Assembly: GCA_035529075.1 (NCBI GenBank) | Contig: DATKXK010000014.1 | Coordinates: 264,264-328,263 of the forward strand | From: Acidobacteriota bacterium | Lineage (GTDB): Bacteria; Zixibacteria; MSB-5A5; GN15; FEB-12 | Direction: 5' to 3' | Length of the DNA stretch: 64,000 bases | Shown: piece after piece, positions 1 to 64,000 of the stretch | Numbering within the stretch: the stretch's first letter is position 1 | How the letters are laid out: every line of letters starts with the position of its first letter | Program-made: the position numbers and the translations under genes | Notes under the pieces: model-generated | Seen by the model: the letters and a program-made list of their open reading frames with translations, nothing else | Database searches by the model: none | What the model was told of the DNA's origin: nothing

Positions 1-1
1 G

Positions 2-415
2 CACCGGCAATCGTTTAATTTTCAGCACTGCCTGTCGACCTGGATATACACGATCGGCCTGAATCTCGCCCGGAATGAGCTGCGCAAGAGACGGAAATTC
101 AAGTTTTACGACATATCCGAGATGCAGGGGAATGAGACGGAGTTCGCCGTCGAGGCGAAGATTCCGAGTCGTTTGCCGGAGGTGCTCTCCGCAGCCGTGA
201 AATCGCTGCCCGAGAAGTACCGGACGGCGTTCCTGCTTCGGGATATAGAAGAACAGCCATATGAAGAAGTCGCCAGGATCCTTGACGTACCCCTCGGGAC
301 CGTAAAGTCCCGCGTCAACCGGGCGCGACTCATGCTGCGTGATAAACTGCGGCCGAAACTGGAGGAATATAATGCGTTGTCGAAAGGTACGCTCCTTCCT
401 GTCAGCTTACTGTAA
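2..415 (+). CDS. ECF-type RNA polymerase sigma factor (5' end cut by window edge)
   Basis: The reading frame is open from base 2, so the start lies upstream of the window. The first visible residues (LSTWIYTIGLNLARNELRKR) match the end of sigma-70 region 2, where ECF sigmas bind the -10 element. After a short linker comes region 4, including LPEKYRTAFLLRDIE and the helix-turn-helix YEEVARILDVPLGTVKSRVNRAR, which reads the -35 element. The last 44 bases overlap the anti-sigma gene, so the two are probably translationally coupled. The protein directs RNA polymerase to a dedicated regulon. With an anti-sigma factor, an HtrA-like protein, TamB and BamA downstream, an envelope-stress role like that of RpoE is the natural inference. 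The family is clear; the subgroup is not resolved. Confidence 0.9.
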   Translation, partial: HRQSFNFQHCLSTWIYTIGLNLARNELRKRRKFKFYDISEMQGNETEFAVEAKIPSRLPEVLSAAVKSLPEKYRTAFLLRDIEEQPYEEVARILDVPLGTVKSRVNRARLMLRDKLRPKLEEYNALSKGTLLPVSLL

Positions 416-1067
416 CGATGAGCTTACTGGTCGGAAGCGGCTGGCTGTTCGCGAGCATCTTTCGACCTGCTGCGACTGCCGAAGGGAAGAGGCCTTTTAC
501 CGGTCGATGAGGGCAGCCGCCGGCGAGTTGGCGGGGCTATCCGTGTCCTCGGACTTCAACACGCAACTGCTCAACCGCATCGCGCGGGAGCGGTTCGGGG
601 AAACGCGTACGCGAGCCTACGTGCCCCGTCGGGCGCCGGTAGTGCGCTGGTCGCGAACGGTTCCCGTGCTGGCCATCGTGCCTGTCCTGGTGCTGGCCGC
701 GGCCTACTGGCTTGCGGGTGGCTTGACGACCGGGCCGGTCGAGGTCGGCCCGTCGCCGTACGTTGTCGGCGATGACTACCTGACTGTTCAGCCCGCAAAC
801 AACCCCAACCTGACCGGGGCGTTGAAGAAGGACTGGTCGCTTGACAAACAACTCAGGTGGACTGACCGCATGGCCAGAATATCCAACTCGATCACCGAGC
901 GTACCGGCTTCGGTAATCTCCACCTAGCCGGCAGTCTCGGCGACCGCGCCGGCGACCTGGGGCCGGGCATCCCGTACGTCACGACGTACTACCGCGTGCA
1001 GCCGATCATTCGAGTATACCAGTCGTCCCACCGGACGAGCGTACAGGAGGATGAAGAAGTCTACTAA
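372..1067 (+). CDS. Zinc-finger anti-sigma factor, single-pass membrane protein
   Basis: A 231-residue protein. The start at 372 is chosen because GGAGG lies at 361-365; an in-frame ATG at 339 lacks a comparable site. The N-terminal domain has the ZAS/zf-HC2 pattern: Cys3, His29, Cys33 and Cys36 (HLSTCCDC), which clamps ECF sigma factors in the cytoplasm. A basic stretch near residues 80-95 precedes one membrane helix at about 97-117, leaving a C-terminal periplasmic part of about 110 residues with no domain I recognise. It overlaps the sigma gene upstream and the HtrA-like gene downstream (1051-1067), so the three are coupled. By analogy with RseA-type systems, release of the sigma factor would need proteolysis or a conformational signal. 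No site-1 or site-2 protease gene is visible nearby. Confidence 0.85.
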   Translation: MRCRKVRSFLSAYCNDELTGRKRLAVREHLSTCCDCRREEAFYRSMRAAAGELAGLSVSSDFNTQLLNRIARERFGETRTRAYVPRRAPVVRWSRTVPVLAIVPVLVLAAAYWLAGGLTTGPVEVGPSPYVVGDDYLTVQPANNPNLTGALKKDWSLDKQLRWTDRMARISNSITERTGFGNLHLAGSLGDRAGDLGPGIPYVTTYYRVQPIIRVYQSSHRTSVQEDEEVY

Positions 1068-2250
1068 AATGGTAACGTCATTCCTGGTGACCGTCAGGAA
1101 GAGCACCGCGGTGCTGCTGCTGGCGGTCTTTTTTTCTCCGGCCGCTCGGGCGGTCGACAGTTCCCTGTATTCCCTGGAGACCGGTCTGGGCGAGTTGATA
1201 TACTCGCTTTCTCGGTCTTTGGTGACGGTGGAGTCGTTCAGCCGGGTTTCAGTCGGAGGCCCCGGCGCGCCCCATCACGAGGTGCTGCGAAACCTCATTG
1301 CTTCCGGTCTGATTGTGGATACGGCGGGACATATCCTGGTGGCTGCTGAAACGGTGCTGGGGCAGGACCGCGTGCTGGTGAAGTTTGAGAACAATCGGAC
1401 GCCGGCCCGGCTGGTCGCCGTAGACTACCACAATATGCTGGCCCTGCTCGAGACCGGCCGGCGTCTCGGTGAACCGCTCGTCTATTCCGACGGCCACGGC
1501 TGCGCCGGGCAGGTGGTGCTGGCCATGGGTAATGCTTACGGTTTACGGGTATCGCCGACGCTCGGGATCTGCGCCGGGGCACGCGCCAACGGCGATCTGC
1601 AATTCTCAATTCCCATGACGTCCGGTGCCGTCGGCGGCGGTGTATTCGATCTCTCCGGTCGCCTTCTGGGCGTGATCACCGGCAGTCTTGGTGACCAGGG
1701 CCGGATCGTGCTCGCCGTGCCGGCCTACAGGGTCGAGCCGGTCGTTCAGTACCTGCTGACACGTGGCGACCGCTATCCCGGATTCGCCGGCATCCGGACG
1801 CGAGAAATAGAAATAGACCCGCCGATCAGAACCGAGCTTCCCCGTTCGCCCCTCGACGGCGGCGGGCAGACCGAGTTGTCCCTCGATGCCGGCATGGTGG
1901 TCACCGCCGTGCTGCCATTCTCCCCGGCGGAGCAGGCCGGGCTTCGCAAGGGTGATCTCATCTTCGCTCTCGGTGACCGGCGTATCCGCACCGGTGGCGA
2001 ATTGTCCGGCATCATCAGGCAGTGCGAGTCCGGGATGGTCATCAACGTTGAGGTGGTCCGGCTGAACACCCATTTCTCCGTTCCGCTGACCGTCGGCCGC
2101 CGGGAGATCCTTCGTCAGGGCAGGCCGAGGGACACGGCCGATCAGTCGCTGGATGAGCAGCGTCAACTGGTTGATTCGCTTTCCCGTGTGCTCGAACGCT
2201 TCCGCGAGGAAGTCACTCGCCTGGAGCGCCAACTTGACGGCATAGATTAA
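1051..2250 (+). CDS. HtrA/DegP-like trypsin-fold plus PDZ protein with all three catalytic residues replaced (pseudoprotease)
   Basis: A 399-residue exported protein. A signal peptide (hydrophobic core about 19-30, ending SPAARA) leads into a trypsin-like double barrel (about 50-235) and a PDZ domain (about 285-355: AGMVVTAVLPFSPAEQAGLRKGDLIFALG written in two parts, AGMVVTAVLPFSPAEQ and AGLRKGDLIFALG). The C-terminus (about 365-397) is a probable coiled coil. Alignment by eye with the HtrA signatures puts Glu100 where the histidine of TNNHVV belongs, Met129 at the aspartate of TDLALL, and Val194 at the serine of GNSGGP (here GAVGGG). Proteolysis is therefore unlikely, and a binding or sensing role is inferred. 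The start is uncertain: AGGAGG at 1045-1050 touches the ATG at 1051, while the in-frame ATG at 1069 is 18 bases from it. Confidence 0.8.
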   Translation: MKKSTKMVTSFLVTVRKSTAVLLLAVFFSPAARAVDSSLYSLETGLGELIYSLSRSLVTVESFSRVSVGGPGAPHHEVLRNLIASGLIVDTAGHILVAAETVLGQDRVLVKFENNRTPARLVAVDYHNMLALLETGRRLGEPLVYSDGHGCAGQVVLAMGNAYGLRVSPTLGICAGARANGDLQFSIPMTSGAVGGGVFDLSGRLLGVITGSLGDQGRIVLAVPAYRVEPVVQYLLTRGDRYPGFAGIRTREIEIDPPIRTELPRSPLDGGGQTELSLDAGMVVTAVLPFSPAEQAGLRKGDLIFALGDRRIRTGGELSGIIRQCESGMVINVEVVRLNTHFSVPLTVGRREILRQGRPRDTADQSLDEQRQLVDSLSRVLERFREEVTRLERQLDGID

Positions 2251-2294
2251 TTTATGAATTGCCTATCGCCGCGGAACGCCGTTACATTACGTGC

Positions 2295-2963
2295 ATGAGT
2301 CAAGGTCCCGATATCAGCGCCCTGCAGCGGCGTTTGGCAGATTTTACCCCCGACCGCTTCCCCGTGACGCGCGCGCTCGCGTATTACTCCGCCGCCATCG
2401 CCGTTGCCGATGACGACCTGATGTCGGCGGCGATCGATCGCGGCAAAGATGTCGGCGTGGTCCGGGACGAGTTCTACGAGATCGTCCTGCAGTCATATCT
2501 CTTTCTCGGTTTTCCCCGTATGCTCCAGGCGGCCCTGCATTTGGATCGCCTCATACCGAACCGCTCGCGCCCGACCGGCACAGCCTTGCCGGGTGGCGGG
2601 GACACGCAGGTGTGGTACGACCACGGGCTGCAACTGTGCCGGCGCGTGTACGAAGACGCTTTCGAATCATTGCGCGGCAAAGTCGAGCCGACGGCTCCCG
2701 AGGTCTTTACCTGGATGATCGTCGAAGGGTACGGCAAGGTGCTGTCGCGGCCGGGTCTTGAAATCGTTGACCGGGAACTGTCAATTGTGGCCTTTCTCAT
2801 GGCCGAGAACCGGCCGGTCCAGTTGTACTCGCACATGCGGGGAGCCCTCAATGTAGGTGCCGGCAGGGAGCGATTGCAGTCGGTCGTGGAAGATCTCGGC
2901 CCCGCCGTCGGCGACGGCTATGGCGCGGCCCGGTCATGCCTTGAACGGCTGGGGGCGTTCTGA
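2295..2963 (+). CDS. Carboxymuconolactone decarboxylase-like (AhpD-fold) protein
   Basis: A 222-residue all-helical protein. The N-terminal half (EFYEIVLQSYLFLGFPRMLQ) and C-terminal half (VDRELSIVAFLMAEN, then YSHMRGALNVGAGRERL) carry the repeat pattern of the CMD/AhpD family, including the conserved histidine before the G-A-G turn. The CxxC redox pair that makes AhpD a peroxidase partner is not present, so the protein is a non-redox or uncharacterised member. ATG 2295 is preferred over an upstream TTG at 2259, although neither has a strong ribosome site. Its stop overlaps the tamB start (TGATG), so it sits inside the envelope operon. Its function there is unknown. Confidence 0.6.
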   Translation: MSQGPDISALQRRLADFTPDRFPVTRALAYYSAAIAVADDDLMSAAIDRGKDVGVVRDEFYEIVLQSYLFLGFPRMLQAALHLDRLIPNRSRPTGTALPGGGDTQVWYDHGLQLCRRVYEDAFESLRGKVEPTAPEVFTWMIVEGYGKVLSRPGLEIVDRELSIVAFLMAENRPVQLYSHMRGALNVGAGRERLQSVVEDLGPAVGDGYGAARSCLERLGAF

Positions 2964-5900
2964 TGCGTCGCTGGAAAAAGGTGCTCATCGTAGCGGTTGT
3001 CCTGGCCGTTGTGCTTGTCGGCGCCGGGTACTCGTACTTCTTTCATCTCGGGGGGCTGGAACGAACCATCAATCGGCAGATCGCCGGCCGCCTGGGAGAG
3101 GATTCCCCGGTGTCGGTGCGAGTGGGGGAAATCAAGGGCAGCCTGTTCTCGGGCGTCGTCGTTCAGAACGTGATCGTTACCTATGCCGATTCCCTGTACA
3201 ACTACCGGCTTGCCACGGTGGCGAGCCTGACAGCCGGCTATTCTTTCTCCAATCTCTGGAGGAAAAACTACATTTTTGACTACGTCTACGTCGATTCGGC
3301 GATAGTCACGCTGGTGAAGGATGGTTCCGGGCGCCTGGTCGTACCCTCTTTCACCGGCGAAGGTGACAGCGCTCGATCCCTCGACGTCGTGGTCGACGAG
3401 CTGCACCTGGATCGCTGCCGGCTGGCCGTGGTGGGTCCGTATGACACCATCGACGTCCGCGACCTCACCCTTCTGTGCGCCGTGCGCTCCGAGAAGGGGA
3501 CCTACTCGGCGTCGATCAAGCAGCTTGCCTTCGACTCGAACGTCGAGGACCTTCGTCTGACGGCCGCCAGCGGGAACGTGACGTTTACCGGCAAGGACGT
3601 CGCCTTTCAGGATATCACTCTCGTCTCCGGTGAGACTCGCCTGAAAGCAAACGGCACCGTCGACGTCGGCGACGGCTCCGGCCAGGTCGACTTCGCCGCC
3701 GATCGCCTCGACGTGGCGGCGGTCTCCCGGGTGATGGGCGCGAACCTTCGCGGGATTCTCGATGTCAACGGCACGATGTCGTTCGGTGAAGCGGGCCTTG
3801 CCGGGACGGTCGACCTCGGCGGCGACTTTCTCATAGCCCATTTTGATAACCTTGTGGCCGATTTTCGCTACGTCGACCGGCGGCTGACCCTCGACACGCT
3901 GTACGGGACCATCCTCGGCAACTGCGCCGTGGACGGTCGGGGCACGGTCGACCTCTCCGGTGACACCGAGACGTATCATCTGGCCGCCGAGATCAAGGAC
4001 TTCAATCTCGAGCGCCTCGTTGCCAGCGGTTTCGCCTCCGACCTCACCGGACGCATCAGTCTCGACGGGCGGTCGTTTCAAAAAGACGCCATGGTGCTTG
4101 ACATAGACATGGAGTTCATGGAGTCGATGTTTGGTCAATACCCTATCCAGTACGCCCTTGGCTCCGTGCGCCTCACGCGTGACTCGCTGCGCTTTCGGGA
4201 TTCCTTTCGAATCGACTACTATGAGAACCGCTTCTCCGTCACCGGGAAGATTGACTTCAGGAACGACATAGAACTTGCCGTCGAGGTCGACCTGGACAAC
4301 CTGGACCGCTACCGGGGCAAGCTGTTCATCGACCAGCCGGGCGGACGTGGTGTCGTCAGTGCCCGGCTTTCGGGCCGCACCGCCGATCCGGACCTGAGCG
4401 GGACGTTTACCTCCGACTCGCTCTGGCTGTACGGTCTGTATGCGGACACGGCAGTGGCATCGTTCGATATTGCACGTTTCCTGACGGGCAAGTACGGATA
4501 CGTCCAGACACGATTCCTGCGCGGTTCGGCCTGGCAGGCGCCGTACGACAGCGCCTTTGTGCGCCTGACTCTCGATTCGACCCGCGCCTTTATTGACAGC
4601 GTGTGTTTCTCCGGCGACTTCACCTCGGCGGTTGCCCGGGGAATGCTCGACTGGGGAGTCGACCCGCAGCGCCTGGTCCTCGATACCTTCAGCCTGTCCA
4701 TTCTCGAACGGGCCTTTTATAATCGATCGTCTATCCGGATTGCCATCGATTCAACGGGGTTTGAGTTTGAACGTGCCTCTATCGGTGACGACACCGCCGG
4801 TCTCTCGGTTACGGGCCGGATCAACTATGACGAGACCATGGACCTGGCGCTGGCGGTCGAGCGCGTGCCCGTGGCGCCGTGGATGCGCCTGCGTGACGAG
4901 GAATTCCCCTTCGACGGGTACCTGTCCTGTGAGGCGTCGCTGACCGGCAGCATCGCGGCCCCCCGATTCAGCCTGTACGGTGCCGTAGATTCCCTGACGT
5001 ACAAGCAATTGACGCTGGGCGACCTTACCCTCATAGCCGGCTACGAGAACAGGCGGCTGACCATCGACAGTTTCGTGGTCCTGTCCGATCCCGGGGTTTA
5101 CCGCGCCACCGGATACCTGTACCTTGATCTGGCCTTTACCGCGGACTCCCTGGAGCGCGTCCTGGACGAGCCGTTTGATCTGCACGTCACGGCCCGGGAC
5201 AACCGGTTTGACCTGGTCAGCCTGTTCATGCCGTCCGTCGAGCAGCTTGAGGGTGACTTCTTCGCCGACGTGCGCATCGGCGGCAAGCCGTCCGCGCCCC
5301 ATCTCGAAGGTCGGGCGTATCTCAATCACGGCATGCTGAAGTACTATGACCTGGCCGATTCGATCTTCACGGACTCCGCCGGCGTCACCATGCAGGACAA
5401 CCGAATCATCATCGAGGGTGTTACCGCGTACGTGAAGGACAGGCGCAAGGGCGGTCGCCGGAGTTACGCGGAGATTGAAGGAGTCATTACGGTAAAGTCG
5501 CTGGAGAATTTCCACTATGACCTCGACGTTACGCTGCAGAAGGAGTTCCCCTTCAAGTACGACCTGGACGACATTGACGGCGTGGTCGAGGGAGAGCTTC
5601 ACATTGAGGGCGATACGCCTCCGCTCGTGACGGGCGATCTGACGCTCATTTCCATCATGTATCGGGCCAACTTTGCCTCGGCCGACGAGGGTTCGCCGAT
5701 CATGGCGGCCTTCTCGGGCGAAAACACCTGGGACCTAAATATCAACGTCGATATCCTCTCCAACTACTGGATCAAGAACGACGACATCGACGCGGAGTTC
5801 AGCGGCTTCATGAACCTCATTCGTGAGAACGGCCGGTACCGCTTTGTCGGGGAAATGGACATACTCCGCGGCCGCGGCTTTCTCTTTGACAAGACCTTCC

Positions 5901-6481
5901 GCATCGAACCGTACAGCCAGGTGATCTTCGAAGGCACGGAGTATCCGAATCCGCGGCTCGACATTACCGCCTATACCCGCATCCCCGGGGTCAGTTTTCA
6001 GGAGGAGGAGCGGCAGGATTTCACCGAACTCGGTATTCACGTCACCGGCACGCTGGAGAACCCCGAGTTCAACACCACCGCCGATGACACCACCTTTACG
6101 CGTGAGGACATTCTCCCGCTTATCGTCGCCAACTACTACGGCGGGCAGGCCGGCTCCGCGGGTCGGTTCGAACAGCGAATGACGCAGCTCATATCCTCGC
6201 AGGTATCCCGGATCGGGTCTCAGCAGCTCAGCCAGCTGGGCGTGGAAACGTTCGAAATAGACCCGGCGTACGGCGGCGAGAACGGATTGACCGACACCCG
6301 CGTGACGCTCGGCTTCTACACCGGTCCCAACCTGTATATTTACGGCCGGTCGGCCCTCTCCGGGCAGCGCGGCCAGGCCCTGGGATTCGAATACCGTTTC
6401 AGCCGTTCGCTTCTGCTGGAAGGCCGGCGGGACGAGGAAGAACTGTATCACCTGAACCTGAATCTGCACTGGGAATTTTAG
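2963..6481 (+). CDS. tamB: TamB-like translocation and assembly module protein (AsmA/DUF490 family)
   Basis: A 1172-residue protein anchored by one N-terminal helix (about 5-25: KVLIVAVVLAVVLVGAGYSY) and otherwise made of repeating amphipathic beta strands, as expected for the groove of a bridge-like lipid-transfer protein. The C-terminal 350 or so residues match the TamB/DUF490 domain, including a run of long strands near LRENGRYRFVGEMDILRGRG and the terminal strand ending HWEF, consistent with docking to an Omp85 protein. The length is close to that of E. coli TamB. The next gene is an Omp85 barrel overlapping by one base, the classic tamA/tamB pairing in reversed order. It is expected to span the periplasm and carry phospholipids or aid outer-membrane protein assembly. 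Confidence 0.85.
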   Translation: MRRWKKVLIVAVVLAVVLVGAGYSYFFHLGGLERTINRQIAGRLGEDSPVSVRVGEIKGSLFSGVVVQNVIVTYADSLYNYRLATVASLTAGYSFSNLWRKNYIFDYVYVDSAIVTLVKDGSGRLVVPSFTGEGDSARSLDVVVDELHLDRCRLAVVGPYDTIDVRDLTLLCAVRSEKGTYSASIKQLAFDSNVEDLRLTAASGNVTFTGKDVAFQDITLVSGETRLKANGTVDVGDGSGQVDFAADRLDVAAVSRVMGANLRGILDVNGTMSFGEAGLAGTVDLGGDFLIAHFDNLVADFRYVDRRLTLDTLYGTILGNCAVDGRGTVDLSGDTETYHLAAEIKDFNLERLVASGFASDLTGRISLDGRSFQKDAMVLDIDMEFMESMFGQYPIQYALGSVRLTRDSLRFRDSFRIDYYENRFSVTGKIDFRNDIELAVEVDLDNLDRYRGKLFIDQPGGRGVVSARLSGRTADPDLSGTFTSDSLWLYGLYADTAVASFDIARFLTGKYGYVQTRFLRGSAWQAPYDSAFVRLTLDSTRAFIDSVCFSGDFTSAVARGMLDWGVDPQRLVLDTFSLSILERAFYNRSSIRIAIDSTGFEFERASIGDDTAGLSVTGRINYDETMDLALAVERVPVAPWMRLRDEEFPFDGYLSCEASLTGSIAAPRFSLYGAVDSLTYKQLTLGDLTLIAGYENRRLTIDSFVVLSDPGVYRATGYLYLDLAFTADSLERVLDEPFDLHVTARDNRFDLVSLFMPSVEQLEGDFFADVRIGGKPSAPHLEGRAYLNHGMLKYYDLADSIFTDSAGVTMQDNRIIIEGVTAYVKDRRKGGRRSYAEIEGVITVKSLENFHYDLDVTLQKEFPFKYDLDDIDGVVEGELHIEGDTPPLVTGDLTLISIMYRANFASADEGSPIMAAFSGENTWDLNINVDILSNYWIKNDDIDAEFSGFMNLIRENGRYRFVGEMDILRGRGFLFDKTFRIEPYSQVIFEGTEYPNPRLDITAYTRIPGVSFQEEERQDFTELGIHVTGTLENPEFNTTADDTTFTREDILPLIVANYYGGQAGSAGRFEQRMTQLISSQVSRIGSQQLSQLGVETFEIDPAYGGENGLTDTRVTLGFYTGPNLYIYGRSALSGQRGQALGFEYRFSRSLLLEGRRDEEELYHLNLNLHWEF

Positions 6482-8406
6482 TGAAACGCTTCGTACCGGT
6501 TGCCCTGGCGGGGATGCTTCTGACGGTGGCCTTTTCATTGGCCCGTGCCGACGACCGCGCCACCCTTCGCTGGATTCGAAGCAAACCGCCCATTGATTCC
6601 ATTGCCGTTGAAGGCAACGCGTACTTCAAGGATTCGGAAATCCGCAAGCGCATGTATTCGCGCGCCGGAAACCTCTGGCGGGTCATCCGCGGCGACAGGC
6701 GCTACCGTGTGCAGAGAGAAACGTACCGCCGCGACACGCTCGAGGTGAAGTACCTGTACCTCTCCAACGGCTTCCTGGCGGTGCACGTCAGCGAGAGTTT
6801 TGAGGTGCTGGGACTTGATTCGGCGGCCCTGGTGCGGGTCGTTATCGACGAGGGACGGCAATTCAGGTACGGCCCCAAAACCGTCACCGGCGATGCCGCG
6901 CACAATTTCATGTTCTACTGTCAGAAGATTGCCGACCGTCTGAAGGACGGCGAACCCATCAACAGCTTTGACCTGCGTCAGGCCGTCTTCGACATGAAAA
7001 CACACCTGGCCAACAACGGGTATCCGTACGCCCGGGTTGCCTACGATCTGGACACGACCTCCCCGGGGGAACTGACGCCGATTGCGTTTACACTCGAGCC
7101 GGACTCACTGGTGAGGTTCGGCGAGGTTACGGTTGAGGGAACCGAGGAATTCCCGGAGTATACCGCCAGGCGGGAACTCAAGATTCGCCCCGGATCGCTC
7201 TACCGGCGTGAAGACATCCTCGGATCGCAGCGGCGCCTGTTTGAGTCCGGGTATTTCAGCACCCTGCAGTTGAAGATGGCGCAGAATACCGCCGACCGGC
7301 TCAGGCCGGATTTCGTTCTGAGAGTGCGCGAACGCAAGTCGAGGTTTATGACGTTCCGGACCGGCGCCGGCCAGTCACCCGTGCGTGACCTCATCTGGGA
7401 CGTCTCGGCGGGATTCGGTAAGCGCAATTTCCTCGGCTCGCGGCGTTACGAGTTGCTGGCCGACTACTCGTTCAGTGTCGGCACCGATTCGCGCCTGATC
7501 ACTCACCGCTACCGTCTCCGTTTCACCGAACCGTGGTTCCTCGGGTTTCGCATGCCGCTGAGCCTGACGTTCGAGGTGCAGCCGCGCAAGAAGGACGCCA
7601 CCAACAACTTCGACAAACGCGCCTGGGCGGTCTCCGCGTCCACGCGCATGCGTTTCGGCGAAAAGCTGCTGGCCGGTCTCGGTATTGAGTTCCAGTACGT
7701 CAAGATCTCCGGTGTACCCGAAGCACAGATTCTCACACTCAAGAAGCTCACCGAAAACCGGGAGCGCCGCAAGATCTTCGCGCAGATCCGACGCGACAGT
7801 CGTGACGACCTGTTCATCCCGCGACGCGGCGTCGTCGCCGACCTGAGCGCCCAGTTCTTCGGCGGTTTTCTCGGCGGCAGCGAGAACTTCGTCAAGGTGC
7901 AGGCGGCCTGGTCGCGCTACGGTGTCTTCTGGCCCGGATGGATCGCCGCCACCCGTATCATGGGAAGCCGCTCGCAGGCCTTCGGCGAATCGGACGAGGT
8001 CCCGCTTGACGAGGTCATCTATCTCGGGGGCGCCAACACCATCCGCGCCTTCGCGGAAAACCAGCTCGGCCGCTTCACGGTTGCCGACTTACCGGTCGGC
8101 CCGAGGTACACGTTCGTGTTCAACCAGGAGTTCCGCTGGCGGACGTTGCAGGTGTTCAAGGTTATTCCCGTGCTCAGCAGCCTGATGCGCTCATTTCCCC
8201 TGTGGCAGTCGGTGTTCTTCGACATGGGCAACGGCTTCAGGTCCCGCCGCGAGATGAGCTTCAACAACATGGCGTTCAGTTACGGCACGGGTATTCAGAT
8301 CGTCTCGCCGGCCGGGCCGATCCGCGTCGATTACGCCCGCCGCATCCCCAACGAGAGTTTTGGTTTTGACGAACGCTGGCACTTTACTATATTGTACGCG
8401 TTCTAA
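6481..8406 (+). CDS. Omp85-family outer-membrane assembly protein (BamA/TamA-like)
   Basis: A 641-residue protein with a signal peptide (LAGMLLTVAFSLARA) and a GTG start sharing its last base with the tamB stop. POTRA-like modules follow: IDSIAVEGNAYFKDSEIRKR near residue 38, one near 100-135, and VRFGEVTVEGTEEFPEYTAR near 205-280. From about 290 onward the sequence alternates like a 16-strand beta barrel and ends in an aromatic residue (FTILYAF), a C-terminal signal for outer-membrane insertion. The segment VIYLGGANTIRAFAENQLGR carries the G-x-x-x-I/V-R-A-F-like motif of the barrel's interior loop. It is shorter than BamA proteins with five POTRAs and pairs with TamB, so TamA is the closer label. 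Co-transcription with an ECF sigma factor fits envelope-stress control. Confidence 0.87.
   Translation: MKRFVPVALAGMLLTVAFSLARADDRATLRWIRSKPPIDSIAVEGNAYFKDSEIRKRMYSRAGNLWRVIRGDRRYRVQRETYRRDTLEVKYLYLSNGFLAVHVSESFEVLGLDSAALVRVVIDEGRQFRYGPKTVTGDAAHNFMFYCQKIADRLKDGEPINSFDLRQAVFDMKTHLANNGYPYARVAYDLDTTSPGELTPIAFTLEPDSLVRFGEVTVEGTEEFPEYTARRELKIRPGSLYRREDILGSQRRLFESGYFSTLQLKMAQNTADRLRPDFVLRVRERKSRFMTFRTGAGQSPVRDLIWDVSAGFGKRNFLGSRRYELLADYSFSVGTDSRLITHRYRLRFTEPWFLGFRMPLSLTFEVQPRKKDATNNFDKRAWAVSASTRMRFGEKLLAGLGIEFQYVKISGVPEAQILTLKKLTENRERRKIFAQIRRDSRDDLFIPRRGVVADLSAQFFGGFLGGSENFVKVQAAWSRYGVFWPGWIAATRIMGSRSQAFGESDEVPLDEVIYLGGANTIRAFAENQLGRFTVADLPVGPRYTFVFNQEFRWRTLQVFKVIPVLSSLMRSFPLWQSVFFDMGNGFRSRREMSFNNMAFSYGTGIQIVSPAGPIRVDYARRIPNESFGFDERWHFTILYAF
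8366..8393 (+). promoter_or_regulatory. Possible sigma-70-type promoter for iscS-mnmA
   Basis: TTGACG at 8366-8371 and TATATT at 8388-8393, spaced by 16 bases, lie inside the last codons of the BamA-like gene and about 95 bases upstream of iscS. They fit the pattern seen elsewhere in this window (TTGAC near, 16-18 bases, T/A-rich -10). This is sequence evidence only. Confidence 0.4.
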
Positions 8407-8488
8407 AGGTACCCGCGGCCGGTTTCAAATGCTCTCGAAAGCGGAACGTATTGTTGTGTAAAAGCAGGACAGCACTGAAAAAACGGTT

Positions 8489-9658
8489 ATGAAACAGATC
8501 TACCTTGACCATAACGCCACCACGCCGGTCGACCCGGAAGTCATCGAGGCCATGCTGCCGTACTTCAAGACCGGTTTCGGCAACGCCAGTTCCGTTCATT
8601 CGTTCGGGCGCGAAGCAAAGGTGGCCCTCGAGACCGCCCGCGAACGCATCGCCGCCTTTATCAACTGCCGGCCCGAGGAACTGTACTTCACCTCCGGCGG
8701 CACGGAGTCGGACAATATCGCCGTCCTGGGCACGGCGCATCACCTGAAGAACCGCCGCAAGCACCTTGTCGTCGGCGCGACCGAGCATCACGCCGTCCTT
8801 CAACCGGCCGAGCACCTGGCCCGCAACGAGGGATTCCGCCTCGATCTGCTGCCGGTCGACTCCGAGGGATTCGCCTCGCCGGAAAAACTGGCCGGGCTTG
8901 TGTCCGACGACACCGCTCTTGTCTCGGTCATGCACGGCAACAACGAAACCGGAACCATACAGGACATACGGGCGCTCACTGACGTGGCCCGCGACAAAAA
9001 CGTGCTGTTCCACACCGATGCCGTGCAGTCGGTCGGCAAGGTAAAGGTGGACGTCAAAGACCTCGGCGTCGACATGCTTTCGCTGACTGGCCACAAGATT
9101 TACGGTCCCAAGGGCGCGGGTGCCTTGTTCATCCGTCAGGGGATCAAGATATCACCGCTGTTTTTCGGCGGCTCGCACGAGAAGAAGCGCCGCCCCGGCA
9201 CCGAGAACGTTCCCGGCGTGGTCGGCCTGGCCACGGCGCTGGAGATTGCCGGAGAGCGCATGGAAGAAGATGCCGCCCGCCTGGGGCAACTCGCCGATTT
9301 CTTTATCCAGGCCGTGCTGGACAAAATCCCCGACTGCCGCCTGAACAGCCCCCGGAGCAACCGCATCCCGCCGACCGTCAACATCTCGTTTAACGGCGTC
9401 GAGGGCGAGTCGATTGTCCTGGCTCTGGACATGGAAGGTGTCGCTGTCGCCTCCGGTTCCGCCTGCACTTCCGGGGCCATTGAACCCTCGCACGTGCTGA
9501 CCGCCATGGGCGTCCCGGCCGTGACCGCGCAGGGCGCCATCCGGTTTTCGATGGGCCGCTCGACCACGAAAGACGACCTGGCACACGTCCTGGCCGTCCT
9601 GCCGCCGATCATCGAACGCCTGCGCGCCATGTCGCCGATCTACCAGCAACGCAAATAG
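8489..9658 (+). CDS. iscS: Cysteine desulfurase (NifS/IscS family)
   Basis: A 389-residue PLP enzyme that takes sulfur from L-cysteine as a persulfide for iron-sulfur clusters or tRNA thiolation. The N-terminus has the family opening YLDHNATTPVDPEVIEAM. The Schiff-base lysine is Lys203 in LTGHKIYGPKG, and the persulfide cysteine is Cys326 in ASGSACTSG, followed by SHVLTAMG. The extended active-site loop marks group I (IscS/NifS) rather than SufS. No scaffold or ferredoxin genes of an isc operon follow; instead mnmA starts 55 bases downstream, so the main product partner is probably MnmA, as in other paired desulfurase-mnmA loci. The ATG start lacks a strong Shine-Dalgarno site. Confidence 0.93.
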   Translation: MKQIYLDHNATTPVDPEVIEAMLPYFKTGFGNASSVHSFGREAKVALETARERIAAFINCRPEELYFTSGGTESDNIAVLGTAHHLKNRRKHLVVGATEHHAVLQPAEHLARNEGFRLDLLPVDSEGFASPEKLAGLVSDDTALVSVMHGNNETGTIQDIRALTDVARDKNVLFHTDAVQSVGKVKVDVKDLGVDMLSLTGHKIYGPKGAGALFIRQGIKISPLFFGGSHEKKRRPGTENVPGVVGLATALEIAGERMEEDAARLGQLADFFIQAVLDKIPDCRLNSPRSNRIPPTVNISFNGVEGESIVLALDMEGVAVASGSACTSGAIEPSHVLTAMGVPAVTAQGAIRFSMGRSTTKDDLAHVLAVLPPIIERLRAMSPIYQQRK

Positions 9659-9712
9659 GAAACCCGTAGGCAACGACGGTCCGGTATCTCCCGGCCGCCG
9701 CTGCGTGTCATC

Positions 9713-10801
9713 ATGGCTCGAAAGAAAGTTCTCGTTGCCCTTTCCGGCGGAGTCGATTCCTCGGTCGCCGCCCTTTTGCTCGGGGAGCAGGGGTACGACG
9801 TTGTCGGGGCGCATATGAAACTGTGGGACTACGTCGACGTCGGCGGCGATATCCACCGCGACGGCCGCTGCTGCACGCTGGAATCGATCACCGACTGCCG
9901 CTTTGTGTGCGACGCTATCGGCGCGCCGTTTTACGTGCTGAACATGTCGGAGCACTTCAGGAAAGCCGTCATCGAGAACTTCGTCTCCGAGTACCGCTCC
10001 GGCCGCACGCCCAACCCGTGCGTGGCCTGCAACTCCGAGGTCAAGTGGACCGAATTCCTCCGCAAGGCCCGCGAAATAGGCTGTGACTATATCGCTACCG
10101 GTCATTACTCCTTTGTCGAGAAAGCCGGCAACGGCCGCTGGCGCATCCGTCGGGGCGTCGACTTTACCCGCGACCAGTCCTACGTGCTGTGGGGGCTGTC
10201 GCAGGAGGCGCTGTCGATGACCCTCATGCCGCTGGGCGGGCTGGAGAAATCCGAGGTCAGGCAGATCGCCCGCAGGCACAAACTTCGCACCGCCGAACGC
10301 CCCGAGTCCCGCGAGATATGCTTTGTCGCCGATGATGACTACCGACGGTTCCTTGTCGAGTTCGAGGCCAAGCAGGGCCGCCGCCACGAGCCGGGGGAGA
10401 TCGTCCACACCGACGGCCGCGTGCTCGGCAGGCACAACGGCACCGCCTTTTTCACCATCGGCCAGCGCAAGGGACTCGGCATTGCGCACCCCACCCCGCT
10501 GTACGTGCAGGAGATCGATACCAGGGCCAACCGCGTCATAGTCGGCGACAACGACACCCTTTTCAGAAGCGAACTGACCGCCCAGCGCGTCAACTGGGTC
10601 GGCCGGGAACCGTCGAGCGAACCGTTTGAGGCCGCCGTCAAGATCCGCTACCTGCACCCGGCCGCACCGGCCACCGTCACGCCCTTGACAGACAGCTCCG
10701 TCCATGTTACCTTCGAGAACACGCAGCGCGCCATCACACCGGGGCAGTCAGTGGTTTTTTACGAGGGTGACATCCTGTCGGGCGGCGGGATTATCGCGTA
10801 G
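9713..10801 (+). CDS. mnmA: tRNA-specific 2-thiouridylase MnmA
   Basis: A 362-residue cytoplasmic enzyme that adenylates and thiolates U34 of tRNAs for Lys, Glu and Gln. The PP-loop SGGVDSS lies at residues 11-17 and binds ATP. The catalytic pair appears as Cys106 in NPCVACN and Cys203 in REICFV. The position held by Asp99 in the E. coli enzyme is a cysteine here (Cys103), a variant common outside Proteobacteria. The C-terminal beta-barrel contains FFTIGQRKGLGI and a final barrel domain, all at normal length. It follows iscS by 55 bases, which matches its need for persulfide sulfur. A weak stem (CACCCC/GGGGTG, 10813-10838) lies after the gene but has no immediate T-run. Confidence 0.95.
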   Translation: MARKKVLVALSGGVDSSVAALLLGEQGYDVVGAHMKLWDYVDVGGDIHRDGRCCTLESITDCRFVCDAIGAPFYVLNMSEHFRKAVIENFVSEYRSGRTPNPCVACNSEVKWTEFLRKAREIGCDYIATGHYSFVEKAGNGRWRIRRGVDFTRDQSYVLWGLSQEALSMTLMPLGGLEKSEVRQIARRHKLRTAERPESREICFVADDDYRRFLVEFEAKQGRRHEPGEIVHTDGRVLGRHNGTAFFTIGQRKGLGIAHPTPLYVQEIDTRANRVIVGDNDTLFRSELTAQRVNWVGREPSSEPFEAAVKIRYLHPAAPATVTPLTDSSVHVTFENTQRAITPGQSVVFYEGDILSGGGIIA

Positions 10802-10910
10802 GCGGGCTTTCCGCACCCCGGCAGTCAGATGCGGGGTGACAATTGTCCTTTAGTGTCTTTTTCTTTTCTGACCCGGCGGCCGGCGCGCCCTTTATTCGCA
10901 GGCGACTATA

Positions 10911-12560
10911 ATGGAACTCAATCAGCAGGGCACTTGTCAGGTACTGATGTTCAATGATAAGCCCTGCGGCCGCGCGCTCTATGACGGCGGGAAGTGCATC
11001 TGCCACTCGGACAAGCAAGACAAGGATATAGAGCTTTTCCAGCAAGAGCTTGACAAGATCTTTGCAGACAAGGAGGCCGAGCTATACGATCTGAGACGGT
11101 TCGTGTTTCCCGTCGATGGTTGGAGACTGCCGAGCGAGTTCAATAAGAGTGTGTTCCTTTACGAAGCGCGCTTTTGCGGCGAGGCGGGTTTCTCTCGTGC
11201 GCGGTTTTCCACCGACGTGACATTCTTGGAGGCACGGTTTTCCGGTACGGCAAGTTTCGACGGAGCGAGCTTTTCCGGCAACGCGGATTTTTACGGTGCG
11301 CAGTTTTCCGGTGAGGCCTTTTTCACGTTTGCGGAGTTTTCCGGTAAAGCCGGTTTTGACGACGCAGAGTTCTCCGATGCGACGTTTTTCGACCATCTCC
11401 GGTTCACGGGCGCTGCGGATTTTCACGGTGCGCAGTTTTCCGGCGAGGCAGACTTCACTGGCGCGCAGTTTCTCGGCGCGGCGGATTTTCACGGCACGCA
11501 GTTTTCCCGCAACGCGGTTTTTGACGCCGTCCTATTCCGCGGCAAGGCGGATTTCGGTGACGCGAAGTTCCTCGGCGTTACGGATTTCAACTACGCGGTG
11601 TTTTCAAGTCCGGCGGATTTCGAGGGTGCCAGGTTTTCGGGTCTGGCCAGGTTCGGCGGGTGTTCTTTTGGCAGTACGGTGAATTTCAGAGAGTGCCATG
11701 TGCTTGAGAACGGCAGATTGAGCTTCGACAGAGAACCTGAACGTCAGTTGGCTTCGCTACACATGCTCTACCCCTGGGTTCCGGAAGAGCCGAAGATGTT
11801 CGAGCATTGGGCGGATTTTTCCCACATGACGGTCGAGAAGAAGGACTCGCCTTGTTTTCGGAAAACACACCTCGCCAAATGTCTCTTCCTTGAGACGGAT
11901 GTCACGAAAGTCAGCTTTACTGACGTCACGTGGCCAACTGTGCCGAAATTCTTCAAATGGTTTCCCAGATGCGCCGTATGTGATGAAGTTTGGGCCGCAC
12001 AGAAAGGGAAGGGTGACTCCCCCAGGCCTGACTACCGGGCTATTGCTCGCCTGAATCGCCAGCTTCAGAAGAACTACGCGGAGAACCTTCAGTACGCACA
12101 GGCCGGGGATTTCTACATCGGCGAGCAGGAAATGGAACGCAAGGCCAAAGGTCGCCTGCGCCAGTACTTGTGCGCCAGCTCTCTGTACAAACTGGTGTCA
12201 TACTACGGCCAGAGCTACCTGCTGCCGTTCTTCTGGCTGGTGCTCGCGCGCCTTACGTTTCCGTTGTATTTCCTTTACGACGGGATAAAGCTCTACCCTA
12301 ACGCAGAGGGCCTGCACGTCGACGAGGTCAATTATGCGTGGAGTTGGCGGCCCTGGGATTGTCTGTTCTTGACGCGGGACTATTGGAACACGTTTTTCAA
12401 CCACCTGTCATTTATCACTTTTGACCGCTCGGCGATCAACCTGTACGGGTTTCAGCCGTACCAGAAGGCGATTATTGTTCTGCAAACGGTTCTCATAATC
12501 ATCCTGATTACGTTCTTCCTGCTGGCCCTGCGGCGGGCTTTCAAGCGCAAGAGCTTCTGA
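10911..12560 (+). CDS. Pentapeptide-repeat membrane protein with Cys-rich N-terminus
   Basis: A 549-residue protein. The N-terminus holds Cys9, Cys19, Cys29, Cys31 and His32, a possible zinc site of no family I recognise. From about residue 80 to 265 there are tandem pentapeptide repeats in which phenylalanine fills the central position and alanine the i-2 position (ADFYGAQFSGEAFF and similar), predicting a right-handed quadrilateral beta-helix. The C-terminal third has two hydrophobic segments (about 437-458, LLPFFWLVLARLTFPLYFLY, and about 515-540, IVLQTVLIIILITFF) and a basic tail, like small ion-channel or receptor-type membrane domains attached to pentapeptide proteins. The role is unknown. 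The gene is less GC-biased than its neighbours, which hints at, but does not prove, acquisition. Confidence 0.7.
   Translation: MELNQQGTCQVLMFNDKPCGRALYDGGKCICHSDKQDKDIELFQQELDKIFADKEAELYDLRRFVFPVDGWRLPSEFNKSVFLYEARFCGEAGFSRARFSTDVTFLEARFSGTASFDGASFSGNADFYGAQFSGEAFFTFAEFSGKAGFDDAEFSDATFFDHLRFTGAADFHGAQFSGEADFTGAQFLGAADFHGTQFSRNAVFDAVLFRGKADFGDAKFLGVTDFNYAVFSSPADFEGARFSGLARFGGCSFGSTVNFRECHVLENGRLSFDREPERQLASLHMLYPWVPEEPKMFEHWADFSHMTVEKKDSPCFRKTHLAKCLFLETDVTKVSFTDVTWPTVPKFFKWFPRCAVCDEVWAAQKGKGDSPRPDYRAIARLNRQLQKNYAENLQYAQAGDFYIGEQEMERKAKGRLRQYLCASSLYKLVSYYGQSYLLPFFWLVLARLTFPLYFLYDGIKLYPNAEGLHVDEVNYAWSWRPWDCLFLTRDYWNTFFNHLSFITFDRSAINLYGFQPYQKAIIVLQTVLIIILITFFLLALRRAFKRKSF
11155..11700 (+). repeat. 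Degenerate DNA repeats encoding tandem pentapeptides
   Basis: A recurring core (variants of GCGCAGTTTTCCGG) appears about every 30 bases and encodes two pentapeptides per unit. Examples begin near 11297, 11330, 11438 and 11468. This is internal coding repetition, not an intergenic array. Confidence 0.7.
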
Positions 12561-12590
12561 GCGGGGCAGAGGCAGGCCCGCCCATTCCAT

Positions 12591-12619
12591 TTGACAGCCG
12601 ACCCGACCGGCATTACTTT
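12591..12619 (+). promoter_or_regulatory. Sigma-70-type promoter for the UPF0173 hydrolase gene
   Basis: TTGACA (12591-12596), a 17-base spacer, and TACTTT (12614-12619) lie 42 bases before the ATG at 12662. A GAGGAG ribosome site is at 12650-12655. Confidence 0.6.
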
Positions 12620-12661
12620 GCGGGCACAGCACACACATAACAGTTGTCAGAGGAGTTGACC

Positions 12662-13339
12662 ATGCCACAAGCGAGATTCCTGGGCCATTCCTGCGTCATG
12701 CTGACCGAGGGAGAGCACCGGCTGATCATCGACCCCTATATCACCGGCAACCCGCAGGCGCCGGTGGCGGCCACGGAGATCGACGTAAACTACGTGCTCC
12801 TGACACACGGGCACGGCGACCACGTGGGGGACGCCCTGGCTATCGCCCAACGGACCGGGGCGACTATCATCGCCAACTACGAGCTGGCCAGCCTGTGCGC
12901 CAGGGGGGGCGCGACCATCCACCCGATGCACATCGGCGGCGCGCGGAAATTCGACTTCGGCCGCGTCAAGCTGACTATCGCCCATCACGGCGGCGGCTAC
13001 GGCGAGGACGCCTCGGTCTACACCGGCCCGGCGGTCGGGTTTCTCATCAACATCGGCGGGCGCACCGTCTACCACCCGGGCGACACCGGCCTGTTCTACG
13101 ACATGACACTGATAGGGGAGATGAACGAGATCGACCTGGCCTTCCTGCCCATCGGCGACAACTTCACTATGGGCATCGACGACGCCGTCAAGGCGGTCGA
13201 GTTCCTGAAGCCCAAACGGGTGGTCCCGGTCCACTACGACACCTTCGACGTCATCCAGGCCTCGCCGCAGGAGTTCTCCGACAAGGTCAAGGGATCACAG
13301 GTGGTGATCCTCAAACCCGGCGACTCGCTCGACTTTTAG
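12662..13339 (+). CDS. UPF0173 metal-dependent hydrolase (metallo-beta-lactamase fold)
   Basis: A 225-residue cytoplasmic protein of the UlaG/YtkL-like branch of the metallo-beta-lactamase superfamily. The metal motif HGHGDH sits near residue 47 (VLLTHGHGDHVGDA). Later ligands are visible in IAHHGGG, YHPGDTG and PVHYDTFD. The N-terminal FLGHSCVMLTEGEHRLIIDP and the ITGNP loop are hallmarks of UPF0173. The in-vivo substrate is not established for the family. The start at 12662 is set by GAGGAG 6 bases upstream; an in-frame TTG at 12644 is rejected. It appears monocistronic, with its own promoter upstream and an inverted repeat downstream. Confidence 0.9.
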   Translation: MPQARFLGHSCVMLTEGEHRLIIDPYITGNPQAPVAATEIDVNYVLLTHGHGDHVGDALAIAQRTGATIIANYELASLCARGGATIHPMHIGGARKFDFGRVKLTIAHHGGGYGEDASVYTGPAVGFLINIGGRTVYHPGDTGLFYDMTLIGEMNEIDLAFLPIGDNFTMGIDDAVKAVEFLKPKRVVPVHYDTFDVIQASPQEFSDKVKGSQVVILKPGDSLDF

Positions 13340-13364
13340 ACTCTCAGCTACCGGCGCGCATGCC

Positions 13365-13391
13365 GCAGGCCGCCCGAACGGAGTGGCCTGC
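13365..13391 (+). terminator. Weak candidate terminator after UPF0173 gene
   Basis: GCAGGCC (13365-13371) and GGCCTGC (13385-13391) form a 7-bp stem with a 13-base loop, followed by CTTGCTTT rather than a clean T-run. Termination strength is doubtful. Confidence 0.35.
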
Positions 13392-13501
13392 CTTGCTTTG
13401 CCCGTGAACCAAACGGGTGGAAATCCGTTTTATATTGATTGATCGAGAAGACCTTGCTAAGATTACGGCGATTGCCGGACTAATCACGTGTAGAAGAAAC
13501 G

Positions 13502-16345
13502 ATGAAGAAATTACTCAAGATTCTCGCCTGGCTGGCAGGTATTATCGTCCTGCTGGTCATCCTGATCATTGTCGGTTTTGAACTCTTTTTCCCGAAAGAG
13601 CGGGCCCGCCAACTGGCCATCGAGCGCGGCAGCGAGGCCCTCGGGCGCGAGGTCTCGGTGCAGGACATCGACATCTCCCTCTGGGGCGGCCTCGGCGTCA
13701 AGCTCGTGGACGTGGCCGTGGCCAGTCCCGAGGACATCACGACGGACAACCTGCTCGAGGCCGACAATGTTGACGTCAAACTGCGGCTGTGGCCGCTCTT
13801 GAAACGCGAAATCCGGGTCGACCGGTTTATTGTCAACCGCCCCCGCATTGCCCTCGTGAAAACGAAACAGGGCCGCACCAACTACGAATTCCCGACGGTG
13901 GATTCGGCAATGCCGCCCGAGGTCGCCGAGCAGCCGGCAGCGGCCAAAGCCGCCGGAGCGGCGGTGTCGTTCGACGCCCTGGAAATCAACGGTGGCCGCC
14001 TCAGCTATCGTGACGACAGTTCCGGGCTTGCGCTGGTCCTGACCGACCTGAACCTCTCGACGGCGCTGGAGAACCCGGCGCCCGGCCGGTACGCCTCGCA
14101 GGGCAGGGTGAGCATCGACAGCCTGGCCGTAACGCGTGGGCAGACCTATCCGGCCGTGTCGCTCGATTTACACTACGCCGGTGAGTATGACCTGAATGAA
14201 AAGCGCCTCTCCGTCGAGAAGGCTGATTTGCAGGTCAACGGCCTGAAATTCAACATGACCGCCGAAGTGTCCGACCCGCTGGGCGAACCGAGAGCCACGG
14301 GCAATGTCAAGTCCGACCGTATCACCGTAGCCGACCTGTTTAAGCTTCTGCCGCAGAAACAGCGTGACGAGATTGCCGAGTTCAGGCTGGACGGCGATTT
14401 CTCTTTTGACGTCGACGTCCAATACGATGCCTCCGTTACCGAGAACGCCCTCACCTACGCGGGCACGGCGGTCATTTCGGACATGACCATGGCCCGGGAA
14501 GGGATCGAGGGGGAACTGCGGTTCCGGCGGGCGCTCCTTGATTTCAAGCCGGACAACCTGCGCATGAACATCGAGGACGGCACCTTTGACGGCGAGCCGT
14601 TCAAGGGGCATCTCGTGGTCGACAATTTCGACGACCCGGTCGTCAACGGCGAACTGGCCGGGTCGGTCAATCTCGCCTTTGCGCAGCCGTTTCTTCCTCC
14701 CGAGGGCGGGCACGAGGTGGCCGGTCGGGCCAGGGCGGACCTGAAATTCTCCGGCCGCACCGGCGACGTCAAGAGCATGAGCTTTTCCGGCAATCTGACC
14801 GTCACCGAGGGCCGGTACAACTCACCGCAGATGCCCGAACCGATAGAGGCGCTCTCGGTCGACGCCTACTTTGACAACAAGCTGGTAAACGTACGCACGT
14901 TCGAAGCGCGGTTCAAATCCGGATACGTGAATTTCTCGGGCCGGATTGACAATCTCGTTGCCTACCTGATGGCCGACTCGGTCCAGGCGCGGAAGGTTTC
15001 ACCGTCGGTCGACGGTACGTTCAAAGGGGAGCTTGACCTGGCCATGCTCGGCCGCTACCTGCCTGAGAAAGGGCAGCCGGAACTGACCGGACGGCTGGCG
15101 GTTGACGTCAAGGTTGCCGGCGGCGCCGCCCGCCTTGCGGACATCAAGCCCCGGGGCAGGCTTACGGTCACGAAGGGTACCTACACCGATTCGCTCATGC
15201 CTGAGCCGATCACGAATTTTGCCGTTGAGATGGCCCTCCAGCCGGACACCATCGCGATTGACCGCATGTATCTCAAGTTCACGTCCAGCGACGTGACTTT
15301 CACCGGCAAGCTGGTCAACCCGTTCCCGTACCTTCTGCCCGTAAAGGGTCTCGATCGCACCGCGATGACAAAACCCCTCTTTCTCTTTACTTTGTCGTCG
15401 CGGCGGTTTGACACCGATCGGCTCTTTCCCGAGGCCGTTCCCGGCTCCGGTGAGAACCGGGCGTCAAAACCGGTGGACTCGGTGTCCCTCGTCATCCTTC
15501 CCGATATCGACGGTCGGGGGACGCTGCACGTCGACACGCTGATCTACAGCAAGGTCGAGTTCACGGATCTGGATGGCAAGGTCAGGATCAAGGATCGCCG
15601 GATCGAGTGCTACGACGTCACCGGCAACGTATACTCCGGCAAGGTCTCCGGGACTACGACGATCGACCTGAACGACTTTGACAACCCCGTTTACACCGGA
15701 GAGTTCAAGGGCGACCAGGTCGACGTCGACGACTTCATGTCCCGGTTTACCCGGTTCGGCGGTCACGTCTTCGGCAAGTGCGATCTGACCGGCGGCTATA
15801 CGGCGCGCGGTTGGGAGCCGGACGAGTTTCTCAATTCGCTGACCATGAACGGCAGGGGGAACATGCTCGACGGCAAGATTGTCACTTCGGGCACTCTCTA
15901 CAAGCTGATCAGCGGGCTGGCCGACAAGGCCGGTCAGAGCTTTTCCGAGGAACAGCCGATCAAGAATCTTGGCACGGACATTCTCGTCAAAGACGGCAAG
16001 ATTGTGCTGGACAATCTCAAGACACGGCTTACGCAAGTCGGCGATATCGAGATCGGCGGGTTTTACGGTTTTGACGGCAGCATCGGCTATTCCGGCAGCC
16101 TCCTGTTAAGCCAGGAAGTGACGGAGAAGCTGGTCTCGAAAGGCGGCCTGCTGGGCGGCCTGGCCGGTCTGCTCACCGACAAGACGACGGCCCGCCTTGC
16201 ACTGCCGCTGAAAATATCCGGGACGGCGGACAGCCCCAAAGCGGAGTTGGACTACAGTGCGCTGACCAAAACCGCCGGCGACGATCTCGGCAAGAAGGCG
16301 GGCAACCTTCTTGAGGACTTGTTGAAGAAGAAAGACAAGAAGTAG
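13502..16345 (+). CDS. AsmA-like inner-membrane-anchored periplasmic protein
   Basis: A 947-residue protein with one N-terminal anchor (about 3-27: LLKILAWLAGIIVLLVILII) followed by the AsmA N-terminal signature: a stretch running ERARQLAIERGSEALGREV into IDISLWGGLGVKLVDVAVA. The rest is a long series of beta strands, with a C-terminal AsmA-C-like region near 700-930 (GRGNMLDGKIVTSGTLYKLI; IEIGGFYGFDGSIGYSG). The tail after about 915 is lysine-rich (KTAGDDLGKKAGNLLEDLLKKKDKK in sense, ending KKKDKK). AsmA-clan proteins act as bridges for lipid movement between membranes or modulate outer-membrane assembly. This is a second AsmA-clan gene in the window, distinct from tamB, and stands alone with no barrel partner. 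The ATG at 13502 has no strong Shine-Dalgarno. Confidence 0.8.
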   Translation: MKKLLKILAWLAGIIVLLVILIIVGFELFFPKERARQLAIERGSEALGREVSVQDIDISLWGGLGVKLVDVAVASPEDITTDNLLEADNVDVKLRLWPLLKREIRVDRFIVNRPRIALVKTKQGRTNYEFPTVDSAMPPEVAEQPAAAKAAGAAVSFDALEINGGRLSYRDDSSGLALVLTDLNLSTALENPAPGRYASQGRVSIDSLAVTRGQTYPAVSLDLHYAGEYDLNEKRLSVEKADLQVNGLKFNMTAEVSDPLGEPRATGNVKSDRITVADLFKLLPQKQRDEIAEFRLDGDFSFDVDVQYDASVTENALTYAGTAVISDMTMAREGIEGELRFRRALLDFKPDNLRMNIEDGTFDGEPFKGHLVVDNFDDPVVNGELAGSVNLAFAQPFLPPEGGHEVAGRARADLKFSGRTGDVKSMSFSGNLTVTEGRYNSPQMPEPIEALSVDAYFDNKLVNVRTFEARFKSGYVNFSGRIDNLVAYLMADSVQARKVSPSVDGTFKGELDLAMLGRYLPEKGQPELTGRLAVDVKVAGGAARLADIKPRGRLTVTKGTYTDSLMPEPITNFAVEMALQPDTIAIDRMYLKFTSSDVTFTGKLVNPFPYLLPVKGLDRTAMTKPLFLFTLSSRRFDTDRLFPEAVPGSGENRASKPVDSVSLVILPDIDGRGTLHVDTLIYSKVEFTDLDGKVRIKDRRIECYDVTGNVYSGKVSGTTTIDLNDFDNPVYTGEFKGDQVDVDDFMSRFTRFGGHVFGKCDLTGGYTARGWEPDEFLNSLTMNGRGNMLDGKIVTSGTLYKLISGLADKAGQSFSEEQPIKNLGTDILVKDGKIVLDNLKTRLTQVGDIEIGGFYGFDGSIGYSGSLLLSQEVTEKLVSKGGLLGGLAGLLTDKTTARLALPLKISGTADSPKAELDYSALTKTAGDDLGKKAGNLLEDLLKKKDKK

Positions 16346-16771
16346 CCTGTCATTTGCCGCTTTGCGCCGGTCCCGGGGGGTTCGCCCCGCCCGCACTCAG
16401 CCTTGACAGCCCCCGCAGGGGGCAAGTAGCCCTCAATTACTCGCGCGCCGCAATATGTTATTTAACAGTGACTTAACAAGTCTAAGTTAATGTTGCTATT
16501 CAGGTGGTGGTATTCGTGTTACGGTCAGTCCTGACGGCGCACCTGCCCGCCGGTGTGATCCCGCATGCACTCACGCTCATAAAACCGGTGTGCGGTGGTC
16601 AACTTTTCCACAGGAAAGGCCGATGTATCCCATAAGACAGTGTTAGGTTCTTCGGTCGCCGTGTGGCCGTGATGCGGCCTGCCGGGACGTCGGATGTCCG
16701 GGCGGGTCGGAAGCGGCGTGCCACGGGCCGGCCTATATAGTGTACGAGGGCATCTAAACAGATTCCGCATA
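16346..16771 (+). other. 426-base intergenic region
   Basis: No gene is supported here. It holds a GC-rich stem, CGGGG-GGTTCG-CCCCG, near 16374-16389 and GCCCCCGCAGGGGGC at 16409-16423, neither with a T-run. An AT-rich island at about 16451-16500 contains nested inverted repeats, including GACTT-AAC-AAGTC at 16470-16482. The island is the most likely promoter or operator for the signalling pair downstream. Confidence 0.5.
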
Positions 16772-18688
16772 ATGAAGTCTTCCCGCTCACACAACACTCG
16801 GGTCATTCGCTGTGCGGTGTGCAAGATCGACCTTAAAGGTCGTTTTGTGTTTATCGATGACGAGACCGAAGAGCTGCTCGGCTTTACACGCGAGGAGTTG
16901 TTCGGTCGCCCCTTTCTTGACTTCCTGGCCGAAGACGATCAGGAAGTGATCAACAGCATTATATCCAGGCGTTATCACTTCGAGACTTTCTTCAAGACCA
17001 CCCGCATCGGATTGATCCACAAGGACGGGCAACGGGTCCCCGCCACGGTCGTCATCTCGCTTAATTTCATCGCCGGCAGCCCGGTCAACTACCAGTTCAT
17101 CATCAATGCCGGCACGTCCTCGGATCGCGGTCGTGCACCACGTGAACGCTTTGCCGAACTGCAGGATCTCATAGCCGAACTGCTGCGCTTTCCTGATTCC
17201 GTCCAGTGGACCGAACTCGCCCGTGCCGTGCGGACGTTCTGTGGCGGCAATCAGGTGCTGCTGTACCGTCTTCGGGATGGCAAACCGGAACTTATTGAGG
17301 ATATCGGGCGGGACTCCCTGCAAGAGGTTCCTTCTCTGCTCAAGATTCACCAGGCCGTGGCCGAAACCGGCCAGGCCTACGATTTTGCATCCGAGCAGGA
17401 CGTTCAGCGTGCGGTTGAGCTTGACGGAAAAGCGCCGAGCGAATTCGTTTCGTGCCTGCAACCTGAGAGCGAGTCGCCGCTGCTGGTGCGGGTGGTGTTC
17501 AAGGATGACATGGACAGGAGTTCGGCCGCACGCGGCATCCAGCGTGCCCGCTTTGCCGTCGACCTGACCTCGCGATGCCTGGCTCGGCTCGGTACCGCTG
17601 CGAGTGAGACGGGTGTCCCGCACGACGTCACGCGACTTGTAGAGGCGCTCGGCAAGCTCGGCATCGGGCTTCTCCAAACCAGTGCCGATGGTCGTATAGC
17701 GGCCTACAATTCGGTCCTGTCCGAGAGTTTCGAGGGCCGGCGACCTGCCGGTCACTACGACGAGTTCGTTGAGCTCCTGTCCGATTGCAACCCGCCGCAC
17801 GTTGTTGAGGCTATCCGCAATTTCTGCGAAACTGACCCGGCTGATGACGACCCGGGGCAGTTCCGGACGAACGTGAACACGCCGTCGGGCCGGTCCGCCA
17901 GGCTGGCAATTACAAGACAGGCGGCCGGCGAGACACGAGGTCGCTTCAGCTTTGTCCTTGTGCCCGACGCGCTGCCCGGGCGAGAGACGATTGACTGTCA
18001 CGTCGAGAACTCGGCGCTGCGGCAGATTGTCACCGAACTTCAGACGTCTCATGACGTGGTAACGTCACTCTGCGACCAGCTGCCCGGTCTTCCCGATGCC
18101 GACCCGGACAAGAATGCCGGTTTTCATCGGCGCCGACTTGAAGGTCAGACCGCCCGACACTTCAGGATGCTGGCCGACCTTTCCTGTCTGATTGAGAATA
18201 TCGCCCGCACCGAGGATATGCATCTCACGGATCTTGACGCCGTCGTCTCCAAGGCGCTTGACGATCAGCGCACCGCTTACCCGGCAGTCAAGGTGTCGGC
18301 AGAGGTCGGCCAACTGCCGAAGATCGTGACGTGTCGGCACCGGCTCTGCCTGATCCTCGGCAATGTTGTAAGCAATTGCTTTAAGTTTGCCCCGGGAGAA
18401 CTGCACATACGAATCGCCGCTACCGTAGATGACGGCGTTGCCGCCATCACTGTATCGGATAACGGGCCGGGCATATCCGAAGGCGCTCTCGGGCGCGCTT
18501 TCCGTTTCTTCGCCAGACCTCCGGGGCAGGAGGCGGCGTCGCCTTCGGGACACGGCACTTCGCTGGCCATCACACGGCAACTGGCCCGGAGTCTCGGCGG
18601 TGATATCACGGTCACATCCGGAAGCGGGCAGGGTACGACCGTGACGGTCTCGATCCCCGCCGGTCGAGGCGCGGGGGAGGAGGCCTGA
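16772..18688 (+). CDS. PAS-domain histidine kinase with divergent phosphoacceptor region
   Basis: A 638-residue soluble protein with no membrane helices. A PAS domain spans about 15-115 (DDETEELLGFTREELFGRPF). A GAF-like or degenerate sensor region follows (about 130-280), then a second PAS-like stretch (about 285-400). The dimerisation region holds only a weak H-box candidate, His427 in TSHDVVTSL, without the usual E/x-x-P-L pattern. The ATP-binding domain is intact: N-box GNVVSNCFKF, G1 box DNGPGI and G2 box GHGTSLAI. Its stop overlaps the start of the next gene (TGATG), which carries a receiver plus a textbook H-box but no ATPase domain. The two may form one signalling unit. The start at 16772 follows an in-frame run with no better ribosome site. 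Confidence 0.75.
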   Translation: MKSSRSHNTRVIRCAVCKIDLKGRFVFIDDETEELLGFTREELFGRPFLDFLAEDDQEVINSIISRRYHFETFFKTTRIGLIHKDGQRVPATVVISLNFIAGSPVNYQFIINAGTSSDRGRAPRERFAELQDLIAELLRFPDSVQWTELARAVRTFCGGNQVLLYRLRDGKPELIEDIGRDSLQEVPSLLKIHQAVAETGQAYDFASEQDVQRAVELDGKAPSEFVSCLQPESESPLLVRVVFKDDMDRSSAARGIQRARFAVDLTSRCLARLGTAASETGVPHDVTRLVEALGKLGIGLLQTSADGRIAAYNSVLSESFEGRRPAGHYDEFVELLSDCNPPHVVEAIRNFCETDPADDDPGQFRTNVNTPSGRSARLAITRQAAGETRGRFSFVLVPDALPGRETIDCHVENSALRQIVTELQTSHDVVTSLCDQLPGLPDADPDKNAGFHRRRLEGQTARHFRMLADLSCLIENIARTEDMHLTDLDAVVSKALDDQRTAYPAVKVSAEVGQLPKIVTCRHRLCLILGNVVSNCFKFAPGELHIRIAATVDDGVAAITVSDNGPGISEGALGRAFRFFARPPGQEAASPSGHGTSLAITRQLARSLGGDITVTSGSGQGTTVTVSIPAGRGAGEEA

Positions 18689-19395
18689 TGGATCGGAATC
18701 TGCGCATCCTGATTGCCGATAAGAACCGGTACCACGCGCTGCTGATCGAGCGGGGCCTGCGCAACCGCTTTGCTGCGTCCATCGTGGCCGTTTTTCGCTC
18801 CGCTGACCAGGCAATCGAGGAACTCCAGAAGACTACCTACGATGCCGCCGTCATCGACTGCACGTGTGCCGCCAACAGCGACAGCAACATAGTAGAAGCC
18901 GTGAGGCGTTGTCGCCGGCACCTGCCGATCCTGCTGACGACCCCGCCGGGCACGGTTCTGCCGGATGTATACCCCGGGGATAACGGGCTCACCGCCTTCG
19001 TTGTCAAAGACAGTACCTTTCATATCCTCATTCCGCAACTCGTGGCCCACGTTCTTGAGCAAGGCAGTTTCTACCGCGACGGCCGGCCGCTCAGGCCGAG
19101 ACTCACGGCCAGGAGGAAAGCCGATATGATCAATATCACGGCCAACACCCTGGCGCACGAGATAAACAACCCGCTGATGGCCATACTCGGAATCACGGAA
19201 CTGCTGCTCGGTGACTCCAACGGTTGCGATGCCGAGGTGAAACAGAAGGTTCGCGTGATACAGGAGTCGGCCAGGCGTATTGAATCCGCCCTGCATCACC
19301 TCGGCAGCCTTTCCAGAGCGACTCTCCGGCCGACGGCTGCCGGCAGCCTGATTGACACCAATCGGCCGTCAGGCACTTCCGGGCCTGAGGGTTAG
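18688..19395 (+). CDS. Response-regulator receiver fused to an orphan HisKA (DHp) domain
   Basis: A 235-residue protein. The receiver domain (about 3-120) has Asp57 as the likely phosphoacceptor (AAVIDCTC), Thr in LLTTPP and the conserved lysine in FVVKDST. From about 145 to 215 there is a dimerisation/phosphoacceptor helix pair with a canonical H-box, His157 in LAHEINNPLMAILG, and the second helix KVRVIQESARRIESALHHL. The protein then ends after a short tail, with no N, G1 or G2 boxes, so it cannot bind ATP by itself. It overlaps the upstream kinase by four bases. The likely reading is that the upstream ATPase domain phosphorylates this protein in trans. A truncated hybrid kinase is the alternative. 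Confidence 0.7.
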   Translation: MDRNLRILIADKNRYHALLIERGLRNRFAASIVAVFRSADQAIEELQKTTYDAAVIDCTCAANSDSNIVEAVRRCRRHLPILLTTPPGTVLPDVYPGDNGLTAFVVKDSTFHILIPQLVAHVLEQGSFYRDGRPLRPRLTARRKADMINITANTLAHEINNPLMAILGITELLLGDSNGCDAEVKQKVRVIQESARRIESALHHLGSLSRATLRPTAAGSLIDTNRPSGTSGPEG

Positions 19396-19417
19396 CCGAT
19401 CCGCTCCACAATTGCGG

Positions 19418-19445
19418 TTGACATTCTGATGAAAGCCTCTATTTT
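19418..19445 (+). promoter_or_regulatory. Sigma-70-type promoter for yicC-gmk-rpoZ
   Basis: TTGACA (19418-19423), a 16-base spacer and TATTTT (19440-19445) lie 28 bases before the yicC start at 19474, placing the start site only about 20 bases before the ATG. Confidence 0.55.
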
Positions 19446-19473
19446 GGAGCCTTGTTTACGGGCTGGATAAGCT

Positions 19474-20349
19474 ATGTACTCTATGACAGGATTCGGCAGG
19501 GCCGAGATACCCGGACGGTTGGGCAGGTTGACCGTGGAGATAGCCACGGTCAACAGCCGCTTTCTGGAATTCACCGTCCGGCTCCCGAAACCTTATTTCT
19601 CACTTGAACCGCGCGTGCGCGAATACCTTTCGGAGATCCTTAGTCGTGGCAAGGTGACCGTGACGGTCAATCTTGACGAACCGGAGGATGCGACCGGGAA
19701 GTATGCTATCAATGATCGGGCCGTCCGAGCCTACGTACGTCAACTTCGTCAATTACACCGAGAGTTGAAGCTGGATGGGGATATTAACCTGAGCAGCCTG
19801 GTATCGTTGCCGGACGTGGTTCAAGCGGACCGCAACGCACCGGACCCGGAACGCATCTGGAAGACCCTGCGAAAAGGCCTGCACCGGGCCGCGGGGCAGC
19901 TTGTCGAGATGCGAAAGCGGGAAGGCCGGGCGATGGCCGCTGATATGAACAAACGCCTGAAATCAATGGCCGGACTCCTCCGGCGGGTCGAACGGCAAAC
20001 AAGAGACTCGGTGCAGGTATATGCCGACAAGCTGCACGAACGCATTGAAAGTCTCCTCCAGCGACCGGTTTGTGACGCCGCTCGCCTCGAAGAGGAAGTC
20101 GCCCTTTTCGCCGACCGCACCGATATCGCCGAGGAATGTGTCCGCCTGGACAGCCACCTCGACCAGTTTGCGGCTACGCTCAAGGCGAAAAGTGCGTCGG
20201 GACGCAGGCTCAACTTCATTCTCCAGGAAATGAACCGGGAGGTCAACACCATCGGGTCGAAATCCGCCGACCTCGGTATCGCCGGTGCCGTCATTTCACT
20301 GAAGGAAGAGGTCGAGAAACTCCGGGAAATGGTGCAAAACGTTGAATGA
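19474..20349 (+). CDS. yicC: YicC/YloC-family endoribonuclease
   Basis: A 291-residue cytoplasmic protein. The opening MYSMTGFGRAEI is diagnostic, followed by the YicC-N domain (TVEIATVNSRFLEFTVRLPK; LSRGKVTVTV) and, from about 205, the DUF1732 C-terminal domain (CDAARLEEEVALFADRTDIA; LDSHLDQFAATLK; RRLNFILQEMNREVNTIGSK). E. coli YicC and B. subtilis YloC have been described as endoribonucleases. The gene sits 29 bases upstream of gmk and rpoZ, a conserved cluster in many bacteria. No oddities in length or motifs. Confidence 0.93.
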   Translation: MYSMTGFGRAEIPGRLGRLTVEIATVNSRFLEFTVRLPKPYFSLEPRVREYLSEILSRGKVTVTVNLDEPEDATGKYAINDRAVRAYVRQLRQLHRELKLDGDINLSSLVSLPDVVQADRNAPDPERIWKTLRKGLHRAAGQLVEMRKREGRAMAADMNKRLKSMAGLLRRVERQTRDSVQVYADKLHERIESLLQRPVCDAARLEEEVALFADRTDIAEECVRLDSHLDQFAATLKAKSASGRRLNFILQEMNREVNTIGSKSADLGIAGAVISLKEEVEKLREMVQNVE

Positions 20350-20378
20350 CTCTCCGCGCGGAGAGATTCATGATGTAG

Positions 20379-21005
20379 ATGTATATGAAGCCGGGTAAAA
20401 TCGTGATTATCTCGTCGCCGTCGGGTGGCGGGAAGACTTCTATTTGCCGAAAGCTGCTAAGCCCCACCCGGCGCAGGAAAGGGTGGAATTTTTCAATATC
20501 GTACACCACGCGCCGTCCGCGTCGCGGCGAACGCAACGGCCGCGAATACTTCTTCGTTGGCGAGCAAGAATTCCTCCGCCTTGAAAAGCGAAGGTTTTTC
20601 GCGGAGAGCTTCCGCGTCCACCTGTACAGTTACGGCACCCCACGGGCTCCGATAGAAGCCGTCCGACGGCGCGGCGGTGTCATGCTCTTTGACGTCGACG
20701 TGAAGGGTGCGCGGTCGCTGCGGCGGGCCTATCCTGAAGCCATAGCCGTGTTTATTCTGCCGCCGTCGATCAGCGCCCTGAAACAGCGTTTGAGAAAGCG
20801 CGGCACCGAGACGGCCGAGCAGCTGAGCGTGCGGTTCGAGAACGCCCGGCGGGAAATGCGGGCCTTTCGCCGCTACGGATTCGACTATGTTGTTATCAAT
20901 CAAGACCTTGACAAGGCAGTACGGCAGGTATTGGCGATTATTCACGCCCATGAGTGCCGCACCGAATTTGCCGATACGGAACAAATAAGCAGAATAATTG
21001 GTTAA
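20379..21005 (+). CDS. gmk: Guanylate kinase
   Basis: A 208-residue enzyme converting GMP and ATP to GDP and ADP. The P-loop is SSPSGGGKTS near residue 12, with a threonine where serine is usual. The GMP-binding loop follows (YTTRRPRRGERNGREYFFV), then the core LFDVDVKGARSLR and the lid helix (RLRKRGTETAEQLSVR). Two starts are possible, ATG 20379 and ATG 20385; a purine-rich GCGGAGAGA near 20358 serves either. It lies between yicC and rpoZ in one transcription unit. Confidence 0.94.
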   Translation: MYMKPGKIVIISSPSGGGKTSICRKLLSPTRRRKGWNFSISYTTRRPRRGERNGREYFFVGEQEFLRLEKRRFFAESFRVHLYSYGTPRAPIEAVRRRGGVMLFDVDVKGARSLRRAYPEAIAVFILPPSISALKQRLRKRGTETAEQLSVRFENARREMRAFRRYGFDYVVINQDLDKAVRQVLAIIHAHECRTEFADTEQISRIIG

Positions 21006-21034
21006 CACCTAAGTCTTGCAGGAGATATACCGTT

Positions 21035-21262
21035 ATGCCGTTTTTACCTATGGATGAGCTCGACAGGATCACCAGGAATCGATACGAAGCCGTGATCATT
21101 GCCGCTCAGCATGCCCGTCACCTCAATGCCCGCCGTCTCAGAAGGCTAGAGCAGCTTGAAGAAGGCGGGGAAGTAGACATCGAGGCGCGAAAAATAACGA
21201 TGGTCGCACTTAAGGATCTTATTGAAGGTAAAGTAAATTTCCAGCGTTCCGATATCGAATAA
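21035..21262 (+). CDS. rpoZ: RNA polymerase omega subunit
   Basis: A 75-residue protein that aids assembly of the RNA polymerase beta-prime subunit. The family core is visible: NRYEAVIIAAQHARHLN and a C-terminal helix ITMVALKDLIEGKVNF. The start at 21035 is set by AGGAGA at 21020-21025; a longer upstream extension in frame has no ribosome site and runs back into gmk. Its place after gmk is the usual one. Confidence 0.9.
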   Translation: MPFLPMDELDRITRNRYEAVIIAAQHARHLNARRLRRLEQLEEGGEVDIEARKITMVALKDLIEGKVNFQRSDIE

Positions 21263-21300
21263 CCATCGACGTACTTCTGAGCACTTGCACAGGAACGGTA

Positions 21301-23586
21301 ATGGCCAGAAACTTAGTTATTGTAGAGTCGCCCGCCAAATCTCGAACGCTCGCCCGGTTCCTGGGCAAGGATTTCGATGTCCTGTCCACCGTCGGTCATA
21401 TTGTTGATCTGCCCAAATCGAAACTGGGAGTCGATGTTGAGCACGATTTCGAGCCCGCCTACACCGTCATCAAAGGTAAAGAGAAGATCATCGCGCAGCT
21501 GAAGAAGGCGGCGCGGAAGGCGGGCACTGTCTACCTCGCGCCCGATCCGGATAGAGAGGGCGAAGCTATAGCCTGGCACGTGGCCAATGCCCTCAAGGGG
21601 GCCAAGTCCGATTTCCTGAGGGTTACCTTTAACGAAATTACCAAGACGGCGGTGACCGAGGCGATCCGGAAACCTCGGGCCATTGATCTGAACCTGGTCA
21701 ATGCCCAGCAGGCCCGCCGCGTGCTTGATCGCCTGGTGGGGTACCAGGTGTCCCCGTTCCTGTGGAAAACCGTGGCCCGCAATCTGTCGGCCGGTCGAGT
21801 TCAATCCGTAGCCTTGCGCCTCGTCTGTGAGCGGGAGACCGAGATCCGGGATTTTGTGCAGCAGGCCTACTGGAACATCTTTGCGGTTTTGGCCAACCGC
21901 GACGGGGCGAAGTTTCAGGCTCAGCTTTACAGGATTGGCCAGAAAACCGTGGTCAATGCGGGCCAGCGCGGGAAGAACAAAATGACGATTGACTCCCGCG
22001 CCGAAGCCGACCGGCTCATCACTGATCTTACGGAACAGGACTTCACCGTTACCGGGATCAAGCGAACCAGTCGCCTGCGCAAGCCAGCAGCGCCGTTTAT
22101 AACTTCGACCCTGCAACAGGAAGCGGCCAAAGTACACGGTTTTTCCCCCAAGCAGACGATGTCGATCGCACAGCGCCTGTACGAAGGAATCGATATCGGC
22201 AAGAAGGGTCCGACGGGCCTGATCACGTATATGAGAACCGACTCCACCAGGGTGGCATCAGAGGCCAAGGCCGCCGTCCGCAAGTACATCGCCAGCGAAT
22301 TCGGAGAAGAGTATCTTCCGGCCAAGGCCAACGTCTATGGTCGGCGCAAGTCGGCCCAGGATGCTCACGAGGCCATTCGGCCGACATCAGTCAGTCTTCC
22401 GCCCGACGAGGTGAAGACGCACCTGACGCCGCAGCAGTTAAAACTCTATGCTCTCATATGGAAGCGCTTTGTCGCCTCGCAGATGACCAACGCCCGGTAT
22501 CACGTCGAAACCGCCGATATTTCTGCCGGCGATTACCTGTTTCGGGCCTCGGCCCAAAAGCTGGTCTTCGACGGATTCCTGCACGTGTACCGTGAAGCCA
22601 GAGAACCCGACGAGAACGGCAATGGTAACGGTGCGATGGAAACCCTGCCCGATCTTCAGACCGGGGAAACTCTCAATCTCGTTGAGCTGAAGCCGGTCGA
22701 GTCAGTGACCAGACCGCCGGCACGGTTTTCTGAGGCGATGCTCGTTAAGCGCCTTGAAGCAGACGGTATCGGCCGGCCTTCCACCTACGCCACGATCGTT
22801 TCAACGCTCAAGGAGCGGAAATACGTGGAGCTGGTTCAGAAAAAGCTGCATCTCACGGAACTGGGCGAGGCCGTCAGCAAAATCCTGGTCAAGCACTTCC
22901 CCAAGCTCTTCAACGTCTCCTTCACTGCTGAAATGGAGCGGGAACTGGACCAGGTGGGAGAGGGTGCTGACAACTGGGTCAAAGTGGTTAGCGACTTTTA
23001 TAAGCCTTTTGTCAAGACTCTTGACGCCCTTAAAGCCAGGCAATCCCAGATCAAGGCCTCACTGATCGAGAAGACTGACATTTCCTGTGAGAAGTGTGGT
23101 TCTCCGATGGTCATCAAGTGGGGTCGTAACGGGCGCTTTCTTGCCTGCTCAACGTGGCCGGACTGCAAATCCACCAAGCCGCTGCCCGAAGAGGAAGCCA
23201 AGAACCGCACCGATGAGAAGTGCGAAAAGTGTGGTTCCGCCATGGTCATCAAGACCGGACGATACGGCCGGTTCATGGCCTGCTCTGCCTACCCTGACTG
23301 CAGGAACACCAAGCCGATCAAGGTGGGGGTGGCCTGCCCCAAGGAGGGCTGCGGCGGGCAGATCGTCGAAAAGCAATCCAGGAATCGCCGTGTCTTTTAT
23401 GGTTGCAGCAACTATCCCAAGTGCGATTACGCCAGTTGGGATCGGCCGGTGAATCAGGCATGTCCAGTGTGCAAACACCCGTTCATGTATTCGAAGGTTT
23501 CCAAGGCCCGGGGCGAGCACCTGCGCTGTCCCGAATGCAAGCACCAGGTGGCCGAAGAAGCCGCAGAAAAGAACCCCGTAGGTTGA
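21301..23586 (+). CDS. topA: DNA topoisomerase I
   Basis: A 761-residue type IA topoisomerase that relaxes negative supercoils. The Toprim domain opens with LVIVESPAKSRTLARFLG and contains the acidic motif DPDREGEAIAWH. The catalytic tyrosine is Tyr310 in ITYMRTDSTR. The C-terminal region (about 595-755) has four zinc-binding modules of the tetracysteine type (for example CEKCGSPMVI, CEKCGSAMVI, CPKEGCGGQIV, CPVCKHPF), which bind single-stranded DNA and RNA polymerase in homologues. Length and order are normal. The order topA-xer-hslV-hslU resembles that of Bacillota, where trmFO usually sits between topA and the recombinase; trmFO is absent here. Confidence 0.96.
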   Translation: MARNLVIVESPAKSRTLARFLGKDFDVLSTVGHIVDLPKSKLGVDVEHDFEPAYTVIKGKEKIIAQLKKAARKAGTVYLAPDPDREGEAIAWHVANALKGAKSDFLRVTFNEITKTAVTEAIRKPRAIDLNLVNAQQARRVLDRLVGYQVSPFLWKTVARNLSAGRVQSVALRLVCERETEIRDFVQQAYWNIFAVLANRDGAKFQAQLYRIGQKTVVNAGQRGKNKMTIDSRAEADRLITDLTEQDFTVTGIKRTSRLRKPAAPFITSTLQQEAAKVHGFSPKQTMSIAQRLYEGIDIGKKGPTGLITYMRTDSTRVASEAKAAVRKYIASEFGEEYLPAKANVYGRRKSAQDAHEAIRPTSVSLPPDEVKTHLTPQQLKLYALIWKRFVASQMTNARYHVETADISAGDYLFRASAQKLVFDGFLHVYREAREPDENGNGNGAMETLPDLQTGETLNLVELKPVESVTRPPARFSEAMLVKRLEADGIGRPSTYATIVSTLKERKYVELVQKKLHLTELGEAVSKILVKHFPKLFNVSFTAEMERELDQVGEGADNWVKVVSDFYKPFVKTLDALKARQSQIKASLIEKTDISCEKCGSPMVIKWGRNGRFLACSTWPDCKSTKPLPEEEAKNRTDEKCEKCGSAMVIKTGRYGRFMACSAYPDCRNTKPIKVGVACPKEGCGGQIVEKQSRNRRVFYGCSNYPKCDYASWDRPVNQACPVCKHPFMYSKVSKARGEHLRCPECKHQVAEEAAEKNPVG

Positions 23587-23675
23587 TCTGCGCAATCCCG
23601 AAGTCCCCCCGGCAGTTATTCCCTAATTCCTTCGCGGCGACCGTTGAACTCGCCTGCATCGCGCCACAAAACAAT

Positions 23676-23704
23676 TTGACCTGTTTTGGTGATTTGAATA
23701 TCAT
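23676..23704 (+). promoter_or_regulatory. Sigma-70-type promoter for xer-hslVU
   Basis: TTGACC (23676-23681), a 17-base spacer and TATCAT (23699-23704). The predicted start site falls about 2-4 bases before the ATG at 23713, so the transcript would be leaderless or nearly so. Confidence 0.5.
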
Positions 23705-23712
23705 GCTCCTGT

Positions 23713-24627
23713 ATGCTGCAAGAAGAGTTTTCCAGATTTCTCGCGGACCTTGCCCAGACAAAGCACCGCTCCGCCCGGACGGTCGAAGCCTACCGGCGGG
23801 ACCTCTCGCCGTGGCTAACCTTCCTCGAAGAGCAGCATGCCCGGCAACCCCACGCGTTGAAAAATGACCCCGTCTTTCTGCGGGTTTACCTCAGACAGCG
23901 CTCGGAAGCCGGGGTATCCAACCGTTCGCTTGCCCGCTTCGTTGCGGCGCTGTCCAGCTTTCAGAAGTTCCTGGCTGTCGATCTTCGGGCCAGGGTGTAC
24001 TGTTTCAAGCTCCCACGGATCAAATACAGCGTGAATCTGCCCGGTTTCATCCCGCAGGCCGAGGCCGCCGGCCTCTTCAAACATCGTAACGCGCGGGACG
24101 ACAAGCAGAAATACCCGTACTGGCGCGACTACCTGATGGTTCTGCTGCTGTATGTCACCGGCTTGCGGCGAGCGGAACTGGCTCGTATCAGTCTGCCCGA
24201 TCTCGAGCTTAACCGAGGTCTTGTCACCGTGATCGGCAAAGGGGGCAAGGAACGAGTCGTACCGCTCGGGCAGAACACCCGCGGTGACCTCAAACGGTAT
24301 CTTGCCCTGCGGCGTGAGTATGCCCGCCAAAAGCAATCCCGAGCGGCGGCCCTGTTTCTGAACCGCAACGGCCAGGCGCTGTCCGTTCGGTCGGTTGACC
24401 GGCTGGTAAAGAAATTCGGGCGGGCAGGGGGGGTGAACCTTACTCCCCATGCTCTGCGCCACTCGTTTGCCACCCATATGCTTGAAAACGGTGCCGATCT
24501 GATGCTGATAAAAGAGCTGCTTGGACATGCATCCCTCTCGACGACACAGAAATACACGCACGTCACGGCGGAAACACTCAAGAAGACCTATCGCAGGGCG
24601 CACCCGCGATCAGGGGCAAGCAAGTAG
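23713..24627 (+). CDS. XerC/XerD-type tyrosine recombinase
   Basis: A 304-residue recombinase expected to resolve chromosome dimers. The N-terminal SAM-like domain (about 1-90) includes [18 protein letters not shown]. The catalytic residues are all present: Arg152 (TGLRRAEL), Lys176 ([10 protein letters not shown]), His246 and Arg249 (HALRHSF), His272 (LLGHASL) and Tyr281 (QKYTHV). Standard length and gene context (before hslV) support the chromosomal XerC rather than a phage integrase, though XerC cannot be told from XerD here. It may be co-transcribed with hslVU, 11 bases downstream. Confidence 0.9.
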
Positions 24628-24638
24628 AAAGGAAAGCG

Positions 24639-25175
24639 ATGAGAATACACGCCACCACGATAATCGGAATAATCTGGAACGGGAAGGCGGCCATGGCGGG
24701 GGACGGTCAGGTATCGTGGAACGATACGGTCCTCAAGGCCCGTGCGACCAAGATCCGTACCATGCGTGACGGCTCGATTATGGCCGGGTTTGCCGGTACG
24801 GCCGCCGACGGAATCGCACTCTTCGAGCTGTTCGAAAAGAAAATCGAGGAGTACTCCGGGAACCTGCCCCGCGCTGCCGTAGAACTGGCCAAAGAGTGGC
24901 GCACGGACAAGAGGCTGCAGAAACTGGAGGCGGTCATTGCCATCATGGACAGGGAGCACGTTTTCCTGGTCAGCGGCACCGGTGAGGTGGTGGAACCGGA
25001 TGACAATATCATCGCTATCGGATCAGGCGGTCCTTACGCCCTGGCCGCGGCACGCGGACTGATCCACGCCAATCCCAAACTGTCGGCGGATAAAATCGCC
25101 GCCAAGGCGCTGGAAATCGCTGCTGATATCTGCGTGTATACGAACAAGAACATCACGGTGGAATGTATTAAATGA
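24639..25175 (+). CDS. hslV: ATP-dependent protease peptidase subunit HslV
   Basis: A 178-residue proteasome-like subunit that forms a double-hexamer peptidase with HslU. The N-terminus [11 protein letters not shown] implies removal of five residues to expose the catalytic Thr6. The following [14 protein letters not shown] and [15 protein letters not shown] are family signatures, as is [12 protein letters not shown] near 130. GAAAGG-type purines at 24628-24634 precede the ATG. The final four bases overlap hslU (ATGA), ensuring balanced output. Confidence 0.95.
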
Positions 25176-26521
25176 AGGACGACTATCCGACCCCTCGCCA
25201 AATCGTCGAACATCTCGATGTCTACATAATCGGTCAGGACGAGGCCAAGAAGTCCGTTGCCATCGCCCTGAGAAACCGCTGGCGACGACAAAACGCGCCC
25301 GAAGAGTTGCGCGCCGAAATCATGCCGAACAACATCATCATGATCGGCCCGACGGGCGTCGGCAAGACCGAGATCGCCCGGCGTCTGGCCGACCTGGCCG
25401 CCGCTCCGTTCTTGAAAGTCGAGGCCTCCAAGTTCACCGAAGTCGGGTACGTGGGGCGTGATGTCGAGTCCATGGTCCGGGACCTGGTTGATATCGGCGT
25501 GAATATGGTCAAGACCGAGAAGTCCAGGCACCTTGCGGCTCAGGCTCAGCACAACGCCACGGAGCGGCTGCTCGATCTTCTTCTGGGCAGGCCGGCCAAG
25601 TCCGAAAAACCGGGGGAGGGCGAGCCGGATGTCTCCGAGCAGGGAACGGCCACCAGGGAGAAGTTCCGCAGCATGCTCCTGGCCGGAAAGCTTGATCAGC
25701 GCGAAGTCGAGCTTGAAGCTCCGCAGACGCAGTACCCCGTTGTTGAAATCTTCTCACCGATGGGCATGGAGGAACTGGGTGTCAATTTCCAGGAGATGTT
25801 CTCCGGGCTCCTGCCCAAGCGAACCAAGCGGCGCAAGATACCGGTACGAGAGGCCAAAAAATTCCTCGTTAACGAGGAACTGGGCAAACTGGTCAACATG
25901 GACGACGTCATCGCCGAGGCGCTCGAACGCATGCAGGAATCCGGTATTGTCTTCATCGATGAAATCGACAAGATCGTCGGCGACAACAGCAGAACCGGAC
26001 CCGATGTCAGCCGCGAAGGCGTGCAGCGCGATATCCTGCCCATCGTGGAAGGCGGGGGCGTCATGACCAAGTACGGTATGGTCCACACCGACCATGTTCT
26101 CTTCATCGCCGCCGGCGCCTTTCACGCTTCCAGACCGTCAGACCTGATACCGGAGTTGCAGGGGCGGTTCCCCATCAGGGTAGAGCTCAATTCCCTTACG
26201 GCCGGCGATTTCGAGCGCATCCTGACCGAGCCTAAGTCGGCGCTTGTCACCCAGTACAAGGCACTGCTGAAAACCGAGGGCGTCAACCTGGAATTCACGC
26301 CGGGGGCCGTCAGGATGATTGCCGAGATAGCCGAGCGGGTCAACATGGAAACAGAAAACATCGGTGCGCGTCGTCTGCACACCGTGATGACCACGCTGCT
26401 TGAGGACATCCTTTTCGAACCGCCGGTCAAACGACGCAAGGTGACAATCACGGCCCGGACCGTCGAGAAAAAGCTCTCGACGATCATCGAGAACAAAGAT
26501 CTGAGCAGGTACATTCTGTAA
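25172..26521 (+). CDS. hslU: ATP-dependent protease ATPase subunit HslU
   Basis: A 449-residue AAA+ unfoldase that feeds substrates to HslV. The N-terminus ([20 protein letters not shown]) and Walker A (GPTGVGKTE, about 59-67) are followed by the pore loop [14 protein letters not shown], an insertion (I) domain at about 110-240, Walker B ([10 protein letters not shown]) and sensor/arginine-finger elements ([12 protein letters not shown]). It ends with a conserved C-terminal tail, LSRYIL, the segment that docks HslV in homologues. The length is normal. A GC stem without a T-run follows the stop. Confidence 0.96.
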
Positions 26522-26627
26522 ACGTGCGCTCTCGGAGGGCTTCAGAGCGCGGTGAGCCAGGCGGTACTGAGTACCGGAAGGAAGTCGTGATTGTTACGGC
26601 CGCCTGCCCTCGCATGGCCGCCGCCGA

Positions 26628-27305
26628 TCAGACCATGTAGATGCGGACGTCCCCGATGAAGCTGTTGGTGGCGATATACAGCTTGGATTCAGCCTCCCGG
26701 TAGTTGGGGGTCTGTCCTTCAACGCTGTTGCCGAAACCGGATGATCGCCTGCCGAGCAACTCCACGTCGCCAATGAAGCTGGAACACCGGGCTAATATGG
26801 GCATGTCACTCGGGACCAGGATGCGTGCATTGCCTACGAACCCGGAGATGACCATCCTGTTAAGACCTTTGGCGAGCCTGCCTCCGTGCAGCTTTATTTC
26901 GGCGTCACCAAAAACCGTAGAGACCTCGATCGACTGCAGGTCGACGTCCCGGCAATCGACAAAGATGTCCCCGAACACCTTGCTGTACTTGACCTTGCCC
27001 GGCGCGGAAAAGGTGGGGGCCTCCGCCGCACGCCCGACCCCGGTTCCAATATCGGTTGGCGCCCCGGCGCTATCGCTCCGTGGCCGGTCGGAAGTGACGT
27101 CTTCGACCCGGACTCTCGCTTCGTCCAGCCGTTCATGTTGCCTCTTGCGGGCAATCACCCAGAAGCCCAGGATGACGAGCAACACCGGGAGAAGCAGGCG
27201 CGAGAGATTCCCGGTCGAGAAAAAGAAAAGGCCGGTGGTTCTGCCCAGCAGTAACAAGCCTATAAGGATAAGAAAAGCGCCGAACAGTAGTTTGTGTACA
27301 CTCAT
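26628..27305 (-). CDS. LiaF-like membrane protein (LiaI/LiaF transmembrane region plus DUF2154-type C-terminal domain)
   Basis: A 225-residue protein on the minus strand. Two closely spaced N-terminal helices (about 5-28, LLFGAFLILIGLLLLGRTTG, and about 36-52, LLLPVLLVILGFWVIAR) resemble the LiaI/LiaF membrane domain. A Ser/Gly-rich linker leads to a C-terminal beta-helix-like domain with repeating V/I-FGD and F-GNARI motifs (VFGDIFVDC; VFGDAEIKLHG; FVGNARILVPS; FIGDVELLG; FIGDVRIYMV). LiaF-family proteins respond to cell-wall or membrane stress in Bacillota through LiaRS, but no such two-component genes are adjacent. The start at 27305 is chosen as the ATG that leaves a clean membrane segment; longer options up to 27437 have no ribosome site. 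Confidence 0.7.
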   Translation of the reverse strand: MSVHKLLFGAFLILIGLLLLGRTTGLFFFSTGNLSRLLLPVLLVILGFWVIARKRQHERLDEARVRVEDVTSDRPRSDSAGAPTDIGTGVGRAAEAPTFSAPGKVKYSKVFGDIFVDCRDVDLQSIEVSTVFGDAEIKLHGGRLAKGLNRMVISGFVGNARILVPSDMPILARCSSFIGDVELLGRRSSGFGNSVEGQTPNYREAESKLYIATNSFIGDVRIYMV

Positions 27306-27421
27306 AAGCGCAACCGGCCGGTCGTAAAGTCCTCTCTCTAAACAATACGCAATATCGCCCCCCATGTTACGCTGCGCAAGGACTTTGGCAGCGACCGGTA
27401 GCCCGGGGATGGTGACGGAAC

Positions 27422-27438
27422 TGTGCAAGGATTGCACA
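27422..27438. promoter_or_regulatory. Perfect inverted repeat TGTGCAA-GGA-TTGCACA
   Basis: Seven-base half-sites with a three-base spacer form a typical dimeric regulator site, placed between two divergent promoters. It does not match an ArgR box (TNTGAAT...ATTCANA). The cognate regulator is unknown. Confidence 0.5.
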
Positions 27439-27549
27439 AGCCGTCTTACGTTCAGCTAACGCGGTTTGCCGCTCTTCTCGCGGGTCCGGAGGAACTCTGA
27501 CGAGAGAACGGCCGCCCCGTCTGGGTACCGGGGGCCCACCGGACCCGTC

Positions 27550-27578
27550 TTGACATTCCCCTGCCGCGACAGTTTATT
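27550..27578 (+). promoter_or_regulatory. Sigma-70-type promoter for argF
   Basis: TTGACA (27550-27555), a 17-base spacer, TTTATT (27573-27578). The argF ATG is at 27623 with CGGAGGAA at 27613-27620. Confidence 0.6.
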
Positions 27579-27622
27579 CGCCGGAGAACTTGTCGAAAAC
27601 ACACACTTTCCCCGGAGGAAAT

Positions 27623-28525
27623 ATGCCGCGTTCATTGTGCCAGATTACCGACCTGACCGCTCAAGAGGTCCATGAAGTATTTGACCTCTGCCGCCGAATG
27701 AAATCCGGTGAAATAGCCCCGAAGCCATTGGCCGGCAGGTCGGTAGCCTGCATTTTCACCAAACCATCTCTGCGGACCCGTGTCTCCTTTGAGGTGGGTA
27801 TCAGCCAGCTTGGCGGTCATGCCATGATGGTGACCGATGCGGAAATCCAGCTTGGCAAGCGGGAGACGATTGCCGACGCCGCTCGGGTGCTGTCCCGGTA
27901 CCTCGGTCTGATCATGATCCGGACTTTCGAGCAGGCCGACGTTGAAGAGCTTGCCCGGTGGGCCGCCGTGCCGGTGGTCAACGGGCTTACCGACCTGGTA
28001 CATCCCTGCCAGATTCTGGGCGACTATTTCACCGTAATGGAGCACGTCCAGAAGAAAGATCGCTACAAAATAGCTTATCTGGGCGACGGGAACAACGTGG
28101 TCAACAGCTGGTTGAACCTTGCCTCACTGATCCCCATGGATCTGCGGATAGGTACCGACCGTGACTGCCAGCCCGCGGCCGAGTTCATTGAACGGGCCCG
28201 CCGAAATACCGACAGCCGTGTTCTCGTTACGGACGATCCTAAAGAAGCAGTGGCCGATGCCGATGTAGTTTATACGGATGTTTGGGCCTCCATGGGGCAG
28301 AAACATCTGGCGGAACAGAAGGAACGAAAACTACAGAGGTTTCAGGTAAATAGTTCTCTGATGAGTGGGGTGAATCCAAAGGCCATCGTGATGCACTGCC
28401 TGCCGGCCGAACGAGGCAGGGAGATAACCGACGAGGTTATGGATGGTCCCCAGTCGGTGGTCTTCGAAGAGGCGGAGAACAGGCTACACGTTCAGAAGGC
28501 CATTATGGCCTTTCTGCTGAAGTAG
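27623..28525 (+). CDS. argF: Ornithine carbamoyltransferase
   Basis: A 300-residue enzyme making citrulline from ornithine and carbamoyl phosphate in arginine synthesis. The carbamoyl-phosphate loop is KPSLRTRVSFE (the SLRTR rather than STRTR variant). HPCQILGD near 128, GDGNNVVNSW near 152, VYTDVWASMGQ near 215 and the ornithine/catalytic motif MHCLPAERG near 254 follow. The start at 27623 is fixed by the strong CGGAGGAA site; an upstream in-frame ATG at 27590 is rejected. No other arginine gene is in the window. Confidence 0.93.
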   Translation: MPRSLCQITDLTAQEVHEVFDLCRRMKSGEIAPKPLAGRSVACIFTKPSLRTRVSFEVGISQLGGHAMMVTDAEIQLGKRETIADAARVLSRYLGLIMIRTFEQADVEELARWAAVPVVNGLTDLVHPCQILGDYFTVMEHVQKKDRYKIAYLGDGNNVVNSWLNLASLIPMDLRIGTDRDCQPAAEFIERARRNTDSRVLVTDDPKEAVADADVVYTDVWASMGQKHLAEQKERKLQRFQVNSSLMSGVNPKAIVMHCLPAERGREITDEVMDGPQSVVFEEAENRLHVQKAIMAFLLK

Positions 28526-28581
28526 ACGTAGGCCCGGGGCGACCCACGACGGAGAACGGGACAAACGAAAGGAGTCGCAGA

Positions 28582-29418
28582 ATGCGTTCCCGCACTCTTC
28601 TCTTCATCGTCGGTCTGTTCGTTATGACCGCCTTTCTCGTCACTGTCGTAGGTTGCTCTGACGACGAACCCGCGCCCACCGAGGACATCACCGACGGCGG
28701 TGACACCAACGACACCATTGCCAACCCGCAGTTCTCAGCGGTGTCCAGTCAGGTCGAGGACTTTGTCGAGTCTACGATAGGCTTGTTCACCGACGGGCTG
28801 AACATGACGGCGATGTCGCTCGACGGTCTGGACGACATTGTGTTCGGTTCCAAGCCGCCGGATTCACTCAAGACCGGCGACTGGGCACTGTACTTCCTCG
28901 GTCAGCTTGGCACGACGATCTACGGCCTCGATTCCATCCAGTTCCTCAAGAACAACGTGCCGCAGGCGACCGGAGTGGGCATGGACAAGCTCGTATTCAA
29001 GCACTACTACTTCGTGAACACGGATGACACGACCGTGTCGTATGTGAGCAGCAGAATCCACAGCGACCTGACTTTCTCAGGTCTCGACGGTGCCATCGCG
29101 GCGGTAAACGGCATGCACGACCTGACGCTCCATTCGAAATTCGCCTCGGCCGATTCGACCGTCTGGTGGGACTTCGATATCCAGTCCACCGCTGACCACG
29201 TTACGATTGACAAGCAGGGAAGCAACTGGAACAGCGGCTGCCCGTGCGGCGGTGGCATGACGATCACTGTCGATGCCACGTACCAGAAGGATTCGGCCGA
29301 TCCGGTCAACACCAGCTGGACCTTCGATGTCACCTTTGCCGACGGCCTGATGAATGTTGACGTCGCGCTCGGCGAACTGGCGGCCGAATATTCGACCCAG
29401 ATGTGCACCCCGGAATGA
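28582..29418 (+). CDS. Putative lipoprotein of unknown function
   Basis: A 278-residue protein with a lipoprotein signal peptide. The hydrophobic segment FIVGLFVMTAFLVTVVGC ends in a lipobox with Cys25, followed by an acidic, Asp/Thr-rich spacer (DDEPAPTEDITDGGD), as in surface-exposed lipoproteins. The rest is predicted mostly beta, with no family I recognise; NSGCPCGGGMTITVD near 220 holds a CPC pair. AAAGGAGTC precedes the ATG. A strong terminator follows at 29435-29465, so it ends a unit that may begin at argF, 56 bases upstream. Confidence 0.65.
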   Translation: MRSRTLLFIVGLFVMTAFLVTVVGCSDDEPAPTEDITDGGDTNDTIANPQFSAVSSQVEDFVESTIGLFTDGLNMTAMSLDGLDDIVFGSKPPDSLKTGDWALYFLGQLGTTIYGLDSIQFLKNNVPQATGVGMDKLVFKHYYFVNTDDTTVSYVSSRIHSDLTFSGLDGAIAAVNGMHDLTLHSKFASADSTVWWDFDIQSTADHVTIDKQGSNWNSGCPCGGGMTITVDATYQKDSADPVNTSWTFDVTFADGLMNVDVALGELAAEYSTQMCTPE

Positions 29419-29434
29419 ACTTTCGAATCTCAGG

Positions 29435-29465
29435 AAAAAGCCCGGCCCAGGCCGGGCTTTTTTTT
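29435..29465 (+). terminator. Strong intrinsic terminator
   Basis: GCCCGGC-CCAG-GCCGGGC, a 7-bp perfect stem with a four-base loop, flanked by five As upstream and eight Ts downstream. Confidence 0.9.
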
Positions 29466-29510
29466 GGACTTGTGTTGACAGCGGACGGCTCCCGGCTTAT
29501 CCAGTCCCGC

Positions 29511-29948
29511 ATGGATGAGATTATACGGTACCGCCACTGTTTCGTCTGTGGTGATCAGAACCGCCACGGCCTGAAAGCGCGTTTTTACTACGACGGTCGC
29601 CAGGCCGTCTCGGAGGTCACAGCCGAGGAGGATTTCGAGGGCTACCGGGGGATCTACCATGGCGGCATTATCACGGCATTGCTCGACGAGGTGATGATAA
29701 AGGCCATTTTAGCCCTGGGTATCTGCGCGGTTACGGCCGAGATGAACGTCAAGTTCACGAGACCGGTGCGAACCGGTGAAAAACTCCGTCTGGCGGGGTC
29801 GATCCGTTCCTCGAAGGGTCGGCTGTACATTACCGAGGGTACGGCTGTCAACGAGGCCGGGAATATCTGTGCCACGGCCGGCGGCAAGTATCTCGAGGCT
29901 GGACCCCAACTGGGAGCAACTCTCACGGAGTCTATCTGCCGGGATTAG
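29511..29948 (+). CDS. PaaI-type hotdog-fold thioesterase
   Basis: A 145-residue protein. The start MDEIIRYRHCFVCGDQNRHG has the C-x-x-C-G-x-x-N-x-x-G signature of a hotdog subgroup. IYHGGIITALLDEVM is the central helix with the HGG turn and an acidic residue expected at the active site. MNVKFTRPVRTGEKLRLAG is the typical second half. The likely activity is hydrolysis of an acyl-CoA or related thioester; the substrate is unknown. ATG 29511 is chosen since earlier in-frame codons lie within the preceding terminator. Confidence 0.82.
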   Translation: MDEIIRYRHCFVCGDQNRHGLKARFYYDGRQAVSEVTAEEDFEGYRGIYHGGIITALLDEVMIKAILALGICAVTAEMNVKFTRPVRTGEKLRLAGSIRSSKGRLYITEGTAVNEAGNICATAGGKYLEAGPQLGATLTESICRD

Positions 29949-29957
29949 ACATTTTTT

Positions 29958-29972
29958 TTCACGAATCGTGAA
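29958..29972. promoter_or_regulatory. 15-bp palindrome TTCACGAATCGTGAA
   Basis: A perfect palindrome about a central A, placed 9 bases after the thioesterase stop and about 120 bases before the gene at 30093. The same motif with compensating changes recurs at 39721-39735. Confidence 0.5.
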
Positions 29973-30092
29973 GCAGGTCGTCACAGCGGTTGTCGCGGTG
30001 CCTGTGCCGCCAAGTTAAGTCTTTGGGCCGCAATACAATCACGCGCGGGCTACGGCAGCTGTCCGCGGCATTTCAGTTGCTGTAAGCGGGGT

Positions 30093-30605
30093 ATGGCCTC
30101 CGAAAGCAAACCGATCGACTGCTATATCGCCGCATTCCACAACAGCCACATGGACCCGTACTTCGAGAAACGCGGGTTCAGCCGCGGACTGATTCTCTTT
30201 GCTATCCCGTCATACGGTATCCTCTTCCGTTGCCGGGCCGAAGGTGATACGGTTGACCTTGAATTCGGGGCCTTTTTTGCCCTCCTGCGGTTCGTCAAAA
30301 CGAGGCTTGAGAAACAAAAGATAAGTAAACTGGTCGTGTATTCCTCGAATCCGGAATTCGTATTCTCGTTTGCCGGTTATGGTCGGCACATCGCCCGGGG
30401 TTCAGCCCGCGACAAGCTGATCCGGGAGTACGGTCAGACGTTCAATGTAGCCGTATCCTATGTTGAGCCGCGTAAGAACCAATCACTCGTTGCCTCGGCG
30501 GACTTCCCCAGTATGCCTGCAGGCCGCGAGTTGCCCTTCAAGCCTGCGTCTGACGACTCTGCCAGAGGCGAATTCAAGCCGATTCTCAAGGGACTCAAGA
30601 TCTGA
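30093..30605 (+). CDS. Hypothetical protein, possible RNase H-like fold
   Basis: A 170-residue protein with no signal peptide or membrane segment. Predicted order is strand (IDCYIAAF), paired strands (GLILFAIPSYGILFRCRA; TVDLEFG), helix (FALLRFVKTRLEKQ), strand (SKLVVYSSNPEFVFSFAG), then more helix and strand, with a disordered proline- and lysine-rich tail after about 145. The E-F-x-A helix followed by L-x-V-Y-S-S recalls RNase H-like folds, but the expected aspartates are missing at YSSN. No function is assigned. The gene stands alone between the palindrome at 29958 and the M28 peptidase cluster. Confidence 0.5.
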   Translation: MASESKPIDCYIAAFHNSHMDPYFEKRGFSRGLILFAIPSYGILFRCRAEGDTVDLEFGAFFALLRFVKTRLEKQKISKLVVYSSNPEFVFSFAGYGRHIARGSARDKLIREYGQTFNVAVSYVEPRKNQSLVASADFPSMPAGRELPFKPASDDSARGEFKPILKGLKI

Positions 30606-30761
30606 CGCGCCGACCCGGCTCTTTCCTTCTGACACCCCCTCACATGCCCGACCCGTGAGAAAGGGCATATGCCTCAAGCGGCGCCACGGGAACTTGGACG
30701 ATTACCGGCCGCTGTTCGTCTTCACTAGTAGAGGTATCAATTCTGCTTCCATGAGGATACT

Positions 30762-33506
30762 ATGGTGCTCAAGAGAATAATCCTTGTTGTTGCCTCTCTG
30801 ATTCTCTCCTCGGCTATCTCGATCAGGGCGGACGACATCGGTCTGCTTTCGTTGACCAGTCAGGCTCAGGTAGAACGGGCGGAAGCCATCCTGGGGCAGG
30901 CCTACGGCAAGGTCAGCGGTAAGTTCATTGTCGTCGTGTCCGAGGAAACGCGGCGAAGTCTTGCACGGGCCGGCATGCATCCCGAAATCGTGCTGCCGGG
31001 CGCAGATGTTTCCGATGCCTGCCTCGTACTCCGACCGTGCGCGCGGCCCGAAGTCTCCGGGGTCGATATTGACCGGTTCGGGCGAACGGTCGATCTCGGC
31101 CAGGGAATTCGCCTCGCGCAGATGAGCCGTGTGGCGGCCTCGACACTCTCCGCAACGACCGAGTATAAGGCCATTCCACTCTCGGATAACCCGGTCGGTT
31201 TTCACTTCAACCCTCCGACCGTCTCGCTGCCGGGATGGCGGCAGGAGCAGTATCCTGTTGATACCGTGGCGGACCTTGTGCAACTCGACTCCGTTTACGC
31301 GTACTGTACCAGGCTGGAGGATTACTACACACGGTACATTGGGACCGATTCGATAAACGCCGCCAGGGACTGGATGGTTCAGAAGTTCCTTGACTGGGGG
31401 TACACGGACATCTCGACGCCCGAGTTCGCGGTGCAGACCAACCTTTGCTACAACGTACACGTCGTCAAGCCCGGCTATGCTGAGCCCGACCGGGTGATTG
31501 TGATCGGTGCTCACTACGATGCGACAACCTACCCGCAGTCCTTACCGCCGTGGGAGTGCGCCCCGGGTGCCGATGACAACGCTTCCGGTACCGCGGCCGT
31601 ACTCGAGGCGGCCCGGATTCTTGCAGACATACCGCTAAGGAAAACGGTGGTCTTTATACCGTTCTCGGCTGAAGAGCAGGGTCTTGTCGGCTCCGGACTG
31701 GCGGCCCGGAACTTCCAGGCCGCGGGTACCGACATCGAGATGATGTATAACCTTGACATGATCGGCTATATTGAAGGTCCCTCGTTTGATCTCCAGTTGC
31801 TCGGAGGCAGGAACGAGGTGTACCGTGATCTGACGGCGGCTGCCGCCGCTCGCCTCACTCCGCTCACCGTATCTATTGTTCCCGTTTATGCTCTCTCGGA
31901 TCACTACCCGTTCTATCAGCGGGGTTACGATATCGTCTATGCACATGAAAGAGTGCAGACTCCAGGGTATCACACCGTGAATGACGTGTCGTCACTGCTC
32001 ACCTTTACCTTTATGACGGAGGCCGTCAGGATGAGCCTTGCTTCCGTGGCGATCGTGGCCGAGTCACCGTCGGCTCCCGCTGTGAGTCTCATCGACGTCG
32101 GCGATGGTCAGGCACTCGAGCTTCAATGGTCCGGCTGTCGTCCCGAGTATACTTACACGGTTTATCACGGGGACAGCCCGGGCGTCTACACTGATTCCGC
32201 GGTAGTTGCCGGGGGCGCCTGCTCCTACGTATGGAGCGGCCTGGCCGAGGGCGTCCCGGCTTACTTCGCCGTGGCGGCTGTTACCGCCGACGGCTACCGG
32301 TCCCTGGGGGCCGTTGAGTACTCTGAAACACCCCTGGTCTTTCCTCGTTCACCGAGAAGTCCGATGGCGGAGTCCGACTCCGCCCTCATAGAGCTTTCGT
32401 GGATGGAAAACACCGAGGTCGACTTCGCCTACTACAACGTCTACCGGCAGATTACAGGGCTGGGGAGTTTCGTACTATACAGGTCTCCGGTTGCCGAAAC
32501 GACTATGGTTGACACCAGCGTCATGGGGCAGATCGAATACAGCTACCGGATAACGGCGGTTGATCTGGACGGTAACGAATCAGCGCCCTCTGAAATTGTC
32601 AGCGCCTTTGCCGGTACCTTTGACGGCGGGGTGGTCATTGTCGACGCCTTTTCCGAGGAAAACCAGTACATCCCCGACCAGGCGGCGCAGGTGGCCTTTT
32701 TTGACACCATAATGGCCGACCTGCCGTATGGTCTGGTGGTGCTCGAGGAGATCAGCGATACTCTCAGCCGGTCCCAGGTCGGTCAGTATTCCTCGCTTAT
32801 CTGGATTGATGATGACCCGGGTCGCAAGACAATCGATGTGAACACTGACGTCCTGGCCTGGTATGCCGGATACAGCACCAATATGCTTGTCTCCGGCTAC
32901 TGGACGATCCAGAGCTGGTCGGATTCGCCGGTCCCCGTGGACCATATGCTGTATCAGGATTTCATGGTCTCCGGATACACGTACTGGGGGACGCCGGACT
33001 TTGTCGGTGCCTTCGGTCAGAACGGATGGCCGTCGGTCCAGATTGATCCCATCCGTGGGCTGACGGAGTGGCCGAACATTCCGGCCTTGCAGGTCAGGCC
33101 CGGAGCTACCGTTATCTACACGTACGACTCGTTTATGGATCTTGATTTTGAAGGGGAACCGGTGGGCGTGGCCTATGACGGGCCAACGGGGAAGCGCATT
33201 GCCCTGTCGTTTCCGATTTACTACCTGACACCGTCCTCGTCGCGGGCGCTGATGAGCAAGGTGATCGAGTACTTCGGTGAGGAGTTCGTGCCGGTCGACA
33301 ACGGAGACATCGACGGAGACGGCCGGGTGGATATCGGCGATCTCACTTTGATGATCGACTACATGTTCATGTCGAAGCTGCCGCTCTCCGACCCGAATGC
33401 CGCCGATATCGACTCTGACTGTGTTATCGACATTGGCGATCTTACAATGATGATCGCCTACTTGTTCATAGGCGGGGTTGATCTTCTCCCGGGCTGTGTC
33501 GAGTAG
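30762..33506 (+). CDS. Secreted M28 metallopeptidase with FN3 and dockerin modules (copy A)
   Basis: A 914-residue exported protein. It has a signal peptide (ILVVASLILSSAISIRA), an N-terminal domain of about 130 residues shared by the three copies (EAILGQAYGKVSGKFIVVVS), then the M28 aminopeptidase domain (about 185-430). Zinc ligands are visible: His251 in GAHYDATTY, Asp in GADDNASGT, the Glu pair in PFSAEEQGLVGS, Asp in YNLDMIGY and His in LSDHYPFY. Two fibronectin-III-like domains follow (about 440-525 and 530-620), a 225-residue conserved module beginning FDGGVVIVDAFSEENQYIPD, and a C-terminal dockerin-like pair of Ca-binding loops (DGDGRVDIGDLTLMIDYMF; DSDCVIDIGDLTMMIAYLF) ending GCVE. 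GAGGA precedes the ATG. It probably degrades external peptides. Confidence 0.85.
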   Translation: MVLKRIILVVASLILSSAISIRADDIGLLSLTSQAQVERAEAILGQAYGKVSGKFIVVVSEETRRSLARAGMHPEIVLPGADVSDACLVLRPCARPEVSGVDIDRFGRTVDLGQGIRLAQMSRVAASTLSATTEYKAIPLSDNPVGFHFNPPTVSLPGWRQEQYPVDTVADLVQLDSVYAYCTRLEDYYTRYIGTDSINAARDWMVQKFLDWGYTDISTPEFAVQTNLCYNVHVVKPGYAEPDRVIVIGAHYDATTYPQSLPPWECAPGADDNASGTAAVLEAARILADIPLRKTVVFIPFSAEEQGLVGSGLAARNFQAAGTDIEMMYNLDMIGYIEGPSFDLQLLGGRNEVYRDLTAAAAARLTPLTVSIVPVYALSDHYPFYQRGYDIVYAHERVQTPGYHTVNDVSSLLTFTFMTEAVRMSLASVAIVAESPSAPAVSLIDVGDGQALELQWSGCRPEYTYTVYHGDSPGVYTDSAVVAGGACSYVWSGLAEGVPAYFAVAAVTADGYRSLGAVEYSETPLVFPRSPRSPMAESDSALIELSWMENTEVDFAYYNVYRQITGLGSFVLYRSPVAETTMVDTSVMGQIEYSYRITAVDLDGNESAPSEIVSAFAGTFDGGVVIVDAFSEENQYIPDQAAQVAFFDTIMADLPYGLVVLEEISDTLSRSQVGQYSSLIWIDDDPGRKTIDVNTDVLAWYAGYSTNMLVSGYWTIQSWSDSPVPVDHMLYQDFMVSGYTYWGTPDFVGAFGQNGWPSVQIDPIRGLTEWPNIPALQVRPGATVIYTYDSFMDLDFEGEPVGVAYDGPTGKRIALSFPIYYLTPSSSRALMSKVIEYFGEEFVPVDNGDIDGDGRVDIGDLTLMIDYMFMSKLPLSDPNAADIDSDCVIDIGDLTMMIAYLFIGGVDLLPGCVE
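32538..33506 (+). repeat. Long direct repeat shared with copy B (first occurrence)
   Basis: The segment aligns with 35583-36551 at a constant offset of 3045 bases, without net insertion or deletion, through to the stop codon. In the 225-residue module starting FDGG I count about 27 amino-acid differences by eye. The N-terminal halves of the same two genes are clearly more diverged. Confidence 0.8.
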
Positions 33507-33655
33507 GCAGGATACAGGGTGCAGCCGTGTCGGTGAGGGCCGTTCCCGGCCCGGGCACGTGAGCGGGCGCAGTTGCTGCGCTTGAGTCGGTCGGTCGTAC
33601 CGTGACAAGAGACCGGAAGACAGGTTTGCACAAGGCGGGGCGTACTGTTTTTTTC

Positions 33656-33683
33656 TTGACAATCATAGAGGAAGGGCTAAATT
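33656..33683 (+). promoter_or_regulatory. Promoter of M28 copy B
   Basis: TTGACA (33656-33661), a 16-base spacer, TAAATT (33678-33683). The ATG at 33789 gives a leader of about 100 bases. The same boxes and spacing precede copy C. Confidence 0.65.
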
Positions 33684-33788
33684 AAATTGTATAGGAGTAC
33701 CTCTCATTATCCCGTGGGGCGCCAGACACGAGCGCGCGGTCAATTGAACCACTTGAGTAACATACTTCTTTGTCTTCAGGAGGATACT

Positions 33789-36551
33789 ATGGTTAGCACC
33801 AGGATGACATCTCTCATCGCCGTCCTCGTTTTCTCACTTGCCCAATTCGTCCAGGCGGATGACGTCGGTCTGGTCAGTCTCTCGAGTCAGGTGGAGGTCG
33901 AACAGGCGACGGCGATCCTCGGGCACGCATACGGAAAAGTAGGTGGCAAGTTCATTGTCGTAGTTTCCGAGACCTCTCGCGACGCTCTTGCGGACATCGG
34001 CATAGACGTTGAAAGCGTGCTGCCTGACGTTGACGTTGCGCTCACCTATCTTGTCCTCCCACCCGAGGTCAGGCGGGACGTCCCAGGGGTTCGCTTCGAG
34101 CAGTTCGGGCGCACGGTTGAGTTTCAGCATGGCGTCCGTCTCGTGGAAATGAGTCGCGTAGCGGCCTCGACTCTGGCCATGACGACCGCGTACAAGGTAA
34201 TCGCGTTGCAGGACAACCCGGTCTTTTTCCATTTCAAACCGCCGACGGTTGCATCGCCTGCGTGGCGGCTGGACGGCTATCCCGTCGATACGCTGGCCGG
34301 TTACGTGCTCGAGGATTCAGTCCAGGCCTATGACACGATCCTGGAGAATTTTTACACCCGTCACATACGGACGGATTCGATTCACCGTGCCCGCGACTGG
34401 ATGGTGCAGAAATTCCTTGACTGGGGGTACACCGACGTCACCACACCTTCGTTCCCTGCAACTGATTACTACGATCCATATGACAGTGTGCCCTGCTACA
34501 ACGTCAAAGTCGTCAAGCCGGGTTACGCTGAACCGGACCGCATCATAGTTATCGGAGCCCATTACGATGCGACAACGTACTATCAGGATGTCCCTCCCTG
34601 GGTACACGCTCCGGGGGCCGACGATAATGCCTCCGGCACAGCGGCCGTGTTGGAAGCTGCCCGTGTCCTGGCCGACGTTCCCCTCAGGAAAACGGTAGTG
34701 TTCATTCCGTTTTCCGCTGAGGAGGGGGGCCTTCACGGTTCGAGCAAGGAAGCCCGGGATTACCGCGCTGCCGGCAGCAACGTCGAAGTGATGATGAACT
34801 ACGACATGATCGGCTTCAGCGCGTATTCCTCGGATTTCGAGCTGCAGGGAGGCGACAATCTGGTGTACCGTGACGTGACGGCTGCCGCCGCCGTGCGTGT
34901 CACGGACCTGAACCCGCTGTTCTACGAAATCTCCGGCGGATCGGATCACTACGCCTTCTGGGAGCAGGGCTATGACATCGTCTGTGGCTCTGAACCCACC
35001 TTTACCCCCGGGTTCCATACCGAGAACGATAATTCGTCACTCCTGGACTTTGAGTACATGACTGAAGCGGTCAGGATGGCGACGGTTTCGGCTGCGATCA
35101 TAGCCGAATCACCGTCCCAACCGATCACGGCCCTCGTCGATGCCGGTGACGGTCAGTCTCTTAACATAGACTGGTTGAACTGTCAGCCGGACGTGTCCTA
35201 TGTAGTCTATCGCGGTGAAAGCCCGGGCGTCTATACTGACAGCGTTGAAGTCGGCACCGGCGTGTGCTCCTACGTCTGGACCGGACTGGCCGAGGGGATC
35301 CGAAGCTACTTTTTCGTGTCCGGAACGGCAGACAACGGCTACCCCACGCTGTCCGCCGTCGAAGTCTCGGAGGTGCCGCTGCTGTATCCGCGCGCTCCGC
35401 AGGGTCCCGTCGCCACGACGGACTCGGCCGTTGTAGACCTTTCCTGGGCCGAGAACGCCGAGGCTGATTTTGCCTATTATAACGTCTATCGGCGGATTGC
35501 CCAGGTAGGCGATTTCACGCTGTACAAGTCTGAAGTGACGGATCCGAGTCTGGCCGATACCAGCGTAGTAGGACACGTCCAGTACAGCTACCGGATAACG
35601 GCGGTCGATCTGGACGGTTACGAGTCAGCGCCCTCTGAGGTTGTCAGCGCGTATGCCGCCACCTTTGACGGCGGGCCGGTCATTGTCGACGCGTTCTCCA
35701 AAGAGAACCAGTACATCCCCGACCAAGTGGCACAGGTGGCCTTCTTTGATACTATAATGGCCGATCTGCCGTACGATCTGGTGGTGCTCGAGGAGATCAG
35801 CGATGCTCTCAACCGGTCCCAGGCCGGTCAGTATTCTTCGCTTATCTGGATTGATGATGACCCGGGTCGCAAGACAATCGACCTGAGCAGTGACGCCCTG
35901 ACCTGGTATGCAGGGTACAGCGGTAACATGCTCATCTCCGGCTACTGGACGATCCAGAGCTGGTCGGCTTCGCCGGTTCCCGTGGACCATACGCTGTATC
36001 AGGATTTCATGATCTCCGGATACACGTACTGGGGGTCGCCGGACTACGTCGGTGCCTTCGGTCAGAACGGATGGCCGTCGATCCAGATGGATCCCAGCCG
36101 TGGGCTGATGGAGTGGCCGAACATTCCGGCTCTGCAGGTCAGGCCCGGAGCTACCGTCATCTACACGTACGACTCGTTTATGGACCTTGATTTTGAAGGG
36201 GAACCGGTGGGCGTAGCCTATGACGGGCCGACGGGGAAGCGGATTGCCCTGTCGTTTCCGATGTACTACCTGACACCGGCCTCGTCGCAGGCGCTGATGA
36301 GCAAGGTGATCGAGTACTTTGGCGAGGCGTTCGTGCCGGCCGACAACGGCGATCTGAACGGCGACCAGGTGGTGGATATCGGCGATCTTACTTTGATGAT
36401 CGACTACCTGTTCATCTCGATGCAGCCTCTATCCGACCCGAATACTGCCGATATTAACTCTGACTGTGTTATCGACATTGGCGACCTGACGACTCTGATC
36501 GCATACCTGTTTATCAGCGAGATCGAGCTTCTTCCCGGTTGTGTAGAGTAG
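33789..36551 (+). CDS. Secreted M28 metallopeptidase with FN3 and dockerin modules (copy B)
   Basis: A 920-residue paralogue of the preceding gene with the same domain order: signal peptide (LIAVLVFSLAQFVQA), shared N-terminal domain, M28 catalytic domain with all metal ligands (IGAHYDATTY, GADDNASGT, FSAEEGGLHGS, NYDMIGF, GSDHYAFW), two FN3-like domains, the FDGG module, and a dockerin pair (NGDQVVDIGDLTLMIDYLF; NSDCVIDIGDLTTLIAYLF) ending GCVE. The start is ATG 33789, with CAGGAGGA at 33778-33785; an upstream in-frame start at 33687 lies within the leader. Its own promoter and a terminator (36590-36625) make it monocistronic. Confidence 0.85.
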   Translation: MVSTRMTSLIAVLVFSLAQFVQADDVGLVSLSSQVEVEQATAILGHAYGKVGGKFIVVVSETSRDALADIGIDVESVLPDVDVALTYLVLPPEVRRDVPGVRFEQFGRTVEFQHGVRLVEMSRVAASTLAMTTAYKVIALQDNPVFFHFKPPTVASPAWRLDGYPVDTLAGYVLEDSVQAYDTILENFYTRHIRTDSIHRARDWMVQKFLDWGYTDVTTPSFPATDYYDPYDSVPCYNVKVVKPGYAEPDRIIVIGAHYDATTYYQDVPPWVHAPGADDNASGTAAVLEAARVLADVPLRKTVVFIPFSAEEGGLHGSSKEARDYRAAGSNVEVMMNYDMIGFSAYSSDFELQGGDNLVYRDVTAAAAVRVTDLNPLFYEISGGSDHYAFWEQGYDIVCGSEPTFTPGFHTENDNSSLLDFEYMTEAVRMATVSAAIIAESPSQPITALVDAGDGQSLNIDWLNCQPDVSYVVYRGESPGVYTDSVEVGTGVCSYVWTGLAEGIRSYFFVSGTADNGYPTLSAVEVSEVPLLYPRAPQGPVATTDSAVVDLSWAENAEADFAYYNVYRRIAQVGDFTLYKSEVTDPSLADTSVVGHVQYSYRITAVDLDGYESAPSEVVSAYAATFDGGPVIVDAFSKENQYIPDQVAQVAFFDTIMADLPYDLVVLEEISDALNRSQAGQYSSLIWIDDDPGRKTIDLSSDALTWYAGYSGNMLISGYWTIQSWSASPVPVDHTLYQDFMISGYTYWGSPDYVGAFGQNGWPSIQMDPSRGLMEWPNIPALQVRPGATVIYTYDSFMDLDFEGEPVGVAYDGPTGKRIALSFPMYYLTPASSQALMSKVIEYFGEAFVPADNGDLNGDQVVDIGDLTLMIDYLFISMQPLSDPNTADINSDCVIDIGDLTTLIAYLFISEIELLPGCVE
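35583..36551 (+). repeat. Long direct repeat shared with copy A (second occurrence)
   Basis: Counterpart of 32538-33506; see that entry. The shared stretch covers the end of the second FN3 domain, the FDGG module and the dockerin. Confidence 0.8.
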
Positions 36552-36589
36552 TTGCGATCTCGGCGTTTTACTGAGCGGCAACCTGCCGC

Positions 36590-36625
36590 CCGATGGCTCG
36601 GCCCCGGCCGGGCCATCGGTCTTTT
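36590..36625 (+). terminator. Intrinsic terminator after M28 copy B
   Basis: CCGATGGCTCGGCC and GGCCGGGCCATCGG form a long stem with one T-G wobble and a tight CC-centred loop (36590-36619), followed by TCTTTT. Confidence 0.8.
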
Positions 36626-36682
36626 CCCCTGCCCCCAATTGCAAGCAGCCAACCAGACAGGGTAACGCCGCCATGTTTCTGC

Positions 36683-36710
36683 TTGACAGGCCGGCCCATC
36701 TTGTTAAATT
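36683..36710 (+). promoter_or_regulatory. Promoter of M28 copy C
   Basis: TTGACA (36683-36688), a 16-base spacer, TAAATT (36705-36710), identical in boxes and spacing to the promoter of copy B. The ATG at 36815 gives a leader of about 100 bases. Confidence 0.65.
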
Positions 36711-36736
36711 ATAAGAGGTTGCGTTACTTCGAATAT

Positions 36737-36772
36737 GGTCGGCAAACCGTTAAGCTTTACCGGCTGCCGACC
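36737..36772 (+). promoter_or_regulatory. Leader hairpin before M28 copy C
   Basis: GGTCGGCA (36737-36744) and TGCCGACC (36765-36772) form a perfect 8-bp stem with a 20-base loop inside the predicted 5' untranslated leader. No equivalent stem is obvious in the leader of copy B. Confidence 0.4.
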
Positions 36773-36814
36773 GTAACTGTCAATACGGAAATCTTTTGAG
36801 CCCCGGAGGTTGCT

Positions 36815-39568
36815 ATGACCGCTGGCAGCAAGCCACTGATCGCCTGTCTTGTCATACTTCTCTTGACCTCGTTCTCCGCAGCCGAGGACATCGGTCTTGT
36901 TTCAATCAACAGCCAGACCGACATGGAACAGGCCACCGAGATCATCGGACAGGCTTACGGCAAGACAAACAAGAAGTTTGTCGTCGTGCTTACCGAGGTT
37001 ATGCAGCAACGGCTGGCTGATGTCGGCATTGAAGTGCAGATCGTGCTGCCGGACGCGGATATCGAAAATAGTTACGTGGTCTTTCAGGCGTGCGCCCGCG
37101 GCCCGGCCATGGGGCTTGACCTGGATCAGTTGGGACGCACTGTCGAACTCGGCCTGGGCCTGCACCTGGCTCAGATGAGCCGGGTGGCGGCGTCGATGCT
37201 GTCCCAGGAGACGGGATACACGGCCATTCGGCTTACGGACCGGCCCATCGATTTCCACTATACGCCCCCGGTAGTTGCGGCGCCGGTTGCGCCGGAAGCG
37301 AGTTTCCCAACGGACACGCTCGTCAACCACGTAAGTCTGGACTCTGTTTTCGCCTTTGACACCAGGCTCGAGGACTTCTATACGCGCTACGTCTATACTG
37401 ATTCCATAGACCGCGCCCGGGACTGGATGGTTTCCAAATTCCTTAGTTGGGGCTATACGGATGTCACGGCGCCTTACTTCTGGTACTATGGCCCGTTGTG
37501 GAATGTCGTGGCTGTCAAGCCGGGTTACGCCGAACCTGAGAAGGTAATTGTGGTGGCGGCGCACTATGATGCGGTAACCTATGATCAGCCTCAGCCCACT
37601 GAAATTTACGCACCCGGGGCCGACGATAACGCGTCCGGAACCGCACTCGTTCTCGAACTGGCACGCGTCCTGGCCGATGTCCCGGTGCGGAAGACTATCA
37701 TGTTCGTCCCGGTCACGGCCGAGGAGATCGGTCTGGTCGGGTCCCGGCACATTGCCCAGGAACTGAAACAGGACGGAGTTGATGTCGAGGTCATGTACAA
37801 CGCCGACATGATCGGCTTCACCGGCGGACAGCCCTGGTATATCGACGTGGAGGGCGGAGACATCGAGATCTATCGCGACATCACCGGGGCGGCGGGCGAT
37901 CGGCTGACCTCGCTAATGCCCATTTTACTCCCCGTGATGTCAAGCAACTCGGATCACTCATCGTTCTATAACCAGGGATTCAGCGTCGTCCACGCCATTG
38001 AGACGAATTTCAACACGGCCGGCTGGCACACCATCCTGGATATTTCGTCCCGGCTGAATTTCCCGTACATGACTGACGTCGTCAAGATGATGCTGGCCTC
38101 GGTGCTTATCGTCGCCGAGTCGCCGGGACCACCGACAGTAGACAACATAGTTGATATTGGGGATGGTCAGTCGCTTGATATCCACTGGTCCCCCTGCTCC
38201 CCTGACGCATCGTATCGGATCTATCGAGGCGTGAGTCCCGGCGTGTATACCGATTCTGTCCTCGTCACTCCCGGTGCCTGTCATTATGAATGGACAGACC
38301 TCACCGAGGGCGTCCGCTATTACTTCCTCGCCATGGGCGAAGCTCCGAACGGGTACCGGTCGCTTTACGGTATCGAAGGTTCCGAAATGCCGCTTGTCTA
38401 TCCGAGGGCGCCGCTGAACCCTTACGTCGAGTCCGACTCTGCGGCCATACTTCTTTCGTGGGATGCAAACCGGGAAGCCGATTTTTCAGACTACAATGTG
38501 TATCGCAGGATGGATGACCTGAGCAGCTTCGTGCTGCTCCGGTCTTACGTGTCCGGCACCAGCATTGTCGACACCGCCGTTTTCGGACAGATTGAATACC
38601 ATTATCGGGTGACGGCCGTCGACCTCGACGGCCATGAATCCGCGCCGTCGGTTGCCGTGAGCGCGTACGCCGCTACCTTCGACGGGGGGCCGATGGTGGC
38701 CGACGCGTTTTCCAAAGAGAATCAGTACATTCCTTTACAGGCCGAGCAGGAAGCCTGGCTCGATACTGTCTTTGCCGGCGTTCCGCACGGTCTGGCCGTT
38801 CTGGAGGAGTCGAAGGATACGCTGACGCGATCACAGGTCGGCCCGTATTCCTCGCTGATCTGGATAGATGACGACCCCGCTCGAAAGACGATTGACGAGA
38901 GCATCGGCACGCTCAACTGGTTTTCCGGGTTCGGAACCAACCTGCTGATTTCGGGCTACTACACGATTCTCGGATGGTCCGGCTCTCCTGTTCCCTCGAG
39001 TCACATGCTGTACACCGATTTCATGATCTCCGGTTATAACTACTGGGGCTCTCCTGATTTCGTCGGTGCCCATGGTCAGGACGGCTGGCCGTCAGTCGAG
39101 ATTGACCCCGCTCGCGGCATTGATGAATGGCCGAATATCCCGGCCCTGCAGGTCAGGCCCGGAGCCACGGTTATCTATACTTACGACTCGTATATCGACT
39201 ACCCGGATTTTGAAGGGGAGCCGGTGGGCGTGGCCTATGACGGACCGACGGGCAAACGCATCGCCCTGTCGTTTCCGATCTACTACCTGACGCCGGCCTC
39301 CGCCCAGGCGCTTATCGCCAAGGCGCTCGACTACTTCGGAGAATCGTTTGTGCCGGCCGAGAACGGCGATTTGAATGCTGACGGCGTCGTCGACATTGCC
39401 GATCTGACTATAATGATCGACTATCTCTTCATATCCAAGCTGCCGTTGTCTGATCTCAACGCGGCAGATGTTAACGCTGACTGCATCGTCGATATTGGCG
39501 ACGTTACCTTGCTCATTGCCTACCTGTTCATGTCCGGCCCCGACCTGCTGCCCGGCTGCGTTGAGTAG
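36815..39568 (+). CDS. Secreted M28 metallopeptidase with FN3 and dockerin modules (copy C)
   Basis: A 917-residue third paralogue, more diverged than A and B are from each other. Signal peptide (LIACLVILLLTSFSAAEDI), N-terminal shared domain, M28 domain with ligands in AAHYDAVTY, GADDNASGT, VTAEEIGLVGS, YNADMIGF and NSDHSSFY, FN3-like domains, the module starting FDGGPMVADAFSKENQYIP, and a dockerin pair (NADGVVDIADLTIMIDYLF; NADCIVDIGDVTLLIAYLF) ending GCVE. CCGGAGG lies 7 bases before the ATG. A strong hairpin follows (39602-39635). Differences near the active-site rim (no tyrosine-rich loop of copies A and B) may mean a changed specificity. Confidence 0.85.
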   Translation: MTAGSKPLIACLVILLLTSFSAAEDIGLVSINSQTDMEQATEIIGQAYGKTNKKFVVVLTEVMQQRLADVGIEVQIVLPDADIENSYVVFQACARGPAMGLDLDQLGRTVELGLGLHLAQMSRVAASMLSQETGYTAIRLTDRPIDFHYTPPVVAAPVAPEASFPTDTLVNHVSLDSVFAFDTRLEDFYTRYVYTDSIDRARDWMVSKFLSWGYTDVTAPYFWYYGPLWNVVAVKPGYAEPEKVIVVAAHYDAVTYDQPQPTEIYAPGADDNASGTALVLELARVLADVPVRKTIMFVPVTAEEIGLVGSRHIAQELKQDGVDVEVMYNADMIGFTGGQPWYIDVEGGDIEIYRDITGAAGDRLTSLMPILLPVMSSNSDHSSFYNQGFSVVHAIETNFNTAGWHTILDISSRLNFPYMTDVVKMMLASVLIVAESPGPPTVDNIVDIGDGQSLDIHWSPCSPDASYRIYRGVSPGVYTDSVLVTPGACHYEWTDLTEGVRYYFLAMGEAPNGYRSLYGIEGSEMPLVYPRAPLNPYVESDSAAILLSWDANREADFSDYNVYRRMDDLSSFVLLRSYVSGTSIVDTAVFGQIEYHYRVTAVDLDGHESAPSVAVSAYAATFDGGPMVADAFSKENQYIPLQAEQEAWLDTVFAGVPHGLAVLEESKDTLTRSQVGPYSSLIWIDDDPARKTIDESIGTLNWFSGFGTNLLISGYYTILGWSGSPVPSSHMLYTDFMISGYNYWGSPDFVGAHGQDGWPSVEIDPARGIDEWPNIPALQVRPGATVIYTYDSYIDYPDFEGEPVGVAYDGPTGKRIALSFPIYYLTPASAQALIAKALDYFGESFVPAENGDLNADGVVDIADLTIMIDYLFISKLPLSDLNAADVNADCIVDIGDVTLLIAYLFMSGPDLLPGCVE

Positions 39569-39601
39569 ACGGCGGCCGCGCGCCCCCGAGGCCGAAGATC
39601 C

Positions 39602-39641
39602 GCGTGGCGGTCTGTCAGTTGTCAGACCGCCACGCTTGTTT
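39602..39641 (+). terminator. Intrinsic terminator after M28 copy C
   Basis: GCGTGGCGGTCTG (39602-39614) pairs perfectly with CAGACCGCCACGC (39623-39635) over 13 bp with an 8-base loop, followed by TTGTTT. Confidence 0.75.
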
Positions 39642-39720
39642 ACCCGAGGTAAGATCGAGAATCCGCGCCGCCGGGGTCGGGGCTGACCGGCACCCGGGTT
39701 CAGAGCGGGGCGAAGGTAGT

Positions 39721-39735
39721 TTCACAAATTGTGAA
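39721..39735. promoter_or_regulatory. 15-bp palindrome TTCACAAATTGTGAA
   Basis: A perfect palindrome matching that at 29958-29972 except for two symmetric, compensating changes. It lies about 148 bases before the gene at 39883. Confidence 0.5.
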
Positions 39736-39882
39736 GTCGCAGGTTTGTCGGGGTGATTCGGCCTGCCCCCCGGCCGGGCATCCCGGCCGTATCCCGGGCC
39801 CCTTTGCCGTTTATCCTGCTGACTGACAGTTAATTGGCAATCCGGCCCGAGAGAGGGCACAGGGATTGCTCTGGACGCGGAC

Positions 39883-40698
39883 ATGAGCGCCGGTCTGATT
39901 CCAGATATCACCCTGCTGAGTTGCCACCGGGTCTATCCGTATGAGTGGCCGTCCAGAGAAGCCGGCCGCTTCCCGGTCCAGCGGACGCCCTACGACGTGA
40001 TCAGACACCCGTTCCCCGTGATGCACCTTGAGCAGGACAGATACCTCCTGCTTGACGGCTCTGAAATGTTTCGGCAGATGGTGGATATGGGAATCCAGCA
40101 CCTGCCGGTTCAGATCTGTGATTGTGAGCACCTGCGTGTCCTGGACGAACCGCTGGGACTTGTCGGCTTTGGCCTGGAGGATCTGACCGAGATAGTCGCC
40201 GGTTTTCCGGACCAGATGGCCGTCTGCGACGACGGGTCGAGCCCGCCGGTGGGTACTCTGGAACTGCAGTTTTCATTCGAGAAAGCCGGCTCCAAACGGG
40301 TGTTCCTGCGCCAGACAAACTGCACCGGCTGTCCTGAAGCCTTGCAGCACGTGTTCCACGCCATCGAAAGGAAAGGCCGGTACATGCCGGTGCGCTGTGA
40401 GACTCTCTGGACGGGCGTCGTCTACAAGGCAGCGCCGCTGACGGGCACCGTAACGTTGCCCTCTTTCAGCCTCGATGACGTCGCAACAGCCGTCGCCTCC
40501 GGCCGGCTGTACCCGCCGCACGTGCTCAGAGTCCAGCCGGCTTCCCGCGTACTCAGCATTGACTTTCCCTTGTCCGTGCTTCGATCGAACACGTCAATCG
40601 AAGAAAAGGGATTGTTCCTTCGCGATCTCATTGCCTATCGAGAGAGTTCCCACAGAATTACGTACTTCACAGGGCACGTCTACCTGTTGAACCGTTGA
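39883..40698 (+). CDS. ParB/SbnI-like domain protein
   Basis: A 271-residue cytoplasmic protein. The N-terminal half (about 38-80: HPFPVMHLEQDRYLLLDGSE, then MFRQMVDMGIQHLPVQIC) resembles the ParB-N-like fold of SbnI and of archaeal free-serine kinases, with LLDG in place of the usual V-D-G-H-H-R. The C-terminal half has no family I recognise, though the TNCTGCPEAL segment holds two cysteines. Candidates are a serine-kinase-like enzyme or a ligand-sensing regulator. It lies 42 bases upstream of a ferredoxin and a geranylgeranyl-reductase homologue, so a link to that pathway is possible. No clear ribosome site precedes ATG 39883. Confidence 0.5.
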   Translation: MSAGLIPDITLLSCHRVYPYEWPSREAGRFPVQRTPYDVIRHPFPVMHLEQDRYLLLDGSEMFRQMVDMGIQHLPVQICDCEHLRVLDEPLGLVGFGLEDLTEIVAGFPDQMAVCDDGSSPPVGTLELQFSFEKAGSKRVFLRQTNCTGCPEALQHVFHAIERKGRYMPVRCETLWTGVVYKAAPLTGTVTLPSFSLDDVATAVASGRLYPPHVLRVQPASRVLSIDFPLSVLRSNTSIEEKGLFLRDLIAYRESSHRITYFTGHVYLLNR

Positions 40699-40740
40699 AA
40701 AACCGCTTGAATCGCAGCGGACGCCCCGGTAGATTTGTTC

Positions 40741-40917
40741 GTGCTTGTAACTGACAATAACGTCTGCCTGCGATGTGGGGGGTGTGTTCCCATCTGCCCT
40801 CACGAAGCCCTCGTACTAACAAGATCCGAAATTGTCTGTATGGCCGGACTCTGCGACCTATGCGGTGACTGCGTGCTGTTCTGCCCGGTTACCGCTCTGG
40901 GGCTGGCCTGTGCGTAG
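40741..40917 (+). CDS. 2[4Fe-4S] ferredoxin
   Basis: A 58-residue protein carrying two complete cluster motifs, CLRCGGCVPICP and CDLCGDCVLFCP, as in bacterial and archaeal dicluster ferredoxins. The start is either GTG 40741 or TTG 40735; neither has a good ribosome site. Its last bases overlap the start of the flavoprotein gene (40910), which implies tight coupling. Its likely role is as electron donor to that reductase; the ferredoxin next to the archaeal geranylgeranyl reductase of Methanosarcina acts this way. Confidence 0.85.
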   Translation: MLVTDNNVCLRCGGCVPICPHEALVLTRSEIVCMAGLCDLCGDCVLFCPVTALGLACA

Positions 40918-42088
40918 TTCGTGCGATCTCCTGGTTGTCGGCGCCGGATTGGCCGGTCTGATGGCCGGACTGACGGCCGTCCGCGAAGGTATCAGCGTTA
41001 CGATAGTCGAAAAGGGCGACCGCGTGGGGTATCCGCTCAACTGCGGCGAGGGAGTGGCGAGGGTCTCGGTTGACGGTATCCTCGACATCGAACCAGGCTG
41101 GATCAGAACCCGTATTCATCACGGGCTGCTCGTTTCTCCATCCGGGCACACCTATAAGTTGGACCTGCCCAATGCCGGTTACATCCTGAACCGTCCGGCC
41201 ATGCAGCAGGGTCTCGCCGATGCTTTCCAGGCTGCCGGGGGGACACTTATGACCGGCCATCGGGCCACCGGGCTTCAGTCCGGGCAGGAAGGGTTTCAGG
41301 GTGTCGTCGTGGAATCTTCGGACAACCCGGAGCTACCCATCAGCGCCGCCGTCGTCGTAGCGGCTGACGGTGTCGAAAGCACGATAGCCCGCATAGCCGG
41401 AATCGATAACCGCCTGGACCCCCGGACCACCGAATCCTTCCTTCAATACTACGTCAGGAAAGTTTCGGTAGTACCGGACCAGATTGAGGTCCACGTTGGT
41501 TCAAACGTGGCCGTGCGCTCGTATCTGTGGATTTTCCCGAGGGGAGCGGATGAAGTCGGCGTCGGTCTTGGCGTCGCTGCGGACTCTGAATGCAGCCCCA
41601 AAGACCTTCTGAACCGCTTTGTGGCCGGCCGGTTTCCTGAGGGGGAAGTGGTGGGCACCAGCGGCGGCGCCTCGCCGCGCTATCAGGGCCCGGACAGGCT
41701 GGCCGAGAAGAACTTGCTGGTCGTCGGGGATGCTGCCCGTGTCCTGGATTCGGCCACGGGGGCCGGTATCGCCAACGCTCTGTTGTCGGGCCAGATGGCC
41801 GGAAGAGCCGCCGCGGCGTGGTGTCGACGGACGGACCGGTCGCTCGACCGGCTTCACGCCGTCTATCCCGGAGAGTTCACCAGGCAGAAGCACGACCAGC
41901 TTCAGCGCTACCGGCGAATCAAGGAGTTTCTGGACCGGCTTTCCGACGACGATCTCGACGAGATCGTCCTGGCGGTCGACCGGTACTTCGAGACAAAAAC
42001 GGTTGACTCCGCTAGTCCGGTTGCTGTCCTTTTGCAGATAATCAGCGAAAAGCCCCGCCTGCTCGGGCTGGCGAGGCACCTGTTTTGA
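40910..42088 (+). CDS. Geranylgeranyl reductase-family flavoprotein
   Basis: A 392-residue FAD enzyme that saturates isoprenoid double bonds. The dinucleotide fold LLVVGAGLAGLMAG is at the N-terminus, followed by the family motif PLNCGEGV, the substrate-binding motif YLWIFPRGADEVGVGLG (Y-x-W-x-F-P) near 204 and the second FAD motif GDAARVLDSATGAGIANAL near 270. The start is a GTG at 40910 overlapping the ferredoxin stop; an apparent longer frame would run through the ferredoxin gene. Possible substrates are geranylgeranyl lipids, a menaquinone side chain or polyprenol. Sequence cannot decide between these. Confidence 0.8.
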   Translation: MRSSCDLLVVGAGLAGLMAGLTAVREGISVTIVEKGDRVGYPLNCGEGVARVSVDGILDIEPGWIRTRIHHGLLVSPSGHTYKLDLPNAGYILNRPAMQQGLADAFQAAGGTLMTGHRATGLQSGQEGFQGVVVESSDNPELPISAAVVVAADGVESTIARIAGIDNRLDPRTTESFLQYYVRKVSVVPDQIEVHVGSNVAVRSYLWIFPRGADEVGVGLGVAADSECSPKDLLNRFVAGRFPEGEVVGTSGGASPRYQGPDRLAEKNLLVVGDAARVLDSATGAGIANALLSGQMAGRAAAAWCRRTDRSLDRLHAVYPGEFTRQKHDQLQRYRRIKEFLDRLSDDDLDEIVLAVDRYFETKTVDSASPVAVLLQIISEKPRLLGLARHLF

Positions 42089-42116
42089 TAAACGGCGGAT
42101 TAGGGTGTTGGCGGAT

Positions 42117-42371
42117 TTAACCGAGCTTGTTGACGAAGCTGGCGAGGCGCGACTTATGCCGGTTGGCGTGTCCCCTGTGAATCAGCTTCAGGCTGGCGGC
42201 CTGGTCCAGCATGCTGATCGCCTCGCGGAGCTTTTTGGCGGCCTCCTCCTTGCTCGTTTCGGTACGGACCGCTTTGACAACGTTGCGCATACGGGAGCGG
42301 AAGGCGCGGTTGCGCTGCCTCTGCTCCTCGGAGGTTCTTACTCGCTTCTTGCACGACTTGTGGACCGGCAT
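42117..42371 (-). CDS. rpsT: 30S ribosomal protein S20
   Basis: An 84-residue, highly basic minus-strand protein that binds 16S rRNA in the 30S body. The family pattern is clear: KRVRTSEEQRQRNRAFRSRM, then VKAVRTETSKEEAAKKLREA and the C-terminal HRGHANRHKSRLASFVNKL. It is transcribed divergently from murJ across 60 bases and converges on the reductase gene, with 28 bases between stops and no obvious terminator. Confidence 0.93.
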   Translation of the reverse strand: MPVHKSCKKRVRTSEEQRQRNRAFRSRMRNVVKAVRTETSKEEAAKKLREAISMLDQAASLKLIHRGHANRHKSRLASFVNKLG

Positions 42372-42431
42372 CTACACCCTTTCAATTGGCTATGAACAAA
42401 TCAGCTTACAAATATAATCGACAGATCCGTT

Positions 42432-44009
42432 TTGTCAACAACCGCGATCAAGAAAAGTTCACTGGCTAAATCGGCCTCTCTCGTTTCCGCCGGGACCGCC
42501 GTCTCTCGGGTGCTTGGTCTTGTCCGGGAGCAGGTCATGGCCTACTTCTTCGGTGCCTCCCTGGCCACCGATGCTTTCATCACGGCCTTCCGTATTCCCA
42601 ACCTGCTCCGGGACATGTTTGCGGAGGGCGCGCTCTCGTCGGCTTTCATTCCGGTTTTCAAAGAGAAGTTGGTGAAGGGCTCGGACCGGGAGGCGTTTAC
42701 CCTGGCCAGCATCGTCGCCACCGCCGTTCTTCTGGTGGTCGGCGGTATCGTGCTGCTCGGCATCATAGCCACCCCGTTGATTATTTATATCTCCGCCAAC
42801 GGTTTTACCGCCGATCCGGTCAAGTTCGACCTGACCGTCAATCTCACCCGCTTGATGTTTGTGTATCTGCTGCTGGTGTCGCTGTCGGCCCTTGTCATGG
42901 GCATGCTCAACTCCTTCGGACGCTTCGGCGTGCCCGCCGTCGCCCCGGCGGTGTTCAATCTCGGCATGATCGTCTCCGTCCTAGTGCTGCACCGCTTCTT
43001 TGATGTTCCCATCTACTCTCTGGCGATCGGTGCCTTGCTCGGCGGCGTCGGCCAGCTTGCGATACAGCTGCCGCCGCTGATCAGAATCGGCTTCCGCTTT
43101 CGCTGGGTAGTGGCTTTTCTCGATGAGGGACTCAAGAAGGTGGTGCGGCTTTTCGCGCCCATGGTGGTCGGTATGTCCGCCGGCCGGGTTAATATAGTCG
43201 TCAACACGCTTCTGGCCTCGTTTCTCATGGAAGGCTCCATCTCGTACCTGAACTACTCCTATCGCCTGATGCACTTCCCACTCGGCGTGTTTGCGGTGGC
43301 CCTGGGAACGGTGACACTGCCGAGGGCATCCGAGATCGCCGCCCGGTCCGACATGAAGGAACTGGCCCGCTTGTACCGGGAAGCGCTCAGCCTGAACCTG
43401 CTGTTTATTCTGCCGTCGGCGGCCTTTCTGGCGCTGTTCGGACGCGACATCGTTGCCCTCATTTACCAGTGGGGCCAGTTCTCGTCCACCGACGCGGCCA
43501 ACACGGCCCTGGCTCTGCTGCACTACTCGTACGGTTTGATCGGCTTCGCTGCAGTCCGCGTCACCGCCCCGGTGTACTACGCCCTTGGCGATGCCCGGCT
43601 GCCGACACGGATTTCCGTCCTCTCGGTGCTCGTGAACATGGCCCTTTACTATCCGATGATCAAGCTGCTCGGTTTCGCGGGCTTGGCGGCTGCGACCTCC
43701 CTGGCCGCGTTGCTGAATTTCGGCCTGCTGCTGTATTACCTGCCGAAAAAGGGCGTGCCGGTCTCGATTCGCGATAGCCTTCTTGGTTTCGTCAAGCTGG
43801 CGGTGGCGGCCCATCTCGCGCTTTTTGCGGTCAGGATGTTGCCGGTTCAGTTTACCGAGAGCCTGCCGGAGGTCCCGGGGCGCATTCTGCACCTGATCAC
43901 CGTTCTCCTGGTTGGGGGGTTGTGCTATCTGTTCCTGTGTTATATACTGAGAGTAAAGGAACTCTCGCTGTTGAAAAAGGGGCTGTTCGGCGGAAGTGCC
44001 GAGCGCTGA
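42432..44009 (+). CDS. murJ: Lipid II flippase MurJ (MviN)
   Basis: A 525-residue polytopic membrane protein of the MOP superfamily, with about 14 helices, which flips the peptidoglycan precursor lipid II. Family motifs include SRVLGLVREQVMAYFFG near residue 24, ATDAFITAFRIPNLLRDMFAEGALS near 45 (a hallmark, read in two parts, ATDAFITAFRIPNLL and RDMFAEGALS) and a central MLNSFGRFGVPA. The first in-frame start is TTG at 42432, with no nearby ATG and no strong ribosome site. It overlaps comEC by 14 bases. The divergent rpsT promoter must share the 60-base gap. Confidence 0.92.
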   Translation: MSTTAIKKSSLAKSASLVSAGTAVSRVLGLVREQVMAYFFGASLATDAFITAFRIPNLLRDMFAEGALSSAFIPVFKEKLVKGSDREAFTLASIVATAVLLVVGGIVLLGIIATPLIIYISANGFTADPVKFDLTVNLTRLMFVYLLLVSLSALVMGMLNSFGRFGVPAVAPAVFNLGMIVSVLVLHRFFDVPIYSLAIGALLGGVGQLAIQLPPLIRIGFRFRWVVAFLDEGLKKVVRLFAPMVVGMSAGRVNIVVNTLLASFLMEGSISYLNYSYRLMHFPLGVFAVALGTVTLPRASEIAARSDMKELARLYREALSLNLLFILPSAAFLALFGRDIVALIYQWGQFSSTDAANTALALLHYSYGLIGFAAVRVTAPVYYALGDARLPTRISVLSVLVNMALYYPMIKLLGFAGLAAATSLAALLNFGLLLYYLPKKGVPVSIRDSLLGFVKLAVAAHLALFAVRMLPVQFTESLPEVPGRILHLITVLLVGGLCYLFLCYILRVKELSLLKKGLFGGSAER

Positions 44010-46323
44010 CTCCCGCGTGTTTCGTAAGTACCCGAGCCTGCTTGTACTGATATTCGTTGTCGCAGGAATCGTGACGGCCGATTCCTCTCATTTGCCCTCA
44101 TGGTCCTTCCTGATAGTCTCCCTGGTTGCCCTCGTCCTGGGGTCCTTCGCGTACACGACGGCGCGTACGGTCCCGGCCGTGCTTCTCCTGAGCGCCTGCA
44201 TGGCCGGCTTCGCAGCCTTTCAGTTCAGTCACCAGTACGTTGACGTCGGGCCGCGCCATCTCAGTCGCGCGGTATCCGGGAGGGCCATCTATCGCATCTA
44301 CGGTAGCGTCGCCGACTGGCCGGAACTGCGGCCCGGCCGGACTGAAATCAAGGTGGCCGTGGACTCCCTCGTATCGGACCGGACACAGGACGTCCAGGGG
44401 GCCATCCTTCTGAAAGTCACGGATACCACGACGTCGCTGCAACGAGGCGATCGCGTGGAGTTCAGGGGGCGAATTTACGGGCTGCCACCGGCCGGGGACG
44501 GTTCGGGCTTTGACTACCGGCGGTACCTTACGCTCAAGGGAGTCTCCGGTATCGTCTACCTGCCGACGCTGCTGGACGTGCGCGTTGACCGGCGTGCCCG
44601 TTACGGGTTCCTCTCGGTCGTGGATAACCTTCGCAGCTGGGTCGTCGCCACGCTCAACAAGAACCTCTCACCGGTGGCCGCGGCGCTGGCGACGGGCTTT
44701 CTCATCGGCGAGACAAGAAACATCCCGCCCGAGGTCTACCGGATGTTTCGTGACAGCGGCACGCTGCATCTGCTGGCCGTTTCCGGGTCAAACGTCACGC
44801 TCGTGCTGATGTTCTTTATCGTTCTCATGCGGCCGTTCTCGCTGCCGCCTTTTCGCAGGGCCGTCATTCTGCTGGTTGTCATCGTTGTTTTCACCGCTCT
44901 CTCGTATGGTGAGCCGTCGGTCGTTCGGGCCTCCGTCATGGCCGTTCTGGTGATTCTGGCCCGCTTTGCCCAGCGCCGCCACAACCTGAACAATATCATT
45001 GCCCTGACCGCCCTTATCATTCTCATCGTTCAGCCGTCCCAGCTCTTCGATGTGGGCTTCCAGCTTTCATTCGTGACGGCCTGGGGGCTGATTTTCATCG
45101 TCCCGCGTCTGTCGGCACGGTTTGAAACCTTCCACGGCCGCTGGTGGTACCGCTGGCTGGTCTTTCCGCTGATGATCTCCGTCGTGGCCCAGGTTTGCTC
45201 CACGCCCCTTATCGCGTACTATTTCGGGCGGATTCCGGTCATCTCGGTGCTGGCTAATCTTGTTATCGTCCCTCTGGTTTCACTGGCCGTTATCGGCGTT
45301 CTCTCCGTGCTGGCGGCTCAGATTCTATGGCCCATGCTGGGGCTCTTTGTCGGTTCCGTAATCGACAAGCTGCTGCTGCTGGTGGTGGCGGCGCTCAGAC
45401 AATTCGGCGGTGATCAGATTCCCGTCCTTGAGGTCAGCACGATTCTGCCTGACAGCCTCTCGGTTCCGACGGCTGTGTTTGCCTACACGCTGGTTGTTCT
45501 GTTCACCCTGGCCGTCCGCCATCGCCTGGCCCGCCGCCTGGCGATGCTGGCAGCGTTGATCGGTATCAATCTGGCGCTGGTTTTTGCCGTCGTCCGGGCC
45601 ACGGCCGGTACGGAACGGTGGGTATCGCTCCACGCGGTCCCGGGTGGAATTGCAGCCTTTGTCGGTGGAAGCGAATCGGACGGAACTGACTTGATCCTGC
45701 ACGGCCTGAGCGGCGTGACGTACGCGCTGGATGAGAAAGTATTTCAGCCGTTGCTTGCGGATTTGAAGCTTGAAAGTCTGGACAGAATCTTCCTGCTGTC
45801 GACGGATTACGACGCCGTCGATGACGTCATTCGCCTGGCCGGCAAGTTCGACGCCGGACCCGTCTATGTCCACCGGCGAGCGGCCGCCATGTTTGCTGAC
45901 GTTCTGGCGCGGAAGGGCGGAGCCGGAACACCGCTGGACGTGCGCTACTTCGGCAGTAGCGGCGATGGGCCGCCGGAGCCCGGCTACCTTGCCGATGACC
46001 GGGGGTTCTGGCTGCACGCCCGGGGCGCCCATATGCTGTTTGCCGACGGCCTGAACGACACCCATTCGACCCCCCTGCCGGATACGCTCAGAGCGATCCT
46101 GGTTCTGGGTCGCTCGTGGTCGCCGACCGTCGGCGAGTGGGTGACTCTGCGGGAGCTTGGCTATAGCCTCATCGTCTGTTCAAGGGTTGCACAGTACCCG
46201 GATGATACGGATGATCCGTCTGACTTCAACCCGGACCGGGTGCTGCCTGAATTCATCTACGTGCTTAAAGAGCGCGGCAGTCTGCGGATACCGCTCGGCC
46301 ACGGCAGCGAGCGGATCCGCTGA
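43996..46323 (+). CDS. ComEC/Rec2-family DNA-uptake protein with degraded C-terminal MBL domain
   Basis: A 775-residue membrane protein starting at GTG 43996. It has N-terminal helices, a DUF4131-like OB domain (about 85-200: RIYGSVADWPELRPGRTEIK), the Competence domain (about 215-510: ATGFLIGETRNIPPEVYRMF, then DSGTLHLLAVSGSNVTLVLM), and a C-terminal soluble region (about 560-775). In ComEC that region is a metallo-beta-lactamase-like nuclease domain with an HxHxDH motif. Here the matching stretch reads FLLSTDYDAVDDV, lacking the histidines, so the nuclease site is probably lost. The channel domain looks intact. The overlap with murJ by 14 bases indicates co-translation. An alternative start is GTG 44017. 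Confidence 0.8.
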   Translation: MPSADSRVFRKYPSLLVLIFVVAGIVTADSSHLPSWSFLIVSLVALVLGSFAYTTARTVPAVLLLSACMAGFAAFQFSHQYVDVGPRHLSRAVSGRAIYRIYGSVADWPELRPGRTEIKVAVDSLVSDRTQDVQGAILLKVTDTTTSLQRGDRVEFRGRIYGLPPAGDGSGFDYRRYLTLKGVSGIVYLPTLLDVRVDRRARYGFLSVVDNLRSWVVATLNKNLSPVAAALATGFLIGETRNIPPEVYRMFRDSGTLHLLAVSGSNVTLVLMFFIVLMRPFSLPPFRRAVILLVVIVVFTALSYGEPSVVRASVMAVLVILARFAQRRHNLNNIIALTALIILIVQPSQLFDVGFQLSFVTAWGLIFIVPRLSARFETFHGRWWYRWLVFPLMISVVAQVCSTPLIAYYFGRIPVISVLANLVIVPLVSLAVIGVLSVLAAQILWPMLGLFVGSVIDKLLLLVVAALRQFGGDQIPVLEVSTILPDSLSVPTAVFAYTLVVLFTLAVRHRLARRLAMLAALIGINLALVFAVVRATAGTERWVSLHAVPGGIAAFVGGSESDGTDLILHGLSGVTYALDEKVFQPLLADLKLESLDRIFLLSTDYDAVDDVIRLAGKFDAGPVYVHRRAAAMFADVLARKGGAGTPLDVRYFGSSGDGPPEPGYLADDRGFWLHARGAHMLFADGLNDTHSTPLPDTLRAILVLGRSWSPTVGEWVTLRELGYSLIVCSRVAQYPDDTDDPSDFNPDRVLPEFIYVLKERGSLRIPLGHGSERIR

Positions 46324-46434
46324 CGCCAGCCGAACGCGCCGATTAAGAAATGCTGCCTTTCTCCCGATAATACCAAAGAAATATCAGAGCCGGTGAAACA
46401 CCGCGAAACAGAATTGATCCGAAGGACTTAAGGG

Positions 46435-47637
46435 ATGGGTTTATCCGGTAATCTTAAGACCGTCGCTTTTCCCGATGTGCTGCAGCTCCTGGCTACCGGC
46501 AAGAAAACCGGTGTCCTTGAATGCCGGACATCCACGCGTCAGAAGGAAGTGGCCTTCAAGGACGGCAACATCATCCACGCTTCCTCGGTCAACAGCACCG
46601 AGGACCTGCTCGGCCAGATGCTGCTAAAGCGGGGGAAGATCTCCAAGGGGGATCTGGAACGGGCCATCGTTCTGCATAAACAGACCGGTCGCCAACTGGG
46701 CACCACTCTCATGGACATGAACCTCTTCGACAAGGAAGAAATCGCCGAGTGTCTCAAGATGCAGATCGAAGAGATCGTGTACAATCTGTTCTCCTGGCAG
46801 GAGGGCGATTTCACTTTCCACGAGAATACCGCGCCCAAGAATACGCCGTTTCTCATTGAGCTTAACACCATGAACGTCATCATGGAGGGAACACGCCGGA
46901 TCGACGAGTGGATGGAGATCCAGAAAGTGCTCCCGCCTGACGACGTGCTGCTCAGGATCGCCAAATCGCCCAAGGTGGCCCGGGAGGAACTAACCATATC
47001 GCTTGACGAGTTCAAACTCCTCTCACTGATCAATGCCGAACGCACCATGCCGGAATTGATAGATCTGTCGCCCATGGGTGAGTTCGTGACCTCTCGAGCG
47101 GCTTACCGGTTGATTCTGAACAACCTCGTCGAAGTAGCCGGCAAGCGCGAACAGGAAGGTGCCGAGAAGGAAGACGAGGAGGAAGTAATCCTCTCCATCG
47201 CCTTCAGCCTTTACTCATCGTGTTTCCATAAAATCCGTTCGCAGATCGAGCGAACGCTCGGGGATCACAATACCCGGTTCCCTGAGTTTGCCTCTCAGTA
47301 CCGCAACGGCTTGTTGAACTACTTCCCGGGGGTTGATCCCAACTCGGACCTGCTGCCGCCGTTTGACAAGTTCCTCGCGGCGTTCCGGGCGATACCTGTG
47401 GCCACGCGCTACTATCAGCTTATGTCCGGTCTGGAGAGGATGCTCTCCGAACAGTTGACCTACGTTTTCCAGTTGCTGGGTGAGGGGATATACCGGGATA
47501 CGGTGACAAAGGTTAAGAAAGAGATTTCCGGACCGCTGGCGGTTCGACGGGAACTGGTCAAGCGGTACGGCCTTGAGAGCAGTTTCTACGGAACGATCAG
47601 CAGATCGGACAAACTGGTCAAGATGTTGCGAGGATAG
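46435..47637 (+). CDS. PATAN (DUF4388)-domain protein
   Basis: A 400-residue soluble protein. The N-terminal domain (about 1-140) is a PATAN/DUF4388 module: MGLSGNLKTVAFPDVLQLLA, then TGKKTGVLECR, VAFKDGNIIHA and LLGQMLLKRGKIS, with the typical FSWQEGDFTFHE repeat end. PATAN domains occur in PatA of cyanobacteria and in many delta-proteobacterial and FCB motility and polarity proteins, often beside MglA systems. The middle and C-terminal parts are helical with no named family. The first gene of the block, it ends 3 bases before the next gene. Confidence 0.8.
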   Translation: MGLSGNLKTVAFPDVLQLLATGKKTGVLECRTSTRQKEVAFKDGNIIHASSVNSTEDLLGQMLLKRGKISKGDLERAIVLHKQTGRQLGTTLMDMNLFDKEEIAECLKMQIEEIVYNLFSWQEGDFTFHENTAPKNTPFLIELNTMNVIMEGTRRIDEWMEIQKVLPPDDVLLRIAKSPKVAREELTISLDEFKLLSLINAERTMPELIDLSPMGEFVTSRAAYRLILNNLVEVAGKREQEGAEKEDEEEVILSIAFSLYSSCFHKIRSQIERTLGDHNTRFPEFASQYRNGLLNYFPGVDPNSDLLPPFDKFLAAFRAIPVATRYYQLMSGLERMLSEQLTYVFQLLGEGIYRDTVTKVKKEISGPLAVRRELVKRYGLESSFYGTISRSDKLVKMLRG

Positions 47638-47640
47638 ATC

Positions 47641-48003
47641 ATGAAGAGTAGAATCATTGTCGCTCTGGCACTAACCCTGGTGAGTTTCGGCAGCGCCGAG
47701 GCAGCGAACGTCGCGGTGATCGCCTCGCCTCCCGGCCTTCTCAGCGTGGTAGTGCTTGTGTTTGCCTGCGCCTGCGTCGTCGTGGGTCTGCAGGTTCGGT
47801 CCATCGTTCGGGGGGGGATGCTTGCCCGCTCCTGGCAGTTGCTTGTCACCGGGTTTGCCCTGCTGGCCCTGGTTCAGCTGGTCAGACTGCTACACGACAT
47901 GGAAGTACTGGCCCTGCCCGTATGGGTCGTGCCGGGGCTGCTCCTGCTGATGACCGGAGTCTTTTTTTACGGCCTGTTTGCCGCCAGACAGACGCTCGGA
48001 TAA
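47641..48003 (+). CDS. Small polytopic membrane protein of unknown function
   Basis: A 120-residue protein with a probable signal peptide (IIVALALTLVSFGSAEAA) and three further hydrophobic segments (about 30-52, 66-83 and 95-113). No family recognised. The ATG follows the PATAN gene stop by 3 bases with AGGATA in between, so it is co-translated with it. The gap downstream holds a strong promoter, so the two genes upstream form a separate unit. Confidence 0.65.
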   Translation: MKSRIIVALALTLVSFGSAEAANVAVIASPPGLLSVVVLVFACACVVVGLQVRSIVRGGMLARSWQLLVTGFALLALVQLVRLLHDMEVLALPVWVVPGLLLLMTGVFFYGLFAARQTLG

Positions 48004-48013
48004 CATGCCTTTA

Positions 48014-48030
48014 AGGGTTGACATAACCCT
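48014..48030. promoter_or_regulatory. Perfect inverted repeat AGGGTT-GACAT-AACCCT over the -35 box
   Basis: Six-base half-sites with a 5-base spacer (48014-48019 and 48025-48030) embrace the TTGACA of the adjacent promoter. The placement is typical of a repressor operator. Confidence 0.55.
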
Positions 48031-48047
48031 ATGTAACGGCGTATAAT
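48018..48047 (+). promoter_or_regulatory. Consensus sigma-70 promoter of the roadblock-MglA-pilus operon
   Basis: TTGACA (48018-48023), an 18-base spacer, TATAAT (48042-48047), the closest match to consensus in the window. The next gene starts at 48114, giving a leader of about 60 bases. Confidence 0.75.
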
Positions 48048-48113
48048 TAACGTGCGACTGAATTGCACTTTTCATAGCAGATTGTGACTAAGGCACTTAC
48101 AAAGCATACGTAA

Positions 48114-48977
48114 ATGACCGTCGCGCCCGAAATAGACGATCGTATCGCTAAATGTGAGAAGATCCTCGACCAGGATCCGAACTCTCAGATTTTCGCGGCT
48201 CTCGCAGAGGCTTACCGTAAGAAGGGTAACCTGGAGCGTGCCTTCCGCATCTGCCAGAGCGGCCTGAAGATCCATCCGTCCTACAGTTCGGCCCATATCG
48301 TCATGGCCAAGGTCAATCTCGATCGCGGCCTGCTGGACTGGGCGGAAGCCGAGTTGAAGAAGGCCATTGAACTGGACGGCAAGAGCCGGGCGATCGAGCT
48401 GCTTCTGGCCGAGATATACATCTACAAGGGAGAGTTTGCCGGGGCGGTAAAGCTCCTGAAACGCCTGCACCAGGCTGACTCGAGCAACAGCCAGATCAGG
48501 AAGCTGCTTGATATTGCGCTAAAGCTACCCGGCGAGCAGGCGGCCGCCAGGGGAGAAGAGATCGAGTCGGCGGTTGTCGCTCCTGCAGGGCCTCCGGAGC
48601 CTGCGGAAGGCCCGAAGCCGGAGGCGGCCGAGCTGGCCGTGGTCGAGATTCTCAGACAGGCAATTGCCCTGCCGGGACTGCAGGGAGCACTCTTCATTAA
48701 CCGGGAAGGGTTGGTGGTTGAGTCGGAGTGGGCGCTGAATCTTGATGCCACCACCTGCGGTGCCACCTTCGCCGAGTTGCACCGCCTCCTCAACCAGGAA
48801 CTCGTTCAAGCTTCTTTCGGCCAGAGCCGGGCGATTCTGATCGAAACCGGCGGCCCGGTCTTTTACCTCGTACGCGTTGGAGAAAACGTGTTTCTGTTCG
48901 CAGGTAGTAAGGACACGAACCTCGGACGGCTGAGGATGAAGATATCAGGCCTGGTCGGCGACTATGAGGCCGTATGA
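48114..48977 (+). CDS. TPR and roadblock/LC7-domain protein
   Basis: A 287-residue soluble protein. The N-terminal half (about 15-135) has TPR helix pairs (SQIFAALAEAYRKKGNLERA; FRICQSGLKIHPSYSSAHIV; LLDWAEAELKKAIELDGKSR). A proline- and alanine-rich linker follows (about 140-175). The C-terminal 110 residues form a roadblock/LC7 domain (LPGLQGALFINREGLVVESE; AILIETGGPVFYLV; LRMKISGLVGDYEAV). Roadblock dimers of the MglB type act as GTPase-activating or docking partners of MglA-like GTPases. It is the first gene after the consensus promoter and is followed by another roadblock gene. Confidence 0.8.
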   Translation: MTVAPEIDDRIAKCEKILDQDPNSQIFAALAEAYRKKGNLERAFRICQSGLKIHPSYSSAHIVMAKVNLDRGLLDWAEAELKKAIELDGKSRAIELLLAEIYIYKGEFAGAVKLLKRLHQADSSNSQIRKLLDIALKLPGEQAAARGEEIESAVVAPAGPPEPAEGPKPEAAELAVVEILRQAIALPGLQGALFINREGLVVESEWALNLDATTCGATFAELHRLLNQELVQASFGQSRAILIETGGPVFYLVRVGENVFLFAGSKDTNLGRLRMKISGLVGDYEAV

Positions 48978-48990
48978 ACAGGGGATTGTT

Positions 48991-49986
48991 ATGGAACTGA
49001 CACCACGTATGGGACGTCGTTTGATATTGTCTACGCTCGTTCTGCTGATCGTGCCGATGGTCGTATTCCCTGAACAGTTCGGCACGCAGTTGGCCAAGGC
49101 GTCCCTGATAACGGCGTTTTACGAACTTGTCTACTACGGGGTTGTGGTATTCCTGTTCAACCGCCGCGTCACGCTGCTGCGGCTCGTTGAGGCAAGTGGT
49201 GCCTGCCTTGTGTACCGGTTCGGCGTAGGGGCCGTTTTCGGAGGGCTGATTTTCGGTGCTTACAGCCTGCACCTTCAGGTTGCCGTGACCATGGGCATGT
49301 CGGGGTATCTTCCGGCGGTCGTTCTGCACGTGCTGGCCACGCCGCTGGTACTCAAGCCGGTGCTGGCGCAGTTTTACCAGGCAAGGCCCGCCCCGAGAGG
49401 GCCCGTCAGACCGTCGCCGGCCACTGATCCCGGCCAGCGCCGGCGGACCTCCTTCGCCGGCTCGCGCGAGAAGAGCTTCGGACCCGCCGTATCACGAACC
49501 GCGGCACCTGCTGCGAAGCGCCCGGGGGTTGCCGACGCGGGCGCCACCGAGGCGGGCCCGGTCCTGGCTCATAGTGAAACCAACGGCTTCGAGCGCGCCG
49601 TACGTTACATCGGTGAACACGCCGCCGTGGATCTGGCCTGTGTGGTCGATCACGAAGGCCTGCTTCTGGCAAACTTCAAGCGGGGCGACGTTGACCCCGA
49701 AGAATGGGCGCCTCTGTCGCTGCTGCTTTTCGACGGTAACGGTGCCGTTCTGGGGCGCGGCGGTCTTGAGGTACCCGAGAAAATCGACCTTACGCTTAGC
49801 CGGAAACGGATTGTCGTCGCCTGTGAACAGTCGTTCCGTCTGATGGTGATTTCGGACAGGCAGAGTGACGACTTTCTGAATATACGCATCAATCAAGCGA
49901 TGGACATGATTGACAAATACGCTGCCGAGCGCTACACGCAGAACGCTGTAGACAAGCTGGAGAGCACGCATGTATCAAGTACTTAA
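48991..49986 (+). CDS. Membrane protein with C-terminal roadblock-like domain
   Basis: A 331-residue protein. Four hydrophobic segments lie at about 10-27 (LILSTLVLLIVPMVVF), 38-57, 65-95 and 98-125, then a proline/arginine-rich linker (about 130-195) and a C-terminal roadblock-like domain (about 205-310: AVRYIGEHAAVDLACVVDHE; LTLSRKRIVVACEQSFRLMV). The start at 48991 is preferred for CAGGGGAT just upstream; an ATG at 48964 would overlap the previous gene. The membrane part suggests it anchors partner GTPase or pilus components to the inner membrane. It overlaps the next gene by 17 bases. Confidence 0.7.
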   Translation: MELTPRMGRRLILSTLVLLIVPMVVFPEQFGTQLAKASLITAFYELVYYGVVVFLFNRRVTLLRLVEASGACLVYRFGVGAVFGGLIFGAYSLHLQVAVTMGMSGYLPAVVLHVLATPLVLKPVLAQFYQARPAPRGPVRPSPATDPGQRRRTSFAGSREKSFGPAVSRTAAPAAKRPGVADAGATEAGPVLAHSETNGFERAVRYIGEHAAVDLACVVDHEGLLLANFKRGDVDPEEWAPLSLLLFDGNGAVLGRGGLEVPEKIDLTLSRKRIVVACEQSFRLMVISDRQSDDFLNIRINQAMDMIDKYAAERYTQNAVDKLESTHVSST

Positions 49987-50311
49987 CGAACTGAATAAGA
50001 CGCCCGGCGTCACCGGTTCGATGGTTGTCGGTAAGGACGGCATCGTAATTGCCGCTGACCTGAAGACCGGCTTCGAGGGCGAGACGGTCGGTGCCCTGGC
50101 TGCGTCGATCACTTCCACTATCCAGAAGTCGCTCGATCGGCTGGATACCAGCCCGTTGTCTCAGGTCACGATCGAGGCGGACAGCGCCAAGCTGTTCTTC
50201 AGCGATGCCGGGCCGGGCCTTCTGGTGGTCACAACGGAGAAGGACGTCAACATTGGGCTCATTCGACTGGAGATCAAACACGCTATCGGCAGGCTGCAAA
50301 TGGCCGTTTGA
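49970..50311 (+). CDS. MglB-like roadblock/LC7-domain protein
   Basis: A 113-residue single-domain protein, close to MglB/roadblock proteins: LNELNKTPGVTGSMVVGKDG, then IVIAADLKTGFEGETVGALA and LVVTTEKDVNIGLIRLEIKH. MglB homodimers in Myxococcus activate GTP hydrolysis by MglA and mark the lagging pole. It sits 29 bases upstream of the MglA-type GTPase and overlaps the preceding gene, which supports a functional pair. It could instead act as a scaffold; the sequence cannot tell. Confidence 0.82.
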   Translation: MYQVLNELNKTPGVTGSMVVGKDGIVIAADLKTGFEGETVGALAASITSTIQKSLDRLDTSPLSQVTIEADSAKLFFSDAGPGLLVVTTEKDVNIGLIRLEIKHAIGRLQMAV

Positions 50312-50340
50312 CCGGGTCGAATACTTGAGGATCGAGACAT

Positions 50341-51354
50341 ATGGTATCGATTAACTATTCTGCACGTGAAGTCTGCTGCAAGATTGTGTACTACGGTCCG
50401 GGTTTGTCCGGCAAGACGACCAATCTGCAGTACGTTCACGGCAAGGTTCCGCCGAACACGCGGGGCAAGCTGATATCGCTGGCAACGGAGGCAGACCGGA
50501 CGCTCTATTTCGATTTCTTACCTATCAATATCGGTACTATCCACGGGTTCCAGGCGAAAATACAACTCTACACGGTACCGGGACAGGTCTACTATAACGC
50601 TACGCGCAAACTGGTGCTCCGCGGTGTGGACGGCCTGGTTTTTGTCGCCGACAGCCAGCCTGATAAGATGGACGAGAACGTTGAATCGCTGGCCAACCTG
50701 GAAGAGAACCTGGTCGAGTACGGCTACGACATAAACAAGCTGCCGCTCGTTATGCAGTACAACAAGCGGGATCTGCCGGGAGTGGCCTCGATCGAAGAAT
50801 TGCAGGAGAGGTTGAACGGCAGTAACTGGCCGTACTTCGAGGCGTCAGCGACCATAGGCAACGGTGTTTTTGACACCTTGAAACTCATAATAAGACTCGT
50901 GCTTGAGAGAGCCAAGAGCTCCAGCAGCGCCAAGATCGCCTCGGCTCAGAAACAGCCACAGGTCGAATCACCCGCCGGGACCGAACGCGTACCGGCTGGT
51001 TCGACGGCGGCGGCGGGAGCCGGGGCAACCTCGGCGTCGACCGCCGCTGCGGGCGCCGCGAGTTCGGCGGCCGTGAAGGAACCCCAGGCCGGCAGAGAAA
51101 CGGGCTACCGGCCGTACCCGGGAAGTGATGAACCGAGGTCACGAGAGCCGAAGGCGTCGCCGGCCGAGCAAGCGCCGGCATCGGCCCGGGAAACAGACAG
51201 CGTGAGCGAAGAGCCCACCGGCGCCGACGACGTTGCAGGAATGGCCCGAGACGACGACAGTTCCATGGATGCCCCCCAGATGGCACCATCGCTACGATTG
51301 CGGGGGACTACGCGGAAGCGCGGGTTCTTCAAACGCCTGTTCGGAATAAGATAA
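50341..51354 (+). CDS. MglA-type small GTPase with a long disordered tail and basic amphipathic C-terminus
   Basis: A 337-residue protein. The first 190 residues are an MglA GTPase: P-loop GPGLSGKTT (19-27), switch I with Thr54 (TEADRTLYFDFLP), G3 TVPGQ with Gln82, G4 NKRD (141-144) and G5 EASA (167-170). The positions of Thr54 and Gln82 coincide with the numbering used for Myxococcus MglA. Residues 191-324 are an Ala/Ser/Pro/Glu-rich disordered extension absent from ordinary MglA (about 195 residues). The last 13 residues, RKRGFFKRLFGIR, alternate basic and bulky hydrophobic residues and could be a membrane-binding helix. The gene follows its MglB-like partner by 29 bases, with GAGGA before the ATG. 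Confidence 0.88.
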   Translation: MVSINYSAREVCCKIVYYGPGLSGKTTNLQYVHGKVPPNTRGKLISLATEADRTLYFDFLPINIGTIHGFQAKIQLYTVPGQVYYNATRKLVLRGVDGLVFVADSQPDKMDENVESLANLEENLVEYGYDINKLPLVMQYNKRDLPGVASIEELQERLNGSNWPYFEASATIGNGVFDTLKLIIRLVLERAKSSSSAKIASAQKQPQVESPAGTERVPAGSTAAAGAGATSASTAAAGAASSAAVKEPQAGRETGYRPYPGSDEPRSREPKASPAEQAPASARETDSVSEEPTGADDVAGMARDDDSSMDAPQMAPSLRLRGTTRKRGFFKRLFGIR

Positions 51355-51367
51355 TAGGGAGGCTGTA

Positions 51368-51853
51368 ATGTCCGACAATAGCCTGATAATCTACGAAGAG
51401 GAAATCAACAAGATAGACGCTCTTTTGAGCAAGATGTTGAAGGGGTGCGAGGCGAAGTGCGCCCTCCTGGTCGATAAGGACGGTCACCTGATCACGCGGC
51501 AGGGCTTTACCCATTCGCTGGATACGACCGCCCTGGCCGCGCTGCTGGCCGGGTCGTTCGCCTCGACCAAGGAGATCGCCCGCCTGGTCGGAGAACCGGA
51601 GTTCTCCGTGCTGTTCCACCAGGGAAAGAAGGACCACATTCACATGTCGCTGGTCGGCGAGCGATCCATTCTGGTCGTCGTCTTCGACGAGCGGACGACC
51701 ATCGGCATGGTCCGTCTTTACGCCAAGGAAACGGCGATGGAACTGACCAAGGTGTTTCAGGACATCATGGACAAGAGTGGGGCAGAGCCTGAGCTGTCGT
51801 CCGATTTCGCGGAGAAGGCACAGGACAAACTTGACGATATTTTTCAGGATTAG
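51368..51853 (+). CDS. Roadblock/LC7-domain protein
   Basis: A 161-residue protein with a roadblock fold (about 8-125: INKIDALLSKMLKGCEAKCA, then LLVDKDGHLITRQGF and LVGEPEFSVLFHQGKKDHIH, VVVFDERTTIGMVRLYAKE) and an acidic helical tail (about 130-161). It is the fourth roadblock protein in the operon and directly follows the GTPase by 13 bases, with AGGGAGG at 51356-51362. It is not identical to the MglB-like protein upstream and may form heterodimers with it. Confidence 0.8.
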   Translation: MSDNSLIIYEEEINKIDALLSKMLKGCEAKCALLVDKDGHLITRQGFTHSLDTTALAALLAGSFASTKEIARLVGEPEFSVLFHQGKKDHIHMSLVGERSILVVVFDERTTIGMVRLYAKETAMELTKVFQDIMDKSGAEPELSSDFAEKAQDKLDDIFQD

Positions 51854-51919
51854 TCCTGCTCAGGCATGCCTGTGCCGTGAACCCCGACGGACACGTACAG
51901 CATAGCGGAACCGCATCAC

Positions 51920-53614
51920 ATGTCTACGGAACTCAGTTCAATACTGGTTCAGGCCGGTAAGATTACCCAGGAACAGGCCGACGAAGCGCTGGGGATCTCC
52001 AAGGAACAGCATAAATCGTTCGAGGCGGCGCTGGTGGCGATCAAGGCCGTCAAGTCCGAGGACGATATCGCGTCCTTTGTCGGCAAGCATCTCAAGATCG
52101 GGGCCCTGCGCCTTAGCGACGTCGAGTTGAATCCCGAGACGGTCAAGCTGATTCCGCTCGACATCGCGCGCAAGTTCCACGTCATTGCCATATCCCGCAT
52201 CAACAAGACGTTGCTGGTGGCTATCAGCGATCCCAACAACATCTACGTTCTCGATGCCATCAAGTTCATCACCGGCTGCGCCGTTCAGCCGGTGATCTCT
52301 CCCGAGGCCGCGATCGACAAGGCGATAGAGACTTACTACCGGGACTCCGGGGCGCTCTCAGAGATTGTCAGGGGGCTCGAGGAGAATCCGGACCTCGAGG
52401 TGGTTGAGGCCGACCAGGGACCGAGTGATTCGGATCTGCTGTCGGCCATTGAAGACAAACCGCTTGTCAAGCTGGTCGACTCGATCGTCGGCGATGCTAT
52501 TCGCCTGGGAGCCTCCGACATCCATATCGAGACGTATGAGAAGCGGATACGCGTGCGGTATCGAGTTGATGGTGAGCTTCGCGAAATGGCGCCGCTGCCG
52601 TTCAAGTACCGGGCGGCCATCGTCTCCCGCGTCAAGATCATGGCCGATCTGGACATCTCCGAGCGCCGTCTTCCACAGGACGGCCGGATCAAAGTCAAGT
52701 ACACGGGCCGGACGGTTGATCTGCGTGTATCCGTCCTGCCGACCATCTTCGGGGAAAAGGTCGTCATGCGTATTCTGGACCCGCAGGCCCTGAAGGTGGA
52801 TATGACCAAGCTTGGGTTTCGCGAACCTGATCTTCAGAAGTTCCACGAGAAGATTCACTCGCCCTACGGAATTATCCTGGTCACCGGTCCGACCGGTTCG
52901 GGGAAAACGACCACTCTGTACTCGGCCCTTCAGCGGCTCAACCGCGTTGACGTGAATATCATGACGGCGGAGGACCCGGTTGAGTTCAACTTCGAGGGAA
53001 TCAACCAGGTTGCGATCAGGGCGGACATCGGTCTCACCTTCGCGTCGGCGCTGCGATCCTTCCTGCGGCAGGACCCGGACATCATTATGGTCGGCGAGAT
53101 ACGCGATTCCGAAACGGCCGACATCGCCATCAAGGCGGCGCTGACCGGTCACCTCGTCTTCTCGACGCTGCACACGAACGACGCGCCGTCATCGATCACC
53201 CGTCTGATCGACATGGGCACTCCGTATTACCTGGTCGCCTCAGCCACGCGCCTGGTTATGGCCCAGCGAATGGTGAAGACGATCTGCTCCAATTGCAAGG
53301 AAGAGATCAACCTTACGCAGGAACAAGTGGACAGCCTGAAAGCCCCGCAGGAGTTGCTGCGCGGCATACGTGCATTCCGGGGGACCGGGTGCGAGCAGTG
53401 CGGCAACAGCGGCAAGCAGGGGCGAACCGGCATTTACGAGGTCATGCCCATGACGCCGGCCATCGAGAACCTCATCCTCAGCAAGGCTCCCGACTCAGAG
53501 ATCCGCAAGGTCGCCGCAGAGGAGGGGATGTTCTCGCTACGGATGGCGGCGGTTGACAAGTTGAAGCAGGGGCTGATCAGCATCGAGGAACTCTTCGGCG
53601 TCACGACGGCCTGA
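51920..53614 (+). CDS. pilB: Type IV pilus assembly ATPase PilB (GspE family)
   Basis: A 564-residue hexameric ATPase powering pilus extension. The N-terminal MshEN-type domain is at about 1-140 (ILVQAGKITQEQADEALGIS; VAISDPNNIYVLDAIKFITG). The motor domain holds Walker A GPTGSGKTT (about 322-330), the Asp box, Walker B (RQDPDIIMVGEIRDSETADI) and the His box (TGHLVFSTLHTNDA). A tetracysteine zinc motif is present (CSNC and CEQCGNSGKQGRTGIYEV) as in PilB/GspE proteins. Its neighbours pilT and pilC confirm the pilus rather than a type II secretion role. It follows the last roadblock gene by 66 bases. Confidence 0.92.
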   Translation: MSTELSSILVQAGKITQEQADEALGISKEQHKSFEAALVAIKAVKSEDDIASFVGKHLKIGALRLSDVELNPETVKLIPLDIARKFHVIAISRINKTLLVAISDPNNIYVLDAIKFITGCAVQPVISPEAAIDKAIETYYRDSGALSEIVRGLEENPDLEVVEADQGPSDSDLLSAIEDKPLVKLVDSIVGDAIRLGASDIHIETYEKRIRVRYRVDGELREMAPLPFKYRAAIVSRVKIMADLDISERRLPQDGRIKVKYTGRTVDLRVSVLPTIFGEKVVMRILDPQALKVDMTKLGFREPDLQKFHEKIHSPYGIILVTGPTGSGKTTTLYSALQRLNRVDVNIMTAEDPVEFNFEGINQVAIRADIGLTFASALRSFLRQDPDIIMVGEIRDSETADIAIKAALTGHLVFSTLHTNDAPSSITRLIDMGTPYYLVASATRLVMAQRMVKTICSNCKEEINLTQEQVDSLKAPQELLRGIRAFRGTGCEQCGNSGKQGRTGIYEVMPMTPAIENLILSKAPDSEIRKVAAEEGMFSLRMAAVDKLKQGLISIEELFGVTTA

Positions 53615-53703
53615 CGTCAGTCTCTCCTGTCAGGCGTCGACCCTTTTGTCTTTCAAGCGGTTACAGCCAGCATCTTTTGACAATCCGGTCAAGATTCGTC
53701 CCC

Positions 53704-53734
53704 AAAAGCCGATATATGTGAATAAGCGGCTTTT
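53704..53734. terminator. Inverted repeat AAAAGCCG/CGGCTTTT in the pilB-pilT gap
   Basis: AAAAGCCG (53704-53711) and CGGCTTTT (53727-53734) form a perfect 8-bp stem with a 15-base AT-rich loop. The stem's own four Ts end it and no longer T-run follows, so partial termination or a regulator site are both possible. Confidence 0.4.
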
Positions 53735-53781
53735 CAGAAGTACCGTCATAATGGCCGTGTCAATAGAATCGGGAGAGCAAT

Positions 53782-54861
53782 ATGGCTACGTTGCGTGAAC
53801 TGCTGGAGCAGATGGTCCAGTTGGGCGCTTCGGACTTACATCTGACGGCCGGGTCGCCTCCAGTCGTCCGTGTTGACGGCAAGCTGCAGCGTCTGAGCAA
53901 CCATGATATGCTGACGGCCGAGCATACCAAGAAGCTCGCCTACTCCATGCTCAATGAAAAGCAGAAGCTCAAATTCGAGCAGGAATGGGAACTGGATTTC
54001 TCGTTCGGTATTGAGTCGATGAGCCGGTTTCGCGCCAACATGTTTATGCAGCGCGGCAACTGCGCCGTGGCCCTGCGGCAGATACCGTACAAAATCAAGA
54101 CCTTTGAGGAGCTCGGGCTGCCCAAGGTGATTGCCGAGTTTGCCAGGCTGCCCCGCGGTTTGATCCTTGTCACCGGGCCGACCGGTTCCGGCAAGTCGAC
54201 CACGCTGGCGGCGGTCATTGACAAGATCAACCGCGAGCGCCCCGTTCATATCATCACCGTCGAGGATCCCATCGAGTACCTCCACCGCCACCAGACGGCG
54301 GTCGTGAATCAACGGGAGGTATTCTCCGATACGGGCTCGTTTGCATCGGCCCTCAAACACGCCCTCCGCGAGGATCCGGACGTCGTTCTGATCGGTGAGA
54401 TGCGGGACCTGGAAACAATTGAGTCTGCTCTCTCCATCTCAGAGACCGGCCACCTGGCCTTCGCCACCCTGCACACCAATTCATGCGCGGAGTCCATTAA
54501 CCGGATTGTCGACGCCTTCCCGACCAACCAGCAGGATCAGGTTCGCGTGGCTCTCTCGTTCTGTCTGCAGGCGGTGGTGTCGCAGACCTTGATTCCCCAG
54601 GTCAGCGGGGGACGTGCCCTGGCCCTGGAGGTCATGGTTGTCACTCCGGCCATCCGGGCGATTATCCGCGACGACAAGATCCACCAGATCTACTCCATGA
54701 TCCAGTCGGGACAGAAATACGGCATGAAAACGATGAACCAGTCGCTGGCCGAGCTTCACCAGGGCGGTAAGATTTCGCTCAACGATGCTATGAACTACTC
54801 CCACAACACGCAGGAGCTCGGCGAAATGCTGTCACGCCAGAAGTCTCCCGCACTCAGGTAG
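53782..54861 (+). CDS. pilT: Type IV pilus retraction ATPase PilT
   Basis: A 359-residue hexameric ATPase driving pilus retraction and twitching. The N-terminal PAS-like domain is followed by Walker A GPTGSGKST (132-140), the Asp box (VEDPIEYLHRH), Walker B (LREDPDVVLIGEMRDLETIE), the His box (GHLAFATLHTNSCAE) and the PilT-specific AIRAIIRDDKIHQIYSMIQS near 293, which is needed for retraction in homologues. GGGAGAG precedes the ATG. It lies between pilB and pilC with an inverted repeat upstream. Confidence 0.94.
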   Translation: MATLRELLEQMVQLGASDLHLTAGSPPVVRVDGKLQRLSNHDMLTAEHTKKLAYSMLNEKQKLKFEQEWELDFSFGIESMSRFRANMFMQRGNCAVALRQIPYKIKTFEELGLPKVIAEFARLPRGLILVTGPTGSGKSTTLAAVIDKINRERPVHIITVEDPIEYLHRHQTAVVNQREVFSDTGSFASALKHALREDPDVVLIGEMRDLETIESALSISETGHLAFATLHTNSCAESINRIVDAFPTNQQDQVRVALSFCLQAVVSQTLIPQVSGGRALALEVMVVTPAIRAIIRDDKIHQIYSMIQSGQKYGMKTMNQSLAELHQGGKISLNDAMNYSHNTQELGEMLSRQKSPALR

Positions 54862-54887
54862 TCGGGAGCCAGGAAAGGGATATACTG

Positions 54888-56087
54888 ATGCCTGTATACG
54901 AGTACAAGGGGAAGACGCTTGCCGGCGCCGCCGTCCAGGGAATGCTCAAGGCCAACAGCAAGGCCGACCTGGAACGGGTTCTCAGGCAGAACCGCATCCT
55001 CGTCTCGTCAATCAACAAGAAGGCGCCCGAGATAAGCATTAAGATAGGCACGGGGATAAAGCGGCTCGAAGTATCCCGTTTTACGCGCCAGTTCGCTACC
55101 ATGATCGGGGCCGGCCTGCCGATGGTGCAGTGCTTGGAGATTCTTTCCAGCCAGTCAGAGAACAAGGAGCTGTCGAAGATTGTCACCCAGGTCAAGGAAG
55201 CCGTGCAGGGAGGCGCAACTCTCTCCGATGGCCTGGGCCGTCACCCCAAGATATTCGACCAGCTCTACACGAACATGGTTGAAGCCGGTGAGATCGGCGG
55301 CGCCCTGGACGCCATTCTGGTTCGCCTGGCCGTGTACCGCGAGAAAGCCGACCAGCTTATTCGGAAAGTCAAGGGTGCCATGGTGTACCCGGCCGTTGTC
55401 ATAGTCGTCGCGACGGCCGTCACGGTCGGTATGCTCACCTTTATTGTCCCGGTGTTTTCCAAGATGTTCGGTGGTGTCGGTGCGGAGCTGCCCATGCCCA
55501 CGCTTGTCGTGCTGAGCATTTCGAACTTCCTCAAGGCCAACTTCCTGTACCTGCTGGTCGGCTCCATCGGCTTTCTGATTCTGTTCCTCTGGTGGAAACG
55601 GACACCGAGCGGGGCGCTCGCTTTTGACAAGTTCCTCCTCAGGCTGCCGGTCATGGGCAATCTTGTCCGGAAATCGTCGGTGGCGCGTTTCTCTCGCACC
55701 TTGAGCACGCTTCTGTCGTCGGGTGTATCCATTCTTGAGGCGCTCAAGATTACGGCCAAGACCGCCGGCAACCTGGTGGTCGCCAACGCAATCAACAGAT
55801 CAGTGCTGGCCATCGCCGAGGGTGACACGATCACCGGGCCTCTGAAGGAGACCGGCGTGTTTCCACCCATGGTCACCCAGATGATCGGCGTGGGTGAAAA
55901 GACCGGCGGCCTGGATGACATGCTTAACAAGATTGCCGACTTCTATGACGAGGAGGTCAACGATGCCGTGGCCGCGCTCACGTCGGTGATCGAGCCAATT
56001 ATCATCGTGTTCATGGGCGCGATCATTGGCGGCATCTTGATTGCCATGTACCTGCCAATGTTCGACATCATTGGCAAGATCGGATGA
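54888..56087 (+). CDS. pilC: Type IV pilus inner-membrane platform protein PilC
   Basis: A 399-residue protein of the GspF family. The N-terminal MPVYEYKGKTLAGAAVQGML and the two T2SSF repeats are recognisable, the first at about 65-190 (FTRQFATMIGAGLPMVQCLE; HPKIFDQLYTNMVEAGEIGG) and the second at about 265-390 (FSRTLSTLLSSGVSILEALK; FPPMVTQMIGVGEKTGGLDD). Three transmembrane helices lie near 165-190, 215-235 and 370-395. It links the motor ATPases to the growing pilus. Stop to the next start is 109 bases, containing GC-rich stems but no clear terminator. Confidence 0.93.
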   Translation: MPVYEYKGKTLAGAAVQGMLKANSKADLERVLRQNRILVSSINKKAPEISIKIGTGIKRLEVSRFTRQFATMIGAGLPMVQCLEILSSQSENKELSKIVTQVKEAVQGGATLSDGLGRHPKIFDQLYTNMVEAGEIGGALDAILVRLAVYREKADQLIRKVKGAMVYPAVVIVVATAVTVGMLTFIVPVFSKMFGGVGAELPMPTLVVLSISNFLKANFLYLLVGSIGFLILFLWWKRTPSGALAFDKFLLRLPVMGNLVRKSSVARFSRTLSTLLSSGVSILEALKITAKTAGNLVVANAINRSVLAIAEGDTITGPLKETGVFPPMVTQMIGVGEKTGGLDDMLNKIADFYDEEVNDAVAALTSVIEPIIIVFMGAIIGGILIAMYLPMFDIIGKIG

Positions 56088-56196
56088 GGCCGCCTCGGCC
56101 GCCGGCGGTGCACGGCGGCCGGGCCCCGGGCCGGAGAATGAACTTCGCTTGACGGGCACTCGGGAGAACGGCACTGATCAGGTGCCGTTTGCATTT

Positions 56197-57915
56197 ATGC
56201 AACAGACCGTGCGAATACGCAGACCCAGCCGGTTCCTGCCCCTGCGGCTGGCCTCATACATCATTCTCATGGCCGTGGTGGTCCTCTGGATGGACTATCC
56301 CCGGTACCTCCACTTCCCGTTTGTCGTCTACTCCGTTCTGACGCTGATCTTCTGCGTGGCCCTGGCGCTGGAGCGCCGCTTCCGGGTCAATGCCGTCGTC
56401 CAGACGATTGTTGCGCTGCAGTTCCTGTTTGAAATCGCGATTGAGTCGGGCGTCATCTATGCTACGGGCAACGTATACTCCTCCTTTTCAGCTCTCTACA
56501 TCCTGACCATCGTTTCCGCGGCCCTGGCCTACCGCCTGGTCGGTACGCTGCTGGTGGCCTCCGTGGTCTCTGTCGCCTATGCCTTCATAATCTGGTTGGG
56601 GTTGGCCGCCGGCAGCGATTCCGAGATGAGCATGCAGGCGCTCAAGACGATCTTCTCCTCGCATGATTCCGTTTTCTACTCGATCTTCCTGCACATCCTT
56701 ATCTACTATCTGGTGGCCTTCATCTCCGGCTACCTGGCCGAGCGCCTGAGCACGCAAGACCGGCAGCTGGCCGATGCTTCCCGTGAACTCCAGCGCGCCA
56801 GGCTCGAAACCGACGATATCCTTCGCCACCTGAACTCCGGTTTGCTGACGGTGGACGCGCGCGGCAGCATCATCTACTTCAATCGGGCCGCCGAGAAGAT
56901 TCTCGGCTACAGCGAGGAGCAGGTGCGGGGAATGCAGTGCCAGGAGGTGTTCGCCGAGCGTATGCCTGATCTGGCCGACTGCCTCATGGACGGCGTCACG
57001 ATGCGCCGGGCCTATCCGCGCAAGGAAGCCGATATCCTCGACCGCCGGCAGCGGATGATACCGTTGGGGGTGTCCACCTGCATACTCACGGAAGAAGGAG
57101 ACGACCTGAGGGGTGTAATTGCCATCTTCTCCGACCTTACCGAGGTTAAGGCCCTGGAGGCCAAGGTCCGGGCCGCCGACCGCCTGGCGGCGGTAGGCGA
57201 GCTGTCGGCCTCGATAGCGCATGAGATTCGCAATCCGCTGGCCGCCATTGCCGGCTCGGTTGAGGTGCTGCACAAGGAATTGTCCCTCGGCGGGGAAAAC
57301 GAGCGACTCATGCATCTAATCATCAAGGAGTCCGACCACCTCAACAAGATACTCAGCGATTTTCTCGCCTACGCCGGGATCACCCGGCCGACCTACAGCA
57401 ACGTCGAACTCTGCCACGTCGTCAACGAAGTCACCGAGCTGCTGCGCCATCATCACTCTTACCGGAGCAATATCAACATCACTGTGGAAAGTGACGAATC
57501 CGTCATCTACGTCATCGGTGACGAGGGCCTGATCAAACAACTGCTGATGAACCTTGCCCTGAACGCCTGCGAGTCATTTGACGGCCAGCCGGGCAAAATC
57601 GTCTTTCGCCTTACTGTGCCGCCGCAGGGCGAAATCGTCGAACTGGTGGTTCAGGACGACGGTCCGGGAATTGACAGCGCCATCAGGGAACGCGTCTTTG
57701 AGCCGTTTTTCTCCAGCAAGAAGCAAGGCACCGGTCTCGGCCTTTCCATCGTGCACCGTATTGCAGCCGCCCTGCGACTGAACGTCCAGGTAAACTCCCA
57801 GATCGGCCGCGGCACCTCGTTCCACGTGCAATTCCGGAACTACCTTCCCGACGGGCCGCCCGCGAAAAGGTCTCCGGCAGAGCGGAAGGTGCCTGCCGAC
57901 GCCCCGACCGCCTGA
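56197..57915 (+). CDS. Membrane-bound PAS histidine kinase, PilS-like
   Basis: A 572-residue sensor kinase. About five to six hydrophobic segments (residues about 12-180, for example LASYIILMAVVVLWM and FLHILIYYLVAFISGYLAE) form the membrane domain, as in PilS. A PAS domain follows (about 205-310: ILRHLNSGLLTVDARGSIIY; AAEKILGYSEEQVRGMQC), then the H-box with His342 (SIAHEIRNPLAAI), N-box NLALNACESFD, G1 DDGPGI and G2 GTGLGLSIV. Position directly after pilBTC suggests control of pilus genes, though its PilR-type regulator is not in the window. The start at 56197 is chosen over an in-frame upstream ATG at 56041 inside pilC. Confidence 0.82.
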   Translation: MQQTVRIRRPSRFLPLRLASYIILMAVVVLWMDYPRYLHFPFVVYSVLTLIFCVALALERRFRVNAVVQTIVALQFLFEIAIESGVIYATGNVYSSFSALYILTIVSAALAYRLVGTLLVASVVSVAYAFIIWLGLAAGSDSEMSMQALKTIFSSHDSVFYSIFLHILIYYLVAFISGYLAERLSTQDRQLADASRELQRARLETDDILRHLNSGLLTVDARGSIIYFNRAAEKILGYSEEQVRGMQCQEVFAERMPDLADCLMDGVTMRRAYPRKEADILDRRQRMIPLGVSTCILTEEGDDLRGVIAIFSDLTEVKALEAKVRAADRLAAVGELSASIAHEIRNPLAAIAGSVEVLHKELSLGGENERLMHLIIKESDHLNKILSDFLAYAGITRPTYSNVELCHVVNEVTELLRHHHSYRSNINITVESDESVIYVIGDEGLIKQLLMNLALNACESFDGQPGKIVFRLTVPPQGEIVELVVQDDGPGIDSAIRERVFEPFFSSKKQGTGLGLSIVHRIAAALRLNVQVNSQIGRGTSFHVQFRNYLPDGPPAKRSPAERKVPADAPTA

Positions 57916-57986
57916 CCGCTTTTAGTCTTGATTTTCAGACAATCTTCCGTACCTTATGCCATTTGAAAAACTGCACGGAGATTTGC

Positions 57987-59759
57987 ATGGGAATTCTTAG
58001 GTTTGTAGTGGCTGCGGCCTGTCTTTTCGCGTTTCTGCTGTCGATGTCGGGTTGCGCACCGACACTGTCCCTAAGTGAAGAATCCGTTGCCCGCCTTCAG
58101 GATAAGCCCCTGGCCCTGGCCGCCGGCGAGCCGGTGCTGACGGCGAGCGACTTCTACTCACGTCTTTCGCAATCCACTCTTCTTATGAGCGGCGGTACGG
58201 TCGAAAAGGAGCGGACCAACTACCTGCTGGACAGCATTCTAGTCGATACGCTGGCCGGCCTGGAGGCCAACGAAATCGATCTCGGCAGCTACCCGCTGCC
58301 GCTCTCCACGTTCCGCCGCCAGTATTACGACTTTCTCCTCTATGCGTACTGGAACGAAACAGTTTACAAGAAAACGACCGGTGACTCGCTGGAGGCGATA
58401 GCATACTACTACGATCATGCCGAACTGTTCTCCGTTGAAGAGCAGGTTAACCTGTACCACATCCTGATCAGCCCGCGGGCCCTCACGCTCGGTGCGGACT
58501 CCGCCTACTACAAGCCCCTGCCCCAGGAGGAACTGTGGCAGATCGTCCAGGAGCAGGCGGACAAGCTCTGGCGGCTGCTCAACTGGGGAGCGCCGTTTGA
58601 GAATGTCGCTTTCGACTTCTCCCACGACGGTTCCTCGCGGCAGGCCGGGGGTTACATGGGCTGGACGCCGCGCGAGCAGTATATCGATCCCTTTGATTCG
58701 GTCGCCTTCTCGCTGAAGATCGGCGAACATTCATACCCTTACCGGGACAAGGACGGCTATCACATAATCTACATCGATGGCTACCTGCCGGACGGGCTGG
58801 TGCCTATCGACTCGCCCCAGGTCTACGCGTCGGCCATGGAGACGCTCCTGACGGACAAGTCCAACCAGGTTCTCCTGGCTCGCCTTGACAGCCTGCGCGC
58901 CGAGATCAACGTGCTCCCGAACGAGTCGATTATGGATGCGAACATTCACCTTGTGGACGACTTCGAATGGGCCGGAGTTGTCAACGGCCGCGATACTATA
59001 TACTGTCGCTACCTGAAACAGTTCGAGGAGGCCGCCCGGCGCGAGTACAACGTCGACAACAGCACGCGGGAGATCAAGCTGGAGATGCTCAAGAAGGCGG
59101 CGGAGCGGTACATCCAGGTGCAGGCGGCACGGGCCAACGGCATCGATACGCTTCCCTACGTGGCCGCCGAAGAACGGCGGCTGCGCCATTTCAGGAAAAA
59201 GACCATCGTGATGACGTGGGGCTTTGACTACTCCTGGCGTCCGGCAGACAGCGTTTTGGAGGCCTACTATTACGACCACATCGACGAGTACTCCATCGCC
59301 AAGCCCTACAAGTTGCAGTCCGTCGTGACACGAGATTCCGTCCTGGCCGCGTTCCTCAGGGACCAGGTGGAAAGCGGTGTCGACGCCGGTGATCTGGTGC
59401 GTGAGTACCGTGGTCGGGGTGGAATACGCGTGCGCCTGGTCGACCACGGTTACGTTGGTGAAAGCGATCTCTCACCGGAAGTTCTCCAGGCGGCCAGATC
59501 GACTCCGGTCGGCTCCGTTTCCCCGGTCATGGGCTCCGAATCAGGTGACTACCGGTTTATCCGGGTGCAGGACCGGAAGCGGTCGCGCACGATTGAATTC
59601 GCCCGGGGCGATATCCTCGTGAAACTGCAAAAGGATCACGCCCGGATGGTATGGGAGAATTTCCGTGACCGGCTGTACCGGAAATATAACGTGACGTTTC
59701 CCGTCCGGGTCTCTCAGATCCAGCTGGGGAACTATCATACCCGCAACCCCGGTCAATAG
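57987..59759 (+). CDS. Lipoprotein with SurA/parvulin-type peptidyl-prolyl isomerase domain
   Basis: A 590-residue lipoprotein with lipobox LLSMSGC (Cys about 22). The region at about 140-250 resembles a parvulin PPIase (QVNLYHILISP; FSHDGSSRQAGGYMGWTPRE; DSVAFSLKIGEHSYPYRDKD; GYHIIYIDG). Helical chaperone-like segments precede and follow it, and a second parvulin-like or degenerate copy may lie near 430-550. It likely assists folding of periplasmic or outer-membrane proteins. The start at 57987 follows ACGGAGA; an upstream TTG at 57963 is less likely. It sits 71 bases after the sensor kinase and almost touches the next gene. Confidence 0.78.
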   Translation: MGILRFVVAAACLFAFLLSMSGCAPTLSLSEESVARLQDKPLALAAGEPVLTASDFYSRLSQSTLLMSGGTVEKERTNYLLDSILVDTLAGLEANEIDLGSYPLPLSTFRRQYYDFLLYAYWNETVYKKTTGDSLEAIAYYYDHAELFSVEEQVNLYHILISPRALTLGADSAYYKPLPQEELWQIVQEQADKLWRLLNWGAPFENVAFDFSHDGSSRQAGGYMGWTPREQYIDPFDSVAFSLKIGEHSYPYRDKDGYHIIYIDGYLPDGLVPIDSPQVYASAMETLLTDKSNQVLLARLDSLRAEINVLPNESIMDANIHLVDDFEWAGVVNGRDTIYCRYLKQFEEAARREYNVDNSTREIKLEMLKKAAERYIQVQAARANGIDTLPYVAAEERRLRHFRKKTIVMTWGFDYSWRPADSVLEAYYYDHIDEYSIAKPYKLQSVVTRDSVLAAFLRDQVESGVDAGDLVREYRGRGGIRVRLVDHGYVGESDLSPEVLQAARSTPVGSVSPVMGSESGDYRFIRVQDRKRSRTIEFARGDILVKLQKDHARMVWENFRDRLYRKYNVTFPVRVSQIQLGNYHTRNPGQ

Positions 59760-59769
59760 ATTGGCCGGT

Positions 59770-60399
59770 ATGCCGCCAGATCAGCCGCTGACGCCCGAGC
59801 AGCTTCCGTACTCCCAGGAACTGGCCCGCAAAGCTACGCACATGGCGGCGCTGGTGATTCCCGGCGGCTACTACGTGCTGGCTCTCGAAAAAGGCACCAT
59901 GCTGGCCATAATGATCCCGGTGGCCGTCCTGATGTTGCTGATTGACATCTCCCGTCTGCGCAACTGGGCGTTTTATCGTCGCTTTGCCGGTCGACTCATA
60001 TCTCCTTTGATCCGAAGTCGGGAGCACGCCGGGGACTTCTCCGGTGCTACGTATATACTTCTGTCCGTCTGCGCGACCGTTGCTTTATATGAAAAGCACA
60101 TAGCCATTGCAGCACTGGCGTTTATCGTCGTCGGCGATACGCTGGCCGCCGTCGTCGGCCGCAAGCTGGGACGTCACAAATTCGGACGAAAATCGGTCGA
60201 GGGTTCGCTCGCCTGCCTTGCCGGGACTCTGGCTGTCGCCTTTGTCGTTCCCGGCCTTGACCTTACGGCGGCCGTCTTCGGGGCCGTCGTGGCCACGGTA
60301 GTCGAGGCCCTGTCCTCACGAATAGATGATAACGTGTCGGTTCCCATCATCTCCGGCCTGGCTATGACCCTGCTCGGCAGAATTTTCGCCCGGGCCTGA
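59770..60399 (+). CDS. Dolichol/polyprenol kinase-family (SEC59/DGK1/VTE5) membrane protein
   Basis: A 209-residue polytopic protein with about six helices. ELARKATHMAALVIPGGYY at the N-terminus and VVGDTLAAVVGRKLGRHKFG near 120, then KSVEGSLACLAGTLAV near 140, match the family of CTP-dependent polyprenol, phytol or diacylglycerol kinases and cytidylyltransferases. Related enzymes phosphorylate dolichol, phytol or geranylgeraniol. The ATG at 59770 is preferred; a TTG at 59761 is nearer the preceding stop. Its substrate is not known. A poly-T stretch (60400-60407) follows the stop but has no hairpin. Confidence 0.7.
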   Translation: MPPDQPLTPEQLPYSQELARKATHMAALVIPGGYYVLALEKGTMLAIMIPVAVLMLLIDISRLRNWAFYRRFAGRLISPLIRSREHAGDFSGATYILLSVCATVALYEKHIAIAALAFIVVGDTLAAVVGRKLGRHKFGRKSVEGSLACLAGTLAVAFVVPGLDLTAAVFGAVVATVVEALSSRIDDNVSVPIISGLAMTLLGRIFARA

Positions 60400-60431
60400 T
60401 TTTTTTTGTGGCTGCACCACGTCGTCCGGCG

Positions 60432-60437
60432 TATAAT
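60432..60437 (+). promoter_or_regulatory. TATAAT -10 box for the cold-shock gene
   Basis: A perfect TATAAT at 60432-60437, with no convincing -35 at 16-18 bases. The ATG at 60492 gives a leader of about 45-50 bases with GGAGGA at 60480-60485. Confidence 0.5.
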
Positions 60438-60491
60438 ATATACGGAGGGAGAAAGATCTTCTAACGTCAGAGGGATATCGGAGGACTCTTA

Positions 60492-60698
60492 ATGCCCAAA
60501 GGCAAGGTGAAGTATTTCAACGAACCGAGAGGGTGGGGAATCATATCCGGCCCCGACGATAGCCAGGACGTTTACGTTCACTACACTGCGATCAACATGG
60601 AAGGTTACAAGACGCTCAAGCAAGGCCAGGAGGTCGTCTACGAGTTGGCCAGATCAGATTCCGGGTCCCGCGCGACCAAGGTCACCCTCGTACAGTGA
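60492..60698 (+). CDS. Cold-shock domain protein (CspA family)
   Basis: A 68-residue single-domain protein binding single-stranded RNA or DNA. RNP1-like RGWGIIS (residues about 13-19) and RNP2-like DVYVHYTAI (about 27-35) are present, with KGKVKYFNE at the N-terminus. The usual KGFGFI is replaced by RGWGII, and VFVHF by VYVHY, keeping aromatic character. GGAGGA is placed ideally before the ATG, and a strong terminator follows at 60719-60747, so it is monocistronic. Confidence 0.9.
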   Translation: MPKGKVKYFNEPRGWGIISGPDDSQDVYVHYTAINMEGYKTLKQGQEVVYELARSDSGSRATKVTLVQ

Positions 60699-60718
60699 TG
60701 CGTTCACCAAGCTGCGAA

Positions 60719-60747
60719 AGGCCGCCCCGATGGGCGGCCTTTTTTTT
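60719..60747 (+). terminator. Strong intrinsic terminator after the cold-shock gene
   Basis: AGGCCGCCC-CGAT-GGGCGGCCT, a 9-bp perfect stem with a four-base loop, followed by a run of eight Ts. Confidence 0.92.
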
Positions 60748-60806
60748 GCCTGCTTTTTTCCTGAGGTTTTCTGGCGCTGCCCGTCCTTTTTCGTATATTT
60801 CGAGCC

Positions 60807-61835
60807 ATGAAGCTCATTGACCTGAGATCAGATACGGTCACCAGGCCGTCCGCCGAAATGCGGCAGGCTATTGCCGCTGCCGAGGTGGGTGACGACGTCC
60901 TGGGGGACGACCCCACCGCTATAGAACTCGAGCGCTACGTAGCCGACCTGTTCGGTTGCGAGGCCTCGCTGTTCGTGCCCTCCGGCACCATGGGCAACCA
61001 GATATGCCTGAAAGCCATCTCCCGGCCCGGGTGGGAGATGCTTTGCGACCGCGAATGCCACGTGATCAACTACGAGGTGGCGGGCCCCGTCGTCCATTCC
61101 GGACTCCTTGTCAATCTCCTTACTACCGAACACGGTATGATCACGGCCGAGATGGTTCGGCGGCACGTCCGGCCCAGGAACATTCACGCGCCCGAGACAA
61201 GAATCGTCGAACTCGAAAACACGCACAACCGCCACAGCGGAACCATCCTGCCGCAGGAGGAAATTCTCAGGGTGCGTGAGGTCTGCGACGAGTTCGGACT
61301 GCTTCTCCACCTTGACGGCGCCCGGATCTGGAACGCTCACGCGGCCACGGGGCTGTCCCTGCCGGAACTGATCCGGCCGTTTGACTCGGTTTCGGTCTGC
61401 CTGTCGAAAGGCCTGGGTGCCCCCATCGGGTCAATGATTGTCGGATCGGCCGAATTCATCGACCGCTGCCGGCGCCTGCGCAAGCTCTTCGGGGGCGGTA
61501 TGCGCCAGGTGGGTCTTATCGCCGCCGCCGGGCTGTATGCCGTAAAGAATAACATTAAGAGACTGACGGAAGACCATACCAATGCGCGACTTCTGGCCGA
61601 GCAACTGAACAATCTTCAGCCTTTTGAGGTCGATCTGAACCGCGTGCAGACCAACATTGTCGTGGCCAACCTGAACGGCGAGCACACCGCCGAATCAGTC
61701 CTGGCCGGGCTAAGGGAGGTCAACGTCCTGGCCGTGCCGTTCGGGCCGAAGAAGATCCGTATGGTGACCCATCTTGACGTCACCCGCGCCGACTGCCAGG
61801 AGGCGCTGGAGCGGATCGGAAAGCTGTTCGCGTGA
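60807..61835 (+). CDS. L-threonine aldolase (low-specificity, beta-eliminating-lyase family)
   Basis: A 342-residue PLP enzyme splitting threonine or allo-threonine into glycine and acetaldehyde. The opening IDLRSDTVTRPSAEMRQAI and DDPTAIELERYVADLFG are diagnostic, followed by FVPSGTMGNQICLK, LENTHNRHSGTI, HLDGARIWNA and the PLP lysine in VCLSKGLGAPIGSMIVG. The length is normal. It follows the cold-shock terminator by 59 bases. A TATATT at 60794-60799 may be its -10 box; no clear -35 is present. Confidence 0.93.
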   Translation: MKLIDLRSDTVTRPSAEMRQAIAAAEVGDDVLGDDPTAIELERYVADLFGCEASLFVPSGTMGNQICLKAISRPGWEMLCDRECHVINYEVAGPVVHSGLLVNLLTTEHGMITAEMVRRHVRPRNIHAPETRIVELENTHNRHSGTILPQEEILRVREVCDEFGLLLHLDGARIWNAHAATGLSLPELIRPFDSVSVCLSKGLGAPIGSMIVGSAEFIDRCRRLRKLFGGGMRQVGLIAAAGLYAVKNNIKRLTEDHTNARLLAEQLNNLQPFEVDLNRVQTNIVVANLNGEHTAESVLAGLREVNVLAVPFGPKKIRMVTHLDVTRADCQEALERIGKLFA

Positions 61836-61913
61836 CTGGAGGCCTAGCTGGAGCGGGGGCTGAGCCTTTTAGTACAGCGCGATAGGGAATCTTGAAATAC
61901 GGGGAGGGGAGAT

Positions 61914-62408
61914 ATGGATTTGATTCAGTTCTTGTATGGTCTAGTCTCAGGAACTGTAGGTGGTGGCGTAGTCTCTGTCGTAAATGCGTGGCTTGGACGC
62001 CGTCATGAGGCTCATCAGGCAGAAAGGAACCGTGCGTTTCACTACGAACGCGCAATCACGGAGAAATCCATCGACGCACTGGACAAATGCTACAAAGTCA
62101 TTGGAAATCTTGTCGCAGAGTTTGCAATCGTGGAGAAATCCCAATGGAAGGACATCAGCCGTTTCAAGACTGCCTGTCACGCGCTGGCTGAGGAAGGTAA
62201 GGGCGTCTACCTATACCTGCCGGAACCACTACAGGACCATGTTAAAGGTGTATTCGCGCACTTCGTAGATATTCTGAGGAAACTTGAAGCCACACCAGAC
62301 GATGTTAAGCTAAAGGCACTGCAAGATAGCCTCGCTTGTATGAATGAACTGAACACGCGGTTCAACAACTTCATGAGGAAGTACAACGTCCTCAACAAGG
62401 CCGGGTGA
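61914..62408 (+). CDS. Hypothetical protein with N-terminal hydrophobic segment
   Basis: A 164-residue protein. The first 25 residues include a weak membrane or amphipathic segment (FLYGLVSGTVGGGVVSVV); the rest is helical and charged (EAHQAERNRAFHYERAITEK) and probably a coiled-coil or four-helix protein. No family recognised. Codon use is visibly less GC-rich at third positions than neighbours (for example many codons ending in A or T), suggesting recent transfer. GGGGAGGGGA at 61901-61910 precedes the ATG. It ends 15 bases before the next gene, which has ordinary composition. Confidence 0.5.
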   Translation: MDLIQFLYGLVSGTVGGGVVSVVNAWLGRRHEAHQAERNRAFHYERAITEKSIDALDKCYKVIGNLVAEFAIVEKSQWKDISRFKTACHALAEEGKGVYLYLPEPLQDHVKGVFAHFVDILRKLEATPDDVKLKALQDSLACMNELNTRFNNFMRKYNVLNKAG

Positions 62409-62423
62409 CGGCCATTTTGAGCA

Positions 62424-63194
62424 ATGCCTTTGGCTTCTTTCACAATCCTCGGTTCCTCCTCGGGCATGCCGCACCCGCACCGGGCCTGCTCCGGGTACGT
62501 GCTACAGGTGGGGGAGAGCCTGAACCTGATCGATTGCGGTGGCGGGGTGGCGTCGTCGTTCCTCCGCTGCGGTTTTGACCCGCTGAAGCTGGACCGCATC
62601 TTCATCAGCCACACCCATTCGGACCACGTCGCGGAACTGACGCTCTTTATCCAGATGCTTCACGTGCTCGAGGCCGGCCGGCGGCTGGCCGTGTACGTAC
62701 CGGATGAGTTCGTTGACCGGTTTGAAGACTACCTTGAAGCCGTGTATCTCTTCGGGCCGCGCCTTCGCCTTGACCTGGAAATTCACGGCTACGGCGACGG
62801 CCTGGTTATCGACGAGGGTTTTCGGTTAATCGCCATCGCCAACAGTCACATAGCCAAACTGGCTCCGTACCTCAGGGAGAATAACCTGCGCAATAAGATG
62901 CAGTGTTACAGCTTCAAAATCGAGGTGAACGACAGGTCGCTGCTGTACTCGGCTGATATCGGTTCATTCGATGATATCCGGGGCTGTCTTGACGGTCTGG
63001 ATTACGCCCTTGTGGAAACCACGCACGTGGACGTCGGTGAAATCATCGAACACGCACGCACGTCGACGGTAAAGCAGTATATACTCACGCACCTGGGAAA
63101 CGACGACGAAGCGGCCGGGATAGACAAGCGTGTACGGGCGGCAGGGATCACCAACATGTTGCTTGCCGCCGACGGTATGCGGCTCGATTTGTAA
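62424..63194 (+). CDS. RNase Z-like metallo-beta-lactamase-fold hydrolase
   Basis: A 256-residue cytoplasmic protein. The N-terminus FTILGSSSGMPHPHRACSGY and the motif IFISHTHSDHVAELTLF (HxHxDH) match the RNase Z/ElaC and arylsulfatase-like branch. Downstream ligands are suggested by YSADIG, ETTHVDVGE and ILTHLGND. It lacks the exosite arm typical of tRNase Z, so tRNA 3'-end processing is not certain; another phosphodiesterase activity is possible. No strong ribosome site precedes ATG 62424. It converges with the minus-strand gene downstream. Confidence 0.78.
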   Translation: MPLASFTILGSSSGMPHPHRACSGYVLQVGESLNLIDCGGGVASSFLRCGFDPLKLDRIFISHTHSDHVAELTLFIQMLHVLEAGRRLAVYVPDEFVDRFEDYLEAVYLFGPRLRLDLEIHGYGDGLVIDEGFRLIAIANSHIAKLAPYLRENNLRNKMQCYSFKIEVNDRSLLYSADIGSFDDIRGCLDGLDYALVETTHVDVGEIIEHARTSTVKQYILTHLGNDDEAAGIDKRVRAAGITNMLLAADGMRLDL

Positions 63195-63212
63195 CCCGAC
63201 CAGCCCGCAGGC

Positions 63213-63245
63213 AAAAAGAAACCCCGGCGGTTTCCCGCCGGGGTT
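63213..63245 (-). terminator. Intrinsic terminator of the minus-strand sdhB/frdB gene
   Basis: AACCCCGGCGG and CCGCCGGGGTT form an 11-bp perfect stem with a four-base loop. Read on the minus strand it is followed by TTCTTTTT, while the plus strand has no T-run, so it serves the minus-strand gene. Confidence 0.8.
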
Positions 63246-63259
63246 GCCGGTGACCGGGG

Positions 63260-64000
63260 TCAGACAAGTTCTCTCCTGAAGGAAGCTTTGAGAAACTCCC
63301 GGTTCATTTTGGCGATCACCTCGACACTAATCTCTTTCGGGCAGACCGCCTCGCATTCGTAGTAGTTGGTGCAGTTGCCGAATCCTTCGATATCCATCTG
63401 CGCGATCATGGCTTTGACGCGCCGGGCCTTTTCGGGACGGCCCTGCGGCAGGTGCGCGAAGTGCGACACTTTTGCCCCCACCAGCAGCATCGCCGACGCG
63501 TTCTTGCAGGCCGCGACGCACGCCCCGCAGCCGATACAGGCCGCAGCGTCCATCGCTTTCTCGGCAGCGGCCCTGGGAACCGGAATGGCGTTTGCATCCG
63601 GCGTACCGCCTGTATTAACCGAAATGAACCCGCCCACCTGCATGATGCGATCAAGAGCCGAACGGTCCACGACCAGGTCCTTCAGCACCGGAAAGCCCCT
63701 GGCCCGGAACGGCTCGATGGTGATAGTCTCACCGCTCTTGAAGTGCCGCATCCTCAGTTCGCAGGTAGTCGTGCCCCGGTTGGGTCCGTGGGGAATACCG
63801 TTGATTACCAGCGAACAAGCGCCACAGATCCCCTCGCGGCAGTCGTGGTCGAAGTGTATGGGTTCAATACCCTTCGCTACCAGGTCCAGGTTGACTACGT
63901 CGAGCAGTTCAAGGATGGACATATCCGGGTTGACGTCGTTGGCCTGGTAGGTCTCCATCCGTCCCTTGTCCCGCGCGTTCTTTTGGCGCCAGACACGTAA
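63260..64000 (-). CDS. Succinate dehydrogenase/fumarate reductase iron-sulfur subunit (N-terminus cut by window edge)
   Basis: At least 247 residues on the minus strand; the frame stays open to base 64000 ([19 protein letters not shown] at the visible N-terminus), so the true start lies outside. An internal ATG at 63958 is not the start. It carries the [2Fe-2S] motif [15 protein letters not shown], a [13 protein letters not shown] motif and [15 protein letters not shown], together the three clusters of SdhB/FrdB. It passes electrons between flavoprotein and membrane quinone subunits, which would lie beyond the window. The [11 protein letters not shown] form resembles Bacteroidota/Chlorobi-type enzymes. 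SdhB and FrdB cannot be told apart by sequence alone. Confidence 0.9.

Follow-up and report, generated by a model that had tools for sequence, protein, structure and literature searches.

Introduction

Bacteria offer precedents for gene conversion that is restricted to shared domains. In the release factors RF1 and RF2, conversion between anciently diverged paralogues has been limited, independently in two lineages, to the domain of shared function, and the specificity domains have been spared (PMC4530459). In Salmonella, the duplicate tuf genes undergo nonreciprocal exchange, with conversion effectively initiating uniformly along the gene (PMC5485169). The gingipains RgpA and Kgp of Porphyromonas gingivalis share with HagA C-terminal adhesin-domain repeats that are identical between the genes, and recombination of kgp has been described (PMC5266723). 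Finally, the enzymes of cellulosomes combine a catalytic head with a two-repeat C-terminal type I dockerin, the cognate setting being a genome that also encodes cohesins.

Here, we describe an array of three tandem genes, A, B, and C, for secreted M28 peptidases in a genome of the Zixiibacteriota, which resembles each of these systems in part. As in the tuf genes, the exchange between A and B is nonreciprocal, but whereas conversion of tuf effectively initiates uniformly along the gene (PMC5485169), the tracts in the array family are limited to the 3′ end. As in RF1 and RF2, conversion falls on a shared domain (PMC4530459); however, the release factors are essential translation factors, whereas the array consists of tandem secreted enzymes, and its 3′-end tracts recur in 5 genomes and in other tandem pairs. 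Like the array proteins, the gingipains are secreted peptidases with differing catalytic domains, and they carry a conserved C-terminal sorting domain (PMC5266723). Nevertheless, they belong to the C25 cysteine peptidases and carry cleaved-adhesin domains, whereas the metallopeptidases of the array belong to family M28, combine a GATase1-like module with a dockerin, and are encoded in tandem. The catalytic head, the two-repeat C-terminal dockerin, and the presence of cohesins in the same genome are shared with cellulosomal enzymes, which, however, are glycanases rather than peptidases. Among the papers searched, no link between dockerins and Zixibacteria was found, and gene conversion was mentioned together with dockerins in a single, unrelated one. 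What is new here is the recurrence of the conversion and its 3′ polarity.

Results

Architecture of the array

The window, that is, the whole stretch of 64,000 nucleotides analysed here (G000:C14:264264-328263), belongs to a 3.04-Mb Zixiibacteriota genome in 21 contigs, whose nearest named relative is CP070824. Genes A (30762..33506), B (33789..36551), and C (36815..39568) are arranged head-to-tail, and they and all their features listed below lie on the forward strand. Each is predicted to encode a secreted M28 peptidase with two beta-sandwich (FN3-like) domains, a GATase1-like module, here called the FDGG module, and a dockerin. A preliminary description of the locus had assigned to all three an M28 core, a pair of FN3 domains, and a dockerin. 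Peptidase_M28 and Dockerin_1 indeed score above the Pfam cut-off in each of the three proteins, and an AF2 model places two beta-sandwich domains between M28 and the FDGG module, but the Pfam scan did not score these domains as FN3. For gene B, the ATG at 33789, which is preceded by AGGAGG, is preferred over the TTG at 33687, where the open reading frame starts and which lies too early. An antisense open reading frame at 32580-33662 (360 aa) is broken in B and was read as a high-GC artefact. Genes B and C are each preceded by the same promoter-like TTGACA-N16-TAAATT (33656..33683 and 36683..36710) and followed by a terminator-like hairpin of 13 bp (36590..36619 and 39602..39635, respectively), which suggests that they may be transcribed separately; the promoter-like elements are consensus matches only, and for the one upstream of B the site count is about the shuffle mean.

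The catalytic domain (31452..31997 in A, 34509..35060 in B, and 37502..38098 in C) is closest in fold to the Vibrio/Aeromonas aminopeptidase, its best PDB match being the Vibrio enzyme 3b35 (TMt 0.84). Residues H251, D271, E304/E305, D332, and H404 are kept in every alignment row that covers them, including A, B, and C, which are accordingly predicted family M28 peptidases with intact metal ligands and catalytic Glu residues. The FDGG module (32619..33287, 35664..36332, and 38678..39352 in A, B, and C, respectively) is confidently predicted (pLDDT 92) to adopt a GATase1/ThuA-like fold, its best Foldseek matches being galactosidases of family GH42, ThuA-like proteins, and amidotransferases (E 1e-7 to 1e-4, TMq ~0.5). 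The modules of A, B, and C contain no cysteine at all and none is conserved across the family; with the catalytic cysteine missing, the module probably serves in binding or oligomerisation. The dockerins (33303..33464, 36348..36509, and 39365..39526) consist of two calcium-binding repeats that score above the family cut-off, as in Type I dockerins. Two cysteines, which in A are located in the dockerin loop (Cys 887; 33420-33422) and in the C-terminal tail (Cys 912; 33495-33497), co-vary, both being present in 45 alignment rows and neither in 4, leaving out a fifth row without the pair that is a truncated contig. They probably form a disulfide that closes the dockerin.

A bounded conversion tract in A and B

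It had been noted that the tails of A and B are far more alike than their catalytic halves, and this was confirmed almost to the base. From the FDGG motif on, exactly 27 of 225 residues differ, with no gaps, as against the earlier count by eye of about 27; 48 differences fall over residues 593-914 and 235 over residues 1-592. The same contrast is seen at synonymous sites. Over the first ~592-605 codons, pS between A and B is about 0.65, near saturation, whereas within a tract delimited by a two-state HMM (32538..33437 in A, codons 593-892, with the 5′ breakpoint at residue 593; 35583..36482 in B), synonymous divergence is about three-fold lower (pS 0.21, pN 0.07, dN/dS 0.29, NG86). In the last 22 codons (33438..33503 in A and 36483..36548 in B; pS 0.79), it is saturated again. 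Identical codons in the 3 HMM segments number 179/589 before the tract, 221/300 inside, and 5/22 after it. The shared region had been described as gap-free from 32538 or 35583 to the stop: it is indeed gap-free and starts at the HMM 5′ breakpoint, but since the 22 stop-proximal codons lie outside the tract, which ends at 33437/36482, "to the stop" was slightly too long.

The synonymous-codon scan gave Z = 9.2 for A and B, a value reached in none of 300 permutations and compared with a maximum of 4.7 among 150 between-genome control pairs. The A-C and B-C comparisons (Z 3.8-4.0) lie inside this control range, and a claim of conversion for them was dropped. Within the tract, A and B are separated by no outgroup. 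In 50-codon windows, dS across the low region ranges from 0.12 to 0.41, suggesting that several conversion events of differing ages contributed to a mosaic tract. Uniform synonymous divergence, named in the preliminary description as the mark of protein-level constraint alone, is absent; because synonymous divergence falls and then returns, with sharp edges, the 3′ region of A and B is a bounded, mosaic gene-conversion tract rather than a product of constraint on the protein. Reciprocal unequal crossing-over, from which whole-unit duplication or deletion and identical heads are expected, was rejected, as neither is seen. When the genome was searched for other FDGG modules that might have acted as donor, the only matches were A, B, and C themselves. 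The GC3 of the module minus that of the head averages 0.058 in converted pairs versus 0.004 (sd 0.035) in others, which, with three independent pairs only, is no more than suggestive of GC-biased conversion.

Recurrence in related genomes

Between genomes, the catalytic half and the module are 39.4% and 40.2% identical, respectively, with pS 0.77 for both; hence, the module is not intrinsically slow. Tracts were also found in tandem pairs of the same family in four other Zixiibacteriota genomes, namely, G012 (Z 15.0), G027 (9.0), G055 (7.1), and G033 (6.4). The sharpest is that of G012, in which residues 616-902 are 100% identical in protein, with 98% of codons identical and pS 0.024, and the heads preceding the tract are 49% identical, with pS 0.79. 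G027, a single 3.4-Mb contig, displays mosaic tracts at codons 441-506, 586-686, and 716-914, the last two of which are separated by an unconverted island (686-715). Conversion covers only the dockerin in G055 (834-905) and the last 120 codons in G033 (about 808-912). Within the family, tracts are present in 5 of 13 tandem versus 0 of 9 dispersed comparisons (one-sided p = 0.049).

Tandem M28 genes with other tails also carry 3′ tracts. G037 contains two such pairs, both ending in dockerins, and in the pair of G007 (G007:C3:43500-53500), synonymous identity is 99% over the last 365 residues, which comprise a T9SS-type tail as well. The window's own genome holds, in addition, a tandem pair of non-M28 genes with a 3′ tract (G000:C14:26326-31455), encoding proteins of ~829 aa that had no Pfam match and are 82-100% identical in the second half and 30-50% identical over most of the first. 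Each of the 9 strong tracts (Z ≥ 6) terminates no more than 22 codons before the stop, and none is located at the 5′ end; a weaker case is found in G027c (Z 4.9).

When a tree was built from the first 591 codons, the tandem copies of G000 (A and B), G012, G027, G019, G033, and G055 came out as sisters, with SH-aLRT values of 95-100 for these pairings, which argues against an import of the heads from elsewhere. Synteny of the locus extends to G033, G019, G012, G064, and G039 (window neighbours including argF, 25172, MurJ, 43996, and 46435), and in G033, too, three copies are enclosed by the same immediate neighbours as in the array. In the window, the flanking genes encode an ArgF-like carbamoyltransferase (27590-28525) and a MurJ-like protein (42432-44009); the synteny spans several genera, and in those checked the array numbers two or three copies. 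The history of the locus is either one of recurrent duplication or one of formerly gene-wide conversion that was later withdrawn to the tail.

Cohesins and surface anchoring

The earlier statement that no cohesin gene is visible is true of the window but not of the genome, which carries cohesin domains at four loci. There are seven cohesin matches (six above the Pfam cut-off; C13, C15, C17, and C18), alongside 21 dockerin matches. When open frames were matched, a T9SS-type sorting tail was found on each of the five cohesin-bearing proteins, four of them above the cut-off (two at C17 and one each at C18 and C13) and one borderline (C15). SprA is present, and the T9SS-type sorting domain has 42 matches elsewhere in the genome; A, B, and C gave no match to it and so do not class as T9SS cargo. 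The three cohesin proteins that were scanned have two Cohesin stretches each and a T9SS-type or FlgD-Ig tail, and unlike in the cellulosome, Pfam recognised no CBM in them, so that they do not qualify as cellulosome scaffoldins. Three adjacent genes at G000:C17:34000-44422 encode T9SS-type/FlgD-Ig tails, and two of them encode two cohesin domains each, making this region a candidate surface scaffold cluster. In the simplest model, cohesins displayed by the T9SS would hold the dockerin-bearing enzymes.

Discussion

We consider it highly probable, taking the proposal and its functional reading as a whole, that the shared 3′ tail has been subject to conversion among old tandem paralogues. A, B, and C would descend from a secreted M28 peptidase by ancient tandem duplication, and their signal peptides, N-terminal parts, and catalytic halves would have diverged first, past the reach of homologous recombination. 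Thereafter, the adjacent genes A and B would have undergone repeated ectopic conversion, by which the 3′ third, comprising the end of the second beta-sandwich domain, the GATase1-like module, and most of the dockerin, was copied from one to the other. The same process has operated independently, both in tandem pairs belonging to related genera and in tandem peptidases that carry other C-terminal attachment domains. As to function, the three enzymes would most likely be exported, and their two-repeat, probably disulfide-closed dockerins would dock on surface cohesin proteins placed by the T9SS. The common tail would tolerate exchange, whereas exchange of the heads would scramble substrate specificities, which we infer to differ among the three enzymes, and may be selected against.

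The preliminary description had offered two causes for the uneven divergence, and its interpretation is partly supported. Gene conversion is borne out by the sharp, edged drop in synonymous divergence and by its independent recurrence in other genomes. Selection for a common docking module combined with a diversifying catalytic part received no support: dN/dS within the A-B tract has an ordinary value, the catalytic halves are saturated at synonymous sites, and in between-genome comparisons the module changes as rapidly as the catalytic half.

The confinement of conversion to the tail might also have arisen without any selection, through a neutral ratchet in which conversion was once gene-wide, the heads were the first to drift, by chance, past the recombination threshold, and the tail alone still converts. 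This account shares the tract with the explanation that we prefer and differs only in the cause of confinement; it fits the data nearly as well as selection does, and we regard it as a serious contender, if somewhat short of an even chance. It is consistent with the ordinary dN/dS of the A-B tract, with the uniform initiation of conversion along Salmonella tuf (PMC5485169), and with the observation that the heads of the conserved-locus copies still group by genome. However, the retained end is the 3′ one in every strong tract, although module and head diverge equally between genomes, and this polarity is the strongest hint of more than a neutral ratchet. Given that the tandem control pairs of non-surface proteins are few (about a dozen), the polarity could have a mechanical cause. 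A broader proposal, which we consider rather doubtful, is that surface enzymes of Zixiibacteriota come as tandem sets with a variable head and a constant tail, and that conversion is selected to keep the tail, be it a dockerin or a T9SS tail, uniform within each genome so that all heads fit its own anchors.

It is improbable that the tails are old and ordinary and that the heads were replaced by divergent alleles through horizontal transfer. Such replacement would likewise yield similar tails and dissimilar heads, and as one genome per species was compared, donors may be unsampled; however, the tandem heads are each other's closest relatives in the genomes listed above, and the tracts are patchy, as illustrated by the unconverted island in G027. 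The collapse or chimerisation of a repeated 3′ part in short-read contigs is more improbable still: both the window genome and G012 were assembled into multiple contigs, but 79 of the 300 tract codons differ between A and B, and the single contig of G027 shows the same pattern. Protein-level constraint without recombination, which the high protein identity of the A and B modules (86%) might suggest, is hardly credible in view of the lowered synonymous divergence inside the tract and the equal divergence of module and head between genomes, in both protein and synonymous sites.

Returning to conversion among old tandem paralogues, the array represents a natural, repeated experiment on the diversification of tandem enzymes: on at least five occasions in one family, and always at the 3′ end, the attachment tail has been homogenised while the head escaped conversion. 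This leads to the prediction that the dockerins of a genome co-vary with its own cohesins. The locus is also a specific candidate for a system that, in an uncultured bacterium, would retain peptidases at the cell surface by means of cohesins anchored through the T9SS.
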